50,461 nt of DNA, from the NCBI GenBank assembly GCA_022690815.1, contig JALCZJ010000019.1, forward strand, positions 1-50,461. The letters run 5' to 3'. The DNA is from Ferrimicrobium sp. (lineage in GTDB: Bacteria; Actinomycetota; Acidimicrobiia; Acidimicrobiales; Acidimicrobiaceae). A program made the position numbers and the translations under genes. The notes below the pieces were generated by a model. The model searched no databases and was not told where the DNA came from. It saw only the letters and a list, made by a program, of their open reading frames with translations. Positions 1 through 50,461 of the stretch are shown here, piece after piece. Each line of letters begins with the position of its first letter. Positions within the stretch are counted from its first letter, which is position 1.

Positions 1-504
1 TCCTGATTCCCCGCATCAGACTAAGGGCGCGCAACCAAGGCTGCAAGAAACGTTCGATGACTCACGAGACGGTCCAACACAAGCATTACATGCATCTGTG
101 GTGTGCGCTAGTTCATCAGGACTAAGGCCAATGGTGCAAGCGGTATCGGGTTAAGGCCGTGTTGTTTGCGACGGCCCTGTTGGCTACGGCCCTGTTGGCT
201 ACGGCTCTGCTGACTGTGGTCTTGTCTGCTACGATCTGTCTCAAAAGACTATGGGTTGCGCGCTGGTTGCTATGTGTTATCAACGAATGCTTCTCCACTG
301 GATGGCTCCCGCGCCGACCGACGAAGACGTCGATCGACAGCGAGCATGGCGCCGTAAGCATCGCGGCGTTGCCAATGCATGAGCGTCGGTGTCGCAACAC
401 ACGCCCGGCTGCATAGCCCTGTTGTCGAGGTCTGTGCTGACGTGCTGAGATGGATGTGACGACGGGAGACAATCCAAGACGAGGCGCTTTGGCCCACCAT
501 TTGG
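1..504. other. Left edge, no supported gene; contains a short tandem repeat
   Basis: Several open frames cross this stretch on both strands, but none reads like a conserved protein and none has a convincing ribosome binding site. The one clear structure is the 15-bp tandem repeat at 171-215, annotated separately. The segment lies downstream of ispH, which is transcribed toward it. It may be decayed sequence or the end of a gene lying outside the window. Confidence 0.5.
171..215. repeat. Three tandem 15-bp units
   Basis: Units at 171-185 and 186-200 are identical (acggccctgttggct). The unit at 201-215 differs at three positions, and a more degenerate copy may sit at 153-167. The period is a multiple of three, so a hydrophobic Ala-Leu-Leu-Ala-Thr repeat would be encoded on the plus strand, but no gene context supports translation. 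Confidence 0.8.
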
Positions 505-1557
505 TTATCGGGATGGTGGTACCCAAGCGGGTTCAGCGTTGAGCTCATCCAGGGCGTCACGAGCGGCATCATGGACGCCGACATCGGCTGGAGCCTCTTT
601 GTCGAGCAGGAGGGCGGTCGCACAGCCAAGACCACCCAAGAGCTCGCGAAGTTCAGGTGGGGCAGGGAAGAACTCGTCCTCGTCGATCGCATGCACCGTC
701 TCGATGCCTTGGCGAGGGTCGAGCTTGGCAACCACGCGCGTGACGACGTCCTCTGCCGCCGATGCGCCAGCGGTGATTCCAATCGTCCCCTCGAGGTCGT
801 CGGGGAGTTCGAGCTCGGAGTTGATGCGCAGAACGCGCGGTACCCCGTGAGCAGTGCCAATTCGGACGAGGGCACAGGTGTTTGAAGAGTTGGCGGAGCC
901 GATTACCACGAGGACGTCAAGGCGTGGGGCGATCTTGGTCACCGCGGCCTGGCGGTTGGTGGTGGCATAGCACAGATCTGAGCGACCAGGCATCCAAACA
1001 TCTCCGAGGCGCTCTTTGGTACGATCGGCGAGTTCACCCCATTCCGGTACTGCCAGCGTCGTTTGAGCGAGCAACGCGACCGGGCGATCATCAACGTTGA
1101 GTGCCTCCACATCGGCGAGCGCTTCGACAAAGTCAACGGCCCCGGGGGCCTCGGCGATGGCACCAACGGCCTCCTCGTGACCTCGATGGCCGATGTAGAC
1201 GATTCGATAACCCTTGCTGGCCCGGGTCTTGATCTCATGATGAACCTTCGTGACGAGTGGGCAGACCGCATCGATCACGGTCCCGCCGTGTTGTCGGGCT
1301 TCCTCTACCACCTCGGGGGCTGTGCCGTGCGCGCTCAGCATCACCGGGAGTCCCCTTGGGACCTCCGAGATGTCTTGGACAAAAATGACGCCGACACGGC
1401 GGAAGGTCTCAACGACGAGTTGGTTGTGGACGATCTCGTGGTAGCAATAGACAGGAGGTGGGAAGATCCGCACCATCCAGGCAAGGGCGTTGATCGCCTT
1501 CTCGACACCGGCGCAAAAGCCTCGGGGGGAAGCCAGGATGACCTTTTCAACCGTCAC
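505..1557 (-). CDS. ispH: 4-hydroxy-3-methylbut-2-enyl diphosphate reductase
   Basis: This is the last enzyme of the MEP isoprenoid pathway. It is a cytosolic [4Fe-4S] protein that reduces HMBPP to IPP and DMAPP. The 350-residue product starts with GTG. The three cluster cysteines are visible at C15 (GFCAG), C99 (AVCP) and C196 (DLCYATTNRQ). The substrate-binding residues H44, H77 (AHGTAPEV), H127 and E129 and the late SSNT motif are also present. Length is slightly above the family norm of about 310-330. It is divergent from the DUF512 gene, with 76 bp between the two chosen starts, so the two promoters must overlap. Neighbouring ispH, DUF512 and der genes occur together in other bacteria. 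I am very sure of the function. Confidence 0.97.
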   Translation of the reverse strand: MTVEKVILASPRGFCAGVEKAINALAWMVRIFPPPVYCYHEIVHNQLVVETFRRVGVIFVQDISEVPRGLPVMLSAHGTAPEVVEEARQHGGTVIDAVCPLVTKVHHEIKTRASKGYRIVYIGHRGHEEAVGAIAEAPGAVDFVEALADVEALNVDDRPVALLAQTTLAVPEWGELADRTKERLGDVWMPGRSDLCYATTNRQAAVTKIAPRLDVLVVIGSANSSNTCALVRIGTAHGVPRVLRINSELELPDDLEGTIGITAGASAAEDVVTRVVAKLDPRQGIETVHAIDEDEFFPAPPELRELLGGLGCATALLLDKEAPADVGVHDAARDALDELNAEPAWVPPSR

Positions 1558-1633
1558 GCAAGCAAGTCTAGGCGACTTCCAAAGCTACGCTATTGCCCGT
1601 AGCGGAGACCTTCAGCCTTTAGGCTGGTTCTGT

Positions 1634-3025
1634 ATGCCTCACCCCTCCATCCTTCGTGTCTCTCCAGGCTCGCCCGCCGAACGTGGGGGAGTTATGGTTG
1701 GTGATGCTCTCGTCGCCGTCAATGGCGTCCCTCCTCGTGATATCATCGACTATCAACAGTTGGTGGACGGTCCGGATCCAATCCTGACGATCGAGCGCTC
1801 TGGCATCGAGCTCGAGTTGATCATCGACAAGCCCGCAGGATCGTTGGTGGGCATGGAGATCTCTGACGCACTCTTTGACAAGGTGCGCACCTGTGACAAT
1901 CACTGTGAGTTTTGCTTCATCTACCAGCTACCAAAGGGGCTACGTCGCACCCTTTATGTCAAAGATGACGATTATCGATTGTCGTTCTTGTATGGCAACT
2001 TCACCACGCTCACCCGCTTTACTGAGGCGGATTTCGAGCGGGTGATAACCGAACGACTCAGCCCGCTCTATGTCTCGATCCACACGACCGACCCGCTGTT
2101 ACGTGCCGAGATGTTGCGCAATCGTCGAGGGGCAACCTCGCTGCGTTGGCTTGAGCATCTGCTCGAGGCTGGTGTTCGGGTGCACGGGCAGATCGTGCTA
2201 GCGCCTGACATCAACGATGGCGTGCACCTCGAGGCCACCTTGACCGACATCCTCTTGCGATTTCCTTCGTTGGCCTCGGTTGGTGTCGTCCCACTCGGGG
2301 TCTCCAAGTACACCAAAGAGGCGAGGATGCGCCCGATGGCCAAGCACGAGGCTCGCGCGGCAATCGAAACGGTCACCACCTACGCAGAGCTCGCTCGTTC
2401 GGTCCTGGGGCATACGTTGTTCTATTGCTCAGACGAGTTCTATCTCTTAGGCGACGTCACCTTTCCTGATCGTGAGACCTACGGTGACTTCGAACAGCTC
2501 GAGAATGGTGTCGGGGTGACACGTTCCTTCGAGGACGAGTTCACCCACCGCGAGAGCACCAAGGTGCCCGCGCACTCTGGGTTCTTCTCGTCTATCGATG
2601 GAGCACCGGCCTTGGGTTATCGCGCGGTACGCTTTCGGTCCAAGGGTTTTGGCCAGCGCCGGGCCGGGGATGCGCTCAAGGTCGCGATTATCTCGTCGAC
2701 CTATGGCAAGTTAGCGCTTGAACGCGTGTTTGTGGCGGCTGGTCAGCCACCGGTGGACGTGATCGAGGTGCGCAATGAATTCTTCGGCGGCAATATCGCG
2801 GTGACAGGGTTGATGAGCGGTGCTGATGTTGCCCGTGCTATCGCCACCGTCGACTACGACCGCCTGCTGTTGCCCGACGTCTGTCTCAGCGAGGGTCGAT
2901 TCATCGACGGACTCGATGCCCGCGAGTTGCCCAGAGAGGTGGAGGTCGTACCCACAGACGGTGCATCCTTGGCGCTGGCCCTAGATGGGACGGCCTTCCC
3001 GCTGATCGGAGGATCACATGGCTGA
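1634..3025 (+). CDS. PDZ / radical-SAM-like / DUF512 protein
   Basis: This is a putative Fe-S oxidoreductase of the DUF512 family, whose exact reaction is unknown. The chosen ATG at 1634 (463 aa) begins right at a PDZ-like segment (residues about 1-65, SPAERGGV and GDALVAVNG). A frame open further upstream would overlap ispH on the other strand, so I did not use it. A CX3CX2C motif follows (RTCDNHCEFCF, about residues 86-96), as in radical SAM proteins, and the C-terminal half carries the DUF512 region (GYRAVRFRSKGFGQ, NEFFGGNIAVTGL). No strong Shine-Dalgarno is visible. The stop overlaps the der start by 8 bp, indicating translational coupling. Adjacency to der is a known pairing in other phyla and hints at a role near ribosome biogenesis, but that is inference. 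Confidence 0.88.
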   Translation: MPHPSILRVSPGSPAERGGVMVGDALVAVNGVPPRDIIDYQQLVDGPDPILTIERSGIELELIIDKPAGSLVGMEISDALFDKVRTCDNHCEFCFIYQLPKGLRRTLYVKDDDYRLSFLYGNFTTLTRFTEADFERVITERLSPLYVSIHTTDPLLRAEMLRNRRGATSLRWLEHLLEAGVRVHGQIVLAPDINDGVHLEATLTDILLRFPSLASVGVVPLGVSKYTKEARMRPMAKHEARAAIETVTTYAELARSVLGHTLFYCSDEFYLLGDVTFPDRETYGDFEQLENGVGVTRSFEDEFTHRESTKVPAHSGFFSSIDGAPALGYRAVRFRSKGFGQRRAGDALKVAIISSTYGKLALERVFVAAGQPPVDVIEVRNEFFGGNIAVTGLMSGADVARAIATVDYDRLLLPDVCLSEGRFIDGLDARELPREVEVVPTDGASLALALDGTAFPLIGGSHG

Positions 3026-4418
3026 GGTCACAAAAGTCGCGATTGTTGGACGTCCAAACGTCGGTAAGTCGTCGTTGTTTAATCGCATGGTCGGGCGTCG
3101 GGTTGCCGTCGTCGAGGAGCGGGCGAAGGTCACTCGTGACCTCAAGGTCGGCGAGACCAAATGGCGCGGCCGCACGTTTGAATTTATGGATACCGGCGGT
3201 TGGTTGGGTAAAGGCGATGCGCTGGATCAGAAGGTATCACAGATGGCGGAGCGCGCCGTACGCGAGGCTGACGTGGTCGTGTTCTTGGTGGATGTTCGTA
3301 CTGGTGTCACCGAAGAGGATCTCGACGTCGCCAAGATGTTGCATCGCTGGCCAGGGAACACCGTCGTCGTTGTGAACAAGGTCGATCACGAACGCTACGA
3401 TGCCCAGATCTACGAGTTTCTCCAGCTCGGCTTTGGCGACCCGGTCGCCATCTCGGCCATGCACGGGCGCAACACTGGCGACTTTTTGGACATGATCGGT
3501 GAGCTCACCGGAGGGTTTGGTGATGCGGGAGCCGGCCAGTTGCCGATGTATGAGCACGGGGATGACTTCGACCCAGAGGAGGAGTTCGGCCCAGAAGTCG
3601 AGCATGGTCCAGATGATGAGCTCGCCTTCACCGATGCTGTTCGTACCGAGACACATGAGCTTTCGGTAGCTATCGTTGGTCGACCGAATGCCGGGAAATC
3701 CACGTTGTTTAACCGGGTGGTCGGCCAAGAGCGCGCGGTCGTCTACGACCGACCGGGTACGACGGTTGACACGATCGACACGGTCATCGAGACCGAGATG
3801 GGGCCGGTGCGCTTCTTCGATACCGCGGGTCTGCGTCGTCGCTCTCGCTATGCGGAGGCCACCGAGTACTACTCGATGGTGCGTACGCTTCGGGCCATCG
3901 ACAGCTGTAACGTCGCGGTCCTCGTGGTTGATGCGACGGTTGGGGTCACGGGCTGGGACCAGCGGCTCGCTGAGCGTATCGACTTGGCGGGTTCTCCGAT
4001 TGTCTTGGTGCTCAACAAGTGGGACCTGCTCGATCACGACGCCCGTCTCATGGTCAATGCCCAGGTGAGCGATCGTCTGTCATTTCTTACCGGTGTGGAA
4101 CCGATGCGCATCTCCGCTCAGAGCGGCAAGGGCGTGCATCGATTGTTGCCCAAGCTCTTCGAGGCGCAAGCGGCCTATCGATCGCGAGTACCAACTGGCG
4201 AGCTGAATCGTTTCCTTCGATCGCTCCAAGGGGCAAACCCGCCTCGTGAAGGCCGCATCCTCTACGTTGTCCAGGGCGCTAGCGAGCCTCCAACGTTTAC
4301 GCTTTTTGCCAGTAAGCCATTGACGGCCTCGTATCTCAAGTTCCTCGAGAACCGGATTCGCGAGCACTACAAGCTCGGTTCTACTCCGATCAAACTGCGT
4401 GTGCGTCGCAGGGATTAA
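3018..4418 (+). CDS. der: Ribosome biogenesis GTPase Der (EngA)
   Basis: Der is a double GTPase that helps mature the 50S subunit in the cytosol. Two G domains are clear. The first has GRPNVGKS (11-18), DTGGW (59-63) and NKVD (120-123). The second has GRPNAGKS (221-228), DTAGLRRRSR and NKWD. A KH-like domain fills the last 80 or so residues. At 466 aa it is longer than typical Der (about 440). The extra length is an unusually acidic linker (about 175-205) between the G domains. The first switch reads RAKVTRD rather than the common TPGVTRD. It is coupled to the upstream DUF512 gene by an 8-bp overlap and followed closely by the carboxylase gene. Confidence 0.97.
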   Translation: MAEVTKVAIVGRPNVGKSSLFNRMVGRRVAVVEERAKVTRDLKVGETKWRGRTFEFMDTGGWLGKGDALDQKVSQMAERAVREADVVVFLVDVRTGVTEEDLDVAKMLHRWPGNTVVVVNKVDHERYDAQIYEFLQLGFGDPVAISAMHGRNTGDFLDMIGELTGGFGDAGAGQLPMYEHGDDFDPEEEFGPEVEHGPDDELAFTDAVRTETHELSVAIVGRPNAGKSTLFNRVVGQERAVVYDRPGTTVDTIDTVIETEMGPVRFFDTAGLRRRSRYAEATEYYSMVRTLRAIDSCNVAVLVVDATVGVTGWDQRLAERIDLAGSPIVLVLNKWDLLDHDARLMVNAQVSDRLSFLTGVEPMRISAQSGKGVHRLLPKLFEAQAAYRSRVPTGELNRFLRSLQGANPPREGRILYVVQGASEPPTFTLFASKPLTASYLKFLENRIREHYKLGSTPIKLRVRRRD

Positions 4419-4454
4419 CCTAGGCACGTGAGCGACAGAGAGGTTGGAGCATTC

Positions 4455-5975
4455 ATGAGCGATCGGGTAGTTCAGCGGGCTGAACAGATCAAGTACGGCT
4501 GGCCCAAGTCGGTTGAGGAGAAGTTACAAAAGGCAGAGAAGCTCCATGCCAGGGAGCGCATCTCGTTGCTCGTTGACCCGGGCTCATTCCGCGAAGACGG
4601 ACTCTTTGCTAATGAGCGCGATCCAAGCCTGCCAGCCGATGGTGTGATCACCGGCACCGGCACGATCGATGGTCGGCCGGTCGCGATCATGGCCAATGAT
4701 CAGACGGTCAAGGCCGGCTCATGGGGGGCACGTACGGTTGAGAAGATCATTCGCATCACCGAACTTGCCTATAACGAGTTGTTGCCTATCTTTTACCTTG
4801 TCGACTCCGCCGGAGCCAGGATCACCGATCAGGTCGAGCTCTTCCCCGGTCGTCGCGGTGCCGGGAGAATCTTCGCCAACCAGGTGCGCCTTTCGGGTCG
4901 GGTACCCCAAATCTGCTGTCTCTTTGGCCCTTCGGCGGCGGGAGGAGCCTACATTCCTGCCTTCTGCGATGTGGTGTTCATGGTTGAGAAGAACGCGTCG
5001 ATGTACTTGGGTTCGCCGCGGATGGCCGAGGTGGTGATCGGTGAGCGGGTGACGCTCGATGAGATGGGTGGCGCCAGAATGCACGCCTCTGTCTCTGGCT
5101 GCGGTGACAACCTGGTTGCCGATGACGCAGGTGCGCTTGCCGCGGCACGTGCGTACTTCTCCTACCTGCCGACCAGCTATAAGGAGACCCCGCCACACGA
5201 AGAGGCGTTGGATCCGATCGTTGAACTTGACGACTCGATGATCCCCACCATGCCTCAGCAAGGTTACGACATGCATCAGATCATCAATGCTATCGTCGAT
5301 GCAGGGAGCTTTTTTGAGATCAAGCCACTGTTTGCATCGGAGATCCTGGTTGGCTTTGCCCGCTTGGACGGCGCGGTCATCGGTGTCGTGGCCAACAATC
5401 CGATGTCCAAGGGTGGGGTGCTCTTTGGAGACTCGGCCGACAAGGCAGCTCGATTCATTTGGAACTGCGATGCCTTCAACATCCCGCTGCTCTTTTTGGC
5501 CGATGTGCCAGGTTTTATGATTGGGTCTGAGGTGGAGCGCCAAGGGATTATCCGTCACGGTGCCAAAATGATTACGGCCGTGGCCGAGGCGACGGTACCC
5601 AAGATCTCGGTGATCGTGCGAAAGGCCTACGGAGCTGGTCTCTATGCCATGTGTGGGCCAGGGTTTTCTCCTGAGGCGACGATTGCGTTGCCGTCGGCGG
5701 CGATCGCCGTAATGGGTCCAGAACCTGCGGTCAATGCCGTCTACTACAACAAGATCGCGAGTATCGAGGACCCCGAGGAGCGAACAGAGTTTATCCGCGC
5801 CATGCGCGAAGAGTACGAAAAAGATGTTGACCTGCTACGGCTTGCCAGTGATCTCGTGATTGACGTCATCATCGAGGGGCGGTTTTTGCGTCATGAACTG
5901 ATCGCCCGCTTCGATCGGGCACGGCGTCGTGATCGGTTCTTTTCTGGTCGTCGACATGGAGTACCGCCGGTCTAG
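4455..5975 (+). CDS. Acyl-CoA (propionyl/methylcrotonyl-type) carboxylase beta subunit
   Basis: This is a carboxyltransferase of the crotonase-fold family. It transfers carboxyl from biotin to an acyl-CoA such as propionyl-CoA or acetyl-CoA, working with a biotin carboxylase/BCCP subunit that is not in this window. Family landmarks include HARERISLLVDPGSF near the N-terminus, DSAGARI and FGPSAAGGAYIPA (oxyanion-hole glycines) and GVVANNP with FLADVPGFMIG in the C-terminal half. The total length of about 506 aa is normal. An upstream in-frame GTG at 4428 would add nine residues whose first four repeat the start (MSDR...MSDR). I prefer the ATG at 4455 because the purine-rich GGTTGGAG sits at a good distance. 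Substrate specificity cannot be read from sequence alone. Confidence 0.92.
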   Translation: MSDRVVQRAEQIKYGWPKSVEEKLQKAEKLHARERISLLVDPGSFREDGLFANERDPSLPADGVITGTGTIDGRPVAIMANDQTVKAGSWGARTVEKIIRITELAYNELLPIFYLVDSAGARITDQVELFPGRRGAGRIFANQVRLSGRVPQICCLFGPSAAGGAYIPAFCDVVFMVEKNASMYLGSPRMAEVVIGERVTLDEMGGARMHASVSGCGDNLVADDAGALAAARAYFSYLPTSYKETPPHEEALDPIVELDDSMIPTMPQQGYDMHQIINAIVDAGSFFEIKPLFASEILVGFARLDGAVIGVVANNPMSKGGVLFGDSADKAARFIWNCDAFNIPLLFLADVPGFMIGSEVERQGIIRHGAKMITAVAEATVPKISVIVRKAYGAGLYAMCGPGFSPEATIALPSAAIAVMGPEPAVNAVYYNKIASIEDPEERTEFIRAMREEYEKDVDLLRLASDLVIDVIIEGRFLRHELIARFDRARRRDRFFSGRRHGVPPV

Positions 5976-6383
5976 ATCGCAACGTTGGTCATCGGTGATG
6001 CCGTGTTCCTGTAGGCAGTGCCAACCATCGCTGCTTGGTCCGACATGATTGGATCGGGTGCCTGGCTGGCGTCTTGGCAATCGTGAGCTTGCGGGCTAAC
6101 GTGAGCTTGCGGGTAGCGTAGTCAGACCATAATCAGTGGGCATGATCGCCACCATCATCGTGATTCGTGGATCGGTCGATTGGGTAACGGAAGACTGGCA
6201 TGCTATCACGCGACGTGCGCTGGATGCGAAGCGACGAGTGGGCGGACTCTTTCGGCTGATGGCGCTTCGGTGGGTCTTTGGTCGGGAGTCTAGGGCGCGC
6301 CGACGCTTGCTCGATGCGCCGACAGTGCATGAGCTGAAGCGGTGACTTCTTCAATGCTGTTGAGCACCGAATAGGATGTAACT
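5976..6383. other. Intergenic stretch with an 18-bp direct repeat and a doubtful 67-69 aa frame
   Basis: No gene here is well supported. A plus-strand frame from about 6136 or 6142 to 6345 would encode a basic peptide (WHAITRRALDAKRR, ALRWVFGRESRARRR), but it has no obvious ribosome binding site or recognised family. At 6082-6113 the 14-mer cgtgagcttgcggg is repeated with an 18-bp period. The stretch may hold the terminator of the der/carboxylase unit and the promoter of the gene at 6384, but I see no clear motif for either. Confidence 0.4.
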
Positions 6384-6581
6384 ATGCCATGGTGCGATAC
6401 TTGCGAGCGCTTTCAAGATTCAGACGAACTCGACGGCGAAGGACACTGCCCAAGCTGTGGAACGGTCATTGCGGCGCCCAAGAAAAAGCCGTGGCACTTT
6501 AAGCTCCTGATCGTTGCCACCATCCTTTACTTGACCTATCGGTTGATTCAGCTCATCCTCTGGCTCCACCACGTTCTCTAG
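6384..6581 (+). CDS. Small zinc-ribbon membrane protein
   Basis: This 65-residue protein has two CX2C knuckles (C4-X2-C7 and CPSCG at about 22-25), which together look like a rubredoxin/zinc-ribbon fold. A Pro/Lys linker (AAPKKKPWHFK) and one hydrophobic segment (about 41-62, LLIVATILYLTYRLIQLILW) follow. The likely topology is an N-terminal metal-binding head in the cytoplasm with a C-terminal anchor. Small actinobacterial proteins of this design are common but lack a known function. It stands alone between a gap and an MBL gene transcribed the same way 170 bp downstream. Confidence 0.75.
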   Translation: MPWCDTCERFQDSDELDGEGHCPSCGTVIAAPKKKPWHFKLLIVATILYLTYRLIQLILWLHHVL

Positions 6582-6750
6582 CTGTTGTGGGGCGTCAGGA
6601 CTAGTGTTGGTATCCGAGTTACTCATGGGTGCGAGTAAATTTTTTGCCAACGCGATTCTGGGCAAGAGAGAGTGCAACGGACGTCAACAAGCTAATAACC
6701 GCTGGTGAGGAAGATATCTCAGCGATAGGGAACTCCTAGAAAGGCATAAG

Positions 6751-7665
6751 ATGCAATCGTTGCCCAAGGTTCGCATGCAAGAGGTCGCTGACGGCATCTT
6801 CGCCTTCATCCAACGGGACGGCTCCTGGTATCTCAACAATGCCGGTGTAATTCCGACGGCTGGGTTGTCGTACCTCATCGACTCAGCAGCGACGGTGGAC
6901 CGGACCAAGGTGCTCATCAACGAGGCGAAGCGCGTTGGCGTCGGTGATCGCGTTGGCATGATCGCAACCCATCATCATGGTGACCATACGAATGGGAACG
7001 CGACCCTTGACCCATGTTTCATCGTGGCGCAGGCCTCAGTCCCCGGTGAGATGGAGTCGGGTTTTGCGGTGCCACCACCGGGTCTCTTTACCGACGTCGA
7101 TTGGGGCGATATTGTGGTGCGACCCCCCGATATCGTGTTCGATCAAAGCCTGGGTCTCGCGATTGGTGAGCGCCGTGTGGAGCTGCGCCATTTCGGCCAT
7201 CCTGCCCACACGCTTGGGGATGCGGTTGTCTACTTTCCTGATGATCGACTGCTCTTCGCTGGCGACCTCGCGTTTAATGGAGGCACGCCGTTTGCACTGA
7301 TGGGTTCGGTCCAGGGATGGTTGAACACGCTGACATCTCTGCGCGGTCTTGAGGTTGAGACGGTGGTCCCTGGCCACGGTGAGCCGTGTTCGATGAAGGT
7401 GTTCGAGTCTATCGAGCGCTACCTCAACTGGGTGCTTAACCTCGCTGGACGTGCCCTCAGCGACAATATCGCGCCGCTCGAGGCTGCGATGAGTACCGAT
7501 CTTGGTGAGTTCGCCGAGTGGCACGACAGCGAGCGCATTGTTGGCAATCTGCATCGCGCCATGGCTGAACTCAAGGGCCTCGAGCCTGGAGGTTCAGTCG
7601 ATGTCGTTGCGGCTTTTACCGATATGATTACCTATCACGGCGGGCCGCTTATCTGCATGGCTTAA
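6751..7665 (+). CDS. MBL-fold metallo-hydrolase
   Basis: This 304-aa cytosolic hydrolase has the full metal-binding signature of the metallo-beta-lactamase fold: HHHGDH (H74, H76, D78, H79), a later His in GHPAHTLGD, Asp in FAGDLAFNG and a last His in VPGHGEP. It resembles the glyoxalase II/cyclase-like branch, but the substrate is not deducible. The N-terminus ([16 protein letters not shown]) is typical of the branch. The start ATG at 6751 follows an AGAAAGG-like element. The C-terminal 80 residues are helical and probably form a cap. The next gene, a chemoreceptor, begins 50 bp downstream on the same strand. Confidence 0.9.
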
Positions 7666-7715
7666 GAGACTGTGCTCCTTGTCAAGCTCTGGGTGATCGT
7701 GCCGATGATGGCTAC

Positions 7716-8834
7716 ATGGCAAGAGGTTTTTCTGGACTGCGTCGTTCTGCGCTGATGGATAGGGGGGTGCTTGATCGTCTGGATGCACCGATCGCGCTGG
7801 CGACACCAGATGCGGAGGCGCGTGTCACCTACGTCAACCCGAGTGCAGAACGTCGATTGAAGTTAGTAGTTGCTGGTCATGATGCGACCCTTGCCGACCT
7901 GTTTCCTGATGCGGAGTTCGCCCGTCGTCAGCTTCAGCGTCTACGCACAGACCGGCGACAGAATCAGGTGGAGTTGGAATACGGTTCCGGTGATCGCCAC
8001 TACATAGCCAAGATCTCCTTGGTAACCGACGCTGATAGGCAGGCTGACGAGTGTTTTCTGGTGCAATGGAGAGACGTGTCGGTTCGTGTTCGTGATGACG
8101 AACTTCGCCGAGAGTCGAACCAGTATCGATCGAGCGCTGTAGCCGAGGCGGTAAGTCAGATTGCAGCCGCGGTAGAAGAGTTGTCGGTCACCGCTGGAGA
8201 GGTGGCTGAAAACACTAGGGTAGTCAAGGAAGCGGCAGATTCTGTCAACAGCAAGGCTGCTGAGAGTCGCGATGTTTTCTTTGCAGCTAAGGGTGCGATT
8301 GACGAGATATCGCGACGGATGACTGAGACTTCGGCAACCCTTGCACGACTCTCCGAAAAGACGAAGTTGATCGACGCGATGGTATCGACAATCCAGGGTA
8401 TCGCAGATCAGACGAATCTTTTGGCTCTCAATGCCGCGATTGAAGCGGCCCGGGCTGGGGCGGCAGGGCGCGGCTTCGGGGTCGTCGCCGACGAGGTGCG
8501 TCAATTGGCAAGCCGGGCGCGTGGTGCTGCCTCTGAGATCACGAGCCGTATTGCTGAAGTTCGATCCGGTACGACCGAGGTGAGTGAGGGGTTCGAAGAG
8601 AGCTTCCAGGAGGCGTTGCGGGGCACGGCGGATGCCGAGGCAGCTGCGGTAGCCCTCGAGGACATCTTGACTGCAAACCGGCAAGTGCGCGAGATGCTTC
8701 TTCGCATTAACAGCGCTACAGAACAACAAGAACAAGCGACAATGGAGATCTCAGATAGGCTTTCAAGGATCCTTGTCGCAACGGAAGGGTCCGCAGAGGA
8801 TTCAGAGCGGCGTTTTGGTGTCCGAGCCGAGTAG
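7716..8834 (+). CDS. Soluble PAS-domain methyl-accepting chemotaxis-like protein
   Basis: This is a sensory transducer of 372 aa with no membrane segment. Residues about 18-125 form a PAS-like sensor ([19 protein letters not shown]). Residues about 135-355 are a long coiled-coil MCP signalling domain with the diagnostic hairpin tip at about 227-264 ([19 protein letters not shown], then [15 protein letters not shown]), which contacts CheA/CheW. No HAMP domain and no C-terminal CheR/CheB tether are seen. The start could instead be the internal ATG at 7758 ([12 protein letters not shown]). No che or flagellar gene lies in the window, so the partner is elsewhere. The cytosolic location suggests sensing of an internal redox or ligand signal. 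Confidence 0.9.
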
Positions 8835-8932
8835 CTTGTGGCCCACCAAGAGCCACATCTGGGACATCTACGGATTTGGGAATCGAGTGCGTTGTAGCAC
8901 CGCGCCAGACGTATCTCGGTAGAATGAGCGCA

Positions 8933-9010
8933 CGGGCTGTGGCGCAGCTTGGTTAGCGCGCTTGACTGGGGGTCAAGAGGTCGGGAGTTCAAATCTCCCC
9001 AGCCCGACCA
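8933..9010 (+). tRNA. tRNA-Pro (anticodon GGG)
   Basis: A full cloverleaf can be drawn by eye. The acceptor stem pairs CGGGCTG (8933-8939) with CAGCCCG (9000-9006), and the anticodon stem pairs cttga (8961-8965) with tcaag (8973-8977). The loop ctGGGgg gives anticodon GGG at 8968-8970. The T arm pairs gggag with ctccc around ttcaaat. Discriminator A9007 is followed by an encoded CCA (9008-9010). The 3' end lies next to a decayed integrase, the usual arrangement for a tRNA used as an attachment site. Confidence 0.96.
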
Positions 9011-9114
9011 GAAATGACCAGGTAAGAGGCTATAGAACGCCTTCTGGCCAGAATTGATCTTTCACATGCGTCACTTGTAAAGTCACTTCACAGCATCTAT
9101 GGATCTCGCGTGAC

Positions 9115-9763
9115 TTACAAATCACCGAGAAACTCGCCCATTTTGTCCGTGGCCTCGCGCAGTCGCTCTCCGCTGAGATGTCCGTACACATCTTTTGTCA
9201 CCCTGATTGACGCATGTCTAATGATCTCACTCACCTCTTCGAGACGGCAACCCTGAGCCAGCATGAGTGATGCCGTAGAGTGTCGCAGTTCGTGCATGTG
9301 CCAGTTGCCCAGCCCGGCCTTGAGTGCTAGACGTCTAAACGCTTTACTCGCCCGTCGGGATCGAGCCAGTGACCCCAAGAAGTGGCAAACATCGCTGTCG
9401 GCTCCTTCCATTTAACTCCAAGACTTTCTAGATGTTCTTGCTCTGCAACCTGTTCATCTCTATGCCTGTCGAGAGCGGTGTACACGGACACAGGTAAGGG
9501 GATCACCCGTCGAGAGCTATCGGTCTTAAGTAATCCTGTGACCACTTTGGAACCTTCCTCCTTCCGTGCCTTCGTCACGCTGAGGGTTCTGGCTCTCTCG
9601 TCGTAGTCCTTCCATTCGAGCCCTAGCGCCTCTCCTCACCGCAACCCGATACCAAGCGTGAGAATCCACAGCGCCCTCAGGCTGTCTGGACTTGCTCACC
9701 AGATGGGACACCAAGTCGGCGAGCCGATCGAATACTTGCGGGGTGACCGAGGCAGAGGCCAGC
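9115..9763 (-). pseudogene. Tyrosine recombinase (phage-type integrase), truncated and frameshifted
   Basis: Reading the minus strand and switching frames restores the catalytic half of a site-specific tyrosine recombinase. The pieces in order are a linker (SVTPQVFDRLADLVSHLV), then a frame change near 9680, then WILTLGIGLR followed by an in-frame TGA at 9638-9636, then GEALGLEWKDYDERA. After another frame change between about 9340 and 9375 come FRRLALKAGLG, HELRHSTASLMLAQG (HxxR box) and RHASIRVTKDVYGHL (His and Tyr nucleophile). The N-terminal arm and core-binding domains are missing. At least two frameshifts, one stop and a truncation make it non-functional. Its position beside tRNA-Pro marks an old integration event. 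Confidence 0.88.
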
Positions 9764-9782
9764 TATCCAGGTTCGATGACCG

Positions 9783-10136
9783 CTACTCACCTCGGTAGAT
9801 GGACCCAGATGATGCTGTCTCCTTGACGACGATGGCAGCAAGGGGGAGCGCAGGTGTGAGCTGGTGCCAGATCCACAGGGCGAGGTGTTCGCTCGTCGGG
9901 TTGGACAGTCCGTCGATGTCGTTCAGGAGATGGTGGTCGAGCTCCTTGCGAATTGGGGCGAAGGCTGCTGTGATGTCTGCGAAATCCATCACCCAGCCCT
10001 TGACCGGATCTACTGCACCACGTACGTGGACCTCAATGCGGTATGAGTGGCCATGGAGTTGGGCACACTTGTGGTCTTTATCGACATTGGGCAGCCGGTG
10101 CGCGGCCTCAAACGTGAATTCCTTAAAAATCTCCAT
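9783..10136 (-). CDS. queD: 6-carboxy-5,6,7,8-tetrahydropterin synthase
   Basis: QueD converts dihydroneopterin triphosphate to 6-carboxytetrahydropterin, the second step toward 7-deazaguanine (preQ0/queuosine). From the ATG at 10136 the protein is 117 aa, the normal family length. Zinc ligands are H13, H28 and H30 (in QLHGHS), the catalytic Cys is C24 (KCAQLHGH), and LDHHLLND provides the later His. The frame is open upstream into queE, but ATG 10136 shares one base with the queE stop (TAATG), which signals coupling and fixes the start. It is the third gene of a queC-queE-queD unit. Confidence 0.95.
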   Translation of the reverse strand: MEIFKEFTFEAAHRLPNVDKDHKCAQLHGHSYRIEVHVRGAVDPVKGWVMDFADITAAFAPIRKELDHHLLNDIDGLSNPTSEHLALWIWHQLTPALPLAAIVVKETASSGSIYRGE

Positions 10137-10777
10137 TAACGAATCCCTGTGTATTTGTGAGTCTGGAGGCTCAGCCTCCATTGTGGGTGAGCAAGGCAGT
10201 ATTCGATGGCCCGAGCGGTGGTATCCTCCCGGTTCGGACCATCCATTGGCTGTAGTAGAAAGTGGTCAAAGGCCAGATCTTGGAACCGCTCTGGCGGGGC
10301 GAGGAGTTGAGGATAGACGAGTTTGAGTTCGTCACCAGACAGGAGAGCGAGGGGAGCGTTCGCCTTTGGCGACACACAGATCCAATCCAGCCCTTTCGGG
10401 GCAGGTTGAGTCCCATTGGTCTCCACACCGACGCTGAAGCCTTGTTGGTGGAATGCGTCGATCGCGGCTTCGTCGAGTTGCAACAACGGCTCGCCACCGG
10501 TGCACACGACATAGGGCAAGCTGTGTTTGTGCGTATCGCCACCCCATGTGGTGCGCACAGCAACGGCAAGATCGTGTGCGCTAGCAAAGCGTCCGCCTCC
10601 AGGGCCATCCATGCCCACAAAGTCGGTATCACAGAACTGGCAGACCGCTCGCTGGCGATCTGACTCTCTGCCACTCCAAAGGTTGCACCTTGCGAAGCGA
10701 CAGAACACCGCTGGTCTTCCAACCTGGGTGCCTTCGCCTTGCAAGGTGTAGTAGATCTCCTTTACGAAGTAGGACAC
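10136..10777 (-). CDS. queE: 7-carboxy-7-deazaguanine synthase (radical SAM)
   Basis: QueE turns 6-carboxytetrahydropterin into 7-carboxy-7-deazaguanine using SAM and a [4Fe-4S] cluster. The cluster motif is the noncanonical CX14CX2C form (C31, C46, C49 from the GTG start; RCNLWSGRE and VCQFCDTDF) typical of one QueE clade, rather than CX3CX2C. Further landmarks are [12 protein letters not shown] at the start and TGGEPLLQ. I chose GTG at 10777, giving 213 aa, because the conserved region begins there. This leaves a 16-bp overlap with queC. A longer frame to 10849 would add an unconserved tail lying inside queC. Confidence 0.93.
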
Positions 10778-11475
10778 GAGCCAGCCTTCTGGGTGCGGGC
10801 TGGATCCTCGATTCCAGCTTCGAGAAAGCCCTTGTGGCGAAGAAGGCATGAGTCGCAGGTTCCACAGGGTTTGCCACCTGGATCGGGATCATAACAGCTA
10901 TGGGTTAAGCCGTAGTCGACCCCCAGATTGCGCCCAAGGGTGATAATTTGTGCCTTTGTCAGCTCGATCAGCGGTGTGTGAATCCGAAGATGTTGTCGCT
11001 GCTCGACTCCAGCCTTCGTGGCGAGATTTGCCATCGTCTCGTAAGCGGCGATGTATTCGGGACGGCAGTCTGGGTAGCCAGAGTAGTCGAGCGCATTGAC
11101 CCCAATGAAGATGTCGCTGGCGCCGAGGGTCTCGGCCCAAGCGAGTGCGAACGAGAGAAAGATCGTGTTCCGAGCCGGGACGTAGGTGACCGGAATCGCC
11201 GAGTCGAGTTCCTCCACTCGCTTATGGTGTGGCACGTCGATCGTGTCGGTCAGCGCTGAGCCTCCAAATGCCCGCAAATCGACGTTGGCCACAATATGTT
11301 TATTGGCACCAAAGGTGCGAGCGACCCGACGCGCGGCGTCGAGCTCAACAAGATGTCGCTGCCCGTAGTCGAAGCTCAATGCGTAGGCGTCGTAACCCTC
11401 ATCGAGTGCGATCGCCAATACCGTGGTCGAGTCGAGCCCGCCGCTCAAAAGAACGACGGCTGGCCGGTTGGTCAA
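10762..11475 (-). CDS. queC: 7-cyano-7-deazaguanine (preQ0) synthase
   Basis: QueC is an ATP-dependent PP-loop enzyme that converts 7-carboxy-7-deazaguanine and ammonia to preQ0. The 237-aa product has the PP-loop SGGLDS (11-16), the family motif FDYGQRH and a zinc site formed by C194, C204, C207 and C210 (CGTCDSC). Translation starts at TTG, supported by the strong Shine-Dalgarno AGAGGAGGAGCC immediately upstream (about 11479-11490 on the minus strand). It is first in the queC-queE-queD unit. No folE, queF, tgt or queG is in the window, so the final product (queuosine, archaeosine-like base or a DNA modification) cannot be decided here. Confidence 0.96.
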
Positions 11476-11603
11476 TTGGGCTCCTCCTCTAGTTCATCTC
11501 GGGCTGCGGTATCCAGGTTAATCGGACGCGGTCTGATCTTGTTGGTACGTGGTGCGAGCGACGACACGACAGGGAGCGCAGTCCTCAACGGATGATCGTG
11601 TGA

Positions 11604-12803
11604 TCAGCTGCCAGGTGTTGTCGTCGTGGTACCCTCGCCGCGTTTGGGCTCTGGCGGTGGTGATGTAGGTTCGTCGGATCGAGCCTCACTAAACAAGTTC
11701 AACTGGGTCAAGGATGATCGATGCATGGCGGTGTCCACCAGCGTGCTGACGGATACTCCGAGTAGACGAATTGATGCGGGTACTCCCTTGTCGGTAGGGA
11801 TGGCTTTTGGTAGCAGCACCTTCACAACAGCCATGATGTCCTCGCGTCGCCAGATCGGTTCCAAGACGGTGAGGGACCTGGTCACGGTCGTAAAGTCTGG
11901 AAAGCGGGCCTTGAGACTGATCGTCCGCCCGGCAATACCGGTTCGGGATAAGTGGGAGGAGACTTGTTCAACTAATTCGCCAACGACGTTCACCATATCT
12001 TGCATGTCGGTGAGATTGGTTGGGAAGGTCCGTTCGCTGCCAACGGATTTGCGCTCACGATCCGGTTGCACTTGGCGAAGGTCGATGCCGTTGGCTATCT
12101 GATGGAACCAAATGCCGAGTTTCCCAAAGTGTTCTACAAGCATGATCGAAGGTGCGCTGCGTAGGTCCAGGACCGTGCTGATCCCCAGGTGAGCCAGCTT
12201 GTCGACGGTAGATGGGCCAATGCCGTGGAGCTTGCTGACATGCAGCGGCGCCAGGAATGTCAAGCCACGACTTGGTGGAACCACCATGATTCCGTTGGGT
12301 TTGTGCCAATCGGAGGCGAGCTTTGCGATGATCTTGTTGTACGACACACCTGCCGAGGCGGTAAGGCCGGTTTCGCGTTGTATGTTTGCACGTATCTCTT
12401 GTGCGATTTGTACGGCGAGCGTGCCGTCTTCGGTGGCCGCGGTTACGTCAAGAAATGCTTCATCGAGCGAGATGGGCTCCACGAGGGGAGTGTAACTACG
12501 CAGAATGCTCATGACATGTTGGGAAGTCTTCCGGTACGTGTCCATCCGTGGGCGAAGGAAGACGGCTTGAGGGCAGAGGGCCTTTGCTCGGGAGGCGGCC
12601 ATGGCAGAGTGGATGCCAAAGCGGCGGGCCTCGTAACTACAGGTTGCTACGACACCGCGGCCCGACGGATCTCCACCGACGACGACGGGTTTGCCTCGCA
12701 GATCCGGGTTGTCCCTCTGTTCGATAGCGGCAAAGAATGCATCCATGTCGACATGGATAATTTTGCGATTGTCAGAGGCTGTTGTGCCACGATCGTCAGG
12801 CAA
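11604..12803 (-). CDS. dinB: DNA polymerase IV (Y-family)
   Basis: This translesion polymerase of 399 aa has the catalytic acidic residues in HVDMDAFFAAIE (D19, with steric-gate aromatic F24) and SLDEAFLDV (D113, E114). The thumb helix-hairpin-helix (LHGIGPSTVDKLAHLGI) and little-finger domain follow. QLNLF at 366-370 is a beta-clamp-binding motif, so it should act at the replication clamp. The Pro/Thr-rich tail after residue 375 is unconserved. It lies upstream of queC on the same strand with a 128-bp gap that contains the queC ribosome binding site. I see no LexA box with confidence. Confidence 0.95.
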   Translation of the reverse strand: MPDDRGTTASDNRKIIHVDMDAFFAAIEQRDNPDLRGKPVVVGGDPSGRGVVATCSYEARRFGIHSAMAASRAKALCPQAVFLRPRMDTYRKTSQHVMSILRSYTPLVEPISLDEAFLDVTAATEDGTLAVQIAQEIRANIQRETGLTASAGVSYNKIIAKLASDWHKPNGIMVVPPSRGLTFLAPLHVSKLHGIGPSTVDKLAHLGISTVLDLRSAPSIMLVEHFGKLGIWFHQIANGIDLRQVQPDRERKSVGSERTFPTNLTDMQDMVNVVGELVEQVSSHLSRTGIAGRTISLKARFPDFTTVTRSLTVLEPIWRREDIMAVVKVLLPKAIPTDKGVPASIRLLGVSVSTLVDTAMHRSSLTQLNLFSEARSDEPTSPPPEPKRGEGTTTTTPGS

Positions 12804-13856
12804 CCTTGAACTCCCTGCTCACCGATGCCACGCAGTGCAATGCCACAATCGATCCTAGCACGGTGGTGAGATTGGGGATCCGAGAATGCGATGATGGGGG
12901 TTCGATCATCACGGCGGCATCCTGGTGGAGGTACCTCTGCTGGCTCGTGCCGGCGATAGGTGCCGGAGAACTTGTGAGGTAACTTTGGGCGTCCGACGTC
13001 GATAGCGTGAAGATTCTCCCGGTATGCAGGAGGCGCCAGCACACTTGGTCGTCACCGGGATGATGGCTGGGTGAAGGAGTTAGGGGGGCGTTGTTGATGG
13101 CCATCGACGTGAGCTCGAAGACTCGATTGGTATAGGGTGCGGCTTGGTTGCTTGGTGTACGCATTGAGACTGCGCGAGAGAGGAGCACTTAGCTGTCCCG
13201 AGTCGAGGTAAAGATCACCTACAGGTCTCGGGTGGTGGCAAGTGAAGCATCAATCTTGTGCGTTTGGGTGGTGCCCTTGACGCTCATCAGTCGATCCAGG
13301 AAGGAGCATGGATAGGGCGAGGTCACCAGCTATGCCTGCGTAATCGAGACGGAGGCGATCTCATCGGGATCGTAGGACCCGATCTGCGTCGTCTGCCTGG
13401 CTACCGTGGCGTTGGCGAAGTGGGTGCACGTCGATCTTGGACCAGGGAATCTCATGCCCGCGATCACCACAAGGATCACGACGTTGCCTCGTCGTATCGT
13501 CTGCCTCCCGATGGCGCCATGACGTAATGGCTCGATGAGGCGCCAGCTCAGTCAATTTGACTGTTTTCTGGCCACAGGGACGTAGCCGGGTTGAACTCTA
13601 GCCGACGCCGGTTGGGTTGACCCGGGTGTGCCTGTTGAGTTCAGCAATGATGACGTTGCGTGCACGATGGCTTTTGGTTCCGTTCCAATGGTGGCCGCAG
13701 ATAGGCTTGCTCGTGGCAGTCTTGTTGACGGTGTGGATAACTTGTTGGCGAGGACTGTGGCGATACTCACCGATGAGAGCTGATATGTGGGTGTTGTGAC
13801 GCTCGGGCACCGACCAGAGGGTCTGTTCGCGAGATGGTCCGATGAGAGGAGGGTTC
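12804..13856. other. One-kilobase gap without a supported gene
   Basis: Many overlapping frames are open on both strands but none has a recognisable motif, consistent codon use or ribosome binding site. One plus-strand frame of about 62 codons ending at 13783 (DRLARGSLVDGVDNLLARTV) looks protein-like and may be the tail of a lost gene. No tRNA, long repeat or IS end was found. It separates the minus-strand dinB unit from the plus-strand acyl-CoA synthetase, so it must contain both of their promoters. Confidence 0.45.
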
Positions 13857-15287
13857 ATGGGCGAGACCCTGGTGTCAGTTTGGCAGGAGATGTATAAAGA
13901 TTGCCCCTCCAAGGCGGTCGTGGTCGAACCCTATCGTTCGATCCGACTCACAGCAGAGAGTCTGTTCGCCAGGTCAGAGCTTGGCGCCAGGCGACTGGGA
14001 GCACTCGGATGTGGTAAGGGAGATCGTGTGGCCATCGACGTTAACGGTCCGATTGACTTTCTTATCGCCCATCTCAGCGTCATGCGTCTTGGCGCCATTG
14101 GCGTGCCGATACCTAAGGGTTCGAGCGGTGCTGAGGTCGGTGATATCGTCGCAGATTGTTCGCCGTTGGCCTCGTTGAGCGATCCATCGCATAGCTCGTT
14201 ATGGGATGCGCACGGAGTGCTCGCAACGAGTCTCGATGCTCACGTATCTCCTGACACCACGGTGGCGATCGACGATGCGGATCCTGACGCAATCGCCCTG
14301 ATGCTCTACACGTCGGGCACCACCGGAAAACCTAAGGGGGTTCCCCTGTCGCATCGCAACCTTCTCGCTACCGCACGGTCGGTGATCACCGCCTGGGAAT
14401 GGAGCGAGGAGGATTCTCTGCTGCTCACACTGCCACTGCACCACATGCACGGGCTCGGCGTTGGCTTACACGGGACGCTGTGCGCGGGAGCCACAGCCGT
14501 GGCGTTCGCGAAGTTCGACCCGACTTCTGCCATCGCACAGGTGCGTGCCAAGGAAGTGAGCATGTTCTTCGGGGTACCCACCATCTACGCCAAATTGTTG
14601 GGCTCAGAGGGTTTTGAAGCATTCGGTGGGTTACGGCTCATAGTCTCTGGTTCAGCCCCGCTGTCAGCCGAGGCCTTCCGCCGCATTTGCGAGGTGACCG
14701 GGCAGGAGCCGCTCGAGCGATATGGCATGAGCGAGGCTGGCATGATTTCCTCGAATCTATATCGTGGACGCCGCATCGCCGGCAGTGTTGGCAAGGCGCT
14801 GCCTGGTGTGGCGATACGACTTTCGGACGGTGATCACGGTGAGATACTCGTCCGTGGCGAAGCTGTTTTCAGAGGCTACTGGCAGCGCGATGCTGCGACG
14901 AGGGAAGCCTTCACCGACGATCATTGGTTTCGCACTGGTGATCTTGGCTGTATTGACGAGGATGGCTACTTGGTGATCAACGGTCGCGCAAAGGAGCTGA
15001 TCATCAAGGGGGGTGAGAATGTCTTCCCACGAGAGGTCGAGGCTTGCCTTGAGGAGATGGACGAGGTCATCGAGGCAGCGGTGATCGGTGAGCCAGATGA
15101 GTATTGGGGGGAGAGGATCGTGGCCTTTCTTGTTGTCACAAGCGCTCCACCCGAGCAGGAGGCCGTAGGACGGTTCGTAGCCGAGCGCTTGCATCGGATC
15201 AAAGTCCCCGATGAGGTGCGCTATGTCGAAGCGCTCCCACGGAATCGAATGGGCAAGATCCAACGTGAACGGTTGAGAAATAACTAG
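13857..15287 (+). CDS. AMP-dependent acyl-CoA synthetase (malonyl-CoA-synthetase-like)
   Basis: This ANL-superfamily enzyme activates a carboxylic acid through an acyl-adenylate and transfers it to CoA. ATG 13857 has a good GAGGAGGG ribosome site, giving 476 aa; an upstream frame start at 13842 is weaker. Motifs are the P-loop YTSGTTGKPKG (151-161), ERYGMSEAG, RTGDLG, GRAKELIIKGGENVFP and the C-terminal lysine in PRNRMGKIQ. It is shorter than fatty acyl-CoA ligases. Its overall pattern, including the LPLHHMHGLGVGLHG segment, resembles malonyl/methylmalonyl-CoA synthetases (MatB), but the carboxylate-binding residues need alignment. It stands alone, followed by transposon debris. Confidence 0.9.
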   Translation: MGETLVSVWQEMYKDCPSKAVVVEPYRSIRLTAESLFARSELGARRLGALGCGKGDRVAIDVNGPIDFLIAHLSVMRLGAIGVPIPKGSSGAEVGDIVADCSPLASLSDPSHSSLWDAHGVLATSLDAHVSPDTTVAIDDADPDAIALMLYTSGTTGKPKGVPLSHRNLLATARSVITAWEWSEEDSLLLTLPLHHMHGLGVGLHGTLCAGATAVAFAKFDPTSAIAQVRAKEVSMFFGVPTIYAKLLGSEGFEAFGGLRLIVSGSAPLSAEAFRRICEVTGQEPLERYGMSEAGMISSNLYRGRRIAGSVGKALPGVAIRLSDGDHGEILVRGEAVFRGYWQRDAATREAFTDDHWFRTGDLGCIDEDGYLVINGRAKELIIKGGENVFPREVEACLEEMDEVIEAAVIGEPDEYWGERIVAFLVVTSAPPEQEAVGRFVAERLHRIKVPDEVRYVEALPRNRMGKIQRERLRNN

Positions 15288-15860
15288 GCCGGGTGGCTCG
15301 GGATCATCAAGATGCTTAGTTCATGAACGAAGTCGATAACCGCTTCTAACAACAATCGATGCCGACAGGATCGCCGAACTATTACAAAATGCCTTGCAAT
15401 CGTCGCCACGATGTGTTAGGTTCGTGATTGTACTAGACACTAATTCTAGTAGTGACGAGTGCCACACGGCGCAATGATGAAGCTACAGAACATGGTTTGC
15501 TCAGGCGGCGCCCTAAGTCTCAGATCGGGTAGCTTGGCAACGAGTGGGGGGATTGGCTACGAGGGAATCTTTCAGTGTGGTGCAGTCGGGGCTGCTTGCA
15601 GGTCATCGAGGTGGTGGCTCGAGTGCGAAGTCTCCCTTGCCAATTTGTGTCCATCCTGGGTACGAGATCGAGCGGGGTTGCCAGGTGGTGTTGGGAGCAG
15701 AGTTCTGCAGTGATCCTTTCTGCAGTGAGCTAAGTCGAAGGGGCGAGGTCGCCAACCATTGCAGCAACGATATTGGTTCAGCTGTGGGCCCATTAGCCCA
15801 ACTTTCGGAGTACCCCCGTATCACCCCAGCGCAGCGTGGTCTGAGCAGTTCAGTGGGACA
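15288..15860. other. Gap between acyl-CoA synthetase and transposase remnant
   Basis: No gene is supported. Short frames on both strands are crossed by the neighbouring IS remnant's downstream flank. An AT-rich segment (about 15360-15450) contains tactagacactaattctagt, a weak inverted repeat that could be a promoter or IS-flank scar. I could not identify the terminal inverted repeat of the adjacent element. Confidence 0.4.
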
Positions 15861-16411
15861 CTACCAATGCGCCGCAGTTGTCTTGATACGCCGGAGTGGA
15901 TCCCGGACCACAAGAGGGGAGTAGATCTCCTTATGGATTGGCTCAGGGATGGAGGAGGTTCTGATGTGGGTAATGACTCCCTCGTCGTTGGTGAGCAAGC
16001 GTGCTGCGTTGCTGCGTTGAGAGCTGTTCTCGAATGGTCGCAAAGCTCCTGGTATCTCCTTGATTCCTCAGGGTCAATTCGATGGAGGCCAAAAGGTAGT
16101 AGGCCAGCACCGAGATAAACAGGTGGGCCATGGTCCTGTGGTTGAGTTGGTGATAGACGGGCGTTCTCAACTCGGGTCAACGTGATACGGAGACCCCAGA
16201 TCTGCTCTTCATTCAAGTGAGCATGCGTCGTCTCAATGATATAGGCACCACGTAGGGCTTCGTCGGCTGGTTTGGTGACACGTTCGACGACCGTGAGGTC
16301 GATGACCCGATCGATGCGACGGCGATGAACGACCTTGCCTTGGTCCTCATGATGGGTCAGGACAGTGTCGTGGTGAGGAGCAACCTTTGGGTACTTGGCT
16401 CTGATACGACC
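15861..16411 (-). pseudogene. IS1634-type (IS4 superfamily) transposase, C-terminal remnant in three frames
   Basis: Reading the minus strand, three frames together give the C-terminal part of an IS1634-like DDE transposase. Frame one (about 16411-16160) has GAYIIETTHAHLNEEQIWG and LTRVENA. Frame two (about 16170-15990) has TPVYHQLNHRTMAHLFISVL, AYYLLASIEL and ATIREQLSTQQR. Frame three (about 16007-15861) has LLTNDEGVITHIRTSSIPEP, IHKEIYSPL and a natural-looking end at TTAAHW. The FRSLKSELG-like stretch that normally carries the catalytic Glu, between frames one and two, seems deleted. The N-terminal catalytic domain is absent. The remnant is inactive and old. Confidence 0.85.
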
Positions 16412-16585
16412 GATGCGTTCACCAACCGGCTGGGTTCTTGTAATGGAGCCACGCTCAAGGGGCCGTCCAACAGGATGTACCAAACAGTACGGAATTTCAA
16501 TCTGGATACATGTAAGTCCACATCAGATAGAGGAAGGGATTGTGTAGCATGGACAACACAACTAAACGAGGGGCGGCATAGTTAG

Positions 16586-17224
16586 ATGACTAGTAAAGCA
16601 ATGAAGTTCACTTCAGGGGGAATAGCACTAGCAGTTCTTGGGCTAGGTGGCCTCGCTGTGGCTCACTTTTCTTCGTCGAGCCTGACAAGCTCGACTGGTG
16701 GTACACCCCCGTCGGTGCAGCAGCTTCTCGCCACCGCGAAGAACCTGCCACCAGACAAGGCAGCGATTGCCAAGAGTCTCGCTAGTAGTCAGGCTGCGGC
16801 GATTGCAAACAACAAAACCGCGCCTACGGGGCCGGTAGCAGCTGCCCAAGGTAGGAGCCAGGTAGAGCAAGAGACTGCGGCAGCGCCAACTCCGCAATAC
16901 GACTTCGGACTTCACATAGGAAACCAACCGCCGGGGTTGCCGTTTGAGAGTTCCGGTAAAGAGTGGGAAACGAGGTTTCAAGGCGCTGTTTATCAGGTGT
17001 TTGGCGGTGTGACGACGAATTCTGCGGGTAATCCCGTCGAAGCCGCCGTCTTGGTAGAACGAGACACGACCGCTGGTCCAGTAGTAGTCGGAACTTATAC
17101 CTATGCGCCAGCTGGAAAACATCACTTGGTCGAGACAAGTTACTCTGGAACAATGCTTAGGTTGGGCTACGCAAATGGTGGTGTCGCCCAATTCAACCTA
17201 ATGAACGATACCTTTACTCAGTGA
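16586..17224 (+). CDS. Secreted hypothetical protein with N-terminal signal/anchor
   Basis: I do not recognise the family of this 212-aa protein. It has a short charged N-terminus, a hydrophobic segment (about 12-30, GIALAVLGLGGLAVAHF) that would act as a signal peptide or anchor, then a Ser/Thr/Ala-rich, probably disordered stretch (30-105) rich in Pro, Gln and Asn. A compact C-terminal domain (about 105-212) has alternating hydrophobic residues suggesting beta strands (GAVYQVFGGVTTNSAGNPVE, VVVGTYTYAP). No cysteines are present. The GAGGGG upstream is a candidate ribosome site but is far from the ATG. It lies between two transposon remnants and before a lipoprotein gene. Confidence 0.7.
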   Translation: MTSKAMKFTSGGIALAVLGLGGLAVAHFSSSSLTSSTGGTPPSVQQLLATAKNLPPDKAAIAKSLASSQAAAIANNKTAPTGPVAAAQGRSQVEQETAAAPTPQYDFGLHIGNQPPGLPFESSGKEWETRFQGAVYQVFGGVTTNSAGNPVEAAVLVERDTTAGPVVVGTYTYAPAGKHHLVETSYSGTMLRLGYANGGVAQFNLMNDTFTQ

Positions 17225-17576
17225 CCTGGTACAAATCGATGCCGTCCTACTATGGAACTTGTGTAAACCTGGACCACGTGTTTCTCGGCCGAGTTGTATG
17301 AAGATGAATTCCGGCTTCGCGTGGGTCGCGGCGGTGGACCGATACGCGGTCGGCAGCGCCCATGATCCGGGTCGATCACCTCGCCGATAGCAGTGATGTT
17401 GCTAAATCGCCCATACACCCCAGTTGGTGGGCTATCTCTTGAACATCACAAGAAGGGGATAGCGATGTGTTGGGAGAGAATTTCGTGGCATCGCCCACGG
17501 GTTCGAATAGGTTAGCCTGGTTTCACAGACGGCTCAGCAGGATCAAGGGAGAGCGAATGGCCAAGAACGAAGTACT
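17225..17576. other. Intergenic region with a possible nine-codon leader frame
   Basis: No full gene is visible. Just before the next ORF, AAGGGA (17545-17550) is followed by ATG 17557 and a nine-codon frame (MAKNEVLCI) ending at 17586, so it overlaps the GTG start at 17577. This could be a leader peptide, a coupling device, or the true start of a gene that has since frameshifted. No clear terminator was found for the secreted-protein gene. Confidence 0.4.
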
Positions 17577-17948
17577 GTGCATTTAAGTAGCGTGTTTGCG
17601 CACGTAAATTCCGCAGGCGAAGCGTCGCCGGGAGACGTGTCGGCTCGCGTTAGAACTGCGGAACAGGCACTTCGTGCTGCCCAAAGGGTGTTTCCACGGT
17701 TCTGTGGCTTTAATGGTCAGCACCATTATGATGCATACATCAGTTGGCACTACCAACAAAGATTGCGCTGCACTTACATTTCTCACTCCATCACCGATCA
17801 GCCCGAACCCGTATTTCAGGTTTCTGTCGGGCGCTGTCCGATTGGCGAGGACTCTTCATGTTTGTTCACAATCAGGGAGACACTGGCTGGCGGGTCCGTG
17901 TTAGCATCACTGGTGCTTACTACAGAGCAAATGATGCCAGGAGGTTAG
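17577..17948 (+). CDS. Hypothetical protein upstream of a lipoprotein gene
   Basis: This is an unrecognised 123-codon frame starting with GTG. It ends at a TAG four bases before the ATG of the next gene, and the AGGAGG ribosome site of that gene (17939-17944) lies within its last codons. Composition is plausibly protein-like (RVRTAEQALRAAQRVFPRF, then EPVFQVSVGRCPIGEDSSC) with four cysteines, but there is no signal peptide or known motif. The better ribosome site belongs to a nine-codon frame upstream, so this could be the remains of a frameshifted gene. Tight spacing with the lipoprotein gene argues that it was once translated as part of the same unit. Confidence 0.4.
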   Translation: MHLSSVFAHVNSAGEASPGDVSARVRTAEQALRAAQRVFPRFCGFNGQHHYDAYISWHYQQRLRCTYISHSITDQPEPVFQVSVGRCPIGEDSSCLFTIRETLAGGSVLASLVLTTEQMMPGG

Positions 17949-17952
17949 TCTA

Positions 17953-18741
17953 ATGCGACGTAGGCATATGTTTGGAACAGTCACGCTAGGGGCAGCATTG
18001 CTTGCGGCATGTGGGTCCACATCCACACAATCGTCGAAGCCCGCAGCTAAGGTTAAGGCGTCTCCCGGATCTGAGTATCTGAACATCTATAAAGGGATCC
18101 CCAATAGCCCAGTGACATCGAATGGTTACCCATTCTCTGTACCTGACACCATGAGGATATTGGCACCGAAGGTACTCGCCAAGGAAGTACGCGATACCAA
18201 ATTGGCCAAGATCGGTGATACCTATGTCGGCACTACCTGGACGCCTACACAGCGGATGGAGATCTATACCGCCAAGTTGTACGCGACCTACCGCTATACC
18301 TTTGGCATCGATCAATACTTAGACACGTCCGGCACCAATGGTCGTACCAATAAGTCAATCTTGCCCGACATCGCTCGAGTGTTCGCGCCCTTCTACGGGT
18401 CACTGGCTGCCGCGGATAGACAGATGGTGACTTCAACTAGCGATGGTATAGCCATCGTTCGTAACGATACCCCGCAGAACGTTGAAACGGGAATGGATAC
18501 AATAGCACCAGCCTTTCTCGGTGCAACTAATCTCGCCTTCTTCTCGTTTCAAGGTATTATTCCCGCCGTGAAGGTTAACCTGCCCGCGGGGTCATACAAA
18601 GTCACCATTAACACCTCGCCCGCTCAAGTGGAGGGAAACACGGCTTCGAGGTTCGAGGTCGGGTTTAATCCCCAGCCCCATGATTGGGGTCATGTCTGGC
18701 CAGTAGTGGCCATGGTTCCCACAACCGAGCAGTTGAACTGA
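17953..18741 (+). CDS. Predicted lipoprotein of unknown function
   Basis: This 262-aa protein is exported and lipid-anchored. It has a basic start (MRRRHMFG), a hydrophobic core and the lipobox LLAACG with Cys20 as the acylated residue. A Ser/Lys-rich linker follows, then a globular domain without cysteines (TWTPTQRMEIYTAKLYATYR and LPAGSYKVTINTSPAQVEGN). The ribosome site AGGAGG at 17939-17944 is ideal. I do not recognise the domain. It shares an island with the secreted protein at 16586, so both may act at the cell surface. The gene ends 345 bp before a transposase. Confidence 0.75.
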   Translation: MRRRHMFGTVTLGAALLAACGSTSTQSSKPAAKVKASPGSEYLNIYKGIPNSPVTSNGYPFSVPDTMRILAPKVLAKEVRDTKLAKIGDTYVGTTWTPTQRMEIYTAKLYATYRYTFGIDQYLDTSGTNGRTNKSILPDIARVFAPFYGSLAAADRQMVTSTSDGIAIVRNDTPQNVETGMDTIAPAFLGATNLAFFSFQGIIPAVKVNLPAGSYKVTINTSPAQVEGNTASRFEVGFNPQPHDWGHVWPVVAMVPTTEQLN

Positions 18742-19086
18742 CGCTTGCTGGAACATTTGGCCGTTGACCGTGACCGCATCCGACAATTCGCTCTGTACCT
18801 GGAGCGCTCGAAGTTCAGACGAAATAACGTAAAACGATAACATGTCTGCAAGGGTGATGGGGGGCTGATCGATGTGAAAGCCATAGAGGACTTCTATCCG
18901 ACATCAACGAAAAGACGAACCTATGGGATTGGGATCCCCTGACATTCATATGGGTAGAACGGCCGTCTCGTAGGGAAGCTGCAAGTCAATCGGTCGACAA
19001 GCTAGCATCACCAGGGCCAGGGCGGGCCTGTCAGCCACCCGAACCACGTAGGCACACTCTTGTCTTGGGTCCGAGCGAAGTGCTAG
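18742..19086. other. Gap upstream of transposase, possibly its lost 5' part
   Basis: No gene starts convincingly here. A plus-strand frame (LTFIWVERPSRREAASQ onward) is open from about 18930 to 19103 in a different frame from the transposase that starts at 19087, and runs into its first codons. A stop (TAG, 19084-19086) directly precedes the transposase ATG. This could be the frameshifted N-terminal part of that transposase, which is short for a protein with these motifs. No terminal inverted repeat was identified. Confidence 0.35.
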
Positions 19087-20406
19087 ATGGAGTCCTCCCC
19101 TAAGTTGGGCACGCTTGGACCCCGTCTGGCAGCTATTTCCGAGGCAAGCGATCCACATCTGCTCCAGGTAGTTTTCGCTCAGGCGATGCTCGATGCAGAC
19201 GAGGAGCCCCCCAAGTTGTACTTCTGCGATGATCACTTCGTCACCTACACCGGAGCCAGACCAGTCGTAAAGGGTTACAACACTCGCAAGCGCAGAGCGG
19301 AGAGGGCAAGAGACGATACCTTCATAGTAGATAGCAGCTGGCGTGCTATGTGTTTTTTCTCCTCGGACCCGAAGGGACTCTCGGCCAACCTACCCCCGGT
19401 GATCGATCAACTCATAGAGATCTGCGGAGACCGCCCGGTCATGGTCGGCTTCGATCGGGGTGGGTCTTACCCTAAGGTGTTCAATGCTCTCAAAGAACGA
19501 GGAGTAGGCTGGGTCACCTACCGCAGGGCTCCTCTAGCCGCCTCTACGGTAACTTCTGGGATCTCCTGGGTAGAGATGGACCACAAGCGCGTTCTCTATC
19601 ACCTAGCCGATGAGATCGTCGAACTCAAAGGCTACGGGCAAGCCCGCCAGCTCAGCTTGTACGAGAACGACAAGATCGTCTTTCAGTTCCTCACCTGCGA
19701 CACAACATTGAATGGAGCGCGACTACTTAGAGCACTGCGAGCTAGATGGCGTATCGAAAATACCTTCAAGTACGCACAAGCCCATCATGGCATCAACTGG
19801 CTCTGTAGCTACGAGATGGACGAGGTTCCAGATAACACCGTGGTTGCCAACCCAGCTCGGCTTGTCGCTTACAGTGAGCGCAAGCAAGCACAGGACACCT
19901 TGAAACAGGCCAAAGAAGCCCTCGGAGACCAGTGTGTGCACCCTAGTTCCGACATTGATGATCATCTCGCGCTCATCACGGAGCTCAAAGACTCCGTCAG
20001 CATCGCCAAGGAGGACTTCGGGGCAGCAACAGCTGCATTGACAGGGACCCCGGCCAGGCTGAGCCGCAACGAGATTCATCCCGGGGCGATTCGGGCAAAG
20101 CCTCATCTTGAGCGTCGCGGACTTCAGATGGTGTGTCGCCTGCTTGCCTATAACGCAGAGCTCGATCTGGCTCGACGGATCAACGCCTACTTAGGCGATG
20201 ACGACGAGTATCGGGGAATCACCCGGAACCTGCTCCATTTGGGCGGCACGATCTCCTTTGGGCTCAGAGGAATTACCGTGTATCTCGACCGTCCAGACCA
20301 ACCGCGTCTTAGACGTGCTCTCGCGCTTCTCATCGAAGAGATCAACAACGAACCACCTCATCTCCCCGGCGACGCCAGACCTATCACCTACGTCCTTAGG
20401 AGCTAG
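19087..20406 (+). CDS. DDE transposase, probably N-terminally truncated
   Basis: This 439-aa protein shows the RNase-H-fold triad of DDE transposases: Asp in LYFCDDHFVTY (about residue 47), Asp in VMVGFDRGGSYP (about 122) and Glu in RWRIENTFKYAQ (about 223). The text around the Glu (RIENTFK) resembles the IS4-type YREK region, but I cannot place it in a named IS family. A helical stretch at 265-330 is rich in Lys and Gln. The first catalytic Asp lies unusually close to the start and a stop abuts the ATG, so an N-terminal DNA-binding domain may be missing. Terminal inverted repeats and target duplication were searched for by eye and not found. Confidence 0.78.
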   Translation: MESSPKLGTLGPRLAAISEASDPHLLQVVFAQAMLDADEEPPKLYFCDDHFVTYTGARPVVKGYNTRKRRAERARDDTFIVDSSWRAMCFFSSDPKGLSANLPPVIDQLIEICGDRPVMVGFDRGGSYPKVFNALKERGVGWVTYRRAPLAASTVTSGISWVEMDHKRVLYHLADEIVELKGYGQARQLSLYENDKIVFQFLTCDTTLNGARLLRALRARWRIENTFKYAQAHHGINWLCSYEMDEVPDNTVVANPARLVAYSERKQAQDTLKQAKEALGDQCVHPSSDIDDHLALITELKDSVSIAKEDFGAATAALTGTPARLSRNEIHPGAIRAKPHLERRGLQMVCRLLAYNAELDLARRINAYLGDDDEYRGITRNLLHLGGTISFGLRGITVYLDRPDQPRLRRALALLIEEINNEPPHLPGDARPITYVLRS

Positions 20407-20889
20407 AGGACTTGATGTGAACTCTAGGTCCTACTTCCGGAGGTCTGGGTCTTGGTGCGAGCGCTCAAGGTCAGGGGTTCAGGGTTCGACTAGTTGGACT
20501 GCGAGGTCGTTACCGTATTTGCTCTAACGCGCGTGTCCGTACCCACAGGTCTTTTACAACCCTGATGCCCGCTCAGTTGCGAAGCTAGCGATGTTGGCGA
20601 TCCGCCGGGTTCGACCCTGGTGGTCTTCGCCTGGTCTGGTGGTGTTCATGGCCAGATGGGAAAGGAGAAGCAGTGAGCGCAATGGCTGCGGCCCATGTGA
20701 TTAGGTTTGGCCACCAATGCTGTGAGGTTTGTCGCTGTTGGAACGGATACATGCGAAATGCGTTCTGTCATTGGGGTTGGTACATGGCCTCGGCTCTGCG
20801 CAGCTTGACGTGGATCGTGGTAGTAGCGCGGGTTCTTGAGGTGGCGGATCATACTAAGTTGGCGCTATACCCGAAAGGACGGATGTTCG
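20407..20889. other. Transposase flank before the lipid kinase gene
   Basis: No gene is firmly supported. A GTG at 20673 with AAAGGAG upstream opens an 85-codon frame rich in Cys and Trp near its start (CCEVCRCWNGY), but it runs into the next gene and matches nothing I know. The element's right end should lie here, but I could not find matching inverted repeats at the two sides. Confidence 0.35.
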
Positions 20890-22185
20890 TTGCGCTTGAG
20901 ATTTGGTCCGCTCGATCAACCACACGATGAACTGGCGCTGTGGCTGCTTCGGGCCCTGGCCGTGGGGGCCGTGGGACGTTTGCTTGTGAGGGGCCGCCCT
21001 TTGGCAGCTGAGAGCGTTGGCGTTGGGGTCACGGTGGGAACGCTATTCGGGGGCACTAGTTCGCTCGTCGTGAGCCTCGGATACACATTGGCACGCGTTG
21101 CGCCGACGGCCAGGACTCCGCTCGCCACCGCGATCGGAGCCTATGGGTTGTACAAGCGCCTTTGTGGACAAAGCTGGGGTCGATTGGGGCGGTTACTCAT
21201 CGTGACTTCGTCTACCGCTATCGCGGTGCAAGTGGTTGAAGCAGCCCTTGGAAGGCGATCCGGTACTCAACGGACGCACTCGCAAACGCTAACGGTGCTG
21301 GTAATCAATCGGGACTCGGGCTCATCGGGACTGAGTAGGCGGGCGGTTCGGGCCATCACGCATGGCTCCAGCGGTCGCCTTGAGGTCATACTCACCCAAG
21401 GCGAGGATCTGTCGGTGGCGTTGCAGGCTGCCCGTAGCAGGGTTGCCGGGGGCGGCAGGGTCGTTGTTGGGGGAGGTGACGGCACGGTGGGGGCAGCGAT
21501 CGCGTTGATGGCTCACACGCCCAACATCTTGGGTGTCCTGCCGGTGGGCACCGGAAACGACCTCGCACGCTCCATCGGAGTGCCACTTTACCCAGAGGAG
21601 GCTGCGTTGGTTGCCTACGGGAACTTAACCTGTCGCATCGACATTCTCCGTACCGACGTAGGCTTGGCAGCCCATGCAGTCAACATTGGGCTGGTAGCAG
21701 ATTTCGCTCAACGGGTCCGTGATGTCCGCGGCTGGAGGCGACCGTTTGTTTATCCATTCCTAGCGTTTCGAGCCTGGCGCCGACATCGACCGTTGGAGTT
21801 GGAGATTCGGACGAACGATGAGTCAAAAGTCGGCGAACCTCAACAGTATCTTAATGTGGCGGTCCTCAACGCGCCGAGAATCGGCGGCAGGATTGGTGTG
21901 ACACTGCCCAAAGTCAGCCCCAATGACGGAGTCGCTCAGTTGGTGACGATCTCACGGTCAGCGGGGCGAGTGGTAATTGGCGAGCTTGTGAGTTCGATTC
22001 GCCAGGGCATTCGTCCGACACCGCGTCACGCGATGGTTGCTGAGGTGACACGAGTCACCGTTGAAGCACACCAACCGTTTGTGGTCTCACTCGATGGCGA
22101 ACCTCGTGGATCGACTGCCCGACTTGCGATTGACGTGATAGCCGGAGCTTGCCGGATCGCAGTGCCAAAGGCACGCGCTAAGTAA
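20890..22185 (+). CDS. Diacylglycerol-kinase-family lipid kinase with hydrophobic N-terminal region
   Basis: This is a predicted lipid kinase that would phosphorylate diacylglycerol or a related lipid at the membrane. The catalytic domain is clear, with GGGDGT (about 194-199) and PVGTGNDLAR (about 218-227), then the C-terminal beta-rich half ending with VVSLDGEP. The first 125 residues are hydrophobic, with several possible membrane segments (VGVGVTVGTLFGG, SLVVSLGYTLARV). They are not part of a standalone kinase, so this is a membrane-anchored fusion. I prefer TTG 20890, after AAAGGACGG, giving 431 aa. The same frame also has a TTG at 20836. Homologues in related organisms may carry a PAP2-like N-terminal domain, but I see no PAP2 motif. 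Confidence 0.85.
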   Translation: MRLRFGPLDQPHDELALWLLRALAVGAVGRLLVRGRPLAAESVGVGVTVGTLFGGTSSLVVSLGYTLARVAPTARTPLATAIGAYGLYKRLCGQSWGRLGRLLIVTSSTAIAVQVVEAALGRRSGTQRTHSQTLTVLVINRDSGSSGLSRRAVRAITHGSSGRLEVILTQGEDLSVALQAARSRVAGGGRVVVGGGDGTVGAAIALMAHTPNILGVLPVGTGNDLARSIGVPLYPEEAALVAYGNLTCRIDILRTDVGLAAHAVNIGLVADFAQRVRDVRGWRRPFVYPFLAFRAWRRHRPLELEIRTNDESKVGEPQQYLNVAVLNAPRIGGRIGVTLPKVSPNDGVAQLVTISRSAGRVVIGELVSSIRQGIRPTPRHAMVAEVTRVTVEAHQPFVVSLDGEPRGSTARLAIDVIAGACRIAVPKARAK

Positions 22186-22386
22186 CGACTGCGCCCTTTG
22201 ATCGAAACCAACGATGCTTTTACGGTCAAGTAAGGCTTGTCTGGCCAACCGCAGCTGATCAGCGCAGACCTGTTGGGGTGCGCCTCGTTCTCTGCCAGAT
22301 TCGTTGGGCATGCTGTGTGGCGGTTCATCTCAGTGCGACCGAGTACCATGGCTGCGTAGGTCTTTGAACCCAAGGAGCGATCAAGC

Positions 22387-23130
22387 GTGAGGGGATTGCC
22401 ACGAGTGCACGAATTTCGGTCGGCGACAGTCCTTTTGCCAGTGATAAACGAGACAGATGCGCTTCGTGAGACGATCGCCATTATCGAGCAACAGGCCCAG
22501 ATGGACGTCTGCGAATACCTCATCCTGGTTTCGCCCCGTACCGCCACCGAGAGCCAGGTCGTGATTGAGGAACTGCAAAAACGCTATGGCGATCGTATTC
22601 GCGTCCATGTGCAGTCAATGCCATTCCTCGGCGGTGCCTTGCGCGAAGGATTCGCACTCGCACAAGGTTCGCACCTGGTGATGATGGCGAGCGACCTTGA
22701 GACCGATCCCCACGATGTTGCCGTCATGATCGAGCGAGCCAAGCAGTTTCCCGAGGCGATCATCACCGCGTCACGCTGGTTACAGCCTGGCTCCTTCGAT
22801 GGTTACTCGCCGTTAAAGCTCGTGCTCAACAAACTCTTTCAGCGCTCGTTCGCGCTGCTGTATGAAACGCCGTTGTCTGACATGACCTATGGGTATCGTT
22901 TGTTCCCAACGGCGCTTGTGCAAGCGATCGCATGGGAAGAGCTTCGCCACCCCTTCCTGCTGGAGACGATGCTCAAGCCCTTGCGACTTGATGTGTCCGT
23001 CTACGAAATTCCCTCACGTTGGCGGGCTCGTAGCGAAGGGGAGTCGTCGAACAGTTTCTTTCGTAACTTTATGTATTTTCGGATCGGTGTTCGAACCAGA
23101 TTGCGGCCTCGAGCAAGCCTGCTTGCTTGA
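22387..23130 (+). CDS. Family 2 glycosyltransferase (dolichol-phosphate-sugar-synthase-like)
   Basis: This is an inverting glycosyltransferase of the GT-A fold, 247 aa, with a GTG start. It shows the N-terminal nucleotide-binding strand (ATVLLPVINETDALRETI), the PFLGGALREGFALAQG helix, the DXD-like metal site ASDLETDP and the late SDMTYGYRLF acceptor segment. No membrane helix is present. It resembles enzymes that load sugars onto polyprenyl phosphates or small carriers. The stop is 26 bp before the next gene's start, and the three genes from here to 25059 appear to be one transcription unit. The acceptor is unknown. Confidence 0.88.
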   Translation: MRGLPRVHEFRSATVLLPVINETDALRETIAIIEQQAQMDVCEYLILVSPRTATESQVVIEELQKRYGDRIRVHVQSMPFLGGALREGFALAQGSHLVMMASDLETDPHDVAVMIERAKQFPEAIITASRWLQPGSFDGYSPLKLVLNKLFQRSFALLYETPLSDMTYGYRLFPTALVQAIAWEELRHPFLLETMLKPLRLDVSVYEIPSRWRARSEGESSNSFFRNFMYFRIGVRTRLRPRASLLA

Positions 23131-23156
23131 TCTGGTTCGCTACACTCAACCTCGCT

Positions 23157-24077
23157 ATGCGCAAGATCATCGTCACTACCACCATCAATCCTCCGACCGA
23201 GGCAGTCCTGCGCTATGACGCAATGGAGGACTGGGAACTCATCGTTATCGGTGACCGTAAGACCCCGACCGACTACCGGCTGGAACGTGGACGCTATGTC
23301 TCACCCGCTGAACAGGACGCTTACGACCCCCTGCTGTCCGAGGCGATCGGTTGGAACTGTATCCAGCGTCGCAACTTGGGAGTCGTAATGGCTTACGAGA
23401 TGGGTGCCGACGTCGTCGCGCTGATCGACGACGATAACATTCCCGAGCCAACTTGGGGTAAAGAGGTCAGAGTTGGCTCCGAGATCGAGGTGGGTGTCTA
23501 TGAGACCTCGCTCGAGGCCTTCGATCCCGTCGGGGCCACGAACCATGGCGAGCTTTGGCACCGAGGCTACCCGCTCGAGTTGTTGGCCCAACGAAGCTAT
23601 GGCGATCCAGTCGTGCGAAGAGTGCAGGTCGATATCGACGCGGGATTCTGGAACGGTGACCCTGACATCGACGCGATCTGTCGGCTTGAGCACGCACCAG
23701 AGTGCGACTTTGACCGATCACTCTTTCCGCTGACAGGGTCGGTGATGGCGCCGTTCAACTCGCAGAATACGATGCTGGCCCGCCGGGTTCTGCCCTATTA
23801 CTTCCTGTATCCCTACATTGGCAGGATGGATGACATCTGGGCAGCCTATTACGTGCAGGCTCATGGGTTTCAAGTGGTCTTTAGTGAGCCATCAGTCTTT
23901 CAGGATCGCAACGACCACGACCTGATCCGCGACATGAAAGCCGAGATCATCGGCTACACCAACAACCTGGCGTTGATCCGTGATCTGACAAAGGATCCGG
24001 AGTCCATCGTTGCCTACCTGCCGGGACCTGCAATTCGAGCATGGGATCTGTATCGAAAGCACTTTGAGCGTGCGTAG
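23157..24077 (+). CDS. STELLO-like / DUF288-type glycosyltransferase
   Basis: This 306-aa cytosolic protein starts MRKIIVTTTINPPTEAVLRY (ATG 23157). It has a GT-A-like fold, with an aspartate triplet in VVALIDDDNIPEP as the metal and nucleotide-sugar site and the late segment YIGRMDDIWAAYYVQ typical of STELLO/reversibly glycosylated-type proteins. An open frame ten codons longer overlaps the GT2 gene and is less likely. It may be a nucleotide-sugar mutase-like or transferase protein; the reaction is not known. It overlaps the next gene by 8 bp (GTGCGTAG), so the two are translationally coupled and probably serve the same glycan. Confidence 0.8.
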   Translation: MRKIIVTTTINPPTEAVLRYDAMEDWELIVIGDRKTPTDYRLERGRYVSPAEQDAYDPLLSEAIGWNCIQRRNLGVVMAYEMGADVVALIDDDNIPEPTWGKEVRVGSEIEVGVYETSLEAFDPVGATNHGELWHRGYPLELLAQRSYGDPVVRRVQVDIDAGFWNGDPDIDAICRLEHAPECDFDRSLFPLTGSVMAPFNSQNTMLARRVLPYYFLYPYIGRMDDIWAAYYVQAHGFQVVFSEPSVFQDRNDHDLIRDMKAEIIGYTNNLALIRDLTKDPESIVAYLPGPAIRAWDLYRKHFERA

Positions 24078-25059
24078 GGTTTTGATTTCCGGAGGCGCCG
24101 GCTTCGTTGGACGTCATTTCGTGCGTTACTTCCTGGAAGCGGGTGATGACGTCGTGGTCGTTGACCCGATCGCCACCGCGACCGGTGGTATCGATCCGAG
24201 CGCGGGGTGGCCGTTGTTTGACCCGCGGGAATTCACATCATTTCACTACGTGCCCCAAGACTGTCGTGAGTGGTTTCGAGCTCACCCGCACGAGCCGTTT
24301 GACCTCGTGCTCCATCTCGCGGCGATGGTCGGTGGCCGCCTGATGATCGAGCACAATCCGCTTGCGATCGCCGATGACCTCTCCATCGATGCTGAATACT
24401 GGCAATGGGCCGCGACGGCTCAACCGACAAAGACGATCTGCTTCTCGTCGAGTGCTGCCTACCCGATCAAACTCCAGCGCGAAGAAGGCTTTGTCTTGTT
24501 GTCGGAGGAGATGATCGATTTTGGCGACGACATTGGCATGCCGGACATGTCCTATGGCTGGGCAAAGCTGACTTGTGAGTACCTGGCACGGCTTGCCTAC
24601 GAGCGTCATGGACTTGCGTCGGTGTGCTATCGGCCCTTCTCTGGTTACGGCGTCGATCAGGACGATAGTTATCCGTTTCCTTCGATCTGCAAACGGGCAC
24701 TCGCGGGTTCGCCAACTGAACCGCTCATTGTGTGGGGTAGCGGACGACAGATGCGCGATTTTGTGCACATCGATGACTGTGTGCGTGGTGTGATTACCAC
24801 CATGGACGCTGTGAACGATGCAGCAGCCATCAACCTCTCAACCGGAGTCTTGACGAGCTTCCTTGAGTTCGCAGCCCTTGCAGTCCGGGCCTGTGGATAC
24901 GAGACTGCTGTGCACGGTCGCGACGATCGACCCGTTGGAGTCTTTGCGCGCGGGGGTGACACTACCAAACAGGCTGAGCTTGGGTTCGAGGCCGCGATCA
25001 GCTTTGAAGACGGTATCGCCTCTGCGATCGAGTTGCTCCGCGAGGGTACCGTTAACTGA
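24070..25059 (+). CDS. NAD-dependent sugar epimerase/dehydratase (GDP-fucose-synthase-like)
   Basis: This extended short-chain dehydrogenase of 329 aa, read from GTG 24070, has the Rossmann motif GGAGFVG (8-14), the SSSAAYP serine region and the catalytic YxxxK at Y162/K166 (SYGWAK). VWGSGRQMRDFVHIDDCVRG is the C-terminal landmark shared with GDP-fucose synthases and GDP-mannose epimerases. The exact nucleotide sugar is not readable. The start codon lies inside the last codons of the STELLO-like gene. A TTG at 24064 is an alternative. It presumably makes the sugar that the two upstream transferases use. Confidence 0.9.
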   Translation: MRRVLISGGAGFVGRHFVRYFLEAGDDVVVVDPIATATGGIDPSAGWPLFDPREFTSFHYVPQDCREWFRAHPHEPFDLVLHLAAMVGGRLMIEHNPLAIADDLSIDAEYWQWAATAQPTKTICFSSSAAYPIKLQREEGFVLLSEEMIDFGDDIGMPDMSYGWAKLTCEYLARLAYERHGLASVCYRPFSGYGVDQDDSYPFPSICKRALAGSPTEPLIVWGSGRQMRDFVHIDDCVRGVITTMDAVNDAAAINLSTGVLTSFLEFAALAVRACGYETAVHGRDDRPVGVFARGGDTTKQAELGFEAAISFEDGIASAIELLREGTVN

Positions 25060-25354
25060 CCCAGGGCTGCGCTTGAGCGCCATGAACCAGTACTTCAGCT
25101 GAAGCGTCGCTGTCGCATCGGTTGATGCCGACGAGCGGGTGCCACCGATTCACCCCTGTGTCGGTCGATCATGAAACGCTGCCGATGATGGTTACGCGAC
25201 ACGGTCACGCAATCGAGCGCTACGCCTAGCAAGGCGTCCCGAGGAAGGATGCTCTCTTCCGTTGTAGCTCGAGGCCATCGATTGGCTGGTCCCAGGTCGT
25301 TGTCTTGTGTACGACGTTAACCCCCGATAGGCTCGTGTTCAGAATGGAGTACGC

Positions 25355-26395
25355 ATGAGTCAACCGGCACGAGTTGGTTCCTGGGAAGAACCCGGGTGTT
25401 TTGAAGTAGCCCCCAATGTTTATCGGATCCCGCTGCCGTTACCACACGATGGGTTGCGTGCGGTGAATGTCTATGCGATTGTCGATGGTGAGCGTCTGGT
25501 CCTGATCGACTCGGGCCAACAGCTTGACGTGGCCCGTGAGAGGTTGTTGGCGGCGTTAGGGGAGTTGAGTGCCTCGCCCAAGGACATCGGTCGCTTTTTA
25601 GTGACGCACATCCATCGCGACCATTACACGCAGGCGGTCGCCTTGCGGCGTGATTTTGGCACCCACATCAGCCTTGGGATCGGGGAGCGTGAATCGATTC
25701 GTCATGCCGCCAGTCCGAGGCCCAATCCACTCCGCGATCAGATGATCGAACTCGAGCGCTGTGGAGCACGTGAGCTGGTGACGCTGCTGGTGCCATCTCC
25801 GGCCCCCGACGACATCGCAGGTCGTCTCTACGAGGAGCCGGATGCCTGGCTCGGCGAGGAGGTCATTGAGCTTTCTTCACGCCGGTTGCGAGTGATCGCG
25901 ACCCCGGGGCACACCAAAGGGCATGTGGTCTTTTACGATCAGGAGAACGGACTGCTCTTCGCAGGTGATCATATTCTTCCTCACATCACGCCCTCGATTG
26001 GCTTTGAGCCCATCGTCTACCCCAACCCGTTGGGTAACTACCTTGCCTCGTTGCGACACGTGCGTCGTTTGCCGGAGGCGAAGCTACTACCCGCACATGG
26101 ATTGCCAGCTGATCGTTTCTCCCCGAGAATCGATGCCTTGCTCGAGCACCATGATGGTCGCCTCAATGCGACGAGAGCTGCCGTGGAAGAAGGCGCAGCT
26201 ACGCCGTTCGAGGTCGCGCAGCGGTTGCGCTGGACGCGTCGTGAGCGCCAACTAGAGGAGCTGGACGCCTTCAATCAGATGCTTGCGGTGATGGAGACAA
26301 AGTACCACCTTGAACTCCTTGCCATCCAAGGCTATTTGGTGCAAGCCGAACGCGATGGTTCGTATCACTTCACGCCAGTCACTCCAACACCCTAA
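25355..26395 (+). CDS. MBL-fold metallo-hydrolase
   Basis: This 346-aa hydrolase has the canonical zinc motif HIHRDH (H85, H87, D89, H90), a further His in TPGHTKGHVVFYD, Asp in FAGDHILP and His in LLPAHG. The C-terminal 100 residues form a winged-helix-like cap (EVAQRLRWTRRERQLEELD) seen in lactonase/beta-lactamase-like 2 proteins. Such enzymes hydrolyse thioesters, lactones or phosphodiesters; the substrate is unknown. It is separated from the epimerase gene by 295 bp and from the minus-strand gene downstream by 267 bp, so it is probably monocistronic. Confidence 0.9.
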   Translation: MSQPARVGSWEEPGCFEVAPNVYRIPLPLPHDGLRAVNVYAIVDGERLVLIDSGQQLDVARERLLAALGELSASPKDIGRFLVTHIHRDHYTQAVALRRDFGTHISLGIGERESIRHAASPRPNPLRDQMIELERCGARELVTLLVPSPAPDDIAGRLYEEPDAWLGEEVIELSSRRLRVIATPGHTKGHVVFYDQENGLLFAGDHILPHITPSIGFEPIVYPNPLGNYLASLRHVRRLPEAKLLPAHGLPADRFSPRIDALLEHHDGRLNATRAAVEEGAATPFEVAQRLRWTRRERQLEELDAFNQMLAVMETKYHLELLAIQGYLVQAERDGSYHFTPVTPTP

Positions 26396-26662
26396 GTCCA
26401 GCAGCATTCGATCCGCTCAGCACGCGATTCGCACCATCCTTGCAGCAGATGCCGAGGAGATCGCAATGGAGTGTCGGTTGCGCTGCATATTTGACGTTGG
26501 ACGGCGCCTTCGTCAATGACCGTGATAGTAGCGACGAAGTGGCGCTTGTGACTCTAAGGGCCTGGTTGCTGAGCAAAGCTCAAGGAGTGTGGCAGTTGGC
26601 AGGGCGCAAGGAGTAGAGCGGGCGGCCTAAAAATGTCGGCGTATGGTAAGCGGTAGCGAGGA

Positions 26663-27457
26663 CTAGATGGTAAAGGCAAGATGCTCGACGACACGCTTAG
26701 CAATGATGTCATTGCCGGTGATATGAATCTCATCGATTGCGTCGGGGGGATCCAGCCGCCCGCAAGCCAGCGCCATGAACAGGGTTGAATCCAATTCGAG
26801 TTCGGTTGTGGGTGTCCCAAGTTCTGGGACGAGCCGAGCGCGCTCGTCAACCTGGATGTTGAAGGTTCGCTCGACACCTCCGGTGAGCTTGAGCCGAACG
26901 CTGGACCCTTGGGACAGCTGTGCCTGCTTGCCGACGATGTAGCCCAGTGCGCGTTCCACCTCGTCCATGGCGTATTCGGCGACGGCTCCAGAGCTCGCCC
27001 CTGGGTGATTCGTCGAGGCTCGAAGGTCGAGCTCGTGCACGTAGCAATCGAAGACCCGGATCTGAAGGAATCGACGAAACGGCGCTTCACCGACTGGCGT
27101 CCAACCCTCTTTCGCGAGTTCGGCTTCGTCGAGATTAGCCAGTATTTGGCGTCGGTAAGCGATCGTAGCCCGGAAGTTGGCGATCAGTTCGGTTGGGGTA
27201 AGCGACCGTAACGATGCGACCCAGCGGTCATTAAGTTCGGCAACGGTGTTGGGATATGGTCGATCGTCGGGTAGCAATACATCGGGCGTAGGCTCGCCAC
27301 TAAGAAATCGCTCGGTGCCAATGATGTGAGCCAAGATATCGGCGTTTGTCCAGTGGGGGAGTATCGATGGCTCGCGCCAATCGTCGCTCTCGATCTCGTC
27401 GATCAGAGTATCGAGGGCATCCCACTCGGTGAAGAGCATCTTGATTGCCGGATCCAT
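26663..27457 (-). CDS. Maleylpyruvate isomerase (MDMPI)-family, mycothiol-linked protein
   Basis: This 264-aa DinB/MDMPI-fold protein is a family in which members use mycothiol as cofactor or act as S-transferases. The N-terminal four-helix bundle has the metal-binding histidines (LPHWTNADILAHIIGTERF and CYVHELDLR). A C-terminal SCP2-like lobe (GGVERTFNIQVDE) follows. It does not resemble a dedicated gentisate-pathway enzyme, and no ring-cleavage genes are nearby. It is 59 bp from the DsbA-like gene upstream on the same strand, so the pair may be co-transcribed. The start ATG has a good purine-rich GGAGACAAC upstream. Confidence 0.85.
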   Translation of the reverse strand: MDPAIKMLFTEWDALDTLIDEIESDDWREPSILPHWTNADILAHIIGTERFLSGEPTPDVLLPDDRPYPNTVAELNDRWVASLRSLTPTELIANFRATIAYRRQILANLDEAELAKEGWTPVGEAPFRRFLQIRVFDCYVHELDLRASTNHPGASSGAVAEYAMDEVERALGYIVGKQAQLSQGSSVRLKLTGGVERTFNIQVDERARLVPELGTPTTELELDSTLFMALACGRLDPPDAIDEIHITGNDIIAKRVVEHLAFTI

Positions 27458-27516
27458 TGGTTGTCTCCTCTCTTGTCTCTTGCGTGGTTGATGTCTGTTT
27501 TTTCACTGGGATCGGG

Positions 27517-28215
27517 TTAGCGATCGAACTGAACCTCAACGCCGCGATTCATGCTCTTCCAGTCTCGACCTTCGAGGTAAGGCTTGAGGGCTTGGGTGAT
27601 GGCGTGCATCTGCGTTGGCCCCTTGGGCTGCTGGAGCTCAAAGAAGTTGGGGTAACGCGCTGCGGTTTGCACCATGCCCCACAGATCGAGGGCGGCCTGA
27701 CCAGTTGGTGGATCGATGAGAACGGGTCCAAAGAGCGTGTGGCCGCCTTCGAAGATGAGCGTTGGGACCCCAAAGCCTCCAGCGTCTAGCACCCGTTGGT
27801 GATCAGCGCGGATCTCGTCGTCAAGGGTTGGATCCTCCATCGAGGTGTCGACAAGCCCGGGGTCAATGCCAAGCTCGCTGATGAGCTCGCGAGCTACTGA
27901 CTGGTCATGGGGTTTGAGCCCTGCCTCGTGGAGAGCGAAACCGGCAAGCGCATACCACCGATCAACGAGCACGGGATCCTCACGGCGCAAGAGGGCTGCG
28001 ATGCGGAGCATCGACCAACCATAGGACCATGGACGTTCCCAGGGGTGGATCTTGCCGGGCTCGAGATTGACCTCTTCGAGGCTGAAAAACCTCCAATTGA
28101 TCGTGAGTGGCTGTTGTTCTCGAACGTTCCTGATCCATTTCGAGGTCATGTAGGCGAACGGACAGAGGATGTCAAAGTGGTAGTCGATGGTGGTGGGTTC
28201 AGGTGATGTTGGCAC
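27517..28215 (-). CDS. DsbA-family protein (mycothiol-dependent nitroreductase Rv2466c type)
   Basis: This 232-aa thioredoxin-fold protein has its active site at C18 (DILCPFAY) and a cis-proline loop GGFGVPTLIFEGG. It matches the Rv2466c group of mycothiol-dependent reductases by length, the CPxx site and the FSLEEVN region. In Rv2466c the site is CPWC. Here the second Cys is replaced by Ala (CPFA), so only a one-thiol mechanism with mycothiol is possible. No signal peptide is seen, so it is cytosolic. It is probably co-transcribed with the MDMPI gene downstream. Confidence 0.82.
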   Translation of the reverse strand: MPTSPEPTTIDYHFDILCPFAYMTSKWIRNVREQQPLTINWRFFSLEEVNLEPGKIHPWERPWSYGWSMLRIAALLRREDPVLVDRWYALAGFALHEAGLKPHDQSVARELISELGIDPGLVDTSMEDPTLDDEIRADHQRVLDAGGFGVPTLIFEGGHTLFGPVLIDPPTGQAALDLWGMVQTAARYPNFFELQQPKGPTQMHAITQALKPYLEGRDWKSMNRGVEVQFDR

Positions 28216-28415
28216 AATGACCAGGTTAGCGATAGCGCGCCGTTGCAGGGCAGTAGCCGGATTGTTGGTGACCGGATTGCTCGTGGCTGGCCCGTTTCTC
28301 GCCGGTGTGTGCTAAGCACCAGCGATGTCGACCCCATCGGGCGATAACCTAAGCCGGGTATGTCGGTTATAGGTGCATTGGTCTTGTGCTACTGTAGCTC
28401 TAAAGGGAGGTTGCG

Positions 28416-31394
28416 TTGTCAGATCGTGTATCCGTCACCATCGATTCTAGTCCCGTCGAGGCCACCGAGGGAGAGCTGATGATCGAGGTGATCAACCGGG
28501 CCGGTGTCGAGTTGCCACAGGTTTGTTATCACCCGATGCTCGGAACCATTGGAACCTGTGATCTGTGCCTCGTTACCGTGAATGGAATCACCCAACGCGC
28601 TTGTGAAGTCCACGTCGCGGGCCAAGAGGTGGTGTCCACGCGATCGACCGAGCGCGAACGCGAGCGTGCTGGTCAGCGGCTTCTGGTCAATCACGACCTC
28701 TACTGCACGATCTGTGACAACAACAACGCTGACTGTGTCCTTCACAACACCGTGCGCGACATGGGTATCAACGACCAACCGGAGCCGTATCGGCCAAAGC
28801 CCTACGAGATTGATGACTCTCATCCCTTCTATCGGTACGATCCATCGCAATGCATTCTCTGCGGTCGCTGTGTCCAGGCGTGTCAGGAGGTCCAGGTCAA
28901 CGAGACGCTCTCGATCGATTGGTCGCTCCCGATACCACGCGTTGTCTTTGATGGTGGCGTGCCTGCCGGCGAATCCAGTTGCGTGGGATGCGGTCATTGT
29001 GTGACGGTCTGTCCGTGCAATGCGCTGATGGAGAAGTCGATGATCGGGCAGGCGGGACTAGCGACAAACCTCAAACCCAAGGTCCGCGAACCGATGATCA
29101 ACCTCACCAAAGCCCTTGAGCCAGCCATTGGTCTAAAGCCGATCTTTACCCTCTCGGAGGTGGAGGAGCGACTGAGGCGCCAGCTGGTGAAGAAGACTAA
29201 GACCGTGTGTACCTACTGTGGTGTTGGCTGCTCCTTCGATATCTGGACCAAGGGTCGCACGATTCTCAAGGTGAATCCCGCACATGGACCCATGAACGGT
29301 ATCTCGACCTGTGTCAAGGGTAAGTTTGGGTTTGAATTCGTCAATAGCTCTGAGCGCCTCACCCATCCATTAATTCGCGACGGGGAGGGATTTCGTGAGA
29401 CCTCGTGGGACGAGGCCTTTGCCTACATCGGGCGATCGCTTCGTGCGATCATCGAGCGCGATTCTCCTGACGCTGTCGGTGTCATCGCCTCTTCAAAATG
29501 CACCAACGAGGAGGCATATCTCGCTCAGAAGTTGGCGCGCGCCGTCATCGGTACCCATAATGTCGACAATTGCTCACGATACTGCCAGTCACCGGCGACG
29601 ATGGGTTTGTGGCGCACGGTTGGCTATGGCGGAGACTCGGGGTCGGCCACCGACATCGAGGCGAGTGATCTGGTCCTCATCGTCGGTTCTAATACCGCTG
29701 AGAGCCACCCGGTCATCGCAACGAGGGTGAAACGGGCACACAAGTCACGAGGCCAGCGTCTCATCGTCGCTGATTTACGCAAGCATGAGATGGCCCAGCG
29801 TGCCGATATCTGGTTCTCGCCACGGCCAGGAACCGATCTGGTCTGGCTGTCGGCTGCGAGCAAGTACCTCTACGATTACGGTCATCACGACGAGGAGTTT
29901 CTCGCGACACGGGTCGAGGGTGTTGAGGAGTTTGTCGCCTCCCTCGAGCCCTTCACGGTGGCCTATGCCTCCCAAGTCACTGGAGTGTCCGAGGAGACGT
30001 TGGTTACGGTCTTCGAGGAGCTTGCCCACGCCAGCACCTTCTGCGTGCTTTGGGCAATGGGGGTTACTCAACACAGCGCTGGCTCGGATACCTCAACAGC
30101 GATCGCGAATCTGTTGTTGATGAGCGGAAACTTTGGCAAGCCGGGGTGCGGTGCGTATCCGTTACGCGGTCACAACAATGTCCAGGGGGCGAGCGACTTT
30201 GGTGCGATGCCCACCTACTTTCCTGGCTATGAGTCGGTTACCGATGCCGGGGTCATTGCCAAGTATGAAGCCGCGTGGGGCCGATCGATGCCAACCACCA
30301 AGGGTCTCGACAATCACGAGATGGTCGATGCCATCCATGCCGGTTCGCTCAAGGCTCTGCTCCTTACCGGTGAGGAGATGGGGTTGGTGGACGCGAACTC
30401 GAATGTCGTTCAAGACGCCTTCCGCAAGCTTGAGTTCTTCGTCGTCCAAGATGTCTTCTTCTCCAACACGGCGCGATTTGCCGATGTGGTGCTACCGGCC
30501 TCTCCGTCGCTCGAGAAGGCTGGCACCTTCACGAGTACCGAGCGGCGTATCCAACGCCTGTATCCAGCGCTCAAGCCACTCGGTGACTCACGACCGGACT
30601 GGCAGATCACCCAAGGGATTGCGAACGCCATGGGGGCTGACTGGGCCTATTGCGATCCGAGTGAGGTGATGGCTGAGGCAGCCAGCCTTGCCGAGATGTT
30701 CGCAGGGGTCTCGTACGAGCGCCTCGAGGGATATCGGTCGCTGCAGTGGCCGGTGGCTCGCGATGGCGTGGACACGCCGATCCTCTATCTGGATCGTTTT
30801 CACTTCCCGTCAGGCAAGGCCCGCTTTCATCCGGTCGGATTCCAGGAGCCGACCGATCAGGTTGACGAGGTCTACGATATCCACGTCAACAACGGACGGC
30901 TTCTAGAACATTTCCACGAGGGCAACATGACCTATCGAGTGCCGGGGATTGCTGCGCACACGCCGGAGCCGTTCGTCGAGGTCTCTCCCGAACTCGCGAC
31001 CGAACGTGGAGTTGTCGATGGCACGTTGGTGCGGCTCACCTCACGTCGAGGTTCGATCAAGGTGCGTGCTGTGGTGACCGATCGGGTGCGAGGGAACCAA
31101 GTGTATCTACCGATGAATGCCCGCCTCAACGAGTCGGCGGTCAACATTTTGACCTCCTCGGAGGTGGACGAGGCGACCCATACCCCGGCGTTCAAGGAGT
31201 TGGCGGCCAAGATGGAGGTGCTCCAAGACCGCCCTCGGCGTGCGCTACCGGAGAATAACTTCCGTTACGGACAACGCACGCCTCAGCGAGGAGTCAACAT
31301 CGATGCCAAGCGTTCCCGCGCCGATTACCAGAACCCGGTTGCGTCGGCTGTGTCGCACGCGATTGACCATGAAGTGATGATCGAAAGTGAGTGA
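28416..31394 (+). CDS. Formate-dehydrogenase-like molybdopterin oxidoreductase, large subunit
   Basis: This 992-aa cytosolic enzyme would oxidise formate using a bis-MGD cofactor. It carries an N-terminal [2Fe-2S] domain (C37, C48, C51, C63), a NuoG-like His-Cys3 site (H93, C97, C100, C107), two [4Fe-4S] ferredoxin motifs (C146/149/152/156 and C189/192/195/199), the [4Fe-4S] site before the catalytic domain (C265/268/272/299) and a C-terminal MopB-binding domain. The metal-ligand Cys is C390 in CSRYCQSP. The next residue is Gln rather than the usual His. PLRGHNNVQGASD keeps the catalytic Arg. The start is TTG with AGGGAGG at 28404-28410. No NuoE/NuoF-like diaphorase gene is adjacent, so the electron acceptor is unknown. 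Confidence 0.9.
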   Translation: MSDRVSVTIDSSPVEATEGELMIEVINRAGVELPQVCYHPMLGTIGTCDLCLVTVNGITQRACEVHVAGQEVVSTRSTERERERAGQRLLVNHDLYCTICDNNNADCVLHNTVRDMGINDQPEPYRPKPYEIDDSHPFYRYDPSQCILCGRCVQACQEVQVNETLSIDWSLPIPRVVFDGGVPAGESSCVGCGHCVTVCPCNALMEKSMIGQAGLATNLKPKVREPMINLTKALEPAIGLKPIFTLSEVEERLRRQLVKKTKTVCTYCGVGCSFDIWTKGRTILKVNPAHGPMNGISTCVKGKFGFEFVNSSERLTHPLIRDGEGFRETSWDEAFAYIGRSLRAIIERDSPDAVGVIASSKCTNEEAYLAQKLARAVIGTHNVDNCSRYCQSPATMGLWRTVGYGGDSGSATDIEASDLVLIVGSNTAESHPVIATRVKRAHKSRGQRLIVADLRKHEMAQRADIWFSPRPGTDLVWLSAASKYLYDYGHHDEEFLATRVEGVEEFVASLEPFTVAYASQVTGVSEETLVTVFEELAHASTFCVLWAMGVTQHSAGSDTSTAIANLLLMSGNFGKPGCGAYPLRGHNNVQGASDFGAMPTYFPGYESVTDAGVIAKYEAAWGRSMPTTKGLDNHEMVDAIHAGSLKALLLTGEEMGLVDANSNVVQDAFRKLEFFVVQDVFFSNTARFADVVLPASPSLEKAGTFTSTERRIQRLYPALKPLGDSRPDWQITQGIANAMGADWAYCDPSEVMAEAASLAEMFAGVSYERLEGYRSLQWPVARDGVDTPILYLDRFHFPSGKARFHPVGFQEPTDQVDEVYDIHVNNGRLLEHFHEGNMTYRVPGIAAHTPEPFVEVSPELATERGVVDGTLVRLTSRRGSIKVRAVVTDRVRGNQVYLPMNARLNESAVNILTSSEVDEATHTPAFKELAAKMEVLQDRPRRALPENNFRYGQRTPQRGVNIDAKRSRADYQNPVASAVSHAIDHEVMIESE

Positions 31395-31397
31395 GTG

Positions 31398-31796
31398 ATG
31401 GCTGAACCGATTGACTACACGCCCACGGCGGTCCCCGTCGTTCGACAGAGCGTGCCTCGGCATGAACTGGGAGAGAGCACCAAAGTCGCAGAGATCATTC
31501 AAGCGGTTCGTGGCGGTGGAGCCGATGCGCTTGCCGTGGTGCTTGACCAGATCGACTCTCCATCTGGTCGGGCTGCGATTACGCGTATCGCGAAACTGTC
31601 GTTGTTGACGGGTTCATACACGCCGCTCTTGGTAGAGCGCCTGGCCGAAGGCATCAAAGCGACCTCGAGTAAGGTTGCTTCGGCTGATGTTCCGAGCTGG
31701 CGTGAGTTGGCACGACAACTGCGTTGGCCGTCAACCCGACGGGGAATCGGCATCGCGTTAGCCCTCTTGCGCGCCCTTGGTGGCGAGGAGTTTTGA
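31398..31796 (+). CDS. DUF1641 family protein (formate dehydrogenase partner)
   Basis: This 132-aa helical protein begins three bases after the molybdoenzyme stop; a GTG at 31395 would abut it directly. The family is recognisable from LAKLSLLTGSYTPLLVERLA-type helices and a GIGIALALLRALG tail. DUF1641 proteins are regularly encoded beside FdhF-like genes (YrhD next to YrhE in Bacillus) and are presumed accessory or electron-transfer partners without their own cofactor. There is no signal peptide or cysteine. A hairpin follows its stop directly, so the two genes form a complete transcription unit. Confidence 0.85.
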   Translation: MAEPIDYTPTAVPVVRQSVPRHELGESTKVAEIIQAVRGGGADALAVVLDQIDSPSGRAAITRIAKLSLLTGSYTPLLVERLAEGIKATSSKVASADVPSWRELARQLRWPSTRRGIGIALALLRALGGEEF

Positions 31797-31812
31797 CGGC
31801 TGTAACCAGCCG
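31797..31812 (+). terminator. Hairpin after DUF1641 gene
   Basis: CGGCTG (31797-31802), loop TAAC, CAGCCG (31807-31812) form a perfect six-pair stem immediately after the TGA at 31794-31796. The downstream T-run is weak, so this may be a Rho-assisted or bidirectional end rather than a strong intrinsic terminator. Confidence 0.5.
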
Positions 31813-31860
31813 GTAACGTTTCGACTCTAATCTGGGACAGAGTAATGACCGAGGTCGGTC

Positions 31861-31889
31861 TTGGCCCTTGGACGCTGATGCACTATTAT
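31861..31889 (+). promoter_or_regulatory. Sigma-70-like promoter of the 2-oxoacid dehydrogenase operon
   Basis: TTGGCC (31861-31866) matches the -35 consensus at four of six positions. After exactly 17 bp comes TATTAT (31884-31889), five of six in the -10 box. It lies about 70 bp upstream of the first E1alpha start and after the DUF1641 hairpin. The matches and spacing are good, but this is a prediction only. Confidence 0.5.
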
Positions 31890-31962
31890 TAGTAAGTGGC
31901 GTTGGTGGCTTGGCGATCCCAAGACCGTTGACGGAGGACGAACTGGCCGTCTCAGCACATAG

Positions 31963-33075
31963 ATGGCGATGTTCGAAGACAACCCAGAAAGGGGGTGGTC
32001 TCTCGTGACCGATGGTATCGAGATGTTTCCGCTGATTCAGCGGCTTGACGAAGAGGGTAATCTCACCGGCGAGCTCGGAGTCTTGAGCGCGGAGAGTCTA
32101 AAGGAAACCTACACGACGATGCGTTTTCTGCGGACCTTTGACGAGCGGGCGTGGAATCTGCAGCGCCAGGGCGTCATTGGGACGTATGCGCCGTTCAAAG
32201 GCCAGGAGGCGGCCCAGATGGGTGCCGTCGCGGCGTTAAACGATAGCGATTGGCTAGTGCCGACCTATCGTGACTGGGCGGCCAGCTATTTGCGCGGCGT
32301 TCCCATGGAGCATGGTCTCTTCTTTTCCAAGGGTCACCCCAGTCTTGGGGATATTCCCGTGGGCAAGCAGGTGCTTCCTGCGCAGGTCGTGATTGCTGCA
32401 CAGACGCTGCACGGTGTCGGGGTCGCGTGGGCGACCAAACTACGGCACGAAAACGTCGCCACCGTTGTCACCTTTGGCGATGGTGCGACATCACAAGGTG
32501 ACTTCCACGAGGCGATGAACTTCGCTTCAGTGCTTGAGGTGCCACTCATCTTTTTCTGTGAAAACAATCAATGGGCTATCTCAGTGCCATTGGCCCATCA
32601 GATGCATGCCGAGACCATCGCACAGCGGTCGGTAGCCTATGGTATCGAAGGCTTTCGAGTCGACGGCAATGACTACGTGGCGGTCGCCAACTTGATGCAT
32701 GACCTGACCGAGCGGGTGCGCAACGGCGAGGGTCCGTTCCTCGTGGAGGCCGTCACCTATCGACTAGGTGCACACACCACCGCTGATGATCCTGGTAAGT
32801 ACCGTGGCACTGAAGAGGAGGATACGTGGGGTCGTCGTGACCCGTTGCTGCGCCTCGAAAAGTGGCTGCGCGCCCAGGGTCTTTTGACCGATGAGGAGTT
32901 GGTCACCCTTGACGCGGAGTCGGAGCAAAAGGTAGAGGAGATCTTGGCCATCTTTCGTGAGGCCCTTAGTATGTCGCCGCTCGTGCTCTTTGACAACGTG
33001 TATGCAACGATGCCGACGAATCTTGCCTCTCAACGAGCGCAGTTCGAAGCCAGAGTGAAAGAGGTGGGTGCCTGA
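31963..33075 (+). CDS. pdhA: 2-oxoacid (pyruvate) dehydrogenase E1 component, alpha subunit
   Basis: The TPP-binding subunit of the E1 heterotetramer decarboxylates pyruvate or a branched 2-oxoacid. The TPP motif is GDGATSQGDFHEAMNFA followed by FFCENNQWAIS, and the phosphorylation-loop-like GAHTTADDPGKYR is present. The 370-aa product has the usual length. The ATG at 31963 lacks a close ribosome site. GTG at 32005, following AAAGGGGGTGG, is an equally plausible start and would give 356 aa. It is first of four coupled genes. Substrate (pyruvate versus branched-chain) cannot be settled by eye. Confidence 0.93.
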   Translation: MAMFEDNPERGWSLVTDGIEMFPLIQRLDEEGNLTGELGVLSAESLKETYTTMRFLRTFDERAWNLQRQGVIGTYAPFKGQEAAQMGAVAALNDSDWLVPTYRDWAASYLRGVPMEHGLFFSKGHPSLGDIPVGKQVLPAQVVIAAQTLHGVGVAWATKLRHENVATVVTFGDGATSQGDFHEAMNFASVLEVPLIFFCENNQWAISVPLAHQMHAETIAQRSVAYGIEGFRVDGNDYVAVANLMHDLTERVRNGEGPFLVEAVTYRLGAHTTADDPGKYRGTEEEDTWGRRDPLLRLEKWLRAQGLLTDEELVTLDAESEQKVEEILAIFREALSMSPLVLFDNVYATMPTNLASQRAQFEARVKEVGA

Positions 33076-33076
33076 G

Positions 33077-34057
33077 ATGGCGAAATTGACGATAGCACAG
33101 GCGCTGAATCAGGCGTTGGAGTTGGCGCTGGCCGAAGATCCATCGGTCGTTGTCCTCGGCGAGGACGTTGGTAAAGACGGCGGTGTCTTCCGCATCACTG
33201 ATGGTTTGTTTGACAAGTTCGGTCCTGATCGAGTCATCGATACACCGCTCGCAGAGTCAGGGATCGTGGGCACCTCGGTTGGCTTGGCTATGGCTGGCAT
33301 GAAGCCGGTCGCCGAGATTCAGTTTTTTGGTTTCATTTACGAGACGATGGACCAAATCGCCTCCCAGGCGGCGAGGGTGCGCTTTCGATCGCTCGGGCGT
33401 TACAGTGCTCCGATGGTGATTCGGGCCCCCTTTGGTGGCGGTGTGAAGGCACCCGAGATCCATTCAGACTCGCTGGAGGCGTTGTTTACTCATACGCCGG
33501 GGATCAAGGTCGTCACTCCTTCGAATCCCTACGACGCCAAGGGTCTCCTGCTGAGCGCCATTGACGATCCGGATCCGGTGTTGTTCCTCGAGCCGATGCG
33601 GCTCTATCGTGCCTTCCGTGATGAGGTCCCCGAGGAGCCCTATCGGGTTCCGCTCGGTAAAGCCAGCGTGGTCCGCGAGGGAACCGATGTGACGCTAATT
33701 GGCTGGGGCCCGTCGATGGCTCTGGTGCTAGCCGCCGCTGATGAGCTGGTTGCCCAGTACGACATCTCGCCTGAGGTTATTGATCTTCGCACGCTTACGC
33801 CGTTGGACGAAGAGACGATTGTGACCTCGGTACAAAAGACCCAACGTGCGGTCGTTGTGCATGAGGCTGTGCGCACTTCTGGTTTCGGTGGCGAGATCGC
33901 CTCCATCATCCAAGAGAAGGCGTTCCTCTACCTTGAGGCTCCAGTGCTTCGGGTGACGGGATACGACACACCGTATCCGATGACAATGTTTGAAGATCTT
34001 TGGTTGCCAGACACTTCTCAGGTCGTCACTGCTGCCCTCTCGTCGGTACGGTTTTAA
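33077..34057 (+). CDS. pdhB: 2-oxoacid (pyruvate) dehydrogenase E1 component, beta subunit
   Basis: This subunit of the E1 complex completes the active site and binds E2. It is 326 aa from ATG 33077, one base after the E1alpha stop, with GAGGTGGGTG as ribosome site. A GTG at 33068 inside E1alpha is less likely. Typical motifs are [17 protein letters not shown] near the start, [38 protein letters not shown] and the C-terminal transketolase domain ([15 protein letters not shown]). It is tightly linked with the E2 gene, 13 bp downstream. Confidence 0.95.
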
Positions 34058-34070
34058 GGAGTTATTGACT

Positions 34071-35390
34071 GTGGAGTGGAAATTTCCCGATGTAGGGGAG
34101 GGGTTACACGAGGCCCAGATCGTGAAGTGGTATCACCACGAGGGTGATGACGTCAAGCGCGACGAGCCGCTGCTCGATGTTGAGACAGACAAGTCGGTCG
34201 TCACGATTGGTGCGCCGGTCACTGGGTCGATCGACAAGGTGCTGTTCCGTGAGGGCGATACCGTCAACGTTGGTGAGGTTGTCGTCGCCTTCTCGACCGA
34301 TCAGGTCTCGAGTGAGAAGGGCTCGGAATCGGTAGTGCCGCCAATGGCGCCGCAAGCACGATCTGAGGTCACCTCGACGGTTGGCCCGTCGACGGCTGGG
34401 GCCGTGCCTTCTGGAGCGCGCGAACCGTCCTTGGGCCGGGCGGGTGAAACAAAGGGCCGCGCACTCGCGACACCAGCGGTTCGTCGGTTGGCCCGCGAGC
34501 TCGGCCTCGATATCAACCTCGTGCGAGGAACGGGTCCTGATGGACGCGTCTTGGCTGAGGATCTCCAGGCAATGGCGGCTGGTGCTGGGGCACCCCATGA
34601 GCGACCACGTGCAGCGATGGCGCCGCCTGAGACCATGAGTCCTTTGACTACGCGCCAGAGCCCTGAGACTTCAGCGGTTAGTCCCACGGCCCGCGAGGAG
34701 CGAAGGCCTCTATTGGGGATTCGCAAGCGCATTGCTGAAAACATGGCACGTTCTTGGTCGCACGCGGTACAGGTCTCTGTTTTTGAAGAGGCAAACGTCA
34801 ACGCGCTGGTCGATCTTCGTCACGACATGAACGAACGGTTGGCGCCGGAGCGCATAAGTTATCTGCCGTTGATTGCCAAGGCGGTTGCTGGCGTGTTGGC
34901 GGAGTTTCCCGACCTCAATGGTCGCCTCGATGAGGAGGCTGGTGAGATCGTCACCTATCGTGACGTGCATCTTGGCTTTGCGGTCGATGATCCTCAAGGG
35001 TTGATGGTCCCAGTCCTTCGTTCGGTTGGCGAGCGATCGGTGCTTGGGCTATCTCGGGAGCTGACTCGGCTTATTGAGGGAGCTCGTGCCCACACATTGA
35101 CCTCCTCGGAGCTGACGGGGTCGACCTTCACGATCACCAACTACGGGACCATCGGTGGTGTCTACGCGACACCGATTATCAACTATCCAGAGGTGGGTAT
35201 CCTCGGTGTCGGGCCGATTCGAAAGCGACCGGTCGTGCTTGGCGATGGTACCGTTGGCGTCGGTGATGTCATGACGCTCTCGCTCACCTTCGATCACAGG
35301 ATTATTGATGGTGGCTATGCGTCGCGATTCCTGATGCGGGTGATCTCGCTGTTGAGTGATCCGGTGCAACTGATACTGGAGATGCGCTAG
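34071..35390 (+). CDS. pdhC: 2-oxoacid dehydrogenase E2 (dihydrolipoyl acyltransferase)
   Basis: E2 is the core of the complex and transfers the acyl group to CoA. GTG 34071, following TAAGGAG, gives 439 aa and begins exactly at the lipoyl domain ([16 protein letters not shown]), with the lipoyl-lysine K41 in VETDKSVV. A Pro/Ala/Ser linker follows, then a peripheral subunit-binding domain ([26 protein letters not shown]). After a second linker comes the catalytic domain, with the active-site [13 protein letters not shown] near the C-terminus. Only one lipoyl domain is present. It is directly followed by lpd. Confidence 0.95.
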
Positions 35391-36818
35391 GTGGTTGTCG
35401 GCGAATTTACAGAGCAAGCAGACCTGGTCGTCATCGGCGGAGGACCGGGTGGATACAGTGCAGCGATCCGCGCTTCACAGCTTGGCCGTAGTGTCACGCT
35501 GGTGGAGCGCGGGGACATCGGAGGCGTTTGCCTTAATGTCGGTTGCATCCCGTCAAAGGCCTTGATTGAGCTTTCGAACCGCTTTCATGAGCTTGACGGG
35601 CTGGCCAAGAGGGGCGTCGTCACCGAGGATGCCCATATCGACCCGATCGCGCTGAGTCAAACGGTTACTGGGAGCGTTGAGCGGTTGACCTCAGGCGTTC
35701 GACAACTGCTCAAGGCTGCAGATGTCGAGATCGTTGAGGGAGAAGCGAGCTTTGTCGGCCCCAATGAAGTCCGCATCCGTGCTGCACACGAGACGAGTCG
35801 CATCAAGTTCAAGGATTGCATCTTGGCGACCGGATCATCACCCAGAGAGTTAGATGGGTTTGCCGTCGACCATCAGCGGGTGCTGGACTCAACCGATCTG
35901 CTGTTCAGTCCGGTTGTGCGTCGCGACCTGATCGTGATCGGGGGAGGCTATATCGGGATCGAGCTCGGCAGTGCCCATGCTCGTCTCGGCACCAGGGTCA
36001 CGATTTTGGAAATGGCGCCCGAGATCCTTATGGGTGTTGAGCCAGAGATCCAGCGCACGCTGCGTGGCGTGCTCAAGCAGATGGGCGTCGAGGTCCATAC
36101 CGGAATCGCTGTGAAGGGTTTCAAGATCGCTGGCGATGCCGTGGTGGTCGAGATCCAGAATGGGAGCGACTCCAAGGAGATCCGTGCAGGTTCCGTCGCT
36201 GTCATGGTCGGCAGGGTACCTAACTTAGGTCCTGATCTTGGGCTGGGTGAGGCTGGTGTGACCATCGGGGCTGATCAGCGCGTGATCGTCGACGAGCAGA
36301 TGCGAACGGCGAATCCACACGTGTTCGCGATTGGCGACATCGTACCTGGACCCATGCTGGCGCATAAAGCCTATTACGAGGCCAAAGTAGCCGCCGAGGT
36401 GGCAGCTGGTCATGCTGCGGGCAATGATGCGACGGTGATCCCGGCGGTGATCTTCACTGAGCCTGAGGTGGCCTCGGCCGGGCTCGGCGAGCAGGAGGCG
36501 CGCACCCGCCATGGCGATGACGTCGTAGTTGCTCGTTTTCCGTATCGCGCGAATGGTCGAGCGATCGTGCTCGGAGCGGCGGTAGGCGAGGTAAAGTTGA
36601 TCGCGCTCAAGGATAGCAAGCGACTCCTCGGTGTTCATATCGTTGGTGTGGACGCGTCAAACCTGATCAGTGAGGCGGCGCTGGCGATCGAACTCGGAGC
36701 CACGATCGACGATCTTGCCCTGACGATCCATCCGCACCCGACACTTTCCGAAATGTACCCGGAGGCCGCCGAGGTGGCTCAGGGTCTGCCAACGCACATC
36801 ATCATGCAGCGAGGCTAA
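35391..36818 (+). CDS. lpd: Dihydrolipoyl dehydrogenase (E3)
   Basis: This flavoprotein reoxidises the E2 lipoyl group with NAD+. The 475-aa product starts with GTG directly after the E2 stop. It has the FAD motif VIGGGPGGYSAA, the redox-active disulfide C47/C52 (GGVCLNVGCIPSKA), the NAD motif VIGGGYIGIELGSAHARLG, the second FAD site FAIGDIVPGPMLAHKA and the active-site His-Glu pair in HPHPTLSEMYPEAA. Being fourth in the operon, it probably serves this complex specifically. A terminator hairpin follows at 36830. Confidence 0.97.
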   Translation: MVVGEFTEQADLVVIGGGPGGYSAAIRASQLGRSVTLVERGDIGGVCLNVGCIPSKALIELSNRFHELDGLAKRGVVTEDAHIDPIALSQTVTGSVERLTSGVRQLLKAADVEIVEGEASFVGPNEVRIRAAHETSRIKFKDCILATGSSPRELDGFAVDHQRVLDSTDLLFSPVVRRDLIVIGGGYIGIELGSAHARLGTRVTILEMAPEILMGVEPEIQRTLRGVLKQMGVEVHTGIAVKGFKIAGDAVVVEIQNGSDSKEIRAGSVAVMVGRVPNLGPDLGLGEAGVTIGADQRVIVDEQMRTANPHVFAIGDIVPGPMLAHKAYYEAKVAAEVAAGHAAGNDATVIPAVIFTEPEVASAGLGEQEARTRHGDDVVVARFPYRANGRAIVLGAAVGEVKLIALKDSKRLLGVHIVGVDASNLISEAALAIELGATIDDLALTIHPHPTLSEMYPEAAEVAQGLPTHIIMQRG

Positions 36819-36829
36819 GTCCTTGTTAG

Positions 36830-36852
36830 GGAGGTCACGTTGTGTGGCCTCC
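36830..36852 (+). terminator. Terminator hairpin after lpd
   Basis: GGAGGTCAC (36830-36838), a five-base loop and GTGGCCTCC (36844-36852) make a nine-pair stem with one G-T wobble, starting 12 bp after the lpd stop. Only a short T stretch follows. Position and stability suggest it ends the dehydrogenase operon. Confidence 0.6.
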
Positions 36853-37116
36853 TTCGGACATTGAGAACGCCTGCCTGACCTGGGTTTTGGTCAGCTTTGC
36901 TCACGGGGCACCTCGTCGATCGCAATGCTGGCGTAAGTCTGCACGTGCGTCTGTCTGCAGGAGTGCTTACCGAACGTTTGTTCCGCCACTTGCCCCGAAC
37001 GACACGGGCTCGGTCGATCCATAGCTCCAGATCGAGGGCTTGACGACCGCAACTGGTGGCAGTCCTCTGATGGTGCTCTGGACCGCCGGCTACGGTTCGT
37101 GGGTTTGGTCGAAGGG

Positions 37117-37164
37117 GCTGTCCAACGAAGGCGCTGTCCAACGAAGGCGCTGTCCAACGAAGGC
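37117..37164. repeat. Three exact 16-bp tandem repeats
   Basis: The unit gctgtccaacgaaggc occurs three times without change at 37117-37132, 37133-37148 and 37149-37164. It lies in the roughly 390-bp gap between the lpd terminator and the convergent flippase-like gene, which otherwise contains no supported gene. Perfect identity suggests recent slippage expansion. Confidence 0.9.
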
Positions 37165-37211
37165 TCAAGCACCGCCAACGTGCCTTGGGTGACCGGTGCA
37201 CTATGGCCCGT

Positions 37212-38426
37212 CTACTCTGGAGACTCTTCGTCGTCTGGGGGTGGCTCGATCTTATCGAGCTCCATGGTGATCGCCTCGCCTCGGCTCAATTTCAATGATA
37301 CGTAGGTGCCAACGCCGATTGGGATGGGAATCCAGAAGTTAAAAAGTCGATAGGAGAGCACGCCGAGTATGGCGATGCCCTTCGCGGTACCAAATCCAGT
37401 GATGAGCGGTATCATAATTCCCTCGACGACACCGAGGCCGCCCGGCGTGATGGGGATGGCAGCTGCTACGTTGGCGATGCCGTAACTCACCAATAGCGCA
37501 TCCGGATTGACAAGGGAGCCAAATGCTAGCAACATGATCCAGAGACTCAGGGCGTCGAAGAGCCAGTTGCACGCCGCCCAGAAGATCGCTCGCTTGAGCA
37601 GTTCAGGATCACTCATAAGGGAGCGAACGCGCTCTCCGGCCCTGATGACGCCGGAGTGTAACGGGGCCTGGATTCGTTTCAGGAGCGGAACCTTGCCGAC
37701 CAATTTGTCAACGAGGACGACGACCCGATCGTTGCCTCGCGTCAGTGTCAAGACGAGCACGATCACGGCCGCCATGAGGACGATGCCGAGAGCGGCGACA
37801 ATCAGATACAACGTGTTGAAACCAAAGAGTGGTAACGAGATAATGAGTGCAAGCCAGAGCATGGCGTTGAGCACGACTGCGGAGCCGATTCCCTGGGTCG
37901 CGAGGGCGACCCCGGCATCGGTGCCTCGCACCCCGAGTCCATTCAAGAGGCGGACGGTGAGACCGGCACCGCTCGCTGTCCCGCCTGGGAGCACATGAGA
38001 GACGGCGAGCCCTGACATGTCGACTTTTGCGAGTGATTTCAGTGAGGGCTGAGGGTGCGGCAGGACGGCCGAGGTGAGCTTGGCATAAGCAAAGAGTGAG
38101 AACGCTTCGGCGACGACGGCCAGCGGAACGAGCCAATAGTTGGCTTGGCTCAAGAGATGCAGGGTTTTTCTTGCACCGGCGATCTGGGGAATTACGAGGT
38201 ACTCAATCACCAAAAGGATGGCAAAACCCCAGATGCCGCGGATGGCGAAGTGGCGAATCAGCTTACCGAGACTGCGACGTGTCCCGGTGATAACCTCACG
38301 CGATTGATCAGTCGGGAGTCGGTGAGAGCTATTGCGGCGTCCGTCACCGCTCCTCGACCTCCACGTGCTCACCCCATTTACCTTAGTGGAGGCTTTCCAG
38401 AAAAGGTTCCCCCAAGTGGTTGTCAA
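37212..38426 (-). CDS. Lysylphosphatidylglycerol-synthase-type transmembrane protein (UPF0104)
   Basis: This polytopic membrane protein of up to 404 aa has six to eight hydrophobic segments. It belongs to the UPF0104/LPG synthase TM family, recognised by SHVLPGGTASGAGLTVRLLN early on and AAIPITPGGLGVVEGIMIPL in the C-terminal half. The family translocates or modifies lipids, but here the soluble aminoacyl-transferase domain of true MprF is absent, so it is a stand-alone flippase-like unit. The tail is acidic (PPPDDEESPE). The TTG start at 38426 gives an unconserved basic leader. GTG 38372 is a plausible alternative. Confidence 0.85.
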   Translation of the reverse strand: MTTTWGNLFWKASTKVNGVSTWRSRSGDGRRNSSHRLPTDQSREVITGTRRSLGKLIRHFAIRGIWGFAILLVIEYLVIPQIAGARKTLHLLSQANYWLVPLAVVAEAFSLFAYAKLTSAVLPHPQPSLKSLAKVDMSGLAVSHVLPGGTASGAGLTVRLLNGLGVRGTDAGVALATQGIGSAVVLNAMLWLALIISLPLFGFNTLYLIVAALGIVLMAAVIVLVLTLTRGNDRVVVLVDKLVGKVPLLKRIQAPLHSGVIRAGERVRSLMSDPELLKRAIFWAACNWLFDALSLWIMLLAFGSLVNPDALLVSYGIANVAAAIPITPGGLGVVEGIMIPLITGFGTAKGIAILGVLSYRLFNFWIPIPIGVGTYVSLKLSRGEAITMELDKIEPPPDDEESPE

Positions 38427-38649
38427 TGCTCGGGTGTCAGTTGATCGGGGAGTAGCTTCGATTGCGTGACGACTCCTTGTGAAACAGTAGCTTGATCGAT
38501 CGGGGGTAGCCTATGAGCGATCGGGGCGGTGTCGGCGTTGGTCAACGTTGTGTGAGACACTAAGGTACGCTCATCGTTGGGTGAGAGGCGAGGTCAATTG
38601 GTGCAACCTTGGGATGCTGTTGGTTCGAGGAGATTGTTGATGGAGCCTG

Positions 38650-39750
38650 ATGGCACGAGCTGACGCACCGGGTCGATATAGCGGCTTGGGCCGACAGATC
38701 TTTCTCGCGGAGGTTGGCCTCTTCGGTCTCGTCTTGGTGGTTATTGTCCTGTTGTATCTTCGGCACCTCACGATTGAAGTGCTGGTTGCCATCGTCGGTG
38801 CCGTGATTTTGGAGCCGCTTGTCAAACTGCTGATGCGTGCCCACCTGCCTCGGGGTGCGGCGGTCGCCTTGACCGTGTTCGTTGCGGCCGTGGTGCTGGT
38901 TGGAATTTTGTTTATCTTTAGCGTGCCACTCTATTCCGCAGGGTTGCGACTCGCTAATGATCTTCCGACGCTCATTCGAGACGTTGGGCACAAGAAGTCC
39001 CATCTCAATTCGCTGTTGACCAAGTTCCATATCGAACATTACTTGAATCTCTCAGCCCAAGGATTGGCCAAGGTTGCAAGTACAGCGCTGGTTCCAGCTT
39101 TGCTGGCTGCCACGGGGGTACTTTCGTTCCTGGCTGACGTCGTCATTACCGCGATGTTGGCGGTGTTCTTCTCATTGGAGGGACCAAAGGCGATCGATGT
39201 GATCGCTGGTTTACTTCCCGAGGTTCGCCGCCGTCACTTTCTTGATGCCTTGCACGAGACGGCTGTTGCTGTGAGTGGCTATGTGCTCGGCAATCTCGCA
39301 ACCTCGATCATTGCAGGGGTCGTCGTCTACGTGGCCTTTAAGTCACTGGGCTTGCCTTTTGCGTTGCTCGTCGCCGTCTGGGTGGGATTGGTCGATCTGA
39401 TTCCGTTGGTGGGCGGGCTCTTGGCTGGTATTCCGGCGGTTGGTTTATCGCTACTGCACGGGATCGTCGCAGCGATCATCGTGTTGGTGGTCTTCGTGAT
39501 CTATCAGCAGATTGAGAATCACATTCTGAATCCTGTGATCCTCTCGCGGACGGTTCAATTGAACCCACTGTGGATCTTGCTTGCAGTGCTGGTAGGTGCG
39601 CAGTTTGCCGGCATTCCAGGAGCGTTGGTGGGTATCCCAATCGCGAGTGGTCTGCAAGTCCTAGCACGGCGCCTGCTGGCGCCATGGCTGCGCTCCAAGC
39701 TCAATCCACAAGGTTCAAATCCCGTGCCCCGAGAGGACGGAGAAGCCTAG
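38650..39750 (+). CDS. AI-2E family transporter / PerM-like permease
   Basis: This 366-aa membrane protein is of the AI-2E exporter/PerM superfamily, with about eight membrane segments and the typical layout: two N-terminal helices (ILLYLRHLTIEVLVAIVGAV-like), an amphipathic loop with paired coils (residues about 100-160) and a conserved C-terminal block (LVDLIPLVGGLLAGIPAVGL, and YQQIENHILNPVI). Substrates of this group vary (signal molecules, ions) and are unknown here. It is divergent from the UPF0104 gene by 223 bp and its last 36 bp overlap the convergent deacetylase gene on the other strand. Confidence 0.9.
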   Translation: MARADAPGRYSGLGRQIFLAEVGLFGLVLVVIVLLYLRHLTIEVLVAIVGAVILEPLVKLLMRAHLPRGAAVALTVFVAAVVLVGILFIFSVPLYSAGLRLANDLPTLIRDVGHKKSHLNSLLTKFHIEHYLNLSAQGLAKVASTALVPALLAATGVLSFLADVVITAMLAVFFSLEGPKAIDVIAGLLPEVRRRHFLDALHETAVAVSGYVLGNLATSIIAGVVVYVAFKSLGLPFALLVAVWVGLVDLIPLVGGLLAGIPAVGLSLLHGIVAAIIVLVVFVIYQQIENHILNPVILSRTVQLNPLWILLAVLVGAQFAGIPGALVGIPIASGLQVLARRLLAPWLRSKLNPQGSNPVPREDGEA

Positions 39751-40428
39751 CTGCTGGGAGTTGACGAGGTCGACTAACTGAGGAAGCGCCTTCAGTGTGG
39801 CTTGAAAGGAGCCAGGGTAGGAGGTGTAGTCGCTGTCGTGCAAGAGTATCGTGACGCCGGGGCGAAAGCGGGAACGAAGCTCTGCCATGACCGAGACAGA
39901 GGTTGCCTGTCGACGCCAGTCGCGGCCCCACGTGCCCCAGAGGACGATGCGCAAACCATGGGCATGGGCGGCGGCGAGGTCGGCACGGGTGACAACTCCA
40001 TACGGTGGGCGGTACCAGGCTGGATGCACCCCGGTTGCTCGTTCGGTCGCATCCAGTGCTCGGGCGAGATCATAGCGAACACTGCGAGAGCTCCGGAAGA
40101 GGTGATTCTTGTGCCAATACCCGTGTGTCCCAACCTCGTGTCCACGCTCGACGATCTCGCGCGCGAGTTGAGGCTGGCGATCGATCATCTCGCCAAGCAG
40201 AAAAAATGTGGCCTGCACGCCGTTGGCCTCAAGTGCATCGAGGACGAGCGGTGTCGAGATCGGGTCCGGACCATCGTCGAAGGTAAGCGCGACTGATTGA
40301 GGGTGCCCAAAGCCGAGCAACCATGGAGCGGTGATTGGAGCGAGTATCCATGTGTGGGTCACGAAGGAGCCAACGTGAATGGCAAGCTTGGTGCCGGCGA
40401 TCGTTGCGAGGGCCGTCGTCGTCTTCAT
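39715..40428 (-). CDS. Polysaccharide deacetylase (NodB-like), membrane-anchored
   Basis: This carbohydrate esterase family 4 enzyme of 237 aa would remove acetyl groups from a surface or cell-wall glycan. The N-terminus (TKLAIHVGSFVTHTWILAPI) is a signal/anchor segment that places the catalytic domain outside. The metal and catalytic motifs are intact: TFDDGPD (catalytic Asp and metal Asp), GHEVGTHGYWH (metal His pair), RPPYG and the final LLHDSDYTSYPG His. Its ATG overlaps the stop of the glycosyltransferase fusion by four bases (ATGA, 40425-40428), so the two are translated together and presumably act on the same product. Confidence 0.93.
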   Translation of the reverse strand: MKTTTALATIAGTKLAIHVGSFVTHTWILAPITAPWLLGFGHPQSVALTFDDGPDPISTPLVLDALEANGVQATFFLLGEMIDRQPQLAREIVERGHEVGTHGYWHKNHLFRSSRSVRYDLARALDATERATGVHPAWYRPPYGVVTRADLAAAHAHGLRIVLWGTWGRDWRRQATSVSVMAELRSRFRPGVTILLHDSDYTSYPGSFQATLKALPQLVDLVNSQQLGFSVLSGHGI

Positions 40429-42197
40429 GCGCGCGCGCTCACATGGGTATGCAGCGTGGCAAAAGGAGCGAGGATCAGGTGGTCATTTGTCAGATGGTTT
40501 AGCTCAGACTTGATGATCGACAAAGCTGTTGCCGCCGAGTCATGGCTTAAGTTCAATTCGAGAATGGCTCCCGGGTTTGGTTTCATGTCAAAGTGGTGGC
40601 TAATGATTCGAGCAGGAACGACGGTCTGGTGATGGATCGAGGCCCACGCAAGGTCTACAGCGTTCATCGTATTCTGGGGGAGGTAGGTGTTGATCTGGAG
40701 TCCGAGTATACGTGCGAGGTCGGCGCGTCCCGTTGAGAGATCATTGTCCGGAAGGATGAAGTTGAAGTCCGATGAGGCGCCCGTTCCGCCGTTGATGATC
40801 CCCACCCCGTTGCGATAGGCGGAGCGTACAGCCGTCGGATCGGCAATCGCCTGTTGACCGGTGACGACCACGCCGATGCCGGCATTGGTAACGAGTTGGT
40901 CGATGGCGGGGTTGGCCAGCGCCTCTGAGGATAAGCGAGCGGAGACATAAACATAATTTGACTTCTTCGCTGTTCTGGTGAGATTGAGGCCGTGATAGCC
41001 AATCACACCAGAAAGGAGGTTGGCAACGACAAATAAGACCACCAACGTTGCAGCCGATCGAGTGAGGCGTCGTGCCAGGACGCCATGGCGAGTCGTTGGC
41101 GACAGGCGGGCCTCGTGGAGAAGCTCGAGAATGGGTTGTTGGGGTTTAGTTTGAAACTGTTCGAGCTGCTTGGCGACCTGGATCTGCGGTGCGACGCCCT
41201 GTTTGCGCACCTCGTCGATCAACTGTTGGGGGGACTGGCACCAGATCGTGGCGCCCACCGAGTCCATCGCGGCGATGTTTTCGCGGCCATGGCCAACGAT
41301 GGGGCGAAACGAAAGAACCGGGCGCCGTGAGGCCATCGCCTCGAGAGCAGTAAGTCCGCCGGCGTTCTGGATGATGACGTCAGATGCCGCCATATACAGC
41401 CGAACATCCTCGGTCCAACCGACGGCGGTGCCGTTGGGATAGGGAGCGAGACGGTGCAGGAGTTCGTCGTTGTGCCCACAGAGGGCGACAGGGTGGAGAT
41501 CGTCATGGCTGGCGATGAGTGCAAAAGTCTCAGCGATATCACCGACCCCCCAAGATCCTGACGAGATTAATGCGATGATCTTGTCATCTGGGAGACCGAG
41601 CGCCTCTCGTGCAGCCTGGCGATCGATCGTTTCAAAGAACGCAGAGTCCACGAACGGGCCGGCGACCACGATGTCACCAGAGGCGCCTGCGCGACACTTG
41701 GCCTGCTCGGCCGCGGTCTCGGAGACGCAGAGATGGAGATCAACATCGGGGTGCACCCACAAGGGATGGACGGAGTAGTCGGTGAGGAACGTGGCGATCG
41801 GTCGGTGCGAGATGACTGGATTGTGGTGCCGACGCATCTGGCCAAGGAGTTGAGCGCTGAACGGATGTAGTGCGATGATGATGTCAGGATCCGACTCTTC
41901 GATCCATTTGACTACGCCCCGCTGGAAGAACGTCTGCAATGTTCGACGTGTGAAGGTGGCCATAGGGGCGAACCGATTCCATAGCCAGAACTCGAGCTGG
42001 TAGGCCCACGGGGCTCGCTTGACCTCTAATTTAAACCCACGCTCTAGCAAGCGGCCCATCCGGGGAGAAGCATCAAGAAAATCGCGCGTCTCGCATTCGA
42101 TCCCATAGCTGCGTAATTTGTTGGTGATCGCTCGGGCGGCGCCATCGTGACCGCCCCCCATCCGAGCAGAGATCAGGAGTGCCTTTGTGCTTGACAT
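40425..42197 (-). CDS. GT28-like glycosyltransferase fused to a TM helix and a degenerate NodB-like domain
   Basis: From ATG 42197 this is 590 aa with three parts. Residues about 1-365 are a MurG/monogalactosyl-diacylglycerol-synthase-like GT-B enzyme (ALLISARMGGGHDGAARAI, SSGSWGVGDI, then QNAGGLTALEA at 278-288 for UDP-sugar binding). Residues 382-403 are a membrane helix. Residues about 415-590 resemble a polysaccharide-deacetylase fold (AGIGVVVTGQQAIADPTAVR, GVGIINGG, NPGAILELNLSHDSAATALS), but TFDDGPD, the HxxxxH pair and RPPYG are not seen. The glycosyltransferase would act in the cytosol and the C-domain outside. It is coupled to a live deacetylase gene. A longer frame to 42323 overlaps the divergent gene and is unlikely. 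Confidence 0.82.
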   Translation of the reverse strand: MSSTKALLISARMGGGHDGAARAITNKLRSYGIECETRDFLDASPRMGRLLERGFKLEVKRAPWAYQLEFWLWNRFAPMATFTRRTLQTFFQRGVVKWIEESDPDIIIALHPFSAQLLGQMRRHHNPVISHRPIATFLTDYSVHPLWVHPDVDLHLCVSETAAEQAKCRAGASGDIVVAGPFVDSAFFETIDRQAAREALGLPDDKIIALISSGSWGVGDIAETFALIASHDDLHPVALCGHNDELLHRLAPYPNGTAVGWTEDVRLYMAASDVIIQNAGGLTALEAMASRRPVLSFRPIVGHGRENIAAMDSVGATIWCQSPQQLIDEVRKQGVAPQIQVAKQLEQFQTKPQQPILELLHEARLSPTTRHGVLARRLTRSAATLVVLFVVANLLSGVIGYHGLNLTRTAKKSNYVYVSARLSSEALANPAIDQLVTNAGIGVVVTGQQAIADPTAVRSAYRNGVGIINGGTGASSDFNFILPDNDLSTGRADLARILGLQINTYLPQNTMNAVDLAWASIHHQTVVPARIISHHFDMKPNPGAILELNLSHDSAATALSIIKSELNHLTNDHLILAPFATLHTHVSARA

Positions 42198-42238
42198 TGA
42201 CACACATCTTATTCGGACGCCATAGAATAAGAGACCTC

Positions 42239-43096
42239 GTGGTGGTGCTTCTTTCTCTCCTGGCTGCGGTTTGTTTTGGAATGGCTGCGGTGCTCCAATT
42301 TCAGGCAAGCACGGTGTCGGCAAGCGAGTTGAATCTTCGGTTCAGCCTCCTGTGGAAGCTGTTGGCCAATCCGCGTTTCGGCCTTGGTGCAGTGTTTGAT
42401 GTCGTCGGTGGGGCCGCACAGTTCTTTGCACTGAAATATGGGTCAGTAGCACAGGTTTTGCCGATCTTGGCCAGCGGATTTGTCTTGGCCATCCTCCTCG
42501 AGCACTTTCTTGCACGTCGGCCCATTGCTGTTGGGGATGTGATCGCTCTGCTGGTGAGCTGTGGGGCCTTGATCGCATTTTTGGTGCTCAGCCCCCAGGC
42601 CAGCGGTCATATGATCTATGTCGGACCATCCATCGTGGTTGGTGTCATCGGCATCGCGGTTGGTGTTGCTACTATCACGGTGCTTCGTCCGGCGCTTGCG
42701 GGCCATGGGCGCATCCAGGCGATGGTTGGAGCGCTGCTGCTCGGGGTTGTCTCGATCTTTGAGCGTGAGGTAGGAATCGTCTGGAGCGACGAAGGGGCAG
42801 TGCGAACCCTCGAACATTGGGAGCTTTGGGTGTTGGTCGTGGTGGGGACCCTGGCCCTTCTGGTGGTACAAAGTGCCTTCCAGCAACAGAGTCTCGCGCG
42901 CGTCCTCCCGCTGGTGACGGTTGGGGAACCGATCGCCGCGATCGCCATCAGCACCGCAGCGTTGCAGACGCCATTGTTTGCAGGCGGGGTGCGTACGCCA
43001 GTAAGCGTGATCGCCCTCGCGGTGGAGATCCTTGCGCTTATTTACTTGGCGCGCTCCGAGGTGCGCATCAACGTGAAACTTCATGACCAGGAGTGA
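42239..43096 (+). CDS. DMT-superfamily (EamA/NIPA-like) membrane transporter
   Basis: A polytopic protein of about 285 aa has nine or ten hydrophobic segments arranged as two similar halves. The first helix contains AAVCFGMAAVLQFQAS. Small motifs such as QFFALKYGSVAQVLPILASG, then later ARVLPLVTVGEPIAAI, fit drug/metabolite-type or NIPA-like transporters. The substrate is not deducible. I chose GTG 42239, leaving a 41-bp divergent gap to the glycosyltransferase; an upstream GTG at 42179 would overlap that gene's start. The stop overlaps the next gene by 14 bp. Confidence 0.75.
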   Translation: MVVLLSLLAAVCFGMAAVLQFQASTVSASELNLRFSLLWKLLANPRFGLGAVFDVVGGAAQFFALKYGSVAQVLPILASGFVLAILLEHFLARRPIAVGDVIALLVSCGALIAFLVLSPQASGHMIYVGPSIVVGVIGIAVGVATITVLRPALAGHGRIQAMVGALLLGVVSIFEREVGIVWSDEGAVRTLEHWELWVLVVVGTLALLVVQSAFQQQSLARVLPLVTVGEPIAAIAISTAALQTPLFAGGVRTPVSVIALAVEILALIYLARSEVRINVKLHDQE

Positions 43097-43796
43097 TCTT
43101 GAGGTGGTGTTCCTCCACGGACAACCGGGACAAAAGGAAGATTTTGCCCTGGTGTCTGAGTGGCTGGAGCCCCGGTTGCGTCTGCGTTGTCTGGATCGAC
43201 CAGGGTGGGGGTCGAATCCACTGGGCGTTATTGGGATAGAGGGTAACGCCGAGTGGGTGGCACGCCAGTTTGAGACGCGCCGCGTGCTGCTGATTGGACA
43301 CTCGTTGGGCGCTACCATCGCGGTTCGAACAGCGCAGCTCTTCCCTGATCGTGTTGCGGGTCTGATCCTGATCGCTCCTCCGATCACCCAGCGCTCGTTG
43401 GTGGCGATCGACCGGCTGCTGGCCGCCCGTTTTATCGGACAGATGACCTCGGCACTGATCGCAGGGGTGAGCCTTGGGCCAGCACGCAGAGCGCAGTTTC
43501 GGCGCACCAGGCGTAGCTTCCTTGCCGAGCAGCGTCATTTACTCGGCGAATTGCGCCTGGTTGAGGGGGAACTTCCCCTGGTTGTCTGTCCTTCGATCGT
43601 CATCGTCGGCGTTCGTGATCGGGTGGTTCCGCTGGCAGCCATGGCGCAAGCCGCACAGCATTTGGCGGATGTCCAGCTCGAGGTGCTGCCCTCAGCGGGA
43701 CACGATGTCTTGCGTGTGGCACCTATCGAGACGGCTGCTGTGGTCCGAGGAATGATCGGTCGGCTTGAAGCAATCGGCGGGGAAGGGGGGGAGTAG
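43083..43796 (+). CDS. Alpha/beta-hydrolase
   Basis: This 237-aa cytosolic hydrolase has the oxyanion motif HGQPGQ, the nucleophile elbow GHSLGA (Ser at about 84), a catalytic Asp in GVRDRVVP and the catalytic His in SAGHDVL. These form a complete Ser-Asp-His triad. The cap region (about 110-160) is rich in Arg. The substrate is unknown. It overlaps the transporter gene by 14 bp and is likely co-transcribed with it. Confidence 0.88.
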   Translation: MTRSDLEVVFLHGQPGQKEDFALVSEWLEPRLRLRCLDRPGWGSNPLGVIGIEGNAEWVARQFETRRVLLIGHSLGATIAVRTAQLFPDRVAGLILIAPPITQRSLVAIDRLLAARFIGQMTSALIAGVSLGPARRAQFRRTRRSFLAEQRHLLGELRLVEGELPLVVCPSIVIVGVRDRVVPLAAMAQAAQHLADVQLEVLPSAGHDVLRVAPIETAAVVRGMIGRLEAIGGEGGE

Positions 43797-44131
43797 GGCG
43801 CAAGCTTGAAGGATACTGCTGGGGTGCTAGAGATCCAGTAGGGCACGGTGTATCGAGCGAGGCACGTGAGACTGTGACAATCGCTAGTAATAATCGATAC
43901 GCGCGATTGTCGGAAGGATTATCAACCTTGCGACGTTATCAGAGTTATTGTGGCTTTCTGTATACCGATGGTCGCAAGCTTGTATTATACTTATATTGTC
44001 GTCCGGTCAAGTGGGCGATGAGCTGAGGGACAATGACGTCCGGCGTGAGCACTGCTCGTTGGTTTGACGACTCGGTTGGTAGCTCGAACTCGGGGGATCG
44101 AGGTTCCAAGGAACGAATTCGGAGGTGCTCG
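43797..44131. other. whiB upstream region with an inverted repeat and AT-rich segment
   Basis: No gene is seen. A nine-base perfect inverted repeat (43876-43911) is described separately. From about 43960 to 44000 the sequence becomes AT-rich (ttgtattatacttatattg), which is where a promoter for whiB would fit, though no good -35/-10 pair stands out. The leader of whiB is therefore probably more than 100 nt. Confidence 0.45.
43876..43911. promoter_or_regulatory. Perfect 9-bp inverted repeat upstream of whiB
   Basis: GACAATCGC (43876-43884) and GCGATTGTC (43903-43911) are exact reverse complements separated by 18 bp. The arm centres are 27 bp apart, about 2.5 helical turns. It may be an operator or the stem of a hairpin that ends transcription of the alpha/beta-hydrolase gene. 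It is not followed by a T-run. Confidence 0.5.
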
Positions 44132-44422
44132 ATGGAGTCGGCGAAGTTGGCGACCTGGGATTATGAGGCGTGGCGTAGCAACGCGAAGTGTCGTGATACT
44201 GATCCGGGATGGTTTTTCCCCGTTGGGGTGACGGGTGACGCCGAGATTCAGATTCGGCGCGTGAAAGAGTTTTGCTCCGATTGTCCGGTGTCACTTGAGT
44301 GCCTTGAGTTCGCCTTGCGGACGAATCAAGAGTACGGCATATGGGGCGGCAAGGACGAAGAAGAGCGACGGGTTATCCGGCGAATTCGCAGAGTTCAGCG
44401 CAGGGCGCGGGTCGCGTCATAA
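44132..44422 (+). CDS. WhiB-family iron-sulfur transcription regulator
   Basis: WhiB-like proteins bind a [4Fe-4S] cluster and regulate development, redox stress or antibiotic response in Actinobacteria. From ATG 44132 the protein is 96 aa, with a near-ideal ribosome site (GGAGGT, 44121-44126). A frame open to 44033 would add 33 unconserved residues. The four cluster cysteines are C20, C48, C51 and C57 (FCSDCPVSLEC), followed by the GIWGG turn (69-73) and a basic helix (RRIRRVQRRAR) for DNA or sigma-factor contact. Its last 28 bp overlap fdhD on the opposite strand, so the two transcripts would be mutually antisense there. Confidence 0.95.
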   Translation: MESAKLATWDYEAWRSNAKCRDTDPGWFFPVGVTGDAEIQIRRVKEFCSDCPVSLECLEFALRTNQEYGIWGGKDEEERRVIRRIRRVQRRARVAS

Positions 44423-45252
44423 GTTTCAGTGATCCCTTCTGGGTGGCTGTAGATGTTCATCCTGCCTGGTCGCAGGAAGCCGATCAGCGTAATGCCCGCT
44501 TCATTGGCGAGGTCGACCGCGAGGGCGGTAGGGGCTGACACCGAGCAAACGTAGGCAAGCCCAACCCGAGCGGCCTTGAGCACGAGGTCGGATCCGGCTC
44601 TTCCCGAGAGCAGGGCGATGCCGTTGGTAATTTCAATCTGGTCGAGGACGGCGTGACCAATGGCCTTGTCGAGGGCGTTGTGTCGACCGACATCCTCCCC
44701 AATGATACGTGAGCCATCATGAGTCTTAAGCAACGCGGCGTGGGAAGCGCCGGTGCTAGCGAATTGGCGTTGACGCTCGCCGAACTCGTTGGCGAGCGAG
44801 AAGAGTTCGTCGGTACTCACCATGGCATCGATCGCTGTCGTGGTCGTGGGTATCAGTCGATCGACGAGATCGGCGACGCCGCACCATCCACAGGACACCG
44901 GGCGTAGGCTTGGCGGTTGCAGGTCGATTGGCTGTTTAAGCGAGACGGTGACCTTGTTGTAATCCTGGGTATTGCCGGCACCGACGCAGTAACGGGTTTG
45001 ATGAATGAGCTCCCTCGTGACCTGGGCTTCAGTGGCCAGGAGACCCACGGCTAGTGCGAAATCGTCTCCTGGTGTTCGCATAGTCGTGGTGAAGTGGGTT
45101 TCGCCCCCAGGCCACGTCACGTCGATGACCAGTGGTTGCTCTTGAAGTAGGGAATCCATGATGAGACCGGTAACGCCATCGTGGATGGTGATGACCCGTC
45201 GAGTCTCGATCGTGTGCGCTAAAGCCATATGCGTGAGTCTACGTGCGTCCAC
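44395..45252 (-). CDS. fdhD: Formate dehydrogenase accessory sulfurtransferase
   Basis: FdhD transfers sulfur from a cysteine desulfurase to the molybdenum cofactor of formate dehydrogenases and is needed for their activity. The 285-aa product shows the CxxC motif C121/C124 (SCGWCGVADL), GEDVGRHNALDKAIG and ALLSGRAGSDLVLKAA, all family hallmarks. The start may be GTG 45252 or ATG 45228; neither has a strong ribosome site. It presumably matures the molybdoenzyme encoded at 28416, about 13 kb away. It converges with whiB, overlapping by 28 bp. Confidence 0.95.
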   Translation of the reverse strand: MDARRLTHMALAHTIETRRVITIHDGVTGLIMDSLLQEQPLVIDVTWPGGETHFTTTMRTPGDDFALAVGLLATEAQVTRELIHQTRYCVGAGNTQDYNKVTVSLKQPIDLQPPSLRPVSCGWCGVADLVDRLIPTTTTAIDAMVSTDELFSLANEFGERQRQFASTGASHAALLKTHDGSRIIGEDVGRHNALDKAIGHAVLDQIEITNGIALLSGRAGSDLVLKAARVGLAYVCSVSAPTALAVDLANEAGITLIGFLRPGRMNIYSHPEGITETYDATRALR

Positions 45253-45308
45253 AAGCTCGGACGTATGTCACAGTAAACAAGGAGTTCAGTTGACATAGAC
45301 CGAGCGAT

Positions 45309-45420
45309 AAGTTCACGATGGCTAGCCGGTGAGAGTCCGGTCCAAGGAGACGCCAGAGTCCTTGGTAGGGAAGCCCTAGGTCTCAGTATCAGTGTGTGCG
45401 AGCGCTGGCTTCCCAGCTAC
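45309..45420 (+). ncRNA. Putative structured RNA, HEARO/omega-RNA-like
   Basis: Four hairpins lie back to back. CCGG-TGAGAGT-CCGG is at 45326-45340. CCAAGGA (45342-45348) pairs with TCCTTGG (45359-45365) in a perfect seven-pair stem. TAGGG-AAG-CCCTA is at 45366-45378. GCTGG-CTTC-CCAGC is at 45404-45417. The loop TGAGA (45330-45334) is complementary to TCTCA at 45381-45385, allowing a pseudoknot. Starting near GTTCAC, the motif order (GGTGAGAGTCCGG, then GGTAGGGAAGCCC) resembles my memory of HEARO RNAs, the guide RNAs of IscB-type nucleases. A group II intron fragment is an alternative. No nuclease ORF is next to it. The strand is assumed from the motif order. Confidence 0.5.
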
Positions 45421-46676
45421 TAGTGTTCAGTAAAGAGGGGTTACGACTAGACGGACTTGGATGAGAGTAGACCCCGCTTCTTCGGACGCCGCAAGTCTGT
45501 CCAGGAAGAGGAGCGCAGCATTTCAGAGAGGCCTTTTTAGCCAGGATTCTTGGAGTCCTTTGTCTTGGAAGGATTAGACCGTAAGCCCAAAAGCGAGGCT
45601 GAATTTGTGGCCTATGAAGCCCATCTATCAGTGAAATTGCAACCAAAAATCTTAGGATGCTTGCCATTAAGGCTGAGGTTCTCCAAGGCCATGGGTTGAG
45701 GCTCGATGGGATCCACTTTGGCACCGTGGCTCGTCTTAGTCAAGTCGTAGCAGAGGTCGTGGACTGCCCTGAAAGGCGAAATCAGAAGCGTCTCGTCGCT
45801 AAGTTTCGTAGGTACGACGGCCCTCAAACTCCGACTCGGCTAATCGATTATCGATTTCGGTGGCACACCTCGATCATTTGCGATCGTCTTGGTCGCTTTC
45901 CAATCCAGTGGCATTGAACACGTTGTGGGGTCGACCGCTGTAGCCACGAAAAAACTGGTGTGGTAGACGTCGAGACTGGGGACCAAGAGAAGGGGAGGTT
46001 TTGCCACCGCCAGCCCGACCATAGAAGTCTAACCCACATTAGGTAGGCCATGTCCGGGCAGGCCTCAAGGTTCAGACCTGTTGTGGATCTGTGGGTATCC
46101 TCGCGAATTTTTGCCACATGTTATCGCTGAAACCCGTTATCCAAAGGAGCATAGGTGAGAATTGGGTAGAGCTGCATAATTCAATTATATGGTTGAGATA
46201 CGAGCATTTCGTGTGCATGCTGATGCGACTAACAGCTTCCATGTATAGGGTGTTAGGATTGTGCCTCACGCTCCTAGAGGGTGCAAGTAAGTATGAAAAC
46301 AACTTGTGTATGGCCCACGAATGATCGTGGTGAATAAAAATTGAGGTGAGTGAACTGGTTGTGTTGGATCTCCTAGTAAAAGATCAGTAAGAAAACAACG
46401 ACAATCAGAAAGGAAAGCCCGTGACCATGATTTCCCTGACTTCTCGGACAAGTCACCTTCGTTGCAACTGATGCCGTAACCGAGCTGTTGCGCGTGCATG
46501 CTCGGCACCTAAATTGCTACGAGGAGTGTTGGTAATCGAAAGCTAACGGTCGATAGCAATAAGGGACGTTCGGTGGTGGACTTTGTTCGTTTGTGGTTGG
46601 AGATGGTTCCAATTGTGCGGTCATCGTTGCGGGAGCCTCCCATTGTTAGCGCCGCGGGTGTCCCCCAGACGCCTCG
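45421..46676. other. Gene-poor stretch beside the structured RNA
   Basis: About 1.25 kb contain only short frames on both strands. A minus-strand frame (KLSDETLLISPFRAVHDL, then PMALENLSLNGKHPKIFG) ending near 45612 looks somewhat protein-like and could be a decayed mobile-element gene, but I cannot name it. The part from about 46080 to 46330 is clearly more AT-rich than its surroundings. A 12-bp copy of the tRNA-Pro 3' end (ccagcccgacca) sits at 46010-46021. Confidence 0.4.
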
Positions 46677-47378
46677 TTAGTGAATTGCCGTTCCAAGCAG
46701 GTAGCCAACACCGAAGGTGACTAACGCTGCTATCGCGCTCAACAGGAACTGCTGCAGGGCACCCTTGCTAACACTCCGGCCAGTCATGGCGGCGAGGCCA
46801 CCCCCGACAAGCAGGGTTGCAACGCCCGCCGAGATGGCTGATGCGACCACAGCCGCCGTCCCAACGGTGATGAACCAGGCGATCAGCGGGATCACGGCGC
46901 CGACAGCAAACGAGAAGAACGATGCCAATGCGGCTTGAATGGGTGAGCCGATGGAGTCAGGTGCTACACCGAGCTCTTCCTGCGCGTGGACCTTGAGCGC
47001 CGTGTCGGGGTTTTGCATCAGGTATTTCGAGACCTCAGCAGCAAGCTCGGTGGGGACTCCTCGCGAGACGTAGAGCTGTTCCAGTTCGCGGGTCTCGGCC
47101 TCTGGACGTTCCTGGATTTCGCGCTCTTCGATACGGAGTTCATGAGCAAAAAGCTCTCGTTGTGCTCCCATTGAGATGTACTCGCCGACCCCCATGGAGA
47201 AGGCACCAGCCACCAAGCCGGCTAAGCCAGCGATCACGACCGCTTTTGGAGCGGGGTGGGCGCCGGCGACACCGAGGATCAAGGCGACGTTCGATAAAAG
47301 GCCATCAGAGACGCCGAACACCGCAGCACGGGCACCTCCGCCGGAGATGTCACGATGGGAGCTGTGATGAGTTTCCAT
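46677..47378 (-). CDS. VIT1/CCC1-family iron/manganese transporter
   Basis: This 233-aa membrane protein of the vacuolar-iron-transporter family moves Fe2+ or Mn2+ out of the cytosol (in bacteria, across the cell membrane). Helix 1 has the family signature FGVSDGLLSNVALILGVAGA. Helix 2 carries AGAFSMGVGEYISMGAQRE, followed by the Glu-rich metal-binding stretch (ELRIEEREIQERPEAETREL). Three more helices complete the usual five. In an acidophile exposed to high ferrous iron this is a sensible detoxification protein. No partner gene is evident. Confidence 0.93.
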   Translation of the reverse strand: METHHSSHRDISGGGARAAVFGVSDGLLSNVALILGVAGAHPAPKAVVIAGLAGLVAGAFSMGVGEYISMGAQRELFAHELRIEEREIQERPEAETRELEQLYVSRGVPTELAAEVSKYLMQNPDTALKVHAQEELGVAPDSIGSPIQAALASFFSFAVGAVIPLIAWFITVGTAAVVASAISAGVATLLVGGGLAAMTGRSVSKGALQQFLLSAIAALVTFGVGYLLGTAIH

Positions 47379-47477
47379 GCTGTCAGCTTACTTCACAGCG
47401 GAAGCTAAAATGACGGGAGACTGATTTCCTGAGAGCTGTGTTGGGATTTATTCGTACAACTAGGTTACACTGGAGTC

Positions 47478-47852
47478 ATGAGAGAACTCAAGCTGTTTGA
47501 TCGGACGCAGCCGCAGACCTTGCAGATCGGCGTCCTCCTTCTTTACCTGAATGCGGCCCTTGCAATCTTGGGTCTTCTTTTCGGCGGTGGCCTGTCCCTG
47601 CCGTTTCTCTTGATCGACATCGTTTTGCCGCTTGGCGGTGCCTACGGCGTGGCGAATGCGCGTAAGTACGGGTATTACGCAGCGTTGCTGGCAACTGGGC
47701 TCCCGTTGCTGTTGCTGATCTACCTTGGGCTGACCGTTGGTCTTTCGGCGCTTTTTGGTGCTGAGCTCTTGAACGTCATTTTGGTTATCGTGATGTTTGC
47801 GCTGTTCGTCCATCCACACTCACGGATGTACGCCAAGACCTGGTTTCACTGA
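47478..47852 (+). CDS. Small membrane protein, four hydrophobic segments
   Basis: I do not recognise this 124-aa protein beyond its topology. A short charged N-terminus (MRELKLFDRTQPQ) is followed by about four membrane segments (IGVLLLYLNAALAILGLLFG, PFLLIDIVLPLGGAYGVAN, YYAALLATGLPLLLLIYLGL, and VILVIVMFALFV), ending in HSRMYAKTWFH. It has no cysteine or catalytic motif. It is divergent from the VIT gene by 99 bp, and both must share the intervening promoter region. A function in metal or ion handling would be guesswork. Confidence 0.65.
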   Translation: MRELKLFDRTQPQTLQIGVLLLYLNAALAILGLLFGGGLSLPFLLIDIVLPLGGAYGVANARKYGYYAALLATGLPLLLLIYLGLTVGLSALFGAELLNVILVIVMFALFVHPHSRMYAKTWFH

Positions 47853-48316
47853 CCAGTTCCCTGGCGGGTATCGCGCCAAGGTGCGGGTGGTTCCCTGGCG
47901 AAGAGATCCGAGTTCCTCGAAAAAGCACCCATCGAAAAAGCACTGGGGCGTAGTGCCTAGCATGATCATGGGGCGAAGGGCACGGCCATTGATGCGTGTC
48001 GATTATGGGCGTCGTTCGTTGGGCTCGGAGTCACAAGGTCGTCCAGCACGGCCTCAGGGTTGGTCTCCTGTGACGCCGAATCGGCGGTGTAGTGGCGACA
48101 AAGCGTACGTTGGGAAGATCGCTTTCGCAGATGTTGCCAGCGGGGCGATGTCAGCGTCGGTGGTTCGCGCATGTGCTTTGATCTGCGCCTGAACTCTCAA
48201 GCCAGCCCTTCGACATCGGATCCCCTAGACAAGCAAGGCTCGCCCCGACCATGCGCCTTATGTGGACGCGCAAGCCAAGACGGCGAGTGAGTGATGGCGC
48301 TTCTCAGGCGATAGCG
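47853..48316. other. Intergenic stretch with two short direct repeats
   Basis: No gene is supported. GTTCCCTGGCG occurs at 47856-47866 and 47890-47900. TCGAAAAAGCAC occurs at 47917-47928 and 47932-47943, a 15-bp period. The first repeat falls just after the stop of the membrane-protein gene and may contribute to a hairpin; otherwise nothing is recognisable. Confidence 0.45.
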
Positions 48317-49249
48317 TTAGCCAGGCCGGTCCTCGGTGTGGTGTCGGTTGAGCTCGCCTTCGAGCGTTGCCCGTATCTTTTTGATGTGAGCGATATCGAC
48401 GCTCGGCACATGTGGCGCGAGTTGTGTGAGCGCGTCGTTGACAATAGCGGCGGCGATGGCGTTGCGATACCACTTGTGATCTGCTGGGACGATGTGCCAC
48501 GGAGCCTCGTCGAACGATGTGGCTGGGATGATGCGGCGATAGGCGTTGGCATAGCTCTCAAAGTGCTCGCGGGTGACGAGGTCGTTGGGAGAGAACTTCC
48601 AGTACTTGTCGGGCCGGCTCAGGCGTCGCAGGAGGCGCTTGCCTTGTACCTCGTACGAGACGTGAAGATAGAGCTTGACGATGACGATGTGTTGATCACG
48701 TAGGTAACGTTCGAATTGATGGATCTCCTGGATGCGTGCATGTAGATCGTGCTCGTTGAGGGTCCCTGTGGCAAAGGGTACGATCAGATCCTCGTAGTGA
48801 GAGCGGTTAAAGACGCCGATCTCCCCTCTCCCAGGGACGGCTGCATGGATCCTGAAGAGGTAGTCATGGGCGGCCTCGTATGGAGTGGGCACTTTAAAGC
48901 CGTGAACCACCACCCCCTGAGGATTGACGCCGTCGAAGATGGCACGCGATGTGCCGTCCTTGCCTGCGGTGTCTAAGCCCTGGAGCACTACGAGAAGCCC
49001 GTCGGCACCTTGGGCGTAGAGGGCCTCCTGAAGAGCCACCAGCGAGCGGTTTGCACCATGGAGAAGGTGGTGCCCTTCGGTTTTGGTGAGGGTGGGGGCA
49101 TGGGGCACTGTGGCGGTCTCCGATGGCATGGCTCCGTGGCGGACGAGTCGCGTGAGCTCAGACCAGCAATGATCCGGTGCAGGGGTTGCGTCAGATTTCA
49201 TAACGACGACCCTACTCTTATTTCGTGAGCTAATGCCCTTTGCGAACAT
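48317..49249 (-). CDS. ppk2: Polyphosphate kinase 2 family protein
   Basis: PPK2 enzymes phosphorylate AMP, ADP or GDP using polyphosphate. The 310-aa product has Walker A GLDTAGKDG, the lid and Walker B region GVFNRSHYEDLIVP, and the DRPDKYWKFSPNDL-like nucleotide loop (SRPDKYWKFSPNDLVTREHF). WHIVPADHKWYRN is the conserved C-terminal block. The class (AMP or ADP phosphorylating) cannot be decided by eye. The start may instead be the ATG at 49198 (MKSDATPAPD). The gene fits phosphate or energy storage in a nutrient-poor acidic habitat. Confidence 0.92.
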   Translation of the reverse strand: MFAKGISSRNKSRVVVMKSDATPAPDHCWSELTRLVRHGAMPSETATVPHAPTLTKTEGHHLLHGANRSLVALQEALYAQGADGLLVVLQGLDTAGKDGTSRAIFDGVNPQGVVVHGFKVPTPYEAAHDYLFRIHAAVPGRGEIGVFNRSHYEDLIVPFATGTLNEHDLHARIQEIHQFERYLRDQHIVIVKLYLHVSYEVQGKRLLRRLSRPDKYWKFSPNDLVTREHFESYANAYRRIIPATSFDEAPWHIVPADHKWYRNAIAAAIVNDALTQLAPHVPSVDIAHIKKIRATLEGELNRHHTEDRPG

Positions 49250-49343
49250 GACTCGGCAATACTGAAACTCGCGGTTGATCCCGATACGGTACGATCATAC
49301 GTGCGACCGCATTGCCTGGAGACTAGAGGAGCGACGATATCCA

Positions 49344-49520
49344 ATGCACATTAGCCATTTGCCGAGTTGGAATTTGCGGACTTTGCCTGAGTTTCTCGTC
49401 ATTATCGTGGTGGTGCTCATCGGCGTCCGGCTGATCTTCAAGCTCGCAGTCACCTTCTTGTTCTTGATTTTGGTGGTAGCTGCCGGTATTTGGGTTCTTG
49501 GTGCATTTATTGTCCGTTAG
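49344..49520 (+). CDS. 58-aa membrane peptide
   Basis: This small protein has two hydrophobic segments (FLVIIVVVLIGVRLIFKLAV and FLFLILVVAAGIWVLGAFIV) and short hydrophilic ends. ATG 49344 follows AGAGGAGCG; a frame open to 49275 is less likely. It could be a regulator or a subunit of a membrane complex, but nothing in the sequence shows which. The neighbours (PPK2 and MaoC genes) are transcribed the other way. Confidence 0.55.
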   Translation: MHISHLPSWNLRTLPEFLVIIVVVLIGVRLIFKLAVTFLFLILVVAAGIWVLGAFIVR

Positions 49521-49659
49521 TGGGAACCGTTGTGAAAGCCGTAGCCGTTGCAGGTCGTTTCATCGCGTAGTTCCAACTTGAGATCGCCAGCGTCGGTTGA
49601 CTCACGGCCCCCTGGCGCCAGGGCTGTTGCGAGAATGCGTTGCTGAGCGGCGTCAGCGG

Positions 49660-50115
49660 CTAACGATAGTAGCGGAAGAGGATCTCAGCCACCATGGAGG
49701 GCTTGGTTGCACCCTCGACCTCGATGGTCACATCGACTCGGACCTGCGCTCCTCCTTCGATATCGGTGACCTCTCCAAGTTTTGCACCGAGACGAATACG
49801 AGAATCGACGGGTACCGGTGCGGGGAATCGCACCCGATTCGTACCGTAGTTGATGCCCATAGAGATGCCATCGACCTGCAAGACCTCTGGCAACATTGCA
49901 GAGACGAGCGAGAGTGTCAAGAACCCGTGGGCGATCGTGGTTCCAAAGGGTCCCGCTTTGGCGGCCTCGGGGTCCACATGGATCCACTGATGATCATCCG
50001 TTGCGTCAGCAAAGGTATCGATCTGATGCTGGGTGACGGCGCGGTACTCGGTGTATCCAAGGTCGGTACCGACGATTTCCTTGAGGCCCTCGACCCCGTG
50101 AATTGTGTTTACCAT
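49660..50115 (-). CDS. MaoC-family (R)-specific enoyl-CoA hydratase/dehydratase
   Basis: This 151-aa hot-dog-fold enzyme hydrates trans-2-enoyl-CoA. The catalytic dyad is D41 and H46 in DATDDHQWIHVDP, followed by the GPFGTTIAHGFLTLSL oxyanion segment. Length and motif order match stand-alone hydratases (PhaJ/NodN-like). Nearby genes give no pathway. It starts with ATG at 50115 and is the last gene seen. Confidence 0.92.
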   Translation of the reverse strand: MVNTIHGVEGLKEIVGTDLGYTEYRAVTQHQIDTFADATDDHQWIHVDPEAAKAGPFGTTIAHGFLTLSLVSAMLPEVLQVDGISMGINYGTNRVRFPAPVPVDSRIRLGAKLGEVTDIEGGAQVRVDVTIEVEGATKPSMVAEILFRYYR

Positions 50116-50461
50116 GCCTCAATCGTAGTACCAGGGTACCCGCTCGTGTGATCAGGAGGCCAGGGACCAAGTGTTCGGTTGCGCTGGTGGGGGTTAGACG
50201 ACCAGCGGCTGGTACGCCGCCTTGAGAGCACCCTGGGGCTCGTTGGCGATGATGTGAAACTACTCCCAAGCGTGTGATAGGAGATGTCAAGGCGTCGAGC
50301 GGATCATGCCACCGTCCAGCGTTTTGGGCACGCTACCGATACGGCTACGTTGGTCACTCTTGAACATAGTTTGCCATCATGTCTCTAGAACAAGGTGAGT
50401 ACCTATTGGGTTGTGGCACAAGAGCTTAGAGTCCACTCAGTGACACTACACCGATGGGAAA
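50116..50461. other. Right edge, no supported gene
   Basis: No long frame here shows recognisable motifs. The stretch contains the probable promoter of the MaoC gene on the minus strand and the beginning of whatever follows. No tRNA or repeat was found. Confidence 0.4.

Follow-up and report, generated by a model that had tools for sequence, protein, structure and literature searches.

In Clostridioides difficile, an amino-sugar glycolipid requires HexSDF, a set composed of an MGDG-synthase-type glycosyltransferase (GT), a polysaccharide deacetylase and an MprF-like flippase (PMC10128005), and a parallel system, GpgSDF, has been described from Pseudomonas aeruginosa (PMC12713373). According to the sections of these papers drawn on here, loss of the deacetylase leaves the acetylated glycolipid in place in both organisms (PMC10128005, PMC12713373), and the HexSDF authors present localization as undetermined, with intracellular action as one option (PMC10128005). 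Cassettes of this type add cationic sugar lipids to membranes.

Here, we describe a locus with a comparable pairing of genes in a 50,461-nucleotide stretch of Ferrimicrobium sp. DNA (the window, Table 1). An MGDG-type GT gene adjoins a polysaccharide deacetylase gene, as in HexSDF, both in the window and in 68 of 74 loci overall, where the deacetylase lies directly downstream. Sequence comparisons and structure models establish, in addition to this conserved gene pair, that the GT carries a single membrane helix and a C-terminal NodB/CE4 domain with a broken active site.

Table 1. Features of the GT-deacetylase locus (positions in the window)
Feature	Position	Strand	Remarks
Flippase-like membrane protein (LPG_synthase_TM, PF03706)	37212..38426	-	Pfam match; a convergent gene lies between it and the GT-deacetylase pair
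AI-2E-family transporter gene	38650..39750	+	Convergent with the deacetylase gene, overlapping its 3' end
Live NodB/CE4 deacetylase	39715..40428	-	237 aa; ATG at 40428, stop ends 39715; N-terminal helix at residues 2-23; overlaps GT gene by ATGA
GT + membrane helix + pseudo-NodB domain gene	40425..42197	-	590 aa; ATG at 42197, stop ends 40425; homologue alignments start at residues 1-8 of this reading; alternative TTG start further upstream, 632 aa (mechanical ORF list)
Pseudo-NodB (CE4-fold) domain	40425..40997	-	Residues 401-590; catalytic and metal residues lost
Single membrane helix	40998..41054	-	About residues 382-400; N-in/C-out by the positive-inside rule
GT-B glycosyltransferase part	41118..42197	-	About residues 1-360; MGDG_synth PF06925 at residues 17-176
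DMT-type membrane transporter	42179..43096	+	Divergent; NF038012 over cut-off, Pfam EamA under cut-off

Composition of the gene pair

A reading of the window made earlier from its letters (the sequence-only reading) had placed the two genes and dissected their parts correctly. The GT part is of the MGDG-synthase type (Pfam MGDG_synth PF06925, 60.4 bits, E 2.9e-16, passing the cut-off of 25), and its nearest solved sequences by phmmer are a processive diacylglycerol beta-glucosyltransferase (9wde) and an MGDG synthase (4wyi). More Lys and Arg residues precede the membrane helix than follow it in all 72 proteins for which flanking charges were compared, which places the C-terminal domain probably outside the membrane.

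The overlapping gene downstream encodes an intact NodB enzyme, as had been proposed. It matches PF01522 (E 8.3e-34), and its MT1-MT5 residues (D51, D52, H102, H106, R140, P141, P142, G144, D170 and H197) are invariant among 38 aligned homologues. PdaB and peptidoglycan deacetylases are among its best NCBIfam models, none of which reaches the cut-off. The AlphaFold model of this protein has one N-terminal helix (pLDDT ~60) and is silent on the membrane side. By a rough measure, flanking charges are more numerous before the N-terminal segment in 22 of 73 proteins and after it in 39 of 73. Because the segment is weakly hydrophobic and its charges lack an outward bias, the deacetylase could act inside the cell, as GpgD is predicted to.

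A NodB fold with a broken active site

No Pfam or NCBIfam model matches the C-terminal domain above cut-off, and a Pfam search with 23 domain members likewise gave none; the best PF01522 match among them stood at 2.4e-4, and 4 of the 23 matched this family at E ≤1. Annotation by family would list these proteins as plain glycosyltransferases and miss a conserved domain. Its relationship to NodB is evident from profiles and structure. A profile-profile alignment of the dead domain with the neighboring deacetylases, which is one single comparison, gave E 3.5e-5 (probability 71.6) and was colinear over 162 columns, and a live-NodB profile recovered the domain in two distant fusion proteins (9e-12 and 1e-9). 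For the AlphaFold model (pLDDT 85.2, pTM 0.84), the top Foldseek match was 4l1g (E 5.4e-8), and all 34 PDB matches at E ≤1e-3 belonged to the CE4 class (polysaccharide deacetylases, acetylxylan esterases and CE4 relatives). Structural alignment with 4l1g_D in VIA gave Z 17.5 over 182 aligned residues (rmsd 2.9), and by both comparisons the model has the deformed barrel of NodB. A chance resemblance is excluded by the concordance of profile and fold evidence, which bears out the earlier suggestion of a NodB-like domain.

The motifs of an active CE4 deacetylase (MT1, MT2, MT3 and MT5) are broken in this domain. Its MT1 Asp positions are occupied by R421/L422, and none of 60 aligned homologues has Asp there. 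The two MT2 His positions are G470 (His in 0/60) and A474 (His in 7/60), and H-x(2-5)-H was found in this region in none of the 60. At the MT3 Arg position all 60 have V, A, L, I, S or C and no Arg, with the first Pro of RPPYG retained in 55; His is absent from the MT5 position in every homologue, where D (32) or N (15) mostly stands. Across these proteins the Asp-His-His metal triad and the catalytic Asp are thus lost, in agreement with the dead metal site claimed by the sequence-only reading. The residues that the dead domain does conserve lie at the former motifs and are N469-G470-G471 (MT2), P507 (MT3) and D515, the last present in all 60.

Conservation and evolution of the fusion

Among the best 80 of 431 relatives, 71 carry the domain, a ranking made with a domain-containing query and so distinct from the domain's frequency in the family; an even draw from the order, for which 30 loci were retrieved, yielded the GT with the domain in at least 23 of 198 genomes. 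The deacetylase gene is directly downstream in 63 of the 67 domain-bearing loci with enough flank, and the domain persists in the 4 in which it is not. A script chose the start codons, and with these the distance between the genes is -4 in 31 of 73 loci and -1 in another 3. The pair is conserved elsewhere, and none of the three outcomes that the earlier reading had named as counting against itself (a fold other than NodB, a preserved metal triad, an unconserved pair) was encountered. The domain is missing from six intact, truly short relatives among the best 80. Four of the six keep the deacetylase directly downstream, so the GT-deacetylase pair does not need the domain in every lineage.

Five distant loci, selected because a prior comparison suggested a fusion, all encode both the fusion and a live NodB protein, with a DMT gene downstream in two. 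That comparison covered 18 loci, three of which (L124, L127 and L134) are uninformative, their best segment not being a deacetylase, and two others (L129 and L132) encode CE4-like proteins with a single Asp in MT1. In one more genome, G063 (78% complete), a divergent fusion was found and no NodB match.

In a tree of dead and live NodB sequences (34 selected rows, long branches, midpoint root only), the dead domains fall into a single cluster (100/100), distinct from the live enzymes of the operon (90/84) and nine other CE4s. A recent duplication of the neighboring deacetylase in the window's lineage is ruled out by this separate clade. In an 89-row GT tree the domain occurs on both deep sides, which rules out its gain in one tip lineage. 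The tree gives at least 8 label changes, 7 of them forced by well-supported branches, a count that is too high because in 2 of the 11 short-labelled rows (L095 and L144) the reading frame is split and its second piece has a match to the domain; the tree is unrooted, so these changes may be gains or losses alike. No dead domain was found in six frames of the other nine short-row loci, where the remaining matches were live deacetylases or weak chance matches.

In three sequence pairs, dN was higher in the domain than in the GT part (0.194 vs 0.115, 0.253 vs 0.188 and 0.211 vs 0.165). The domain's dN/dS is about 0.11-0.13, with dS saturated, and by this estimate the dead domain is under purifying selection.

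Neighboring genes and transporters

The 2.54-Mb genome has one match each for PF06925, PF01522 (the deacetylase) and the DMT protein, and all three are adjacent; the DMT protein has no other relative in the genome at E ≤1e-3. The listed start of the DMT gene overlaps that of the GT gene, and the start of a homologue (L056) suggests one about 57-60 bases further in. Of 69 loci, 45 have a DMT gene adjoining the GT (divergent upstream in 38/69, same strand downstream in 8/69) and 24 do not. A PF03706 gene follows the GT at a distance of up to 4 kb in 28 of 63 loci, outside the GT-deacetylase transcription unit; the genome has four PF03706 matches, the one in the window included. The profiles used to count the DMT and PF03706 genes were derived from these very loci. 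Neither gene was found in the Kutzneria and Kitasatospora loci, and genome G198 has the DMT gene, deacetylase and PF03706 gene together, with the GT fusion on another contig and no GT match in the 9 kb fetched around the three. The AI-2E-family gene is also a neighbor in related loci, and its part in the system is doubtful.

Proposed function and alternative explanations

On balance, we lean slightly toward reading the locus as a cassette for an amino-sugar glycolipid that operates in the manner of HexSDF, with the dead domain holding the lipid's head group or the live enzyme outside and so coupling making and editing. Transporter linkage and the presence of the genome's only PF01522 protein fit such a cassette. 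The recurrent gene pair, also seen in the five distant loci, the G198 gene cluster and the residues conserved at the former motifs speak for this reading as well; the loci with no DMT or PF03706 gene nearby, the N-terminal segment and charges of the live deacetylase, the domain-free relatives, genome G063 and the distant f99/f77 fusions, which do not keep D515, speak against it. We infer the sugar, the lipid, the working side of the live enzyme and the job of the dead domain as follows. The GT would add an N-acetylated sugar to a lipid at the inner membrane face. The DMT protein, the PF03706 protein or both would transport this product through the membrane, and removal of the acetyl group by the live CE4 deacetylase would leave a cationic glycolipid. 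Through its membrane helix, the GT would carry the broken-site NodB domain to the outer face, where holding the head group or the live enzyme would couple synthesis and editing across the membrane. Docking and head-group binding seem about equally likely; docking is weakened, without being refuted, because some lineages keep the gene pair without the domain. We advance more tentatively, and with some doubt, the fuller version in which the pseudo-deacetylase catches the head group after flipping or brings in the live deacetylase, one complex making the lipid inside and editing it outside, in an arrangement that is old among the Actinomycetota GTs of this family. If true, this would be a pseudoenzyme-coordinated trans-membrane assembly line for a glycolipid. 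A dead deacetylase tethered on the synthase's outer face points to the outside as the side of deacetylation and gives a handle for tests.

Two other explanations are possible but doubtful. The dead domain may be a head-group sensor that binds the finished glycolipid outside and regulates the GT through the helix with no contact to the deacetylase; its most conserved residues lie at the former substrate cleft, and it is kept in the 4 of 67 loci without a directly downstream deacetylase, but a lone helix offers only a narrow path for signaling. The live deacetylase may instead work on the cytosolic face, with no trans-membrane coupling and a separate job for the outer dead domain. Its weak N-terminal helix and charges without outward bias would agree with this, as would the predicted cytoplasmic location of GpgD (PMC12713373) and the report that C. 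difficile HexSD without HexF still yields deacetylated lipid, for which intracellular HexD is one of three explanations given by the authors (PMC10128005). However, the helix also suits a signal or anchor sequence, and a dead domain outside is most easily explained by a partner or substrate on the same side.

It is unlikely that the deacetylase targets peptidoglycan or another glycan and is merely co-transcribed with a GT for an unrelated glycolipid. The under-cut-off models noted above and the lack of a second PF01522 protein in the genome would suit such a role, but the pairing is tight (68/74 loci, with frequent overlap) and the GT itself bears a NodB-derived domain. We regard as very improbable the idea that the domain is a metal-independent enzyme rather than a dead one, similar to PuuE (3CL6), a NodB-fold protein that lacks both MT1 Asp residues and is not metal-dependent (PMC10967932). 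The retention of D515 in 60/60 and of H523 in 48/60 domain homologues would favor this idea; however, PuuE is described as keeping the MT5 His (PMC10967932), which is lost here throughout, and sequence comparison finds D515 absent from the distant f99/f77 fusion clade. Faster change in the domain than in the GT part and its absence from scattered lineages might suggest a relic retained by chance, an explanation that we find hardly credible given the selection estimate (with its saturated dS), which largely refutes it, the single old clade, and a fold and residues conserved in 60 homologues.

Comparison with known systems

The make-and-edit idea of the sequence-only reading gains from the NodB-like domain, predicted to lie outside, the conserved pair and the transporter linkage. 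Its statement that no system of this form had been described was too strong, since HexSDF and GpgSDF are make-and-edit glycolipid cassettes (PMC10128005, PMC12713373). What seems new, as judged from the open-access literature, is the fusion of a dead deacetylase to the GT by way of a helix. No report of a glycolipid-related fusion between a GT and a NodB deacetylase domain was found there, nor anything on NodB pseudoenzymes beyond a review, and searches on Acidimicrobiia polar lipids and actinobacterial amino-glycolipids gave nothing usable. The same literature lent no support to the idea that the product belongs to the "glucosamine-containing phospholipids" known from older actinomycete chemotaxonomy.

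Solved relatives match parts of the fusion. The dead domain's best fold matches include the CE4 pseudoenzymes BA3943 (7bkf, 6hpa) and Ba0150 (4m1b), which likewise combine a NodB fold with an inactivated site and, judged by their entry titles, do not belong to a membrane-linked GT. Matches to 9wde and 4wyi, the closest solved GT relatives by sequence, end at query residues 331 and 362, with no C-terminal NodB domain matched.

As far as the published descriptions drawn on here go, GpgSDF has the same three roles of GT, deacetylase and YbhN-type flippase (PMC12713373), but features a family 4 GT, a COG3233 deacetylase and a phosphatidylglycerol acceptor, whereas the GT here best matches PF06925; GpgS and GpgD are predicted to lack membrane helices (PMC12713373). 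HexSDF is similar in encoding GT, deacetylase and flippase-type protein together and in its GT-then-deacetylase logic for an amino-sugar glycolipid. It differs in that the description of HexS drawn on here mentions no extra domain (PMC10128005), and in that the PF03706 gene here is nearby, two genes away and outside the operon, with the DMT transporter the commoner neighbor. The arrangement described here, recurrent in many actinobacteria, looks like an elaborated form of the amino-sugar membrane lipid cassette.

The C-terminal domain of the glycosyltransferase fusion

The glycosyltransferase (GT) fusion comprises a GT portion of the MGDG-synthase type (first ~360 residues; PF06925, E 2.9e-16), for which the nearest solved sequences are a processive diacylglycerol glucosyltransferase and MGDG synthase 1, then one hydrophobic helix (about residues 382–400) and a final domain some 180 residues long. 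This last domain has no match over cut-off in Pfam or NCBIfam. The sequence-only reading had held it to be NodB-like with its catalytic motifs missing, and both parts of that description were borne out. An AlphaFold model of the domain (pLDDT 85.2) returned 34 Foldseek matches at E ≤1e-3, all 34 of the CE4/NodB class and including BA3943, a CE4 pseudoenzyme with a solved structure, and VIA on the model gave similar placement (Z 17.5, rmsd 2.9, 182 residues). In a single profile comparison, 23 homologues of the domain aligned colinearly with the adjoining deacetylases across 162 columns (probability 71.6, E 3.5e-5), and 4 of the 23 matched PF01522 at E ≤1 (best 2.4e-4). Searched with a profile built from 60 homologues, 46 of 396 genomes from the phylum gave hits at E ≤1e-3. 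Of 18 hit loci examined, nine held CE4 proteins in which both MT1 Asp are present, two held CE4-like proteins with a single Asp, four held distant dead domains (L123, L126, L136, and L137), and three were uninformative.

Active-site motifs MT1–MT5 were taken as defined in PMC10967932. Both MT1 Asp residues, the first MT2 His, the MT3 Arg, and the MT5 His are absent from all 60 homologues; His occupies the second MT2 position in 7/60, and MT3 keeps its first Pro in 55/60. The former active-site region carries new conserved residues: Asn469 (50/60), Gly470 (55/60), Gly471 (58/60), and Asp515 (60/60). Based on sequence and model, the C-terminal domain is a dead NodB. Five more distantly related fusions (L141–L145), which belong to two further families in the phylum, have a fused dead domain lacking Asp515 and may serve as early-branching forms; in two of them (L141 and L142), the dead domain is nearer to live NodB sequences and is matched by the live-NodB profile (9e-12 and 1e-9).

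Lysine and arginine are commoner before than after the fusion helix in 72/72 proteins, and in 23/23 in another count; therefore, the dead domain should lie outside the membrane, as judged by this charge bias. The live deacetylase is modelled with one weakly hydrophobic N-terminal helix, and its flanking charges, a rough measure, do not favour an outside location (more before the helix in 22/73, more after in 39/73). This helix could act as a signal or an anchor; alternatively, the deacetylase could reside at the inner face.

Gene neighbourhood

Features of the cassette and its surroundings in the window
Feature	Position	Strand	Remarks
PF03706 gene	37212-38426	minus	flippase-like
AI-2E-family transporter gene	38650-39750	plus	convergent with deacetylase gene, 36 bases of its 3' end shared
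CE4 deacetylase gene	40428-39715	minus	237 residues; PF01522, E 8.3e-34
GT fusion gene	42197-40425	minus	590 residues
DMT gene	42179-43096	plus	divergent from GT gene
Alpha/beta hydrolase gene	43083-43796	plus	overlaps DMT gene's 3' end
Small ORF	44033-44422	plus	resembles WhiB-type iron-sulfur regulators (motif)
ORF	46677-47378	minus	resembles VIT1/CCC1-type iron or manganese transporters

The GT gene and the deacetylase gene next in order share an ATGA overlap, and the deacetylase has a complete set of CE4 motifs. A search for the fusion and its gene order elsewhere, as the sequence-only reading had proposed, found the pair conserved: a live deacetylase lies immediately downstream in 68 of 74 loci having enough flank (63/67 with the domain, 4/6 truly short, and L095, the remaining one). 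Among the four domain-bearing exceptions, a deacetylase lies farther along the same contig in L056 and L058, and the genomes of L074 and L092, like that of the short L110, encode a close homologue elsewhere. In the genome of L074 (G198), it stands between a DMT gene and a PF03706 gene, and in that of L092 (G199), it is part of a second GT-deacetylase-DMT set. No deacetylase match at E ≤1e-3 was found in G063 (78% complete), whose very divergent fusion (L030) is arranged back to back with another GT from its family. A live NodB adjoins each of the five distant fusions, which were chosen by us; two of these loci also have a DMT gene, and no PF03706 was seen in the stretches fetched.

The DMT-type protein matches NF038012 over its cut-off and Pfam EamA under cut-off. 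Its gene is divergent upstream in 38/69 loci, on the same strand downstream in 8/69, and in neither position in 24/69. In the window's genome, no other relative of the DMT protein turned up at E ≤1e-3, PF06925 has one match, and PF01522 has one match, the adjoining deacetylase; that three such single matches stand together in a 2.54-Mb genome is unlikely to be coincidence. A PF03706 gene occurs ≤4 kb downstream in 28/63 loci. The window's genome encodes four PF03706 proteins, and the convergent AI-2E-family gene, a neighbour in 26/80 named loci, separates the nearby one from the GT-deacetylase pair. Neither a DMT nor a PF03706 gene was found within the flanks examined of the Kutzneria and Kitasatospora loci. 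The alpha/beta hydrolase gene, relatives of which are similarly placed in many related loci, may belong to the cassette. Acidithrix has an ORF (L056, 4422-4712) very similar to the small ORF of the window, likewise close to this cassette.

Spread and constraint of the dead domain

GT plus domain occurs in at least 23 of 198 genomes drawn evenly from the order. Of 431 named relatives, the best 80 were examined, and 71 of them carry the domain (e.g., Ferrithrix, Acidithrix, Acidiferrimicrobium, Frankia, and Kutzneria). The nine without a full domain include two interrupted by a contig end (L081, which still has the domain's start, and L094) and one split frame whose second piece carries the domain (L095). 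The other six are truly short (L080, L093, L100, L106, L110, and L111; Kitasatospora and Plantactinospora among them). Because the domain falls on both deep sides of the GT tree, with short forms scattered inside, the unrooted tree suggests that it was present early in this set of relatives and then lost several times. Dead domains group together, separate from live ones. Between close relatives, dN/dS is about 0.11–0.13 for the domain versus 0.08–0.10 for the deacetylase, with dS saturated. Given this constraint and the scattered short forms, the domain is retained for a reason, yet dispensable in some lineages.

Comparison with known cassettes

The GT-deacetylase glycolipid logic is probably shared with HexSDF (Clostridioides difficile) and GpgSDF (Pseudomonas aeruginosa), published GT, deacetylase, and flippase cassettes for amino-sugar glycolipids. 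HexS and HexF without HexD give acetylated lipid (PMC10128005), and acetylated lipid builds up in a gpgD mutant (PMC12713373). By analogy, the GT probably attaches an N-acetyl sugar to a lipid, after which the live deacetylase probably frees the amine. The most likely role of the dead domain is binding, at the outer face, of either the head group or the live enzyme, and the DMT or PF03706 protein is a candidate lipid mover. Searches of an open-access library for GT-NodB fusions and for NodB pseudoenzymes gave no description of a tethered pseudo-deacetylase. The sequence-only reading knew of no described system of this form; given the analogy with HexSDF and GpgSDF, that does not hold for the make-and-edit cassette, a kind already known, but seems to stand for its new part, the pseudo-deacetylase tethered to the GT.
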